36,242 bases of DNA, from NCBI GenBank assembly GCA_017440565.1, contig JAFSHA010000092.1, positions 1 through 36,242 on the forward strand. The letters run 5' to 3'. The notes beneath the pieces are model-generated. The model was given only the letters and a program-made list of their open reading frames with translations, was not told the DNA's origin and searched no databases. The stretch is from Eggerthellaceae bacterium. GTDB lineage: Bacteria > Actinomycetota > Coriobacteriia > Coriobacteriales > Eggerthellaceae. The translations under genes and the position numbers were made by a program. This document shows positions 1 through 36,242 of this stretch, piece after piece (positions within the stretch are counted from its first letter, which is position 1; every line of letters starts with the position of its first letter).

Positions 1-1
1 C

Positions 2-2356
<2,355 letters not shown>

Positions 2357-2378
2357 AGCCTCCCGCTTCATGCGTTCG

Positions 2379-2413
2379 CGCCCGCGTTCCCTTTCGGGAT
2401 CGCGGGCGTTTTC
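2379..2413 (+). terminator. Intrinsic terminator of ppdK
   Basis: Perfect 8-bp GC stem (CGCCCGCG at 2379-2386 with CGCGGGCG at 2401-2408). An inner TCCC/GGGA pair extends the hairpin, and TTTT follows directly. It lies 22 bases after the ppdK stop and 33 bases before mtnA, so it separates the two genes. Confidence 0.9.
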
Positions 2414-2445
2414 GGTTCAAGGCCCTTCTCGGCGAAAGGAATTCC

Positions 2446-3534
2446 ATGGTTAACCTGGCCAATCTTCCCCGCACCATCGAGCTAAAACGGGATGCGAACG
2501 ACGCGCCCGTGCTGCGCTATGTTGACGAACGCCTTTTGCCCGGCGAGCTGCGCATCGAGTCGACGGGTGACTGGTGCCAGGTGATTTGCGCCATCAAGGA
2601 ACTTGCCGTGCGCGGGGCGCCGGCTATCGGCGTTGCTGGGGCAGCTGCGGTGGCGCTCTGGGCGGGCAACGTAGGCTGCGCCGAGGCGCGTCGTTTCGGC
2701 TGCGAAGAGGTGCTCCCGCGTTTCATGAGCGGCCTTTCCGACGCGGCGCATGAGATCGCGAACGCCCGGCCGACGGCCGTTAACCTTTCGTGGGCCGTCG
2801 AGCGCATGTGCGCGTTGGCCAAGGAGGCGGCGCGTGAGGGCCATGACGTCTCGGTTATCGCCGACGAGCTGTTTCGCGAGGTTAGGCGCATGCAGAAGGA
2901 AGACGAGGCGGCAAATCGTGCCATGGGCGCGCACGGCGCTGCGCTTCTAGCTCCCGGTTCGCGTATTCTCACGCATTGCAACGCCGGAAGCCTGGCGACG
3001 GTTTTTTACGGTACGGCGCTTGGCGTGGTGTACGCTGCTGCCGAGCAGGGTAAAGTCGAGCGCGTGTACGCCGATGAGACACGGCCGGTGGGGCAGGGCG
3101 CTCGCCTCACTGCGTGGGAGCTTGCCCGTGCGGGCGTCCCCGTCACGCTTATCTGCGACAACATGGCTGCAAGCATCATGGCGAAAGGCGAGGTGGATGC
3201 CGTCATCGTCGGTGCCGACCGCATCACGGCCAACGGCGACGTGGCCAACAAAATAGGAACCTACAGCGTAGCCGTCTTGGCCGCTCATCATGGCATTCCT
3301 TTCTACGTGGCCGCCCCCTCTTCGACTATCGACCTGTCTTTGGCGACGGGAGCCGAGATTCCCATCGAGCAGCGCGCGTCTTCCGAGGTGCTGGCAAGTC
3401 CCATCGAGGGTGTCGACGTCCTGAACCCCGCCTTCGACGTGACGCCCGCGAGCCTTGTCACGAAGATCATCACCGAGTGCGGCGTCTTCGATCCGTGCGA
3501 TTTGGCTCGCGCTTACGAAATGGCCTCTTCCTAA
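2446..3534 (+). CDS. mtnA: S-methyl-5-thioribose-1-phosphate isomerase
   Basis: 362 aa, usual length. Isomerises methylthioribose-1-phosphate to methylthioribulose-1-phosphate in the methionine salvage pathway; related in fold to eIF2B subunits. Diagnostic blocks are RGAPAIGVAG, ILTHCNAGSLAT (catalytic Cys), VYADETRPVGQGARLTAWEL, VIVGADRITANGDVANKIGT (catalytic Asp in GADR) and VAAPSSTID. The start ATG is preceded by GAAAGGA at good spacing. No other methionine-salvage gene is in the window, so the rest of the pathway must be elsewhere, or the enzyme serves a partial pathway that removes methylthioribose or 5'-deoxyribose. A related role on other ribose-1-phosphates cannot be excluded. Confidence 0.95.
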   Translation: MVNLANLPRTIELKRDANDAPVLRYVDERLLPGELRIESTGDWCQVICAIKELAVRGAPAIGVAGAAAVALWAGNVGCAEARRFGCEEVLPRFMSGLSDAAHEIANARPTAVNLSWAVERMCALAKEAAREGHDVSVIADELFREVRRMQKEDEAANRAMGAHGAALLAPGSRILTHCNAGSLATVFYGTALGVVYAAAEQGKVERVYADETRPVGQGARLTAWELARAGVPVTLICDNMAASIMAKGEVDAVIVGADRITANGDVANKIGTYSVAVLAAHHGIPFYVAAPSSTIDLSLATGAEIPIEQRASSEVLASPIEGVDVLNPAFDVTPASLVTKIITECGVFDPCDLARAYEMASS

Positions 3535-3549
3535 GCGCTTCTCGATGGC

Positions 3550-3555
3550 TATAAT
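3550..3555 (+). promoter_or_regulatory. TATAAT -10 box of azlCD, leaderless start
   Basis: A perfect TATAAT ends 8 bases before the GTG of azlC. A transcript starting 6-8 bases after the box would begin at or within one or two bases of the GTG. No Shine-Dalgarno sequence is present upstream of that GTG. The -35 region (CTTCCT at 17-bp spacing) is poor. Confidence 0.55.
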
Positions 3556-3563
3556 GTGACTTC

Positions 3564-4319
3564 GTGATTAAGCCAGCCCACATAAAAGATGCGTTCCATG
3601 CCGCCGTGCCCATTATGCTCGGCTACGTGGCTATTGGCATACCGTGCGGCATCCTGTGTAACTCCATCGGGCTGAACGCCCTCCAGGTGTTTTTGTTCTC
3701 GGCCCTGTTCTACTCGGGCGCGGGCCAGTTCATGATTCCCAACATGTACCTGGCGGGTTCCCCTCTTGCGTCCATCATCGCCAGCGTTTCGTTTGTGAAT
3801 ACGCGCCAGATGCTTTACTCGGCATCGTTTGCCCCTGAATGCCAAGGCGTTTCGAAGCGCCTTGCGTTTTTCTTCGCGGCTACGGTTACCGACGAGAGCT
3901 ACGGCGTCTCCACGGCTAAGTTCAAGGAAGGTGGTTGGTCGGTTGACCGCGCGCTTTTCGTGAACCTGTTCTCGCAAAGCTCTTGGACGCTTTCGAACGT
4001 GGTGGGTGCCTTGGTGGGCGATGCGCTGGGTATTCCGCTTAACATCGCGGCTTTCGCCATGACGTCCATCTTCATCTGCCTCATGGTGACGCAGAAGATG
4101 ACGAGTGCCAACATCATCGCCATCGTGCTTACCGTGATCGGCGTGTACGTGTGCAAGTTGGTGGGGCTGACCGGCCCGGCTATCCTCATTGGTGCCATCA
4201 TTGGCGTGGCGGGCGCCATGCTGTACTCGAGCCTGCGGGAGAGGAAGGCAGAAGGCCCGAAGCCGCATGTTGGCAATGGGGCAGCGGAAGAGACCTGCGA
4301 GGAGGGTGATCGCCTGTGA
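3564..4319 (+). CDS. azlC: AzlC-family branched-chain amino acid exporter, large subunit
   Basis: 251 aa integral membrane protein. With AzlD it exports branched-chain amino acids and their analogues (known for AzlCD of Bacillus and BrnFE/YgaZH). Family signatures are PIMLGYVAIGIPCGILC near residue 16, the FYSGAGQFM motif near 50, SFVNTRQMLYSASF near 78 and the ATVTDESYG region near 110. Several hydrophobic segments follow to about residue 225, then a charged tail. The GTG at 3564 is chosen because homology begins immediately and a TATAAT lies just upstream. No ribosome site is seen, which suggests leaderless translation. The stop overlaps the azlD start by 4 bases (GTGA), so the two are translationally coupled. 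Confidence 0.92.
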   Translation: MIKPAHIKDAFHAAVPIMLGYVAIGIPCGILCNSIGLNALQVFLFSALFYSGAGQFMIPNMYLAGSPLASIIASVSFVNTRQMLYSASFAPECQGVSKRLAFFFAATVTDESYGVSTAKFKEGGWSVDRALFVNLFSQSSWTLSNVVGALVGDALGIPLNIAAFAMTSIFICLMVTQKMTSANIIAIVLTVIGVYVCKLVGLTGPAILIGAIIGVAGAMLYSSLRERKAEGPKPHVGNGAAEETCEEGDRL

Positions 4320-4639
4320 GCTGGACCGAGTTCTGGATCGTGCTCGTATGCTGCGCCATCACCATGCTGGCATGCCGCGTGCTGCCCCTGTTCATCCTGA
4401 AGGGCAAGGAGCTTCCCCCTGCCATGGAGCGGGCTTTGAGCTTCATTCCGCCTGCGGCCTTCGCGGCGTTGGTGGCCAACGACTTGCTTGCCCCCGGCAT
4501 GTTTGACGCGGGCTTGTGGCCGGCTGCCATTCCGTTTATCGCGGGGCTTGCCGTGGTGTTGGTTGCGCTGAGGACGAAATCGCTTTTGTGGAGCGCGGTT
4601 ACCGGCGTTGTCGCCTACGCCTTGCTGCTTCTTATCTAG
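4316..4639 (+). CDS. azlD: AzlD-family branched-chain amino acid exporter, small subunit
   Basis: 107 aa with about four hydrophobic segments, the normal size for AzlD. It contains the family block TMLACRVLPLFILKGKELPP, then a second half that includes FIPPAAFAALVANDLL. It starts with GTG inside the azlC stop codon, with GAGGAGGG upstream. It is the obligate partner of AzlC in the exporter. A weak hairpin (CCCTT/AAGGG near 4651-4663) follows without a T-run. Confidence 0.92.
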   Translation: MSWTEFWIVLVCCAITMLACRVLPLFILKGKELPPAMERALSFIPPAAFAALVANDLLAPGMFDAGLWPAAIPFIAGLAVVLVALRTKSLLWSAVTGVVAYALLLLI

Positions 4640-4742
4640 GGCGCTTTCGTCCCTTTGGAAGGGGTGCCCGAAATCCCCCCGACTCCTTCTGGGCATCTGG
4701 CGTTTGCTGCGCAAACTTTTTTGTTTTAGCAGGTGTTTTCGC

Positions 4743-4771
4743 TTGCAAAGGCCTGAAATTAATCATATAAT
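4743..4771 (+). promoter_or_regulatory. Promoter of rplS
   Basis: TTGCAA at 4743-4748, a 17-bp spacer, then a perfect TATAAT at 4766-4771. It predicts a start near 4778 and a leader of about 58 bases before rplS. This is one of the strongest sigma-70-type promoters in the window, as expected for a ribosomal protein. Confidence 0.8.
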
Positions 4772-4836
4772 GTCAAATCGTGTCTTTAACCAAACGATAC
4801 ATATTTGTAGTTGGAAGTATATAGAAGGAATCGATA

Positions 4837-5184
4837 ATGGACATCATTCGCGCTATCGAGCAGCAGCAGATCAAGCAGGACCTCCCTGAGTTTCATGTGG
4901 GCGACAACGTGAAGGTCCACTATCGCATCACCGAGGGCAACCGCGAGCGTATTCAGGTTTTCCAGGGTGACGTTATCCGTCGTCATGGTGCCTCCAGCCG
5001 CGAGACCTTCACCGTTCGTAAGATCAGCTTCTCCGTCGGCGTCGAGCGTACCTTCCCGGTGCACTCCCCGAAGATCGAGAAGATCGAGGTCGTCCGTCGT
5101 GGCGATGTTCGTCGCGCCAAGCTGTACTACCTGCGCGACAAGGTGGGCAAGGCTGCCAAGATCCGCGAGAAGGCTTTCCGCTAG
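4837..5184 (+). CDS. rplS: 50S ribosomal protein L19
   Basis: 115 aa, standard length. L19 sits at the 30S-50S interface. Conserved blocks are [30 protein letters not shown] and [26 protein letters not shown] lies 8 bases before the ATG. In many bacteria rplS ends an rpsP-rimM-trmD operon. Here it stands alone, with its own promoter and terminator, next to azlCD. The A/T-rich 58-base leader has no structure I could recognise. Confidence 0.98.
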
Positions 5185-5211
5185 GATCTGCTCGGTTAGA
5201 ACCGAACTTAC

Positions 5212-5239
5212 AAGGACCCCCTTCGCGGGGTCCTTTTTT
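5212..5239 (+). terminator. Intrinsic terminator of rplS
   Basis: AAGGACCCC (5212-5220) pairs perfectly with GGGGTCCTT (5227-5235) around a CTTCGC loop, and the T-run continues to 5239. It lies 27 bases after the stop codon. Confidence 0.95.
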
Positions 5240-5329
5240 CGTATGCGCCTACCTGCTGCTAGAATTACGGAGGCGCGGAAAATCCCAAAGCTTTACCCGC
5301 TCGACACCATGCGGCGAATGGAGGTTAAG

Positions 5330-6121
5330 GTGATCGACCTGACGGTGCCTGAAATCAAGCGCAAACTGCAGCAGGCAAGTCCTGAAGAGTTCGCCGCTTT
5401 GGAGCGCTCCCTCGTCGCCGATACGCGCAAGGGCGTTGTCTCGGCGCTTGAAGTTGCTCGCAGGCGCGTTGCCGCCGAGCTTGCGGAGAGGGAACGCCTG
5501 GAGGGCTTGTTCGAGTTCGAGCGTGAGCTTGCCCGCGCGCGAGGTGCTCAGGTTGTCGTGGGACTTGACGAGGTGGGGCGCGGGCCTTTGGCGGGTCCTT
5601 TGGCCGTCGGCGCCGTCGTACTGCCCGAGGGCGTGCGCATCGCGGGCCTCAACGACTCCAAGCAGGTTGCCCCTGAGGTGCGCGAGGCCCTTGCCGAGGA
5701 AATCAAGGAAAAGGCCCTCGCGTGGAGCGTCCAGTTCATTCAGCCCCATGAAATCGATGCTGCCGGCATGACGGCATCGCTTCTTACGGCTTTCCGTCGT
5801 GCGGTCGGCGCGGTCGAGCAAGCTGGAGTCGTGCCTGATGTCATCCTGCTCGACGGCAACCCCCTGAAGATGGACAAGCGTGAGGTCAACGTGGTCAAGG
5901 GCGACTCGAAATGCGCCTCCATTGCCGCCGCCTCGATTGTCGCCAAAGTTGAACGCGACGCCCTCATGGTGGCTTATGACCAGCAGTTTCCCCAGTACGG
6001 TTTCGCGTCGAACAAGGGCTACGCAAGCCAAGAGCACATCGACGCCATCAAGAGCTACGGCCTGAGCCCCATTCATCGCGCGTCGTTCTGCACCGCCTTC
6101 ACCCAGCCCACGCTGTTCTGA
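5330..6121 (+). CDS. rnhB: Ribonuclease HII
   Basis: Cleaves the RNA strand of RNA-DNA hybrids and removes single ribonucleotides from DNA. The RNase HII core runs from about residue 70: GLDEVGRGPLAGP supplies the first Asp and Glu, LLDGNPLKM the third acidic residue, and the GDSKCASIAAASIVAKVERD block follows. An N-terminal stretch (LTVPEIKRKL...) matches the extension of Bacillus-type RnhB, so it belongs to the protein. I favour the GTG at 5330, which has GGAGG 5 bases upstream. ATGs at 5309 and 5318 are in frame but lack a ribosome site. A TAGAAT at about 5260 could be its -10 box. Confidence 0.93.
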   Translation: MIDLTVPEIKRKLQQASPEEFAALERSLVADTRKGVVSALEVARRRVAAELAERERLEGLFEFERELARARGAQVVVGLDEVGRGPLAGPLAVGAVVLPEGVRIAGLNDSKQVAPEVREALAEEIKEKALAWSVQFIQPHEIDAAGMTASLLTAFRRAVGAVEQAGVVPDVILLDGNPLKMDKREVNVVKGDSKCASIAAASIVAKVERDALMVAYDQQFPQYGFASNKGYASQEHIDAIKSYGLSPIHRASFCTAFTQPTLF

Positions 6122-6364
6122 TAAGCCGTCGGGTACGTTTCAAGTTCTCGGAAGGCCCGCTGAAGCGGGATGACCTTGCGGCTTTGCCTTGGTATGCAGC
6201 GTGTCCATGAGGCCGACTTGCGGTTTCCATTTGCACGGTTTCCCACCCTCCAATAGGGCGCTTTGCGTCCGCTTCTCGCACGGCGAATCTGTCAAAGTCG
6301 CGGCGCCGAAAACCCGACTTGCGATTGCTAGGCTGCTAGCGTGCGACAAGGAAGGAGGCACGCA
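6122..6364. other. rnhB-yraN intergenic region
   Basis: 243 bases with no convincing gene. It holds a short CCCGC-TGAA-GCGGG hairpin at 6156-6169 without a T-run. The 10-base word CCGACTTGCG occurs twice about 100 bases apart (near 6212 and 6313). All frames through it are low in conserved-looking sequence. Confidence 0.4.
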
Positions 6365-6865
6365 ATGGCCAGAAGGAACGATCGCTACCAGGAATGGCTC
6401 ACCGAGGAGGAAGTGGAGGGCTTCATCTTCGAATGCCATGAGGATGATGAAGAGAGCGAGCCCGAAGAGGCCCCGCCCGTACGTAAGAGGCGCAAGCGTG
6501 GTCAGCGCAATCGCGATTTGGGGGCACGCGGCGAGGAAGCGGCGGCGCGCTTTCTGGTGCGCAGGGGATACGACATCCTCGAGAGAAACTGGACATGCTA
6601 CGCCGGCGAAGCTGACATAATCGCCCGCGATGAGGACACGCTCATCTTCATCGAGGTCAAGACGCGCAGGGACTGCCAGAAGGGCTTTCCCGCGGAGGCG
6701 GTGGGCAGGGAAAAGCGCGAGAAGTACGAGAAGATAGCGCTTGCCTACCTGCACGAGTTCGAGGAGGTCGACCTTGCCATTCGCTTCGACGTGATAAGCA
6801 TCGTCGTGGTTGCCGAGGAAAGGGCGTGCATTCGCCACCACATAGCCGCCTTCAACGCGGCGTGA
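6365..6865 (+). CDS. yraN: YraN/UPF0102 family nuclease-like protein
   Basis: 166 aa from the ATG at 6365, which has GAAGGAGG at good spacing; an upstream in-frame GTG at 6341 has none. The UPF0102 domain covers residues 45-166: GARGEEAAARFLVRRGY, then GEADIIARD and FIEVKTR, the PD-(D/E)XK-type acidic and lysine residues of this endonuclease-like fold. The first 45 residues are extra: very acidic (EEEVEGFIFECHEDDEE) then basic (RKRRKRGQR), and not part of the usual family length of about 120. The gene is 8 bases from comM. Conserved linkage with rnhB, comM and dprA points to DNA processing, but the exact role is unknown. Confidence 0.88.
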   Translation: MARRNDRYQEWLTEEEVEGFIFECHEDDEESEPEEAPPVRKRRKRGQRNRDLGARGEEAAARFLVRRGYDILERNWTCYAGEADIIARDEDTLIFIEVKTRRDCQKGFPAEAVGREKREKYEKIALAYLHEFEEVDLAIRFDVISIVVVAEERACIRHHIAAFNAA

Positions 6866-6873
6866 GGTGAGCC

Positions 6874-8418
6874 ATGAGAGGTCAGCACAGCGTCATGAGC
6901 GCGGCCATACGCGGGGTTGAGGCCTTCCTCGTCGAGGTGGAAGTGGCCATCACGTCGGGCATTCCCGGGATGTTCATCGTCGGCATGCCCGACGTCGCAG
7001 TGCAGGAGGCGCGCGAGCGCGTCCGGGCGTCGTTGAAGTCATCGGGGTTCTCGATGCCCAACGAGCGCGTGGTCGTGAACCTGGCGCCGAGCAACCTGAA
7101 GAAGGTCGGCTCGGGGTTCGACCTGCCCATTGCCATGGGCATACTCATCGCAAGCGGCCAGATTGACCCGCGTCTTGCCGCGGGGAAGCTCATAGTGGGC
7201 GAGCTGGGGCTTGATGGCAACGTGAGGGCGGTTCCGGGCACGCTTGCCTTCGGGATGTGCGCGTTCGATTCGGGTTATGCCCTTCTGTGCGCCGACGCAA
7301 GCGATGCGGTTCCCATAGAGGGGCTGCGACAGCTTGGCTTGGCGAGTCTGCTTGACCTGGCACGGGCCTCGCGTGCAACCGGGGGCGACCCGTGTGAGCT
7401 GGCTTATCGAGGCGTTCCTTCGTGCAGGATCGTCGACGGAGGGCTTTCGGGATCTGGTTCATATCCCGACTACGCCGATGTGTGCGGTCATGAGGTGGCT
7501 AAGCGCGCGCTGCAGATAGCAGCGGCTGGCTCGCATGGCGTGCTTATGATGGGCCCTCCTGGATCGGGCAAGACCATGCTGGCCTCTCGCGTGGCAAGCA
7601 TCCTTCCCCCGCTCGAGCATCACGAAGCCCTCGAGGCGGCCGTCGTGCACTCGGTGACGGGGGAGGGGGTTGACGAAGTGCTGGCGGGTGTGCGCCCCTT
7701 CCGCAGCCCGCATCATAGCGCCACGCTTGCGGGTCTGGTGGGAGGGGGTAACCCCATCAGGCCCGGCGAGATATCCCTTGCTCATCAGGGGGTGCTCTTC
7801 CTCGATGAGCTGGCCGAGTTCAAACCGGCGGTGCTGCAGGGTATCCGTCAGCCTATGGAGAGCGGGAAGGTCACGCTCACGCGGGCCGACGGGAGCATCG
7901 TGTTTCCCGCCCGCTTCATGTTGGTGGCGGCAAGCAATCCGTGTCCGTGCGGCTACTTCGGCGACGAATCGAAGCCCTGCACGTGCTCGCTTACCCAGAT
8001 ACGCCAGTACCAGGGGCGCATCGGAGGCCCGCTTATGGACCGCATCGATATCCATCTCGACATCAAGCGCATACCGTCCGATTCATTCGTCGCAGGTCAG
8101 ACGGGTACGAGCTCGGCTGAGCTTCGTGAGGGCGTTCTCGCGGCGCGCGAGTTCGCCTCATGGAGGCGCGCGCGTGACGGGCTTGACGAAAGCGGGTTGG
8201 GAAAGCCGCGCAGCATCATAGAGTCGTGCCGTCTTGCGCCCGACGACAAGGCCTTTCTCGAGCAGATGGCGCGTGTGTACGACATGAGCGGCCGCTCCAT
8301 CATGCGCACGCTTAACGTGGCGCGCACCATTGCCGATCTTTCGCAGAAGGAGGCGGTTGATCGCAGCTGCGTGGCCGAGGCGCTGGGTTTTAGGATTCGC
8401 GAGGGGATAGGGGGCTAG
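6874..8418 (+). CDS. comM: YifB/ComM-type Mg-chelatase-like AAA+ ATPase
   Basis: 514 aa, normal length. ComM is a hexameric helicase that promotes branch migration during natural transformation. The N-terminal ChlI-like domain has GIPGMFIVGMPDVAVQEARERVRASLK and VVVNLAPSNLKK. The AAA+ core has Walker A GPPGSGKT (around 227-234), RPFRSPHHSATLAGLVGGG, Walker B GVLFLDELAEF (around 306-316) and a sensor region with NPCPCGYFGDESKPCTCS, a Cys-rich insertion typical of the family. A C-terminal helical domain follows. GAGGTGAG precedes the ATG. It is followed by dprA with a 1-base gap, so yraN, comM and dprA are an operon concerned with incoming DNA. Confidence 0.94.
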   Translation: MRGQHSVMSAAIRGVEAFLVEVEVAITSGIPGMFIVGMPDVAVQEARERVRASLKSSGFSMPNERVVVNLAPSNLKKVGSGFDLPIAMGILIASGQIDPRLAAGKLIVGELGLDGNVRAVPGTLAFGMCAFDSGYALLCADASDAVPIEGLRQLGLASLLDLARASRATGGDPCELAYRGVPSCRIVDGGLSGSGSYPDYADVCGHEVAKRALQIAAAGSHGVLMMGPPGSGKTMLASRVASILPPLEHHEALEAAVVHSVTGEGVDEVLAGVRPFRSPHHSATLAGLVGGGNPIRPGEISLAHQGVLFLDELAEFKPAVLQGIRQPMESGKVTLTRADGSIVFPARFMLVAASNPCPCGYFGDESKPCTCSLTQIRQYQGRIGGPLMDRIDIHLDIKRIPSDSFVAGQTGTSSAELREGVLAAREFASWRRARDGLDESGLGKPRSIIESCRLAPDDKAFLEQMARVYDMSGRSIMRTLNVARTIADLSQKEAVDRSCVAEALGFRIREGIGG

Positions 8419-8419
8419 C

Positions 8420-9427
8420 ATGGCACGTGGGGGTGCTTATGGCGAGAGAATTGCGGGGCCACGCTTCGAGCTGACATGGGATGACGAGAGGTATCCCGAT
8501 ATCCTAAAGGATATTCCGAACCCTCCGAAGACGCTGTTCGCATTGGGGGATCTCGGGGTTCTGCGCAGCCCGGGTCTGGCGGTGGTGGGAGCGCGCAGGG
8601 CCACGCCCTACGGTATCGGGTGCGCGAAGCGCTTCGCGTCGCTGGCGGCTGGGCGTGGAGTGGTTGTCATTTCAGGAGGGGCGCGCGGATGCGATGCTGG
8701 AGCTCACGAGGCGGCTATGGCGGCGGGCGCTCCTACGGTGGTGGTGCTTGGCGGCGGGATAGACGAGCCCTATCCGGTCGAGCATGCGGGCTTGTTCCAG
8801 CGGGTGGTGAACGCCGGCGGCTTGCTTCTTTCCGAGCACGCTTGGGGGGTGCCGCCCTTGCCCTATGCCTTTCGCGAGCGCAACCGCATCATAGCCGGCC
8901 TAGCTCGAGCGACCCTCATCGTCGAGGCGGGTTTGCCGTCGGGCACGTTCTCGACGGCTGACGCGGCGCTTTCGCAGGGTCGCGAGGTGCTGGTCATACC
9001 CGGGGCTATCACGTCGGCTAACTCGCGAGGGGCTAACCGCCTTTTGCATCAGGGAGCGCATCCCATCGTGGACGACGAGAGCTTCGAGGATGCGCTGTTC
9101 GGCCTGTTCGGGTGCCTTAAGCAGGAAACGGTGCGCGCGGGCGAGTCGGAGGGCGCCTCGGACGGCGGAAAGGGGAAGGCGGTTAGCCTCTTCGAGGTTC
9201 GCGCCGCGGTGGAGTTGCTCGGCCGCCCAGCTCATGACGCGCTTGCAGCGGCGCTTTCCGCAGAGGCTTTCGGCATGGAGGGGCTTCTCGGGATCCTTGC
9301 GGGTCATGCGCCGGCCGAGGAGGCGCTGCCGCTTCTCATGATATGGCTCGCCGAGATGCAGAAGGCAGGCGCCATCGCGCAATACCCCGACGGAACCTTC
9401 GGCCCCGTTGTGCGCAGTCCCGCTTAA
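8420..9427 (+). CDS. dprA: DNA-processing protein DprA
   Basis: 335 aa. DprA binds incoming single-stranded DNA and loads RecA. The Rossmann-like core shows LAVVGARRATPYG, ISGGARGCDAGAHEAA, VVLGGGIDEPYP, FRERNRIIAGLA, EAGLPSGTFSTADAAL and VIPGAITSANSRGANRLL. The first family block reads SGGARGCD where SGLARGID is usual. From residue 260 a winged-helix-like tail follows. It starts 1 base after the comM stop, with the G-rich end of comM as ribosome site. In many bacteria topA follows dprA and precedes trmFO. Here that place is taken by a toxin-antitoxin pair and a transporter. Confidence 0.95.
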   Translation: MARGGAYGERIAGPRFELTWDDERYPDILKDIPNPPKTLFALGDLGVLRSPGLAVVGARRATPYGIGCAKRFASLAAGRGVVVISGGARGCDAGAHEAAMAAGAPTVVVLGGGIDEPYPVEHAGLFQRVVNAGGLLLSEHAWGVPPLPYAFRERNRIIAGLARATLIVEAGLPSGTFSTADAALSQGREVLVIPGAITSANSRGANRLLHQGAHPIVDDESFEDALFGLFGCLKQETVRAGESEGASDGGKGKAVSLFEVRAAVELLGRPAHDALAAALSAEAFGMEGLLGILAGHAPAEEALPLLMIWLAEMQKAGAIAQYPDGTFGPVVRSPA

Positions 9428-9465
9428 TCCTCGTGGCGGCGTAGCTTTCGGAAGGGAGGTGCCGA

Positions 9466-9777
9466 ATGAGCGTTCGTTTTAACGGTTTTCAACGGGATCA
9501 CGGTAAGGCGATTGTCAACATTGCCAAGCATGGTGTATCGTTTGCGGAAGCAGCGACCGTGTTCGACGATCCGCATGCGAGGATGATCGGCGACCCCGAT
9601 CATTCCTGCCTCGAGGATCGGTTTATCATCATCGGAAACAGCACGAAGGCCAACCTGTTGGTGGTTTGCCATTGCCGACGATGTCAGGGCAGGTCGATTA
9701 GGATTATCTCGGCTCGAAGGGCGACCAAGAGGGAGTCTTCGGCGTATTGGAGGTGGAGGCATGAGAGCGGAATATGA
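9466..9777 (+). CDS. brnT: BrnT-family (DUF497) toxin
   Basis: 103 aa. BrnT toxins are RelE-fold ribonucleases that block translation. The characteristic order is seen: an initial F-x-RDHGKAIVNIAKHGVSFAEAATVF block, DPDHSCLEDRFIIIGNS, a hydrophobic strand (NLLVVCHCRR), then IRIISARRATKRE, which carries the conserved basic residues. GGAGGT lies 5 bases before the ATG. The antitoxin gene overlaps its end by 17 bases; the toxin-first order is typical of brnTA. The pair lies between dprA and a convergent transporter gene, a position that looks acquired. Confidence 0.85.
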   Translation: MSVRFNGFQRDHGKAIVNIAKHGVSFAEAATVFDDPHARMIGDPDHSCLEDRFIIIGNSTKANLLVVCHCRRCQGRSIRIISARRATKRESSAYWRWRHESGI

Positions 9778-9949
9778 TTTCGAGAATTCGATGGCAAACC
9801 CGTACGTACGCGCCGATGCCGGGGCCGATCGGCCCGATGACATGCGCTCCATCACCATCACGCTCCCGAGTTCCATGGTCGAGCGTATCGACCGCGTCAC
9901 TGACGACAGGTCCGAGCTGATCAAAAACGCCGTGGCGGCGTGGCTCTAG
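9761..9949 (+). CDS. Ribbon-helix-helix antitoxin, BrnA-like
   Basis: 62 aa. The N-terminus MRAEYDFENSMANPYVR resembles the short toxin-binding tails of antitoxins paired with DUF497 toxins. Residues 29-62 form a short ribbon-helix-helix DNA-binding unit (strand SITITLPSS, helices MVERIDRVT and SELIKNAVAAWL). It would neutralise BrnT and repress the operon. GGTGGAGG precedes the ATG, which lies inside brnT. A longer brnA-type helical tail is missing, so I do not assign the symbol. Confidence 0.75.
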   Translation: MRAEYDFENSMANPYVRADAGADRPDDMRSITITLPSSMVERIDRVTDDRSELIKNAVAAWL

Positions 9950-10036
9950 CGACAGTTTGGCGCCGACACCTTCGCTTCGGGTGCTCGACTTTTGCAATGT
10001 ATTCGCTGTGGGGCGCTGAGAAACCTTTCGGTCAGA

Positions 10037-11260
10037 CTACTTGCGCCCCTGCTTTCTTCCGTACAGCACGTGGTAGGTGGCGCATGCGCCCACTGCCACC
10101 AGGGCCAGGGCGAGGTAAACCACCTGGTAGCCCACAAAGGGGATGAGCGCCCCGATGATGACCGGTCCTATGCCCGAACCCAGGTCCATGCTCATGAAGA
10201 ACGTGGAGTTGGCGCGTCCGAGCTCGTTTTTCGGGGTGATACGCACGATGGCGGTCTGGATGGTCGACTGCGTGCAGCCTACGCCGAAGCCGATGAGCGC
10301 GGCGGAAGCCAGAAGGACCGCACCGTTGTAGGCGAATGCGAGCAAAGCCAGTCCGACGGCAAGCGAGAGGAAGGTGAGGTAGATGACCGAGTTCTCTCCC
10401 TTTCGGTCGACGCGACGCCCGACGGGCGGCCTCGTAAGCAGGATGGATACTGAGTAAACGATGAAGTACACGCTCGAGGCCTCGATGAGGTTGCGTTCCT
10501 CGGCGAACACGGTGAGGAAGGAAAGCACGCCGGAATAGCATAGCAGCACGAGCAGAAGCGGGATGGCAAGCGGAAGGACGCTTACCTGGACGAACCTGCT
10601 CAGCGAGAGGGCGGGTTTGGGTTCGGCGGGTGCGTTTGCGGTGCTTTCCGCGATGGCGTCCTTGTCAGCTTTTCTGGTCTTGGCGGGCTTGTCGCCGGGT
10701 ATGCGAATGATGAAGGATCCTGCCAAAGCTACGGCGGTGGCTACGGCGGAGAATCCGAAGAGCATGAGGTAGTCGCCGTTTCCCGTGAGGATGATGGCGA
10801 CGAAGGGGCCAACGCCGGTGGCGAGCGCCTGGGCCATCGAGAAGTAGCCGATGCCCTCGCCACGGAGCTCGGGCGGTACCACGAGGGCTGCGGCGGCGGC
10901 AAGCGCGCCTGAAGCGATGCCAAAGCCAACGCCGTGCAACGCGCGCACGGCGGCAAGGAAGACGAACCCGCCTTCGATGAAGTACAGGAGGGCGGCTGCC
11001 ATGTTCACCGCGGTGCCGATGATGATGGAGCGCTTGAGCCCCCATTCGTCGATCTTTCCGCCAAGAAGCAGACGCGTGAGCAAAGATGAGATGACGTAGG
11101 CGGTAACCATGAGGCCGGCGGCGCTGTGCGACGAACCGTAGGTGAGCATGGTGTACTCGACGATCTTGACGATGAACAGGTAGAACACAAGCGCCGACAC
11201 GAAGTTGACGGCAGTGAGGATGATGAAGGTGGGGGTCCAGATCTTCGGCTTGTCGGACAT
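10037..11260 (-). CDS. Major facilitator superfamily transporter
   Basis: 407 aa with 12 predicted membrane helices. The loop after helix 2 carries a motif-A-like sequence (GGKIDEWGLKRS, around residue 68), and the second half has PPVGRRVDRKG at the matching place. A charged central loop (about residues 195-220, KPAKTRKADKD...) separates the two six-helix halves. The substrate cannot be told; it resembles uncharacterised drug/metabolite efflux members. The ATG at 11260 has only a weak ribosome site. It is convergent with brnTA and divergent from trmFO, with an inverted repeat between the two starts. Confidence 0.82.
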   Translation of the reverse strand: MSDKPKIWTPTFIILTAVNFVSALVFYLFIVKIVEYTMLTYGSSHSAAGLMVTAYVISSLLTRLLLGGKIDEWGLKRSIIIGTAVNMAAALLYFIEGGFVFLAAVRALHGVGFGIASGALAAAAALVVPPELRGEGIGYFSMAQALATGVGPFVAIILTGNGDYLMLFGFSAVATAVALAGSFIIRIPGDKPAKTRKADKDAIAESTANAPAEPKPALSLSRFVQVSVLPLAIPLLLVLLCYSGVLSFLTVFAEERNLIEASSVYFIVYSVSILLTRPPVGRRVDRKGENSVIYLTFLSLAVGLALLAFAYNGAVLLASAALIGFGVGCTQSTIQTAIVRITPKNELGRANSTFFMSMDLGSGIGPVIIGALIPFVGYQVVYLALALVAVGACATYHVLYGRKQGRK

Positions 11261-11288
11261 GGTAACGCTTTCGTTTGGGATGGTGCGG

Positions 11289-11307
11289 AGCGCAACAAGA
11301 TTGCGCT
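11289..11307. repeat. Inverted repeat between the MFS gene and trmFO
   Basis: AGCGCAA, 5-base spacer, TTGCGCT: perfect 7-bp arms. It lies 29 bases upstream of the MFS start, within its probable leader or promoter, and could be an operator for the transporter. Confidence 0.4.
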
Positions 11308-11375
11308 TTACGTATATTCACCGAGCACGTCGCTCATGTCAAATGCGGCATTAAGGTATCTTCGGCCTTCTTTGG

Positions 11376-11381
11376 TATCCT
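11376..11381 (+). promoter_or_regulatory. Possible -10 box of trmFO, leaderless start
   Basis: TATCCT ends 6 bases before the trmFO ATG. No Shine-Dalgarno sequence precedes the ATG. The arrangement resembles azlC. The -35 region is poor. Confidence 0.35.
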
Positions 11382-11387
11382 GTTCGC

Positions 11388-12764
11388 ATGGAAAAGAGAA
11401 TTGTCATCATAGGTGCCGGCCTTGCGGGTAGCGAGGCGGCTTTGCAGCTGGCTAGCCGCGGTTTCGCGGTGAGGCTTGTCGAGATGCGCCCTGAAGTACC
11501 TACCGCCGTTCATAAGACAGGTGGTTTCGCCGAGCTCGTATGCTCCAACTCGCTTAAGAGCATGAAGGCCGACAGCGCGGCTGGCATGCTGAAGGCGGAA
11601 TTGGCTGCGCTCGATTCACAGGTGTTTGCGGCGGCGTTGCGCCATCAGGTTGCAGCAGGCGGTGCGCTTGCCGTTGACCGCGAGAAGTTCTCGGCCGACG
11701 TGACCGCGATGATCGAGGCGCACCCGCTTATCGAGATCGAGCGACGTGAGGCGCGCGATATCGCGTTTGAGGCGACCGACGCGGCCGCCGTCATACTCGC
11801 CTCGGGCCCGCTCACTTCGGATGCGCTTTCTGCCTCCTTGCTTGACCTGACGGGCTCCGATCACCTGGCTTTCTACGATGCGGCAGCGCCGGTGGTCATG
11901 GCGGATTCGCTTGACATGGAAAAGCTGTTCAGCCAAAGCCGCTACGAGGACGGCGAGGGCGACTATCTGAATGCGCCGTTTAGCCGCGAGGAGTACGAGG
12001 CCTTCATCGACGAGCTCCTTTCCGCCGAGCGCGTGATCAAAAAGGATTTCGAGTCGAAGGATCTGTTCCAAGCCTGTCAGCCTATCGAGGAGGTTGCGCG
12101 TGCGGGTTACGATGCGCCGCGCTTCGGAACCATGAAGCCCGTCGGGCTTACCGATCCGCGCACGGGAAGGCGCCCTTGGGCTGCTCTTCAGCTGCGCGCC
12201 GAGGATGCCCATGCTTCCTGTTACAACCTCGTCGGCTTCCAGACCAACCTTACCTTCCCCGAGCAGCGCCGCGTGTTTCGCATGATTCCCGGCTTGGAGA
12301 ACGCCGAGTTCGCACGCTACGGCGTCATGCATCGCAACACCTTCATCAACGCGCCTCAGCTGCTCGACATTCACGGCCGCCTCACCGCGCCCGCGGCCGC
12401 CGATCTTGCTGCGCCCGTCTATGTGGCTGGTCAGCTGGCTGGAACGGAAGGGTATTGCGAGGCCGTGCGCTCGGGTTTGCATGCGGCGCTTGCGGTTGCG
12501 GCCGACCTTTCGGGCAAGACGCTTCCGCCGATGCCGGAAAGCATGGTTTACGGGGCGTTGCTCGCTTACGCCACCAATCCCGAGACCGTTGACTATCAAC
12601 CCATGCACGTTAACTTCGGCATTATCGAGCCGCTTTCGCAGAAGGTGCGCAACAAGCGCGACCGCTACGCCGCCTACGCAAGTCGCGGACAGGAGGCGCT
12701 TGCCGGTTACGTCGAGGCGCTGCGCACGGCGGGTTTGCTGCCCGATGCCGTGGCCGAGGCGTAA
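11388..12764 (+). CDS. trmFO: tRNA (uracil-54-C5)-methyltransferase, folate and FAD dependent
   Basis: 458 aa, family length about 440. TrmFO makes ribothymidine at position 54 of tRNA using methylenetetrahydrofolate and FADH2. The FAD-binding GAGLAGSEAA is at residues 9-18. The conserved HKTGGFAELVCSNSLKS block follows near 44, then YEDGEGDYLNAPFSREEYEAF near 185 and QLAGTEGYCEA near 346. The ATG at 11388 begins directly with the FAD motif, so the start is well fixed although there is no ribosome site. xerC follows 5 bases after the stop, so they form an operon. Confidence 0.96.
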   Translation: MEKRIVIIGAGLAGSEAALQLASRGFAVRLVEMRPEVPTAVHKTGGFAELVCSNSLKSMKADSAAGMLKAELAALDSQVFAAALRHQVAAGGALAVDREKFSADVTAMIEAHPLIEIERREARDIAFEATDAAAVILASGPLTSDALSASLLDLTGSDHLAFYDAAAPVVMADSLDMEKLFSQSRYEDGEGDYLNAPFSREEYEAFIDELLSAERVIKKDFESKDLFQACQPIEEVARAGYDAPRFGTMKPVGLTDPRTGRRPWAALQLRAEDAHASCYNLVGFQTNLTFPEQRRVFRMIPGLENAEFARYGVMHRNTFINAPQLLDIHGRLTAPAAADLAAPVYVAGQLAGTEGYCEAVRSGLHAALAVAADLSGKTLPPMPESMVYGALLAYATNPETVDYQPMHVNFGIIEPLSQKVRNKRDRYAAYASRGQEALAGYVEALRTAGLLPDAVAEA

Positions 12765-12769
12765 AGGCT

Positions 12770-13714
12770 ATGCGCCAGGAAGCTGATGCGCAGGATCTTC
12801 CCTGCGCCGAGCACCTCGAATCGTTCTGCCTCAGCCTTTCGGCCGAGCGCAACGCCTCGCCGCACACCATTCGCGCCTATCGCATCGACCTCGAGGACTT
12901 CCTGCGCTGGACGCGGCGCGCCAAGGTTGACCCGCTCGCCGCGACGCACAGGCAGTTGCGCCGCTATTTGGGTGAGCTCGATAGGGCACAGTACCAGCGC
13001 ACCACCGTCAATCGCCGCCTCTCCTCCATTAGAGGCTTCTATCGCTGGCTGAGCGTGAACGGCCTTATCGAGGAAGACCCCGCGAGCGTCTTGCAGGGTC
13101 CCAAGATTCCCAAACGCCTTCCCAAGGTCATAAGGCCGCGCGAGATGGCCCGGCTTTTGGGACTGTACGCCGCCAAGGACGCGCAAGGCAGCGTACGCGA
13201 GCAAAGCCCCGAGGACATGCGCAATCTGGCCATTCTTGAGTTTCTGTATGCGTGCGGCGCGCGTGTGTCCGAGGCGTCAGGCCTGACGCTTGAGGGTGTT
13301 GACTTTGCGCAGGGGCAGGTGAAGGTGTTTGGCAAGGGCTCGAAAGAGCGCATCATCCCCCTGCATGACATGGCGCTTTCGGCTATGCGCACGTATTTGC
13401 TGCTCGCCAGGCCGAAACTGCTGAAAGACGGCGAATCGGACTACTTCTTCGTGTCGACGCGCGGCAACCAGATGAGTCCCGATGCCATTCGCAAGATGTT
13501 TAAGGAAAGCGTGCGCGCTGCGGGCCTAAGCGAGGATCTGACCCCGCACGATATGCGCCACACCTTCGCCACCGACCTGCTTTCGGGCGGGGCGAACCTG
13601 CGCAGCGTGCAAGAAATGCTCGGACATGCCAGCCTTTCCACAACCCAGATATACACTCACGTGAGCGTCGAGCGCCTGAAATCGGCTCACGCCCAAGCGC
13701 ACCCCCGCGCTTAG
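12770..13714 (+). CDS. xerC: Tyrosine recombinase XerC-like
   Basis: 314 aa. XerC/D-type recombinases resolve chromosome dimers at dif. The N-terminal SAM-like domain covers residues 15-105 (NASPHTIRAYRIDLEDFLRW). The catalytic domain has R in CGARVSEASGL (about 165), K in GKGSKERIIPL (about 192), H-x-x-R in HDMRHTF (about 260-264), H in LGHASLS (about 285) and Y in TTQIYTHV (about 293), so all catalytic residues are present. It follows trmFO, the common place for a housekeeping XerC. A mobile-element integrase is unlikely given the operon context. Confidence 0.9.
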   Translation: MRQEADAQDLPCAEHLESFCLSLSAERNASPHTIRAYRIDLEDFLRWTRRAKVDPLAATHRQLRRYLGELDRAQYQRTTVNRRLSSIRGFYRWLSVNGLIEEDPASVLQGPKIPKRLPKVIRPREMARLLGLYAAKDAQGSVREQSPEDMRNLAILEFLYACGARVSEASGLTLEGVDFAQGQVKVFGKGSKERIIPLHDMALSAMRTYLLLARPKLLKDGESDYFFVSTRGNQMSPDAIRKMFKESVRAAGLSEDLTPHDMRHTFATDLLSGGANLRSVQEMLGHASLSTTQIYTHVSVERLKSAHAQAHPRA

Positions 13715-13746
13715 TGCGCGATTACGGGAACGCGGGACAGCGCACC

Positions 13747-13806
13747 GTGACAAGGGGACAGGTTGTTTGTCACAGTAGCGCGACAAACAACCTGTCCCCT
13801 TGTCAC
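13747..13806. repeat. Perfect 25-bp-arm palindrome (REP-like element)
   Basis: Arms 13747-13771 and 13782-13806 are exact reverse complements (25 of 25) around a 10-base loop. The arm reads GTGACAAGGGGACAGG then TTGTTTGTC. The GGGGACAGGTTG-TTTGTC theme is known to me from dispersed palindromes associated with REP-associated tyrosine transposases. No such transposase is in the window. It lies 32 bases after the xerC stop, is transcribable as a very stable hairpin, and has no T-run. Confidence 0.85.
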
Positions 13807-13915
13807 GCAGCCGCCACGTCTTTCGCACGCGCGGGTAACAGGCGTGCCGCGTGGCGGGCGGCTCCCTTTTGAGGTGCCATCATGGATGAATCACACCCTC
13901 AAGAGGGGAGCATCC

Positions 13916-13990
13916 ATGAGCAAGAAAAAAGCCAGAACCTTGTTTGCCGCCGCACTCGTTGCGTTGGCCTTCCTCCCGTTTTATCTCTAG
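13916..13990 (+). CDS. Predicted 24-aa hydrophobic peptide
   Basis: Short ORF encoding MSKKKARTLFAAALV... and ending FLPFYL. It has a basic N-terminus (KKKAR) followed by one hydrophobic segment of about 17 residues, the pattern of a single-span membrane peptide. AGAGGGGAG lies at good distance before the ATG, and the upstream 140 bases have no competing gene. It stands alone between the REP-like palindrome and uvrA. It could be a small membrane protein or a type I toxin-like peptide. No antisense RNA promoter was identified. The function is unknown. Confidence 0.45.
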   Translation: MSKKKARTLFAAALVALAFLPFYL

Positions 13991-14065
13991 CCTGCCTTTT
14001 GTGCCGATTCCTTGGCAGTGCGAACAGAAGTTCTCTTTTTCATGAGCATTTTCGATGAGCTGGGG

Positions 14066-14071
14066 TACAAT
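14066..14071 (+). promoter_or_regulatory. Possible -10 box of uvrA
   Basis: TACAAT about 18 bases before the first in-frame ATG of uvrA. No clear -35. If used, the leader would be about 10 bases to the ATG at 14089, or 35 bases to the ATG at 14113. Confidence 0.3.
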
Positions 14072-14088
14072 TCCATCGATCGAAACGA

Positions 14089-16995
14089 ATGGAAAGGGCG
14101 GGACTCGCACTCATGGGTCAGCAGGAAATCGTCATCAAAGGCGCTCGCGAGCACAATCTCAAAAACGTCGACCTCACCATACCGCGCGATGCGCTCGTGG
14201 TCATCACGGGCCTTTCGGGCTCGGGAAAGTCAAGCTTGGCGTTTGACACCATGTACGCCGAAGGGCAGCGCCGTTATGTGGAAAGCCTCTCCAGCTACGC
14301 TCGCATGTTCCTCGGGCAGATGAGCAAGCCCGATCTTGACAGCATCGACGGCCTTTCCCCAGCTGTTTCCATCGACCAGAAGACTACGAGCAAAAACCCG
14401 CGCTCGACGGTGGGAACCACTACGGAAATCTACGACTACCTGCGCCTTCTGTACGCGCGCGTGGGCGTGCCCCATTGCCCCGAATGTGGCCGGGAAATCA
14501 AAAAGCAAACCACCGACCAGGTGACCGACGACATCCTGCGCCTTGCCGAAGAGGAGGGCACCAAAGCCATCATCATGGCGCCCGTGGTGACGGGCCGCAA
14601 AGGCGAGTTCACGAAGCTGTTCGTCGACTTGCAGAAAGAGGGCTTCTCGCGCGTGCGCATTGACGGTGAGATCGTCAAGCTCGATGGCGAACCCATCACG
14701 CTGAATAAGAAGATCAAGCACTTCATCGAGGTCGTGGTCGACCGCGTGAGCCTCAAGGCCTCGGCTACCAGCCGAATTGCCGAAGCGGTTGAGCTTGCCA
14801 CCAAGCTTGCCGAAGGGCGCGTGCTGGTGCAGGTACTCGACAAATCGGGGAAAGAACCCGAAGCCCCCGTGCCCACATCTTCCGGTGCCAAGGGGGGCCT
14901 TCGCCCTGGCAAACACATCTTCTCGCTTGCGCTTGCCTGCCCCGAGCATGGGCATTCCATGGACGAGCTGCAGCCTCGCGACTTCTCCTTCAACGCACCT
15001 TACGGCGCCTGCCCCGAATGCCTGGGCATCGGCAGCAAAGACGAGGTCGATCCGAGCCTTGTCATTCCCGATCCCTCCCTCACGCTGGAAGAGGGCGCCG
15101 TGGCACCCTTCAAATCGGGAAACTACTATCCGCAGGTGCTACGAGCCGTTGCCCAGCACATGGGCGTGGCGCCGAACACCCCTTGGGAGGACATGCCGCA
15201 GGCGGCACGCAAGGCGCTTCTGCACGGCCTGGGGAAGGAGAAGGTGCGCGTTGACTACGTGACGGTCGACGGGCGCGAGACGTACTGGTACATCGAGTGG
15301 GAGGGTATTCTCGAGGCGGTGTCGCGCAAATACCAGGAGGCGCAAAGCGACGCTCAACGTGAGAAACTGGCCGCCTACTTCGCCACCATCAGCTGCCAGG
15401 CGTGCGGCGGCAAGCGCCTGAAACCCGAGATCCTTTCGGTCACGGTGGGCGGCAAATCCATCCACGACGCAACCGAGCTTTCCGCAGCTGATGCGCTCGC
15501 GTTTTTCGAGGGCCTTGCCTTCAGCGGATCAGACGAGTTCGTGGCCGGGCCCATCGTTAAGGAAATAAAGGCGCGCCTGCGCTTTTTGGTCGACGTGGGC
15601 TTGGACTACCTCACGCTCGAGCGCGCCACGGCAACGCTTTCGGGCGGAGAGGCGCAGCGCATCCGCCTGGCCACGCAGATTGGCGCCGGCCTCATGGGCG
15701 TGCTCTACATCCTGGACGAGCCCTCCATCGGCCTGCATCAGCGTGATAACGAGCGCCTGATCGCAACGCTCGAGCGTCTGCGCGACCTTGGCAACACCGT
15801 CGTCGTGGTCGAGCACGACGAGGACACCATTCGCTCGGCCGACTACGTGGTCGATATGGGCCCAGGCGCCGGAGAACACGGCGGCGAAGTGGTGGCCTGC
15901 GGCACGCCTGCCGAGATAATGGAGGCCGAAGGCTCCTTCACCGCCGATTACCTTTCGGGGCGCCGGCGCATCGAGGTGCCCGCTACGCGTCGCAAGCCCG
16001 GGCGCGGCTCGCTTGCGCTCATGGGCGCGAAGGAGAACAACCTGCAAGACGTGACGCTTGAGGTGCCCATTGGCACGCTCACCGTGGTCACGGGCGTTTC
16101 GGGTTCGGGGAAAAGCTCGCTTGTCACCGATACGCTGGCCCCGGCGCTTGCCAACCGGCTTAACCATGCGCACCGACGCACGGGCGAGTATCGCAAGCTT
16201 GCCGGTCTTGAGCATCTCGACAAGGTAATCAACATCGACCAAAGCCCCATCGGGCGCACGCCGCGCTCGAATCCCGCCACCTACATCGGGTTGTGGGACG
16301 ACATCCGCGCCCTGTTCGCCAGCACGCAGGAGGCCAAGGCGCGCGGCTATTCGCCCGGGCGATTCTCGTTCAACGTGAGCGGCGGTCGTTGCGAGGCGTG
16401 CAAGGGTGATGGTCAGATCAAGATCGAGATGCACTTCCTGCCCGACATCTATGTTCCGTGCGAGGTGTGTAACGGCGACCGCTACAACCGCGAAACGCTG
16501 CAGGTCACTTACCGCGGGAAGAGCATTTCCGATGTGCTGGGCATGACGGTCGAGGAGGCCCTTGCGTTCTTCGAGAACATCCCGGGCATCAAGCGCAAGT
16601 TGCAGACGCTGTTCGACGTGGGTTTGGGCTACATTCGCTTGGGCCAGCCCGCCACCACGCTTTCGGGTGGCGAGGCGCAGCGCGTGAAACTTGCCAGCGA
16701 GCTTCAGAAGCGCGCGACGGGCAAGACGTTCTACATCCTGGACGAGCCCACCACGGGCCTTCATTTCGAGGACGTGCGCCAGCTTTTGGGCGTGCTTCAG
16801 CGCCTGGTAGACACAGGCAACACGGTGCTTGTCATCGAACATAACCTCGACGTCATCAAGTGTGCCGACCACATTGTCGACCTCGGCCCCGAGGGCGGCC
16901 TGCGCGGCGGCACTATCGTGGCCCAGGGTACACCCGAAGAGGTTGCCCAGGTGGAGGGCAGCCACACCGGCGCCTTCCTCAAGCGTATGCTGTAG
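14089..16995 (+). CDS. uvrA: Excinuclease ABC subunit A
   Basis: 968 aa. The ATPase that finds DNA lesions and loads UvrB in nucleotide excision repair. Two ABC units are seen: Walker [10 protein letters not shown] at about residue 41 and GVSGSGKSS at about 667, signatures LSGGEAQR at about 517 and 857, and Walker B/D-loop [14 protein letters not shown] and [14 protein letters not shown]. Zinc-binding cysteines are CPECG, then CPEHG...ACPECLG (with His replacing one Cys, as I recall from actinobacterial UvrA), and CEACKGDG...CEVCNGD. Homology starts at [13 protein letters not shown], so the ATG at 14113 (GGAAAGGG about 15 bases upstream) is an equally good start. Confidence 0.97.
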
Positions 16996-17023
16996 CATCG
17001 CAAAGGATGGGATGCAAGCCCGA

Positions 17024-17065
17024 ATGGGACGCGGAATGGGACCCGGGCTCCATTCCGCGTCCCAT
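17024..17065. repeat. 16-bp-arm perfect palindrome between uvrA and the GNAT gene
   Basis: Arms 17024-17039 and 17050-17065 are exact reverse complements (ATGGGACGCGGAATGG) around a 10-base loop, GACCCGGGCT. There is no T-run on either side, so it is not a standard terminator. It shares the GGGAC...GTCCC style of REP-like repeats but is not the same sequence as the one at 13747. Confidence 0.75.
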
Positions 17066-17087
17066 GAGACAACGAAAGGAAAACGCA

Positions 17088-17615
17088 ATGCTGGTACGGA
17101 AGTCTGTTGAGCAAGACATCGACCGCATCATGGAGGTGCTGGCTGACGGGCGCGCGGCCATTGCGACGCTGGGGATTGACCAGTGGCAGGCGGGATATCC
17201 CTTCCGCGACACCATCGAAGCCGATGTGGCGGCTGGCATGAGCTACGTCGTCGAGGACGAAGGCGCCGTTGTGGGTACGTTCATGATGACCTACGAGGGC
17301 GAGCCCACCTATGACGTCATCGAGGGTGCGTGGTTGACGGCGAGTGATTCCGCGGCTCAGCGCTATGCGTGCATCCACCGTATTGCCGTAGCCGATGAAG
17401 CGCGCGGGAAAGGCGTTGCGAAGTTCGCCATCGCGCAGGGCTTGAGCCTTGCGCGCGCGGAGGGGGCGGAATCGGTGCGCATCGACACGCACCCGGGTAA
17501 CGTGCGCATGCGTGGCCTGTGCTCTCGCATGGGCTTTTCCGAATGCGGAACTATCTACATCTCGCACGCTGGCGAGGGAACCCCTGACCGCGTGGCTTTC
17601 GAGATCGTCTTATAA
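17088..17615 (+). CDS. GNAT-family N-acetyltransferase
   Basis: 175 aa. Transfers an acetyl group from acetyl-CoA to an amine; the substrate is unknown. The GNAT core shows VVEDEGAVVGTFMMTYEG (beta2-beta3), then CIHRIAVADEARGKGVAKF (motif A with the R/Q-x-x-G-x-G/A loop as ARGKGVA), and the IDTHPGNVRMRGLCSRMGF block (motif B with Asn). The ATG at 17088 has GAAAGGA upstream. The open frame extends further upstream but only through the palindrome, so that part is not coding. Its 3' end directly abuts a broken transposase gene. Confidence 0.87.
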   Translation: MLVRKSVEQDIDRIMEVLADGRAAIATLGIDQWQAGYPFRDTIEADVAAGMSYVVEDEGAVVGTFMMTYEGEPTYDVIEGAWLTASDSAAQRYACIHRIAVADEARGKGVAKFAIAQGLSLARAEGAESVRIDTHPGNVRMRGLCSRMGFSECGTIYISHAGEGTPDRVAFEIVL

Positions 17616-17619
17616 ACCA

Positions 17620-17945
17620 CCCCGTAAACGCACGAACGCCACCGCGGTTCTTGTGCTCGTCGATGGCGACGGCGATGCAGATCTTCTGCTTGGAGAGCCC
17701 GCGCTTGCGCGCCTCGCCATAACCCTTGGAGAGGTCGGTGTCGTTCACGTAAGTCTCGTCGATCCAGATACGGCCCTTGAGCACGATGCGGTCCTGATAG
17801 TCGTCGACGGTGGCGAACACGCGGTGGCGCCACTCCCAGGCGGTCTGATGACTTATCCGGCATATCTCCGCGGCCGCGTCGAGTGGTACGTTGAAGCGCA
17901 TGAGCCTGATGAACTCGACCCAGGTGGGGAGGTCTTTCTTGCAGC
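17620..17945 (-). pseudogene. IS1595-like transposase, middle part (split by insertion)
   Basis: Minus-strand frame reading CKKDLPTWVEFIRLM, then SHQTAWEWRHRVF, IWIDETYVNDTDLSKGYG (first catalytic Asp in WIDET) and GLSKQKICIAVAIDEHKN. This is the DDE-transposase middle region of IS1595/ISXO2-like elements. The 3' side is broken: after HKNR one extra G shifts the frame (a +1 slip restores VAFV), and a stop follows at the edge of the GNAT gene, so the last third is lost. The 5' side stops abruptly at 17945, where an inserted block begins. The missing N-terminal part lies at 24596-24699. Confidence 0.8.
17942..17945. repeat. Target-site duplication, left copy (CAGC)
   Basis: CAGC directly abuts the left tip of the block. 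The second copy is at 24596-24599. One copy is needed for a continuous transposase frame (E-R-C-K-K) across the joint, the other is surplus. Confidence 0.75.
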
Positions 17946-17990
17946 TGATTATTCGCTCGCAAAAGCGACGGCGCTGCCGCGATGGTTCAC
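17946..17990 (+). repeat. Left bipartite terminal inverted repeat
   Basis: TGATTATT at the tip (17946-17953), 24 dissimilar bases, then CGCGATGGTTCAC (17978-17990). The right end, read inward, has the same octamer and CGCGCATGTTCAC at exactly the same offset. TTTCAC and GTCCAC (17999, 18009) and another GTTCAC (18073) follow inward and may be additional transposase sites. Confidence 0.7.
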
Positions 17991-18106
17991 GCCGCCGCTT
18001 TCACTCATGTCCACGGGCTGTGCCAGCTAGGTTAACGCCTTAAATCGACCCACCCATCGTAAACTCACGTATGTTCACGTCGCCCATGCGGCGCTGCCAC
18101 TGAGTT

Positions 18107-18394
18107 TTACGAATCGTCTGACTCTTTCCAGTAAAACTTTATATCGTCGTAGACATCATGACCATCTTCTCCGTAGATGAAGCGCAGCAGGGAGAGAGCG
18201 CCGCGGGTATCGCCCTCTAAAACCTGGCTCCTCCACCTCAAATAGCCAATCTCTTTTTCCAGCCTTTTCTCCTCAGCAGAACCGCGCTCAGCATCAAAAT
18301 ACAGGTTGTCAAGTTTCCCAAGCTCGCATGCGTTGGAGTGCTTTTCGTCAACGAGCTCCTGGACCCTGGCAAGCGCCTCATAATATGTCTTCAT
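18107..18394 (-). CDS. Hypothetical 95-aa acidic helical protein
   Basis: No family recognised. The ATG at 18394 has AGGAGGC at ideal distance, and an in-frame extension further upstream lacks a ribosome site. The sequence begins MKTYYEALARVQELVDEKH and is rich in Glu, Asp and Arg with heptad-like spacing, which suggests a helical hairpin. The end (YDDIKFYWKESDDS) is acidic. No Cys cluster and no membrane segment. It is the leftmost gene of the inserted element, on the same strand as the molybdoenzyme pair but 314 bases downstream, after a hairpin. It could be a cargo accessory protein; nothing suggests a transposase. Confidence 0.6.
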   Translation of the reverse strand: MKTYYEALARVQELVDEKHSNACELGKLDNLYFDAERGSAEEKRLEKEIGYLRWRSQVLEGDTRGALSLLRFIYGEDGHDVYDDIKFYWKESDDS

Positions 18395-18708
18395 ATTTGC
18401 CTCCTGTCGGATCTCGATCTGAGCTGAAACGCGGAATGGCTTTGCAGCGTCATTATTATGGGAGTTGAGGCGCATCGCGAAGGGAGCGCTTCCCGATGAA
18501 GAAGCGAGGCGCCGGGGGGCAAGCTCGGCACGGAAGACTGAGAGATCATAAGTTGCCATGAACACATCTTCGGACTTCGGGCGGTCCTCCCGAAGATCTC
18601 CTCCATAACCTCAGCCTGCGCGGCTTTATTGCGCCATGACGAGCACATACGACTGAAGCCGCCCTTAACGGACGGCTTCAGCAAAGCTCTATGCTGCAGG
18701 GCCTTTAG
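18395..18708. other. Intergenic region inside the element
   Basis: 314 bases without a supported gene. It holds a hairpin just downstream of the ferredoxin gene (18653-18681) and the ribosome site of the 95-aa gene. A short overlapping inverted repeat (ATCTTCGG/CCGAAGAT near 18567-18597) is also present. Frames through it have no ribosome site and no recognisable family. Confidence 0.5.
18653..18681 (-). terminator. Hairpin after the molybdoenzyme operon
   Basis: CTGAAGCCG (18653-18661) and CGGCTTCAG (18673-18681) form a perfect 9-bp stem with an 11-base loop. It lies 28 bases downstream of the ferredoxin stop on the minus strand. There is no clear T-run, so it could be a weak terminator or a 3'-end stabiliser. 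Confidence 0.45.
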
Positions 18709-19047
18709 CTACGGAATCATCAGGTAGGCGCGTTCGCCCTTGGCTTCCATCTTCGCGACAAGCTCGGAAAGAGGGCCGTACTCGAGGGCGTCTGCCAGGC
18801 AGTGGTGCACGCATGCGGGCTTCTGGCCGGCGGCAACGCGATCCGCGCACAGGTCGCACAGCTCGGTGACCATGGGGGTGTAGTTCCAGATGAACTTGTC
18901 CTCCTCCTCGCTCACGCAGAACGGACCGACCTGGTTCAGCTTGATGCCCCACTGACCTGCGGGGATCTCCTTCTCATTCCTGCATGCGATCTCACACGTG
19001 TAGCATCCGGTGCAGTACTGGGTGTCGACGAGCAATCCGTTGATCAT
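18709..19047 (-). CDS. Two-cluster ferredoxin subunit of the molybdoenzyme
   Basis: 112 aa. Electron-transfer partner of the molybdoenzyme encoded just upstream (12-base gap). Cys12, 15, 18 and 22 form C-x2-C-x2-C-x3-C, and Cys64, 67, 79 and 83 form a second set in CDLCADRVAAGQKPACVHHC. This is enough for two [4Fe-4S] clusters, whereas DmsB-type subunits have four clusters in about 200 aa. It is thus a shortened DmsB/PhsB-like protein. There is no signal peptide and no membrane segment, so the complex is probably cytoplasmic. AGGAGGCGATTG precedes the ATG. No membrane anchor gene follows. Confidence 0.88.
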   Translation of the reverse strand: MINGLLVDTQYCTGCYTCEIACRNEKEIPAGQWGIKLNQVGPFCVSEEEDKFIWNYTPMVTELCDLCADRVAAGQKPACVHHCLADALEYGPLSELVAKMEAKGERAYLMIP

Positions 19048-19059
19048 GTCAATCGCCTC

Positions 19060-21291
19060 CTATTCAGCCTTCTCGATGTTGCACATCGCGGACTTGAACG
19101 GCGCGCCGAAGCCGATCTTGCCGATGTCGCCATGGGGAATCATGTTGTTGACGTTGGACTTCCATACGCCGTAGAGGTTCGGCTCGTTCGGATCCTCCTC
19201 GGGGAACCACCAGCCGTGGGCGGCATTCACGACGCCCTTCTTGAGGATGGGCGTGATCTCGACCTTGTAGCGTGCGCTGCCGTGCTCGTTAACGATGCGT
19301 ACCCAGTCGCCTTCCTCGATGCCGTGCTTCTTGGCGTCCGCCGGGTTCATCTCGAGGACGGGGTTGGGATGAATGTCGCGCAGGTTCTTGATCTGGCGAT
19401 GCTCAGAGTGGAAGGACGTCACGCGACGGGAGCCGGTGGTAAGGATGAACTCGTACTCCGGAGTGTTGGAGGGGCTCATCTTCGGCTCAAAGTAATAGGG
19501 CAGCGGATCATCGCCGAGGTTGCGGTACATCGTCGTCCACAGCTCAACGCGGCCAGTCGGGGTGCTGAAGCCCGGCTTGCCGTCGGCGCGCAGCAGGCCC
19601 TTCTCGTACTTCTTGTAGGTAACCGGAACCTGCGCGGTGCCGATGTCGCGCAGCTCGTACCAGTTCTGGGCGCCGCTCATCGCGCCGAGACCGCTCAGAT
19701 AGCCGTGCACGAGCTCGTCAACGGAGGCGGTGTAGATGTCCGGGAAGATCCTTTTCGCGAGCATGAAGCAGATCTCGGGGTCGCTCTTGGCCTCACCGAC
19801 GGTGATTGCCTTGTTGATGGCGGAGCAGTTGGTGGTGTTCGACCCGAAGTGGGTAAACACGACGCCGTCGCCCTCGGCGAAGGTGGCAACGGGAAGGAAC
19901 AGGTCGCCAACCGCCATGATGGTCGGGTTCATGAAGGTGTCGGTAGCGACGACGAAGTCCATCTTCTGAAGCGCCTTGTGCCAACGCGAAGGCTGAGCCG
20001 AGCACGTAGGCGAGATGAGGTTGGAGCTCTGCAGCCAAGCGAAGCGGACCGGATAAGGATCGTCCGTCTCAAGGCACTCGAGGAACAGGTCGGGGTGGAC
20101 CGTGTTCTGAATCATGCCAACGGCGGGATACTTGTCGACGCCGACCTTCTTGGACAGCGCGTCCTCGGGAACCTGCGTCGGGACGTCCTTCTCCTCAGCG
20201 CCGCCGAGGCCGGCAACGGGACCGAGGATGGTGCCACCAGGGATATCAAGGTTGCCGGTGATGGCCATGATTGCCATGAGGGCCTGACCGGTCTGAACGC
20301 CGTTGGGAGCCTCGTCAACGGAGAGACCCCAGGTCATGCTGGACGGGGACTGCGCAAGGGCGCGGCCTGCCTCGATGATCTTCTCGGCGGGAACCTCGGT
20401 GATCTCAGCAACCTTCTCCACGGGGTATTCCTGAACGCGCTCGGCAAGCTGCTCGAAGCCGTAGCACCATTTGTCAACGAAGTCGTGATCATAAAGATCC
20501 TCGTTGATGATGACATTGAGAATGCCCATGGCAAGCGCGGCGTCGGTGCCGGGGCGCAGGCGCAGCGCGAGGTGCGAGCGGGTGGCGAGCCACGTCATGC
20601 GCGGGTCGACGGTGATGAGCTTGGCTCCAAGGCGCATGAGCTCGATGAGCGCGTGGCCGAACAGGCCGTCGGAGTTTGACTTCGGCGGCTCCTTGCCCCA
20701 GACCAGAATGTAGTTGGGCACCTGGAAGGACGGGTCGTCGTAGCGCAGCGGGAAGCCAGCGGCGTAGTCCATTTCGGGAATGCCGGCGCCGGCAACGAAG
20801 TTTACGACGGCGCAGCGGGGGCCGTAGCAGGACCAGCCAGAGAGCGCGTAGCACTGGTTCGGAGACTGAAGAACGCTGTAGCAGCCAAGGGCAGCGTGGA
20901 TGCACGCCGCGCGACCCGTGCCGTTGAAGAGGCAGGATCCCTCGTAGCCGTACTTCTCCTGGTTGGCTTTCAGCGCCTCGGCGAAGATGTCCATCGCCTC
21001 TTCCCAAGAGATGCGCTCCCGCTTGTCGAGGCCGCGGTCTTCCTTCGCGCGCTTCATCGGGTAGATGATGCGATCCTCATGGTAGATGTAGTCCTTCAGC
21101 GACAAGCAGCGAACGCACAGGCGGCCCTTCGTCACGGGGTGCTCGGGATCGCCTTCGACCTTGATCAGTTTGCCGTCCTTCACATGAAGCTTAAGGCCGC
21201 AGCCCACGGGATGGCATCCCGGAGGCGACCATGCGCACGTGCGGACAATCTCCGTACCGTCCTCGAGTGTTTTCTTCCACTCAGCATCCAT
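19060..21291 (-). CDS. Molybdopterin oxidoreductase, acetylene hydratase/dehydroxylase-like clade
   Basis: 743 aa catalytic subunit of the DMSO reductase superfamily, binding bis-MGD with Mo or W and one [4Fe-4S] cluster. Likely cluster ligands are Cys19, Cys26, Cys31 and Cys59 (CAWSPPGCHPVGCG ... GRLCVRC). The likely metal ligand is Cys155 in SGWSCYGPR. TDAALAMGILNVIINEDLYD and KWCYGFEQLAERVQEYPVEK are very close in wording to Pelobacter acetylene hydratase. There is no TAT signal. The C-terminal beta-barrel has LTTGSRRVTSFHSEHRQI and NPADAKKHGIEEGDWVRIV. GTAGAGGAGGAAACGCA precedes the ATG. The substrate is unknown: reduction or hydration of a small organic compound, such as an aromatic hydroxyl, is possible. 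Confidence 0.9.
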   Translation of the reverse strand: MDAEWKKTLEDGTEIVRTCAWSPPGCHPVGCGLKLHVKDGKLIKVEGDPEHPVTKGRLCVRCLSLKDYIYHEDRIIYPMKRAKEDRGLDKRERISWEEAMDIFAEALKANQEKYGYEGSCLFNGTGRAACIHAALGCYSVLQSPNQCYALSGWSCYGPRCAVVNFVAGAGIPEMDYAAGFPLRYDDPSFQVPNYILVWGKEPPKSNSDGLFGHALIELMRLGAKLITVDPRMTWLATRSHLALRLRPGTDAALAMGILNVIINEDLYDHDFVDKWCYGFEQLAERVQEYPVEKVAEITEVPAEKIIEAGRALAQSPSSMTWGLSVDEAPNGVQTGQALMAIMAITGNLDIPGGTILGPVAGLGGAEEKDVPTQVPEDALSKKVGVDKYPAVGMIQNTVHPDLFLECLETDDPYPVRFAWLQSSNLISPTCSAQPSRWHKALQKMDFVVATDTFMNPTIMAVGDLFLPVATFAEGDGVVFTHFGSNTTNCSAINKAITVGEAKSDPEICFMLAKRIFPDIYTASVDELVHGYLSGLGAMSGAQNWYELRDIGTAQVPVTYKKYEKGLLRADGKPGFSTPTGRVELWTTMYRNLGDDPLPYYFEPKMSPSNTPEYEFILTTGSRRVTSFHSEHRQIKNLRDIHPNPVLEMNPADAKKHGIEEGDWVRIVNEHGSARYKVEITPILKKGVVNAAHGWWFPEEDPNEPNLYGVWKSNVNNMIPHGDIGKIGFGAPFKSAMCNIEKAE

Positions 21292-21366
21292 TGCGTTTCC
21301 TCCTCTACTTTCAACTGTCTGAGATTGCGCGAGTTGCGGGGTTCGGCGCTATCTCGAAGCGAATCG

Positions 21367-21372
21367 AATGTA
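21367..21372 (-). promoter_or_regulatory. Possible -10 box of the molybdoenzyme operon
   Basis: TACATT on the minus strand, about 75 bases upstream of the ATG. The -35 at 17-bp spacing is GGCTCA, far from consensus, which would suit a promoter that needs an activator. The palindrome at 21426-21450 would be centred about 78 bases upstream of the predicted start. Confidence 0.4.
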
Positions 21373-21409
21373 GCGAGGAGCTGGGAGGTTGAGCCACGGG
21401 GCGAGAACC

Positions 21410-21427
21410 CTATTTTGCAGAAAATAG
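21410..21427. repeat. A/T-rich inverted repeat beside the palindrome
   Basis: CTATTTT, GCAG, AAAATAG: perfect 7-bp arms, overlapping by two bases the palindrome at 21426-21450. On the minus strand it supplies the T-rich tract after that GC-rich stem. Confidence 0.5.
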
Positions 21428-21450
21428 CCCCATACCAATGGTATGGGGCT
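21426..21450. promoter_or_regulatory. Palindromic candidate operator or luxR terminator
   Basis: AGCCCCATACC-AAT-GGTATGGGGCT: perfect 11-bp arms. The core CATACCAATGGTATGGG matches 15 of 17 bases of the site at 23037-23053 upstream of luxR. On the minus strand the stem is followed by TATTTTC, so it could also end luxR transcription. Both roles may apply. Confidence 0.6.
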
Positions 21451-21480
21451 TTGGTACGCGGCCTTTTATCAGGTATTTCG

Positions 21481-22986
21481 CTATCCCGCTCTATTTGGCG
21501 GGTTCTTCAGTTCGTCCACCATGTCTATGAGGGCCTGCTGGGAGCTCACTCCAAGCTTCTTATATATGTTGTAGATATGGGACTTCGTAGTGGACGGCCC
21601 GATGTAAAGCTCTCCCTGAATGTGCTTATTGTTGCGTCCCTTCGCCAAAAGAACGAACACTTCCTTCTCTCGGTTGGTGAGCATGTGCCTGTCAGCCACC
21701 TGCTCGCAGCGCTCCCTGAAATGCGCCGCGGGAACGATCTCTCGGATCTCATTGACGCTAACCGACTCAATGAGATCCGAGAGGTACCTTCGGGCAAGTT
21801 CGTCATCGGCGCCGTACGCCGCGAACGCCATGACGATGACCATGACGAGTCCGGCAACGGCCATCGCAAAGAAATTGTTATGGGCCTGGAACGCACTCGC
21901 CTCGTATACCGCCACGCCGATCCCCATCCCGATGATGAACCCGATCCAGTCGGCGATCTGCCGATACGCGAAGCGGCGGACGGGGTGGAGTTGGTTCTCG
22001 AGATTATCGACAATCGAGAAAACCCAAAACATCATCTGAGAATGCGATATCGACACCATGACGAGAGCCGAGCACAGCACCTTCCAGACGTCGCCGCCGA
22101 AGGGAAGCAGCGCAATGCCCGCAATCATGGGAACCATGGACACGCGCTGGACCACGCCCTGGGTCACCTCCGACTTCGGGAACCGCACCACCCAGAACAG
22201 GGCTATCAGATCGCCGATGGTGCCGAGCGAGAACCCCGCCACCGTCATGACGGGCCCCATGCCGCAAAGTACGACTGTCACGAATCCGAACGCAATGCCC
22301 TGAGCAACCATGAAGAGCTCGTTGGGAAGCGAGGAGAGGGGGATCTTGCGCGTTTCGTCCGCGTAATGGACGACGCGCCTCCGAGGTTGGCGCATTGAGG
22401 CGAACCATGCTGAGGCAATGGCGAGAACGGTAACCACAAACGCTTCGCCCAGGAAAACAAGGTCGTTTAGCTGCAGGCCGACGGCGACGAATAGCAGTGT
22501 TGCCGGCAGCGTTCCGCCAGCAACAGAGAGCATGGATCGCCTCGATCCGGTGTTGGAGAACAGGATGATCTGGAGGAGCGTCAGACACCCGAACCCCACG
22601 CCGAAAACCATCCACGCCGCAAGATGCACCCAAAGGGGAAGAGGGCCCGCAAATTGAGACCACAGGCAGACGGCAAACGCAGGAAGCATGCACAAGGTAG
22701 CCGGGACGAGCCTTCTTTTGTATTCGTCCATGATCGAAGAAGCCTTGAAATAAGAGGCTGCCAGAACGGCGACGCAGACCGCAACAGACGCTATTCGGCA
22801 CAGAAACGCATCCGGAACCGAAAGGTGGGCAAACAAGGGGAAGGCCGGCCCGCCTGAAAAAATGAGCAAGACGGTCATGTAGCACGCAAACCCTATCCCT
22901 CCGAGAAACAGAGCCGTCATCTCCTCGCCGCCAGCACCATGCGCGGCCTTCGCTTCTTGCGGTTCGAGCGATGCGTTTTCCAACAT
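21481..22986 (-). CDS. LuxR-type regulator with multi-pass membrane domain
   Basis: 501 aa. About 12 hydrophobic segments, with an MFS-like look, occupy residues 20-415. A GerE/LuxR helix-turn-helix closes the protein: LTNREKEVFVLLAKGRNNKHI, then STTKSHIYNIYKKLGVSSQQ. This architecture is abundant in Eggerthellaceae, often beside molybdoenzymes, and suggests a membrane sensor that acts directly on DNA. The ATG at 22986 has AGGAGG at good distance; the open frame continues upstream through the operator and has no ribosome site there. Same strand as and upstream of the molybdoenzyme operon, divergent from the four-helix protein gene. Confidence 0.88.
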   Translation of the reverse strand: MLENASLEPQEAKAAHGAGGEEMTALFLGGIGFACYMTVLLIFSGGPAFPLFAHLSVPDAFLCRIASVAVCVAVLAASYFKASSIMDEYKRRLVPATLCMLPAFAVCLWSQFAGPLPLWVHLAAWMVFGVGFGCLTLLQIILFSNTGSRRSMLSVAGGTLPATLLFVAVGLQLNDLVFLGEAFVVTVLAIASAWFASMRQPRRRVVHYADETRKIPLSSLPNELFMVAQGIAFGFVTVVLCGMGPVMTVAGFSLGTIGDLIALFWVVRFPKSEVTQGVVQRVSMVPMIAGIALLPFGGDVWKVLCSALVMVSISHSQMMFWVFSIVDNLENQLHPVRRFAYRQIADWIGFIIGMGIGVAVYEASAFQAHNNFFAMAVAGLVMVIVMAFAAYGADDELARRYLSDLIESVSVNEIREIVPAAHFRERCEQVADRHMLTNREKEVFVLLAKGRNNKHIQGELYIGPSTTKSHIYNIYKKLGVSSQQALIDMVDELKNPPNRAG

Positions 22987-23036
22987 GAAAAACCTCCTGA
23001 AGTTGCAGAAAAAACAAGTTGTCTCACCTGCGGTTT

Positions 23037-23053
23037 CATACCAACAGTATGGG
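23037..23053. promoter_or_regulatory. Candidate LuxR operator, second copy
   Basis: CATACCAACAGTATGGG, a near match to CATACCAATGGTATGGG at 21431-21447 and itself partly palindromic (CATAC...GTATG). It lies 51 bases upstream of luxR and 160 bases upstream of the divergent gene at 23213, so it could control both. Confidence 0.55.
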
Positions 23054-23212
23054 AAGAAATGAAGGCTTGCTCGGGGTTTCATTCCGTCACCCCGTTGCCC
23101 GATCTCGCCTCCGAAACTACCCTCCTCCTGAAGCGTAATGCGGGATTCTACACGTGAAGACAACTCGAGGCAACCGGAACTATTCGTGTCGATTTGAGGA
23201 GGAAAAGCAGCT

Positions 23213-23659
23213 ATGCCGAGCAAGAAATACCTTATCGCCTACACGGTTGTGATGTCTGTCATCATGTGCGTCGTGTGCGCAGCGATCATCCCCATCCTTT
23301 CGGGGCAGGTTCTCACGCCGACGACGTGGGTCGTCGGATTCGGGCTGACCTTCGTCATCTCGGTCATCCTCAGCCTCGTTATCCCAATGGGGAAAATCGG
23401 GGGTGCCGTATGCGGCGTTTTCGGAACGACCCCCGATGCCGGGTTGGGCCGCCTGTTGATGGACGTGATCTCCACGACCATCATCGGAGGCTTCATGGTC
23501 GCCTTCATGACCGGGTTCTCGACGGGACTGGGAAGCCTCGGCGACGTCAACTACGTCACGCGCGCCCTGAGCTCCGTCATTGAGGCCTGGGGTCCCATGT
23601 TCGTCACCGTGGTTTTGTCGGATGCCATCGCGACGGCAATTTGCAGGAAGATCGCTTAA
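23213..23659 (+). CDS. Small four-helix membrane protein
   Basis: 148 aa with four hydrophobic segments, at about residues 6-30, 40-60, 84-106 and 124-143. The two halves look like a tandem repeat of a two-helix unit (MSVIMCVVCAAIIPIL... and ISTTIIGGFMVAFMTGF..., each followed by a Trp-containing second helix). The style recalls DUF2798 small membrane proteins. I infer this from pattern only and could not search. GAGGAGGAAAAGCAGCT precedes the ATG. It is divergent from luxR and heads a row of three genes with the Cys-rich proteins. The function is unknown; it might help sense or move the molybdoenzyme substrate. Confidence 0.7.
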   Translation: MPSKKYLIAYTVVMSVIMCVVCAAIIPILSGQVLTPTTWVVGFGLTFVISVILSLVIPMGKIGGAVCGVFGTTPDAGLGRLLMDVISTTIIGGFMVAFMTGFSTGLGSLGDVNYVTRALSSVIEAWGPMFVTVVLSDAIATAICRKIA

Positions 23660-23674
23660 AAGCAAGGAGTAGAC

Positions 23675-23890
23675 ATGTGCTTTAGACCGCCAACGACGTA
23701 CTCAACGAGAAAGTGCCCCCAGTGCGCCGCCGACTGCGGCCAGTTCGACGCCGTATGCGACAAGTGCGGCGCGGCGTTGCCCGAGGAAAGCGGAGACCTG
23801 GCGGCCCCCGGCATTCCCGCGGCCCCCGGAGCGCCTGGCGCTCCCGCAGCCCCAGGAATGCCCAAGCCCCCCGGAGCGCCGAGCCTCTAG
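23675..23890 (+). CDS. Zinc-ribbon protein with Pro-Gly-Ala tail
   Basis: 71 aa. The first half begins MCFRPPTTY and has CPQCAADCGQFDAVCDKCG, a C-x2-C...C-x2-C zinc ribbon. The second half is a low-complexity collagen-like tail of repeated PGAP/PGMP units ending at GAPSL. AAGCAAGGAG precedes the ATG, 15 bases after the previous gene, so they are co-transcribed. I have the impression that related MCFRPP zinc ribbons occur in Eggerthellaceae but know no function. With its neighbour at 23968 it forms a pair of metal-binding small proteins inside the mobile block. Confidence 0.75.
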   Translation: MCFRPPTTYSTRKCPQCAADCGQFDAVCDKCGAALPEESGDLAAPGIPAAPGAPGAPAAPGMPKPPGAPSL

Positions 23891-23967
23891 CGTTTCGGGA
23901 ACGCGCGGAGAGGTCCCCGACTTACCGCTGGTAGCCCTCTCCGCGCGTCGCGACCAAAGGAGGGAGC

Positions 23968-24162
23968 ATGTGCTATCCCTGCACCCACTGCGACCGTTGC
24001 CGAAGCCATGTCAAGGACGGCGTCTGCTTTAACTGCACGAAACCCCTGCCCAGCGAAAGCGATGCGTGCCCTCATTGCGGCGCAGCTCTGCCGCCTAAGC
24101 CCGGAATGCCCGCGGGGATGAAGCCTCATCGCCCGAAGGGCGGCAAGTCTGGCCCTTCCTGA
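23968..24162 (+). CDS. Cysteine-rich zinc-ribbon protein
   Basis: 64 aa with nine Cys. It begins MCYPCTHCDRCRSH, continues GVCFNCTKPLP and DACPHCGAALPP, and ends in a Pro/Lys-rich tail. The two C-x2-C pairs CFNC and CPHC form a ribbon like that of the preceding protein, and the MCY- start parallels its MCF-. The CTHCDRC cluster at the N-terminus is extra. GGAGGGAGC lies just before the ATG. It is probably a diverged duplicate of the gene at 23675. Metal binding is likely; the role is unknown. Confidence 0.7.
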   Translation: MCYPCTHCDRCRSHVKDGVCFNCTKPLPSESDACPHCGAALPPKPGMPAGMKPHRPKGGKSGPS

Positions 24163-24587
24163 CACGACGTCCTGGCGCCGTCGCCTTCTTCCGGACAAGC
24201 CAATCAACGGCCTGGCCGCAAGCCAGATCGAGAGGCAATTGGCAAAGAGGATTCGTGGAAGGCATGGCGAAAGCCGGCGAAGGAGGCGGGATTCCCCCTT
24301 GTGGCTAGGGGCAAGCCCATATCCATCACCCACGACGGCGAGGAGCTCCTCGCCGTCGCATCGCGCATGTTCGGGGATATGGACTCCGTCATCTCCAAAT
24401 GTCGGAAGAGCAGCAAGCGGCAGAGCGGTGGGGTCCCGCATGCGCCTAGCCGACTCACGGCGCCCCAAGGCGAAAACTCGAACGTCGAGCATGCGAACAT
24501 TGCCGACAACGCGCACTGGGCGGACAGCGTGAACGAACCTGAAAACGAGTGTGAACATGCGCGCAATCGGAGTGCGAAATCAACGAC
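24163..24587. other. Right part of the element, possible antitoxin remnant
   Basis: No intact gene. The plus-strand frame from about 24280 reads LVARGKPISITHDGEELLAV followed by ASRMFGDMDSV, which resembles the strand-turn-strand and following helix of Phd/YefM antitoxins. It lacks a good start and ribosome site and continues into nonsense, so I regard it as a remnant at best. A perfect 26-bp palindrome lies in the same stretch. Confidence 0.3.
24333..24358. repeat. Perfect 26-bp palindrome without loop
   Basis: CGACGGCGAGGAG is directly followed by its exact reverse complement CTCCTCGCCGTCG. There is no T-run. It lies about 237 bases inside the right end of the element and coincides with the DGEELLAV codons of the antitoxin-like frame. 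Confidence 0.7.
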
Positions 24588-24595
24588 AATAATCA
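24551..24595 (-). repeat. Right bipartite terminal inverted repeat
   Basis: Read inward from 24595 on the minus strand: TGATTATT (24595-24588), 24 dissimilar bases, then CGCGCATGTTCAC (24563-24551). Octamer and GTTCAC offsets equal those of the left end. A second inward GTTCAC is at 24534-24529. Confidence 0.7.
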
Positions 24596-24599
24596 CAGC
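24596..24599. repeat. Target-site duplication, right copy (CAGC)
   Basis: CAGC directly after the right tip AATAATCA; identical to 17942-17945. Confidence 0.75.
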
Positions 24600-24699
24600 G
24601 CTCCAGCACGGTTCCCGTCAGCGAGTTGAACCTGGTTCCGCAGCTGCGACAGCGGTACCTTTGCAGTCCCGACGAGCCGCCGGAAGGGGTTTTCCTTGG
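24596..24699 (-). pseudogene. IS1595-like transposase, N-terminal zinc-ribbon part
   Basis: Minus-strand frame with GLQRYRCRSCGTRFNSLTG then TVLER, the N-terminal zinc ribbon of IS1595-type transposases (second Cys pair visible). The frame is cut at 24596 after the codons for L-E-R, exactly where the middle part at 17945 resumes with C-K-K. Upstream it meets a stop at 24700-24702 and runs into the 3' end of the MFS gene, so the first Cys pair is lost. The IS copy was therefore already truncated at both ends, or decayed later. Confidence 0.7.
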
Positions 24700-24736
24700 T
24701 CATCGGGGCGTCTCCTCTCGCCAGGCGGACGCGGCC

Positions 24737-25999
24737 TTATTGCGGATCAGACTCTCGATCGAGGTCTCTCATGGACCTGGCAGCCAACGCATAAACGCTC
24801 AGAGCAAGCCATGCCGCGCACAACGCCGCTGCGGCAGCCCGAACGCCGTATGCGCTTATGAGGGCTGCGCTGGCGAACACGGCGACCGGCGAGGCTACGA
24901 GCAGAAGGGAGTTCTGCGTCCCAAGCGTCGCGCCGCGCTGTTCGTCGGGGACGATCTCGTAGGCTAGGTACCCGAGCAGCGCCGAAACGGGTCCCGAGAA
25001 GAAGCCGAGCACCGTGGACCCGACGACTATCGACGCATAATCGTGCAGCGCGCACATGACGGCCATCCCCGCCGCCATGCCGAGGATCGAGAGGGCGTAC
25101 CACGCCCGTTTGCCGAGGCGGTTCGCAAATTGGGCATAAACCAGCGACCCGACGAGCGTGCCTGCCGAAAGCGCCGAGAGGACGTAGCCGAGCATGTCGC
25201 CCGTTCCCTGCTCGTCGAAGAAAGCCGGCAGCACGATTCCCTGCACCGCGCCGATCACCATCACGACCGCGAGCGTCGCTCCCGTCGAGAATCGGAGGAC
25301 GGGGCTGCTCGCGAACAGCACGCGGACCCCCTCCGCCGTCGACGAGACCGTCGCGCGCACGGCGGCCGCCATCGGACTTCCGCCCGAGCCCTTCGGGCGC
25401 GCGGTCTCCTTGGCGGCCGACGGCCGTCCGGCTTCCCTCGGGACGAGAAGCGTGATGCCCGCCGCCGCAAGCGACATGCCCGCGGTAAGCCACAGGGCGC
25501 CGGCATATCCCAAAGCGCTCATCGAGGCGGCGGCCAGGACGGGCCCTATGATGACCGCAAGGCTCTGAACGGCCCCGTAGATCCCCATGAACCGCTGGAG
25601 GTCGCGTCCATCGCGCTCGACCGCCGAAGGCAGCAACGCGTCCCGCGCCGTCATGCCGGGGATGTCGCCGATGGCGCCCAGTATCCCAAGTGCGATGAAC
25701 CATTCGAACGAAAGCCCGAGCGTCATGTCGACCACGGCGAGCGCTGCAATCGAGAGCGCGGAGATTACGTCGGAGGCGATGGAGATATCGCGGCGGTTGA
25801 ATCTGTCGAGCAGCGCGCCGCCGAGCACGCCCGCCAAGACTTGCGGCACGGCACATGCTATGGCGATGAATCCGGCTGCCAGGGCGTCGCCCGTGACCGC
25901 CAGCTGCATCAGCGGCAGCGCCACCGCGGCGACCGAGTTGCCCGTAAGCGAGACCGCGCTTGACGCCGTGAAGCCAGCCAACGCCGTTTTCTTTCCCAT
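24737..25999 (-). CDS. MFS efflux transporter
   Basis: 420 aa, 12 predicted membrane helices. It resembles drug:proton antiporters of the 14.A/DHA3-like, macrolide-efflux type: GGALLDRFNRRDI after helix 2 (around residue 60) is the motif-A loop, and PDEQRGATLGTQNS occurs in the second half. A charged loop at about residues 188-208 separates the halves. GAAGGGAAG precedes the ATG. It is co-directional with, and 44 bases downstream of, a MerR regulator, so the pair looks like an inducible efflux unit. The substrate cannot be predicted. Its 3' end abuts the truncated transposase at the right border of the insertion. Confidence 0.85.
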   Translation of the reverse strand: MGKKTALAGFTASSAVSLTGNSVAAVALPLMQLAVTGDALAAGFIAIACAVPQVLAGVLGGALLDRFNRRDISIASDVISALSIAALAVVDMTLGLSFEWFIALGILGAIGDIPGMTARDALLPSAVERDGRDLQRFMGIYGAVQSLAVIIGPVLAAASMSALGYAGALWLTAGMSLAAAGITLLVPREAGRPSAAKETARPKGSGGSPMAAAVRATVSSTAEGVRVLFASSPVLRFSTGATLAVVMVIGAVQGIVLPAFFDEQGTGDMLGYVLSALSAGTLVGSLVYAQFANRLGKRAWYALSILGMAAGMAVMCALHDYASIVVGSTVLGFFSGPVSALLGYLAYEIVPDEQRGATLGTQNSLLLVASPVAVFASAALISAYGVRAAAAALCAAWLALSVYALAARSMRDLDRESDPQ

Positions 26000-26043
26000 A
26001 CAGCTCTTCCCTTCGTCGTGTTTTTTGCTGGGAAGATTGAAAA

Positions 26044-26892
26044 CTATGACGCAGCGTCGGGGTCAAGCGTCGATTTCAGCAAATCGATCATTCCGGCGGA
26101 ACCCTGGTTCTCGGCGGCCAGCAGGGCGAGCAGTCGCTTTGAGACGTCGATTTGCGCATCGTTGAGAATTTCCGCGTTATAAGCGCCCACCAACCTGATC
26201 AGAGCGGGTTCGAGCGGCTCGTCCTCGGCGCCGTCATCCCATATCCCCGCAGAACCGGCAGCCGCGATCAAGGTGACGACCCACGCTCGGAACCGCTCGG
26301 CCATCTCGATTCTCTGCGCGGCGGGAGCTTCGGCCGGCAACGCGAGGAAGTCCTCGTTCAGCGCTATGTAGCCGTCGTAGGCGCCGCTATCCGACATGAC
26401 GCCGAACACCGCTTTCGCCATCTCGCTTTGCTCGGGCGAGAACGTAAGTCCTTCCTCGAGCAGCAGGGCCTCCGCCTTCTCCAACTTCAGGAGACGCTCC
26501 CCGGCGCCGTGCTTGCGAAGGTTCGCGAAGTGCGCGCCGTACGTCATGGGCACATCTGGATCAGCTTCGCTTTCCAACAGCGCGCGAACCATGTCGCGCT
26601 GTCGTTCGAGGCGCTCCATCTCGTGCGTCAGGGAGCTTTCGAGGTCCTCCAAAGCTTCCGCGTTCAACTCGAGGGATCCGCGTTCCGAGCTGAGCATTTC
26701 CTTAATCTTCGTCAACGAGAAACCAAGAGCGCTCAGACGCTTGATGCGAAGGACCGTCAAGGCGTCTTCGACAGAGTACGACCGGTATCCGTTATCCGAC
26801 CGAGCCGGCTCGGGAAGGATCCCGAGCGCATGGTAATGTCGGAGGGCGCGGATCGTGACGCCCGTGAAATCCGCCAATTCCTTGCTATGCAT
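26044..26892 (-). CDS. MerR-family transcriptional regulator
   Basis: 282 aa from the ATG at 26892 (GAAGAAGGG upstream); the frame is open further upstream but no ribosome site is seen there. The N-terminal winged helix is classical: ELADFTGVTIRALRHYHALG, then NGYRSYSVEDALTVLRIKRL and the dimerisation helix to about residue 110. The C-terminal 140 residues resemble TipAS-like ligand-binding domains (AHFANLRKHG near 125, then several helices), which bind drugs and trigger transcription. It probably activates the MFS exporter gene directly downstream. No Cys pair for metal sensing is present. Confidence 0.88.
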   Translation of the reverse strand: MHSKELADFTGVTIRALRHYHALGILPEPARSDNGYRSYSVEDALTVLRIKRLSALGFSLTKIKEMLSSERGSLELNAEALEDLESSLTHEMERLERQRDMVRALLESEADPDVPMTYGAHFANLRKHGAGERLLKLEKAEALLLEEGLTFSPEQSEMAKAVFGVMSDSGAYDGYIALNEDFLALPAEAPAAQRIEMAERFRAWVVTLIAAAGSAGIWDDGAEDEPLEPALIRLVGAYNAEILNDAQIDVSKRLLALLAAENQGSAGMIDLLKSTLDPDAAS

Positions 26893-27220
26893 CAGCCCTT
26901 CTTCCGCAGACGATATCCGCCGCCCCCACCGCCATGTTCGCCGATCTGCGTCGCGAGAATCGGCGCTTGCCAAGATTTACCGCCCTGACACTAGCATTCT
27001 TTCATCGATTTGCAAGCTTGCCCCCATCGCGCCGGAAACGTTAACACCAAAGCTCGAGCGCAGACCTCCAGATTAGCTCTACGGTGGATTTTCGGCAAAG
27101 AGCGCATAGTTGCATCGCTCGCTGCGGAAAAGATGGCATCCGCCACGAGCGCTTGCTTGGCCACCGCGCTGCGCCTTTCATCACCCGTTTCGTTGACTGT
27201 CAGATTCGTTTTTTTGAAGG
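26893..27220. other. merR upstream region
   Basis: 328 bases with the merR leader and promoter. The remainder (27016-27220) contains no supported gene. A minus-strand frame continues open past the stop of the gene at 27221 for about 75 codons but has no start or ribosome site. Confidence 0.5.
26988..27015 (-). promoter_or_regulatory. Promoter of merR-MFS
   Basis: On the minus strand: TTGCAA (27015-27010), a 16-bp spacer and TAGTGT (26993-26988), with TGC just before the -10. It gives a leader of about 90 bases. The spacing is not the long 19-20 bp of classical MerR targets. Confidence 0.45.
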
Positions 27221-27784
27221 TTAGCCGACAAACTCGTAGTTGTATTCGCTGCTGTACCGATCCGGATCGAAGTCCACCAGGTGAGACTTGTCAGCCGGGT
27301 TGATCTTGACCACCTTCACGCTGTCATCGCCAATGTAGTAATTGGCGTCGTCGAACGTGTAGATAACGCCGTCCTTGAGACCCTTCAGGATCAGGTCTTT
27401 GTTCTCGAGGAGGATGTTCTCGTAACCGCGGTAATACGTGTAGAGGTGGAGCTTGCTGTAGGGCTGGTCGTTTTCGTAGACATGGTCGACGTAGAAGTCG
27501 AGGTAGCTCAGCTTGGGAGCATAGGTGATTTCCATGAGGATGACGCCTTCGGGCACCGTCTCATCGAAGACGACAGAGCAGTTCGAGTTGGCAATCATGA
27601 CGCGCTCGTCAACGCCCATTTCGTAGGAAAGTTCCTCGGTCGTAAGCTCGACCTCCTGCGCAAGGGTGGTGGTGTCGATATCGAATGAGGTGTATTCGAT
27701 AGCCGCCACGCCCGCGCCGACGCCGGTGATCAGAATGCCTCCGAGCAGGGTGCCCAGAAGGGCCAGAGTTGTTTTGCTGAACAT
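27221..27784 (-). CDS. Hypothetical membrane-anchored protein of the PadR-HAAS operon
   Basis: 187 aa. A hydrophobic N-terminus (residues 5-29, TLALLGTLLGGILITGVGAG) looks like a signal anchor. There is no lipobox Cys. The rest is acidic and rich in beta-forming and Tyr residues (HLYTYYRGYENI, FDDANYYIGDDSV) and is predicted outside the membrane. In other genomes PadR-HAAS pairs are often followed by a DUF4097 beta-helix protein; this gene occupies that place but I do not see the DUF4097 pattern clearly. It lies 12 bases after the HAAS gene. Role unknown. Confidence 0.75.
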   Translation of the reverse strand: MFSKTTLALLGTLLGGILITGVGAGVAAIEYTSFDIDTTTLAQEVELTTEELSYEMGVDERVMIANSNCSVVFDETVPEGVILMEITYAPKLSYLDFYVDHVYENDQPYSKLHLYTYYRGYENILLENKDLILKGLKDGVIYTFDDANYYIGDDSVKVVKINPADKSHLVDFDPDRYSSEYNYEFVG

Positions 27785-27796
27785 GTGGGCTCCTAT

Positions 27797-28738
27797 CTAG
27801 CGAACGGGCGAAAGCGGCTCGGTGCTATTGGATGAGGTGAGGGGCGAGATCGGCCTCGTCACGCTTGCGGGTGCCGTGGGTACTGCGGTGGGTCCAGACG
27901 TCTGAGGCGCGGCAGGGGAGTGCGCGGCAGGTGCAGGGTAGTAGGGTGCGGCACCTTGGACGGCGGGCGTGTGGCTCTGCGTTTCGTCTGCCCTCTTGCG
28001 TCGGATCAACTTGGCGCACAACAGCATGAGGCTCAGGCACGCCAGGAGCAGACCCAGAGCACATAGGCAGATGCCAAGTAGCGGATACCCCTGGATTTGC
28101 AGGACGATGCAAAAGCCGAGCGTGAACAGGCAAACGAGAGCGAAAAGAAGAAAGGTCGCGCACGCGCAAGCCACCAGAATATTCCAGCACCAGCGTATGC
28201 AGGTCATCGTCACATGAATGATGCCCGAGCCAAGAGCGCCCGTGCCCTTCGCCACACCGCTTACCACGTGGCCAGCGCCCTTCTTCACGCTGCCGGCCGT
28301 GCTTCCGACGGCTTCCTTGGTCTTCTCGCCGGCCTTCGCGGCGCCTTCCTTGGTTTTGCCGAGAAGGTTCCCCGTGGCTTCCTTGATCTTCGATGCGCCT
28401 TTCTTGGTGGCCTGGGCGGCGTTGGCGGCAGCCTGCTTCCCGCCTTCGATGATCTTCTCGGCCTTGGGCGCCTTCACGTTTCCGCTTCCGAAAAACGCCT
28501 GATCGGCGGTCTTTTCCGAGGCGTTGGGGGAGGGGGCCTTCACGTGGTAGGCCCCCAGGATCTCACCGACCAGCTGGTCAAGCGGGCCGAACTCCTCGAT
28601 GGCTTCGTCCTCGGTCATGCCGTTTTGGACCTTCATGTCGATATGCTGGGAATACTCGTCGATGATGTCTTTCTGCTCGTCGTCCTCCAGCATGCTGATC
28701 TGCTTTTGCAGCGCGAGCAGAAACTCCGTCTTATTCAT
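27797..28738 (-). CDS. HAAS-domain (DUF1700-like) membrane protein
   Basis: 313 aa. Residues 1-65 match the HAAS/DUF1700 helical domain (KTEFLLALQKQI, IIDEYSQHID, MTEDEAIEEFGPLDQLVGEI), known beside PadR regulators. Residues about 98-165 are a Lys/Ala/Gly-rich stretch with repeated TKEGAAKAGEKTKEA-like units, like LEA or apolipoprotein amphipathic helices. Two membrane helices follow (about 185-212 and 217-245), then a Pro/Ala/Thr-rich tail. The start overlaps the end of padR by 8 bases, so it is co-translated. HAAS proteins are thought to signal with PadR; the amphipathic region is unusual. Confidence 0.85.
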   Translation of the reverse strand: MNKTEFLLALQKQISMLEDDEQKDIIDEYSQHIDMKVQNGMTEDEAIEEFGPLDQLVGEILGAYHVKAPSPNASEKTADQAFFGSGNVKAPKAEKIIEGGKQAAANAAQATKKGASKIKEATGNLLGKTKEGAAKAGEKTKEAVGSTAGSVKKGAGHVVSGVAKGTGALGSGIIHVTMTCIRWCWNILVACACATFLLFALVCLFTLGFCIVLQIQGYPLLGICLCALGLLLACLSLMLLCAKLIRRKRADETQSHTPAVQGAAPYYPAPAAHSPAAPQTSGPTAVPTAPASVTRPISPLTSSNSTEPLSPVR

Positions 28739-29051
28739 GTCCGTGCTCCTCTAGAAACGTGCAAACACCCTGCTGAAACTCAAACCATTCACGCCTTAGA
28801 TCATCGGCTCGCATAATGCCCGCGGCCGTAAGGCGGTAGTACTTGCGCGGTGGCCCTTCGGTTGACTCACGCAGATACGTTTCGAAGTAATGCTCGTTGG
28901 TGAGGCGCTTGAGCAGGGGGTAGATGGTGCCTTCTTTGACGTCGATGGCGCGCGATATCTCCTCCACCAACTCATAGCCGTACATGTCGCGCGCGCGAAC
29001 CGACTCGAGCACGAGCAGCTCGAGCACGCCTTTTTTGAACTGCGCATTCAT
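28731..29051 (-). CDS. PadR-family transcriptional regulator
   Basis: 106 aa. Winged-helix repressor: MNAQFKKGVLELLVLESVRA, then YGYELVEEISRAIDVKEGTIYPLLKRLTNE (recognition helix EGTIYPLLKRL) and the wing GPPRKYYRLTAAG, with a short C-terminal dimerisation helix. GAGAGGAGAACG precedes the ATG at 29051; a longer frame upstream has none. It leads the operon padR-HAAS-27221. A small inverted repeat (TTGCT-TTG-AGCAA at 29157-29169) about 110 bases upstream might be its operator. Typical sister systems control cell-envelope or stress functions. Confidence 0.9.
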   Translation of the reverse strand: MNAQFKKGVLELLVLESVRARDMYGYELVEEISRAIDVKEGTIYPLLKRLTNEHYFETYLRESTEGPPRKYYRLTAAGIMRADDLRREWFEFQQGVCTFLEEHGHE

Positions 29052-29231
29052 GCGCCCGTTCTCCTCTCTCAAGTGGCGAGGCGAATATGCCTCGTATCTG
29101 ACCGCTTGCCTCGAGTGCCCTAGCGGCGAAGCGATTGCGCCCCTCATCTAGCAATTTGCTTTGAGCAACAACATGCTCTGCGCTTGCCTGCTTGCGAATC
29201 TCTCGAAAGCCCCAAGCGGGGTGGGGTATCT

Positions 29232-29309
29232 CTATCCGAGCGATAGGCACAGGAAGAGGAAGCCCATGACAAGCAAGCTTATGAAAGTGACCGCATTGAG
29301 CTCTCCCAT
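29232..29309 (-). CDS. Predicted 25-aa membrane peptide with its own promoter
   Basis: Encodes MGELNAVTFISLLVMG... ending LSLG: a single hydrophobic span of about 18 residues, with Glu at position 3. AAAGGAGGG is at perfect distance before the ATG. A near-consensus promoter (TTGACA, 17 bp, TAATAT) lies about 40 bases upstream, so this tiny gene has better expression signals than most in the window. In size it recalls KdpF or other single-span subunits, but no kdp genes are here. It could be a stand-alone small membrane regulator or a type I toxin. CCCC-GCTT-GGGG with CTTTC after it, just downstream, may be a terminator. Confidence 0.6.
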   Translation of the reverse strand: MGELNAVTFISLLVMGFLFLCLSLG

Positions 29310-29345
29310 GACTGGCCCTCCTTTCGCATCCTTCAGTATGCTGCT

Positions 29346-29374
29346 ATATTAAGTCAGCTACCTTACAATGTCAA
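29346..29374 (-). promoter_or_regulatory. Near-consensus promoter of the 25-aa ORF
   Basis: On the minus strand TTGACA (29374-29369), exactly 17 bases, TAATAT (29351-29346). The predicted start is near 29340, giving a leader of about 30 bases. Confidence 0.8.
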
Positions 29375-29435
29375 ATACCTGATTTAGAATAATTGCGATG
29401 GATTGGAGGAATGGTGTTTCGACGGTAGTGGGGCC

Positions 29436-30095
29436 CTACTGAGCCTTGCCGAAGCTGGGGCAGAGGTCGGCAAGGAAGCACTCGGCGCATTTGGGTTTGC
29501 GGGCGATACACGTCTCGCGGCCGAAGAGCACCCATTGGTGGTTCACGGGCCCCCAATATTCGCGTGGATAGAGCGCCAGCAAGTCGTTTTCGGTTTTAGC
29601 CGGCGTGTCGGAAGCCGAGAACTTCAAGCGGTGCGCGATGCGGAAAACGTGCGTGTCCACCGCGATGCCTTCGACGATGCCAAACGCCTCATTGAGCACG
29701 ACGTTGGCGGTTTTGCGCCCCACGCCGGGTAGCTTCTGCAGCTCATCAATGGTGCGCGGTATCTCGCCGCCGTACTCCGAGAGCACCAGTTGAGCGCATT
29801 TCACGCAGTTGGCGGCCTTGGTGCGGAAAAAGCCGATGGTGCGGATGATTTCCCCCACTTCGGCGGGATCGGCCGCTGCGAGGTCGGCGACGGTGGGATA
29901 GCGCTCCCAGAGTGCTGGCGTCACCTTGTTCACGCCTTTGTCCGTGGTCTGCGCGGAGAGGAGCACCGCGATGGTGAGCTTGAACGGGTCTCCCCAGTAG
30001 TGCAGTGCGCACTCGGCGGCGGGGTAGTGCTCGTTCATGCGAGCCGCTACCTCGAGCGCTCGCGCCAGCTTCGCCTTCTTCGATTCCCGTGCCAT
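29436..30095 (-). CDS. nth: Endonuclease III
   Basis: 219 aa from the ATG at 30095 (AAGGAGGG just upstream), close to the usual 211. Base-excision repair glycosylase/lyase for oxidised pyrimidines. The helix-hairpin-helix LPGVGRKTANVVL contains the catalytic Lys, and VDTHVFRIAHRL the catalytic Asp. The [4Fe-4S] loop is C-x6-C-x2-C-x5-C (CIARKPKCAECFLADLC). An in-frame ATG pair at about 30140 would add 15 residues and has a weaker GGAG site. The gene stands alone on the minus strand. Confidence 0.95.
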   Translation of the reverse strand: MARESKKAKLARALEVAARMNEHYPAAECALHYWGDPFKLTIAVLLSAQTTDKGVNKVTPALWERYPTVADLAAADPAEVGEIIRTIGFFRTKAANCVKCAQLVLSEYGGEIPRTIDELQKLPGVGRKTANVVLNEAFGIVEGIAVDTHVFRIAHRLKFSASDTPAKTENDLLALYPREYWGPVNHQWVLFGRETCIARKPKCAECFLADLCPSFGKAQ

Positions 30096-30209
30096 GTACC
30101 CTCCTCCTTCACTCGCATTCACGGTTTCATTTTCCATCATCGTCTCCGAAAAGCATAGGAGCGGCTTTCGGGGATGGCCTTGGTGTTGGCGGCAACGGAT
30201 AGCGTAATG

Positions 30210-30569
30210 TCACTTCCCCAGTAAGTGCCGAATGGCTGCTACGGGGTGGCAGGTCAGCATGCGCGGGCCAGAGAAGCGCATGACCTCGCAGATGAGATTG
30301 CGCATGTCCTGCTTGTAGCAGTGGTTGCCGCACTCCTCGCACGAGGTTTTCACGTCCATCTTGCGGCATCGTTGGGTGCGAAGGACGGCGTACGCGTCAA
30401 GCGCGGCGCACTCCTCGCACACGCGCTCGCCGCAGTGGGCGGTGTGCGTGCGGCTGTCTTTGGCGTGGTTGCGCGCGCAGTACAGGGCGATCATCTGCGA
30501 TATGGTGCGCATTTCGCGGGCGCGTCGCTTGGCAACGGCGGGGCTGTCTTGGGCATTCGAAGGGTTCAT
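30210..30569 (-). CDS. YgbA-type (nitrous oxide-stimulated promoter family) protein
   Basis: 119 aa. The family order of His/Cys motifs is present: TISQMIALYCARNH, VCEECAALDAYAVLRTQRC, SCEECGNHCYKQDMR and VMRFSGPRMLTCHPVAAIRHL. The ten Cys and several His suggest a metal centre. In enterobacteria YgbA is regulated by the NO sensor NsrR and is linked to nitrosative stress; the biochemical activity is unknown. AAAGGA precedes the ATG. It stands between nth and a LysR gene, all on the minus strand. No NsrR-like site was found. Confidence 0.85.
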   Translation of the reverse strand: MNPSNAQDSPAVAKRRAREMRTISQMIALYCARNHAKDSRTHTAHCGERVCEECAALDAYAVLRTQRCRKMDVKTSCEECGNHCYKQDMRNLICEVMRFSGPRMLTCHPVAAIRHLLGK

Positions 30570-30619
30570 GGGCGTCCTTTGGGTTTGTGCGATGCTTGTA
30601 GTTCTGGGCTTACGGTTCG

Positions 30620-31588
30620 CTAGCTCTCTGCATCAAGGGGGTATTCCTCAAAATACTCTGAGCAGTTCTTCTGCAGCAGGTGTGCCAACAAGCGCGTGGA
30701 ATACTGGGATCTTACCGAGAGACGGGCTTTCTTGGGGAACGCGAAGCCGACGTCGCATCGAGCCTCGGGTGTCGAGAAGGGCGTGAACCCCAGATTGGCG
30801 ACGGATCCGGGGTTGTTCTTCTGAATGAGGAAGAAACTGAAGGAGTCGAACAGGGCTATAGCGTCGTCGGAGGATTTCACGTACTCGATGAGCATTTGGG
30901 GGCTGGTGGCGCCCATGCGAATTTTCTGCAGAGGTGTTTCCCTGAAGAGCCACTCGATGTACTGGGCCGTTTCCCGGAAGGTGTTTACTGCCATGGGCGT
31001 GTTCGCGACGGTCGGGCGGCTGAGCGTCTTGCTTCCTTCGAAGCGCGAACCCTTCTTCCAAACGATGCCGTAGCTGGTTCTCAGGGTGGGCTGGAACATG
31101 ACAGCGGGGTCGTTTTGAAGCTTATCCATCGAATATGGGAACACGTCAAGATAAACCAAGTCGCTGCCGTCGGAGGAGGCGGCGCGCTTCATGAGCTTTT
31201 CGAAGGGCTCTTCGATGTAGCGCGACCCTTGGGAAAGCACCCTAACGTATTCGGGGTCCATGGAAGCTATCTGAGCGGAATAGTAGCTCACGTATATCCG
31301 GATTCTGTCATCTGGCTCCGCCTTCGTACGGCCTGCCGCGAATAGCTCTTCGATCATCGCGTCATGGATGTCGAGAAACTGCTTTGAATACTTGAGCAGC
31401 ACCTCTCCGCTTTCCGTAAGGCGAATGCCGCGCTTGCCTCGATCGATGAGCTTCGTGCCCAGCTCGGTTTCGAGGGAGCTGATGGCCCTGCTCAGGCCTT
31501 GCTGTGATATGCCGAGCGCCTTGGATGCCGCGTAGAAGGACCCGCTGTTGGAAAGCTCGGTAAAGTACTGCAGCGTCTTGAATTGCAT
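30620..31588 (-). CDS. LysR-family transcriptional regulator
   Basis: 322 aa, usual length. Winged helix at residues 1-60: MQFKTLQYFTELSNSGSFYA, then ALGISQQGLSRAISSLE and the GTKLIDRGKRGIRLTESG wing. The effector domain follows (residues 90-300) and is diverged. AAGGGAGG precedes the ATG. It is divergent from the molybdoenzyme at 31829 and shares a 240-base control region, so it most likely regulates that enzyme and itself. The ligand is probably the enzyme's substrate. Confidence 0.93.
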   Translation of the reverse strand: MQFKTLQYFTELSNSGSFYAASKALGISQQGLSRAISSLETELGTKLIDRGKRGIRLTESGEVLLKYSKQFLDIHDAMIEELFAAGRTKAEPDDRIRIYVSYYSAQIASMDPEYVRVLSQGSRYIEEPFEKLMKRAASSDGSDLVYLDVFPYSMDKLQNDPAVMFQPTLRTSYGIVWKKGSRFEGSKTLSRPTVANTPMAVNTFRETAQYIEWLFRETPLQKIRMGATSPQMLIEYVKSSDDAIALFDSFSFFLIQKNNPGSVANLGFTPFSTPEARCDVGFAFPKKARLSVRSQYSTRLLAHLLQKNCSEYFEEYPLDAES

Positions 31589-31651
31589 GCGGGCCTCCCT
31601 TGGGCGCGTGTGCGGTTTGCGGCGTACGTGGCCTGTAACGCAAGTGACTCA

Positions 31652-31671
31652 TGTATACAACATTTTGTTGT
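31652..31671. promoter_or_regulatory. Candidate LysR operator and lysR -10 box
   Basis: ACAACA-TTT-TGTTGT (31657-31671) is a perfect 6-bp-arm palindrome. It abuts TATACA on the minus strand (31657-31652), a plausible -10 box of lysR, so binding would block lysR transcription. It lies about 47 bases upstream of the plus-strand -10 box of the molybdoenzyme, the usual place for LysR activation. Confidence 0.5.
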
Positions 31672-31694
31672 GCATTTACAGAGCATTCGGTCAG

Positions 31695-31723
31695 TTCATA
31701 GCGGTGTGCTCGAAAACTATAAT
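31695..31723 (+). promoter_or_regulatory. Promoter of the second molybdoenzyme operon
   Basis: TTCATA (31695-31700), a 17-bp spacer, perfect TATAAT (31718-31723). The predicted start is near 31730, with a leader of about 98 bases. The weak -35 fits an activated promoter. Confidence 0.65.
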
Positions 31724-31828
31724 CGCATAAGCGGCCTGCCTGCCAGCGGATTGTCAATGAGCTGACGGTGAGTTGGCGGGCGCGCGAGAAAGGCATTGTT
31801 CGAACTGGAGCGAAACGGAGGAGCGACT

Positions 31829-34216
31829 ATGCTAAGGGAAGGCGAATCTTTCGTCTATACGGCATGCCCTGGTTGGGGTGACCACGACTACTGCGCGCTG
31901 AAAACCATTGTCAAAGATGGCAAGATCGTGCGTATGGAAAAAGTCGACTACCTAGGTCCTGAAGCCATCGACGGCCATATCTGCCAAAAGGGCTGCCTGG
32001 TCGGTCGTCAGCCCTACGATCCCAAGCGCCTGAAGAAGCCGCTTAAGCGCATCGGAGAGCGCGGCGAGGGCAGGTGGGAGGAGATCTCCTGGGACCAGGC
32101 CCTCGACGAGATTGCGGCTAAGCTGTGCGAGCTGCGTGACAAGTACGGCTCCGAATCGGTTTGCATGTGGAACCTGCGCGCCGGCGTTCCTCCTGCCTAC
32201 GGCATGGAGACGCTTATGCCCGAGCGTTTCGGCAACGCGTTCGGCGTCACCAATCCCATGGAGTCCATCGGCCTTGACAACGGCCCCTTCTACGCCGAGT
32301 TCTACCACGTGGGCACCACGGCCAATCACGTGCTTATTGACCCGAAGGTCATCATGGACACCGACCTGATCTACGTGTGGGGATGCAATCCCATCGAGAA
32401 TCAGATGCGCTGCGCCCAGAACCTCGTTCGCGCACGTGAGAACGGCGCCAAGATCGTGAACATCGGCCTCATTTTCGACGGCACCGCGGGTTTCGCTGAC
32501 GAGTTCTACGGCATCAAGCCCTCCACCGATGGCGACCTTGCCATGGGCATGATCAACTACATCCTGCAGAACGACCTGTACGACGCCCCTTATCTTATCA
32601 ATCGCTCCGTTGCGGCTTACATGGTGCGTGACGACGATGGTACGCTTGCGCGTGACGTGGAAGGCAACTACATCGTGTTCGACCTCGATGCGAACGCCCT
32701 TGCTGCGGTGGCACCTAAGGGCGGGCAGCTGCCAAGCGTCAACCTTGCGCTCGAAGGCCACTTCGACTGGGAGGGCGTTGCCCTTACCCCGGTGCTCCAG
32801 ATTCTCAAGGATCGTGCTGCGGCTTACTCCCTCGAGAAGACTTCCGAGGTAACCGGCTTGCCCGTGCACGTGATTGAGAAGCTCGCCTCCGATTGGGCAA
32901 CCGTCGAGAAAGCCTTCATCCTGAGCGGCTACGGCCTTCGTTATCACAATACGAACGAAACGTACCGCATGTTCATGCTGCTGGGCATTCTTACGGGAAA
33001 GTACGGCCGTCAGGGCGCGGGCGTTATCGAGGGTCTGCAGCTTCAGGGTTGGCCGATGTCGTTCAACGAGCGCGGCGTCATGCTTCCCGATGGAACCCTT
33101 GACTCCGTCAAGTCGAAGCCTGTTCGCATGCATCAGTGGTTTGCCGAGGCTGAGGCGCCGGGAAGCCCCTATAAGGCGTTGCTGGTGGCCGGTGGCAACC
33201 CCGTGCATCAGCAGCCCGACCGTCAGCGTTGGCTTGACATCGTGAATCAGATGGAATTGGTCGTCGATTATGACGTCTGGATGACCGACACGGGCGAAAT
33301 TGCCGACTACGTGCTGCCTGACTGTATGTCCTTCGAGCGCGAGGATATCATAAGCGGTGCCTGCTACGGCCACATTGTGCTGCAGGAGCCGGCCATCACC
33401 CCGCCCGAGGGCGTTGACCCGCGTGACCCGGTGTTCTACTGGTCCGAGCTTGCCAAGCGCGTCGGCTTGGGAGAGTACTTCCAGAAGAACGTGGGCGAGT
33501 GGATCGACGTTTTGCTCGATACCCAGTTCCCGTTCATCGCGGGCATTGAGCCGAAGGCCACGTATGCGCGACTGAAGGAGGAGAAGCTCATTCGCGGCGC
33601 CATCCCGCCCATTCCTTGGAACCCGTGGATGAACCCTGCCGAGGTGTTCCCGAACGATACTGGGCGTTTCGAGATTTACGCCGAGCGCTTGAAGGACTTC
33701 GACCTTGCTCTGCCCAAGCCGCTTGAGACCAACTACTTGGGCAAGGATGACCAGCACACCTTCCAGCTGTTCACCGGTCGTCAGCGCTTCTTCATGCAGT
33801 CCAGCTTCACCGACGATCCCATCACCGTGGAGCTTTCCGGCGGCACTCCGTCTACGCGTATCAACCCCAAGGACGCCGTTGCGCTTGGCTTGAAGTTCGG
33901 CGACATGGTTGAGGTGTACAACGACCGCGGCCACGTGGTGACGCGTCTTGAGATCGACGAGTGCGTGCCTGCCGGCACCGTGCACGTGTGGTTCGGCTGG
34001 CGTGCCCGCCATTTCGAGGAGGGCACCTACGCCGAGATGGTTCACCAGTGCCCGAACAACGACTCCACCGGTCCTGTTGAGGACAAGTGGTGGAACGACT
34101 GGCTTGAGCGCGGCCACATTGGCAACGGCTCTGTCGAGCCCATGTCGACGCTTCAGGGCAGCACTGACTGCTACTGGGATTCCGTCTGCAGCATCCGCAA
34201 GTACGAGAACGCATAG
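31829..34216 (+). CDS. Molybdopterin oxidoreductase, transhydroxylase/catechol dehydroxylase-like
   Basis: 795 aa from the ATG at 31829 (CGGAGGAG upstream). Catalytic subunit of the DMSO reductase superfamily with bis-MGD. The N-terminal cluster region is TACPGWGDHDYCALK ... DGHICQKGC: Cys13, Cys22, Cys52 and Cys56, with Trp16 and His19 where the standard C-x2-C-x3-C pattern would have ligands. At the expected metal-ligand place (aligned by eye with SGWSCYGPR of the other molybdoenzyme) stands IGLDNGPFY, so Asp150 may bind Mo. IYVWGCNPIENQMR and LSGYGLRYHNTNETYRMFML are cofactor-binding blocks. There is no TAT signal. It resembles the proteins I remember as gut-bacterial catechol dehydroxylases. 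The substrate is unknown. Confidence 0.88.
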   Translation: MLREGESFVYTACPGWGDHDYCALKTIVKDGKIVRMEKVDYLGPEAIDGHICQKGCLVGRQPYDPKRLKKPLKRIGERGEGRWEEISWDQALDEIAAKLCELRDKYGSESVCMWNLRAGVPPAYGMETLMPERFGNAFGVTNPMESIGLDNGPFYAEFYHVGTTANHVLIDPKVIMDTDLIYVWGCNPIENQMRCAQNLVRARENGAKIVNIGLIFDGTAGFADEFYGIKPSTDGDLAMGMINYILQNDLYDAPYLINRSVAAYMVRDDDGTLARDVEGNYIVFDLDANALAAVAPKGGQLPSVNLALEGHFDWEGVALTPVLQILKDRAAAYSLEKTSEVTGLPVHVIEKLASDWATVEKAFILSGYGLRYHNTNETYRMFMLLGILTGKYGRQGAGVIEGLQLQGWPMSFNERGVMLPDGTLDSVKSKPVRMHQWFAEAEAPGSPYKALLVAGGNPVHQQPDRQRWLDIVNQMELVVDYDVWMTDTGEIADYVLPDCMSFEREDIISGACYGHIVLQEPAITPPEGVDPRDPVFYWSELAKRVGLGEYFQKNVGEWIDVLLDTQFPFIAGIEPKATYARLKEEKLIRGAIPPIPWNPWMNPAEVFPNDTGRFEIYAERLKDFDLALPKPLETNYLGKDDQHTFQLFTGRQRFFMQSSFTDDPITVELSGGTPSTRINPKDAVALGLKFGDMVEVYNDRGHVVTRLEIDECVPAGTVHVWFGWRARHFEEGTYAEMVHQCPNNDSTGPVEDKWWNDWLERGHIGNGSVEPMSTLQGSTDCYWDSVCSIRKYENA

Positions 34217-34229
34217 GAAGGAGAGGACC

Positions 34230-34643
34230 ATGGCAATGAAGACCCTGATTGACCTTCAGCGTTGCATCGGCTGCTGGACCTGCTCTATGGCTTGCAAGGT
34301 GGGAAATAACCTGCCCGATGAGGACTATCGCATCACCGTGCGCACCAACGGCTCCGGCGCGGGCATCGACCGTCCGCAGGGCGTGTATCCCAACCTGCGC
34401 ATGAACTGGCAGCCCATTTACCAGAAGAGCTGCGACATGTGCGCCCGTGAGATCGCGAAGGGATATCCGCAGTACTGCGTGTCGTACTGCCCCACGAAGG
34501 CTATCGCCTGGGGTGACGAGCAGGATCCTGAATCCGATTACAGCGTCGAGCTCAAGCGCTGCCTTGACAGCCATTTCCACATCTTCGAGCTGCCTGCCAG
34601 GGAGGGCACGCGCGCTAATGTGACCTACGCCGTGCGCGAATAG
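34230..34643 (+). CDS. Two-cluster ferredoxin subunit of the second molybdoenzyme
   Basis: 137 aa from the ATG at 34230 (AAGGAGAGG upstream), 13 bases after the catalytic subunit. Cys12, 15, 18 and 22 (CIGCWTCSMAC) and Cys68, 71, 83 and 87 (CDMCAREIAKGYPQYCVSYC) can hold two [4Fe-4S] clusters. Like the protein at 18709 it is shorter than DmsB and lacks two clusters, but it has a longer loop between the sets and a 45-residue tail. There is no membrane anchor or signal. It should pass electrons to the molybdoenzyme from a cytoplasmic donor. Confidence 0.9.
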   Translation: MAMKTLIDLQRCIGCWTCSMACKVGNNLPDEDYRITVRTNGSGAGIDRPQGVYPNLRMNWQPIYQKSCDMCAREIAKGYPQYCVSYCPTKAIAWGDEQDPESDYSVELKRCLDSHFHIFELPAREGTRANVTYAVRE

Positions 34644-34673
34644 GCTTTCTACGCGTAACAGCTTCCGATGAGA

Positions 34674-34714
34674 GGGCGGACGGCCTGCGGTTCGTGCGGG
34701 TCGTCCGCCCTTTT
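34674..34714 (+). terminator. Intrinsic terminator of the second molybdoenzyme operon
   Basis: GGGCGGACG (34674-34682) pairs perfectly with CGTCCGCCC (34702-34710); an inner CCTGC/GCGGG helix extends it, and TTTT follows. It is 31 bases after the stop codon. Confidence 0.92.
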
Positions 34715-34736
34715 CGTTTAGGAGGGTGCGTTTAGG

Positions 34737-34742
34737 TATAAT
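34737..34742 (+). promoter_or_regulatory. -10 box of mfd
   Basis: Perfect TATAAT 94 bases before the mfd ATG. The -35 at 17 bp is TCGTTT, weak. Confidence 0.5.
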
Positions 34743-34836
34743 AACGAATCTGCCGCGAAATGCGGCTGTTCGTGTTTGGCGTGCTGCTTCGCGCGTGCTG
34801 CGTGGGGCGATGCGTTTTGGATAGGTGGAATGGACT

Positions 34837-36242
34837 ATGCTCATAGACTCGCTCGTGTTCGCATTGGAGAAATCGGGGTGCCTCGAGGCCTTTTGGGGCA
34901 AGCTCGATGCGGGCGAGGACGCGACGTTGGGCATCGCCTCGTCAGCGCGTCCGTTCATGGTGGCCGCCCGTTTTGCGCGCAACCCCCAGCCGACGCTTGT
35001 CGTGGTGGCAGGTGAGGAAGCGGCCGTCGCCTTCGCCCGCAACGTGGCGGCCTACGTGGGCGAGGAAAACGTGCTTCGCTTTCCCGAGCGCACTGATTAT
35101 CCCTTTGCGCCGAAGCAGGCCAAGCTTGGCGAGGTGGCTCGTCGCATGGAGGCCGCGCACGCACTTTTGGCTGGTCGCAAGCGCATCGTGGTGGCCAGCG
35201 CCCGCGCGCTCGTACGCATGATGCCACCCGCTTCCGAACGCGTCTGCGCTCCGCTGGCGCTTACGGTCGGCTGCGAGCTCGAGGACATGGGCATTCCGGG
35301 CGTCGAGGAGCTTGACGACCTTGTGCGCGAGCTCGAGGCGCGAGGCTATGCGAACACGGGCGAGCTCGACGGCCCTGGTACGTTTGCCGTACGCGGCGGC
35401 ACCATTGACGTCTTCCCCGGAAACTTGGTGTACCCCGTGCGCCTGGACTTCTTCGGCGAGGAGCTTGAGGAGATCCGTCGCATCGTGCCCACCACGGGGC
35501 AAACCATTTCCTCGCTTGATGATGTGGAGATATACCCGGTGGTCGAGTACTCCTGCTCGAAGAAGGCCCTCGCGCAGGCACGCAAGAAGCTGGAGAATCC
35601 CGCGCGCACGAACCCTGCTTTGCGCGATGTGCTCGAGAAGCTTGACGGCGGCCTTCGCTTCGAGGGCGCCGACGTCATTCTTCCGTACCTTTACAAAAGT
35701 ACGGCTACGCTGGGGGATTACGCGCGTGATGGCGTTCTTTCGGTGCTGGTCGAGCCGCGGTCGCTCTTCGATGACGCCACCCATGCCTACGAGGACATCG
35801 CGGCACGTGCCAAGGGAACGAACGTGGCGCTCGAGGGTCTGTACGCCGAGCCCGCGCAGCTGGACTTCGGGTCGTATCAGCGCGCGACCTACGTTTCCAT
35901 CATGCGCGTCGGCGGCATCATGGACGCAGAGCTGCCCGTCAAGCGCGTGGATGTGGCGGGAAACCCCGAGAAGCTGTTCGGAAAGCTGCGAACGCTGGTG
36001 GACGGAGGCTACACCGTGGTATTCAGCGCGCCGAACTATCGCGCGCGCCAAGACATGAAGCTTGCCTTCGTGGACTGTGGCTTGCCCATTCAAGAGCGCC
36101 TTGACCTGGGGTTTGATGGTGAAGAAATGACCGGCGGGGCGGGGAGCCTTCCGAGGAGCTCAGTCGCTCAAACAGTCCTGAGCTCGCGCGGAGGCGCCAC
36201 TGGCGCCTCCGGCTCGTGCGGAACTCGCTTGGTGAGCACCTC
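34837..36242 (+). CDS. mfd: Transcription-repair coupling factor, 5' part
   Basis: 468 codons, open to the window end. Mfd removes RNA polymerase stalled at DNA damage and recruits UvrA. The UvrB-like N-terminal module is seen: VVVAGEEAAVAFARNVAAYV, FPERTDYPFAPK, IVVASARALVRMMPP, and near residue 180 GPGTFAVRGGTIDVFPGN with VRLDFFGEELEEIRRI. Then a D3-like part runs to about residue 420 (GLPIQERLDLGF). From about residue 430 the sequence changes to a Ser/Gly/Arg-rich stretch (GGAGSLPRSSVAQTVLSS...) encoded by nested palindromes, in frame to the end. The start ATG follows a weak GGATAGGTGG. The helicase part lies outside the window. Confidence 0.9.
   Translation, partial: MLIDSLVFALEKSGCLEAFWGKLDAGEDATLGIASSARPFMVAARFARNPQPTLVVVAGEEAAVAFARNVAAYVGEENVLRFPERTDYPFAPKQAKLGEVARRMEAAHALLAGRKRIVVASARALVRMMPPASERVCAPLALTVGCELEDMGIPGVEELDDLVRELEARGYANTGELDGPGTFAVRGGTIDVFPGNLVYPVRLDFFGEELEEIRRIVPTTGQTISSLDDVEIYPVVEYSCSKKALAQARKKLENPARTNPALRDVLEKLDGGLRFEGADVILPYLYKSTATLGDYARDGVLSVLVEPRSLFDDATHAYEDIAARAKGTNVALEGLYAEPAQLDFGSYQRATYVSIMRVGGIMDAELPVKRVDVAGNPEKLFGKLRTLVDGGYTVVFSAPNYRARQDMKLAFVDCGLPIQERLDLGFDGEEMTGGAGSLPRSSVAQTVLSSRGGATGASGSCGTRLVST
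36156..36210. repeat. Nested palindromes inside the mfd frame
   Basis: GAGCTCAG (36156-36163) with CTGAGCTC (36178-36185), then GGAGGCGCC-ACT-GGCGCCTCC (36190-36210). Both stems are perfect. They fall in the mfd reading frame near codons 440-458, before the expected RNA-polymerase interaction domain. They look like an inserted REP-like element. Confidence 0.7.

Follow-up and report, generated by a model that had tools for sequence, protein, structure and literature searches.

How did the genes of a molybdoenzyme unit come to lie inside a transposase gene, and what carried them there? The question arises from contig C25 of a draft Eggerthellaceae genome (2.41 Mb, 172 contigs); the whole contig, 36,242 nt, is called the window here. 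The Eggerthellaceae stand out for their extensive and varying complements of molybdenum and flavin reductases, some of which have dopamine, catechins, or further dietary or drug compounds as substrates (PMC9734109, PMC11887054), and little is known about the movement of such reductase gene sets between loci.

The preliminary description had proposed that a transposase frame is interrupted by a block with CAGC on both sides, and that excision of the block with one CAGC gives an open, in-frame joint. Direct reading of the sequence confirmed the interruption. The block spans 17946-24595 (6,650 bp) and lies inside an IS1595-family transposase remnant, with a CAGC duplication on either side (Table 1); TTCTTGCAGC meets TGATTATTCGCT at the left junction, and CGACAATAATCA meets CAGCGCTCCA at the right junction. 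When the flanks were joined with a single CAGC, the frame was open, reading GLQRYRCRSCGTRFNSLTGTVLER-CKKDLPTWVEF, and the reconstructed minus strand, with the block and one CAGC taken out, remained open through NSLTGTVLERCKKDLPTWVEF, which bears out the second part of the proposal.

Table 1. Coordinates in the window of the block, its ends, its target gene, and its passenger genes.
Feature	Position	Strand	Basis
Target: 3' part of IS1595-family transposase remnant	17632..17945	-	alignment to relatives' copies, plasmid records
CAGC, left copy of target-site duplication	17942..17945		sequence read directly
Left terminal inverted repeat TGATTATT	17946..17953		sequence read directly
Conserved left end	17946..18037		recurs on C88 (80%) and C149 (86%)
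152-aa ORF, no family match	18107..18565	-	ORF list, family search
4Fe-4S ferredoxin-like electron-transfer subunit, 112 aa, DmsB-like	18709..19047	-	family search
Molybdopterin oxidoreductase, 743 aa	19060..21291	-	family search; best solved relative acetylene hydratase 2e7z
LuxR-type regulator, 501 aa, about 12 predicted N-terminal TM segments, C-terminal GerE	21481..22986	-	family search, hydropathy
148-aa membrane protein, about 4 TM segments, no family match	23213..23659	+	family search, hydropathy
71-aa Cys-rich zinc-ribbon-like protein	23675..23890	+	relatives near MoE operons in G004, G050, G094
64-aa Cys-rich zinc-ribbon-like protein	23968..24162	+	sequence
Internal fragment of decayed LysR regulator gene	24279..24439	+	88% to intact LysR gene on C37
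Conserved right end	24422..24595		87% to C37:470-644, homology ends at tip
Right terminal inverted repeat AATAATCA	24588..24595		sequence read directly
CAGC, right copy of target-site duplication	24596..24599		sequence read directly
Target: 5' part (zinc ribbon) of IS1595-family transposase remnant	24596..24672	-	alignment to relatives' copies

The empty site was found in relatives. In a protein search of 138 family genomes, intact IS1595-type transposases spanned the joint with no gap there, and the restored frame had amino acid identities of 80% to that of G048 (a 373-aa open frame), 79% to that of G001, and 72% to that of G078. At the DNA level, the empty site was 80% identical to G048 over 388 bp, with the joint within a gap-free stretch. 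The family name IS1595 for the target gene was taken from plasmid records. Homology of the target gene to intact copies was confined to about 24672 to 17632; both of its ends are therefore missing irrespective of the insertion, and the gene was already a remnant. Three independent lines support the earlier proposal that the block transposed as a unit: the gap-free empty site, the recurrence of both ends elsewhere in this genome with other surroundings, and end structures that reach well beyond the tips. We conclude that the block inserted as one unit into the IS1595-family remnant with a 4-bp duplication, a point on which we have hardly any doubt. In one relative, contig C1 of G123 held at least 14 IS1595-type copies of equal score, pointing to a recent burst.

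Family searches and the sequence itself upheld the earlier list of passengers: a molybdoenzyme, a ferredoxin, a regulator, a membrane protein, and two Cys-rich proteins, all unrelated to transposition. The enzyme belongs to the DMSO-reductase superfamily and has a ferredoxin-like partner. Its best match in the PDB was acetylene hydratase (2e7z, E 1.5e-78), and it appears to be acetylene-hydratase-like in the sense of being closest among solved structures; its Fe-S loop is spaced differently, and by eye the residue at the position of the catalytic Asp seems unconserved. The LuxR-type regulator, with a GerE domain at residues 435-490 and about 12 hydrophobic segments judged by hydropathy only, fits the Coriobacteriia architecture of 10-12 N-terminal TM helices and a C-terminal LuxR HTH. 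In E. lenta, DadR, HcdR, and CadR activate molybdoenzyme genes (PMC9734109), and by analogy with them the regulator of the block is probably an inducer-responsive activator. The cargo genes were open and undamaged by inspection, and together they look like a complete regulated unit of regulator, molybdoenzyme, ferredoxin, small membrane protein, and two zinc-ribbon-like proteins. Molybdoenzyme-ferredoxin (MoE-ferredoxin) pairs are frequent in the family, often in tandem and with about 50% amino acid identity to the pair of the block, and some of them have the small Cys-rich protein as a neighbour. The module itself is thus ordinary for the family; what is unusual is its packaging. A tandem array of several such pairs on contig C41 of G000 (L196:1-19900) had 43-50% amino acid identity to the window enzyme, with some members truncated.

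The packaging was examined at the ends of the block. The tips TGATTATT and AATAATCA form perfect 8-bp inverted repeats (8/8) with TG...CA termini, and inside them both ends carry multiple subterminal direct repeats with a best-fit period of 23 bp. TTCAC-like sites were located at offsets 40, 64, and 86 in the left end (17986, 18010, and 18032) and, running leftward, at offsets 17, 40, and 62 from the tip in the right end (24578, 24555, and 24533). The repeat score was not reached in 5000 shuffles or in 3000 random window pairs, with a TTCAC core picked after viewing the ends; among single ends, a simple lag test gave significance for the copy on contig C37 alone, whose right end has TTCAC-like sites at offsets 17, 40, and 63.

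Copies of the ends with different flanks, which the preliminary description had suggested looking for, were found in the genome itself. With the right end as query, C37:470-644 was recovered at 87% together with a short second match, and full comparison with C37 gave just two matches, 469-644 against 24596-24422 and 1337-1497 against 24439-24279. The first halts at the tip, the single extra base outside it being a chance identity. The second lies within an intact LysR gene (C37 717-1796), and therefore the window keeps an internal LysR fragment beside its right end. Farther inward on C37 is a flavin-reductase-like gene, cut off near 2915; at L004:1879-3512, the reading frame of this cut gene carries on into that of a TetR-like regulator. 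Two further contigs have copies of the left end: the one on C88, at 80%, begins at the tip region and has the tip TGAATATT, and the one on C149, at 86%, matches from position 26 and has lost the tip. Both copies lead inward into the same ABC-F gene end, where the contigs stop, as contigs do at repeats not spanned by short reads; this suggests a repeated, ABC-F-bearing relative of the element. The break lies in the first ~258 bp of both contigs (L054 for C149, L055 for C88), inside this Msr-like ABC-F gene beside the left end. Reading the left-end motif of C88 and C149 as protein-coding was rejected, as the similarity runs on beyond the stop codon. The genes that adjoin the recurrent ends thus differ, LysR and a truncated flavin reductase on C37 and ABC-F on C88 and C149. 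The end copies on the three contigs independently support the tip boundaries; we conjecture that the right end on C37 and the left ends on C88 and C149 are halves of one element.

Beyond this genome, the ends were not recovered from the collections searched. Right-end DNA matched only the source genome among 138 family genomes and phage and plasmid records; left-end DNA likewise matched only the source genome among the 138 family genomes, the remaining matches being ABC-F coding sequence, and nothing among plasmids. The exact tip pattern occurred only in the source genome among 119 family genomes and was absent from viral contigs. It gave four single matches elsewhere in 398 class genomes, which we judged to be chance since they were unpaired and had no repeats, and three in genome_contigs, about the chance number by a rough estimate of a few, one of them in Nitrospirota with no transposase nearby.

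No transposase was recognisable among the annotated ORFs of the block, of which the 152-aa and 148-aa ORFs matched no family, and neither istA nor istB was among them. In the assembled source genome, PF00665 gave a single match, an IS3-type element on C22, with no second rve-type transposase, and NF033546 gave one weak match and no clear IS21 transposase; so the helper transposase either sits in unassembled repeats or was lost. An autonomous element with these tips was not found in the family, class, or wider genomes searched. IS21 elements are nevertheless common in the class (103 of 398 genomes above the cut-off). An automatic end-finder was applied to 60 IS21 loci and yielded usable ends at about nine; the remaining pairs were chance-like and left out. 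Those class elements whose ends were definable share TG...CA tips, repeats at a spacing of 22-24 bp, and target duplications 4-8 bp long, including the 4-bp ACCA and GGCC, and several carry TTCAC cores at the same spacing as the block ends (positions 5/28/51 in L137, 28/50/73 in L157, and 21/44/67 in L165). IstA depends on a pair of complete direct repeats at each end, together with a terminal CA (PMC10122671). From these shared tips, spacings, and duplications and this requirement, we infer that the ends of the block are probably IS21-type and that the cassette was rather likely mobilised in trans. The block lacks istA and istB; hence, it would have IS21-type ends without being an IS21 element.

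Other origins were weighed against this assignment. Chance or an assembly artefact, with two unrelated breaks mimicking an insertion, might be considered for a draft of 172 contigs, but the perfect tips, the duplication, the gap-free restored gene, and the recurrence of the ends at other loci make it practically negligible, and we rejected a chimeric assembly. The mobiliser might instead have been a transposase of IS3 or another TG...CA family. IS3 elements have TG...CA termini with 3-5-bp duplications, and an IS3/IS150-like element is present on C22 of the same genome; however, neither block tip was found in the C22 locus, and repeated motifs spaced by 23 bp are, to our knowledge, not an IS3 feature. 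This origin is very improbable, and IS3 was rejected as the mobiliser. The IS3/IS150-like element on C22 (L008) adjoins a different ABC-F gene.

Membership in a Tn7-, Tn402-, or Mu-like group, whose transposases likewise bind spaced terminal repeats, is more serious though still unlikely. These groups produce 5-bp duplications, against the 4 bp of the block, and no second rve-type transposase was found in the source genome. TG...CA tips with multiple spaced repeats are common to Mu, Tn7, and IS21 (PMC10122671), yet the period of 23 with TTCAC cores is matched by class IS21 elements. It is also possible, if somewhat doubtful, that the block is what decay has left of a larger cargo transposon, once self-sufficient, that lost its own transposase, instead of a cassette moved in trans. 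A truncated LysR gene abuts the right end, and on C88 and C149 an ABC-F gene directly follows the left end inward, where the contigs break off, so larger relatives exist, their interiors unseen. Against decay, the present block has a perfect 4-bp duplication and 8/8 tips; a loss after insertion is conceivable, though indistinguishable here from one before it.

In our view, the block is probably a non-autonomous transposon with IS21-type ends and belongs among the mobile insertion cassettes (MICs). MICs were first described in Bacillus cereus. They carry no transposase and are mobilised in trans (PMC3281130, PMC3129680, PMC4444841). Like them, the block combines IS-type ends, a target duplication, and passenger genes without a transposase (PMC3281130, PMC3129680, PMC4444841); unlike them, it probably has IS21-type ends, and it carries, in 6.65 kb, a regulated molybdoenzyme unit of several genes instead of just one gene, as with qnrS2 (PMC4444841). 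As for the ends of an autonomous IS, its end architecture matches class IS21 elements, but no autonomous element with the same tip sequences was found. With the IS21 family, it shares TG...CA tips, subterminal direct repeats (period 23, TTCAC-like), and a 4-bp duplication within the class range of 4-8 bp (PMC10122671), but it has neither istA nor istB and measures 6.65 kb against about 2.4-2.6 kb. Transporter ISs (tIS) also join IS ends to passenger genes (PMC3129680, PMC9330008), but they keep a transposase, which the block lacks. The Eggerthellaceae loci with DadR, HcdR, and CadR (10-12-TM LuxR) have the same regulator architecture beside a molybdoenzyme (PMC9734109), whereas the enzyme of the block has acetylene hydratase as its nearest solved structure and lies between transposon ends; in other genomes, its relatives, at about 50% amino acid identity, stand in tandem MoE-ferredoxin arrays. 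The earlier statement that no transposon of this kind had been described holds for this pairing of ends and cargo, as far as a limited search of the literature without most subscription papers goes, but not for MICs, which were already described. In that search, neither a MIC with IS21-type ends or molybdoenzyme-type cargo nor a Coriobacteriia mobile element with dehydroxylases was found.

For such an IS21-ended cassette, an IstA/IstB pair from a related IS21 element, supplied in trans, would have bound to the repeats of the two ends, brought the ends together in a synapse, cut them, and then inserted the cassette into the IS1595 remnant. Cargo may have been exchanged between common ends, the right end still holding a fragment of the LysR gene that is intact beside the C37 copy. 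Tentatively, the Eggerthellaceae might harbour an IS21-type cassette family in which common ends shuttle exchangeable redox-enzyme modules; the modules conceivably include molybdoenzyme with regulator, LysR with flavin reductase, and ABC-F. If so, the large, strain-variable reductase repertoire would owe its make-up in part to helper-dependent transposition.

Here, a regulated molybdoenzyme unit is seen as an exact insertion, proven by the empty site, and its ends also adjoin other genes in the same genome. With IS21-like end architecture but no recognisable transposase, the block suggests that helper-moved cassettes could spread redox enzymes in these gut-type actinobacteria. The tips and the 23-bp repeat signature provide a concrete probe for similar cassettes. 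Within the sample of class IS21 elements, the tips nearest to those of C88 were TGAATATT/TGCGTATT, on an element with a 5-bp duplication (L143:1546-4174, contig C7 of G045).
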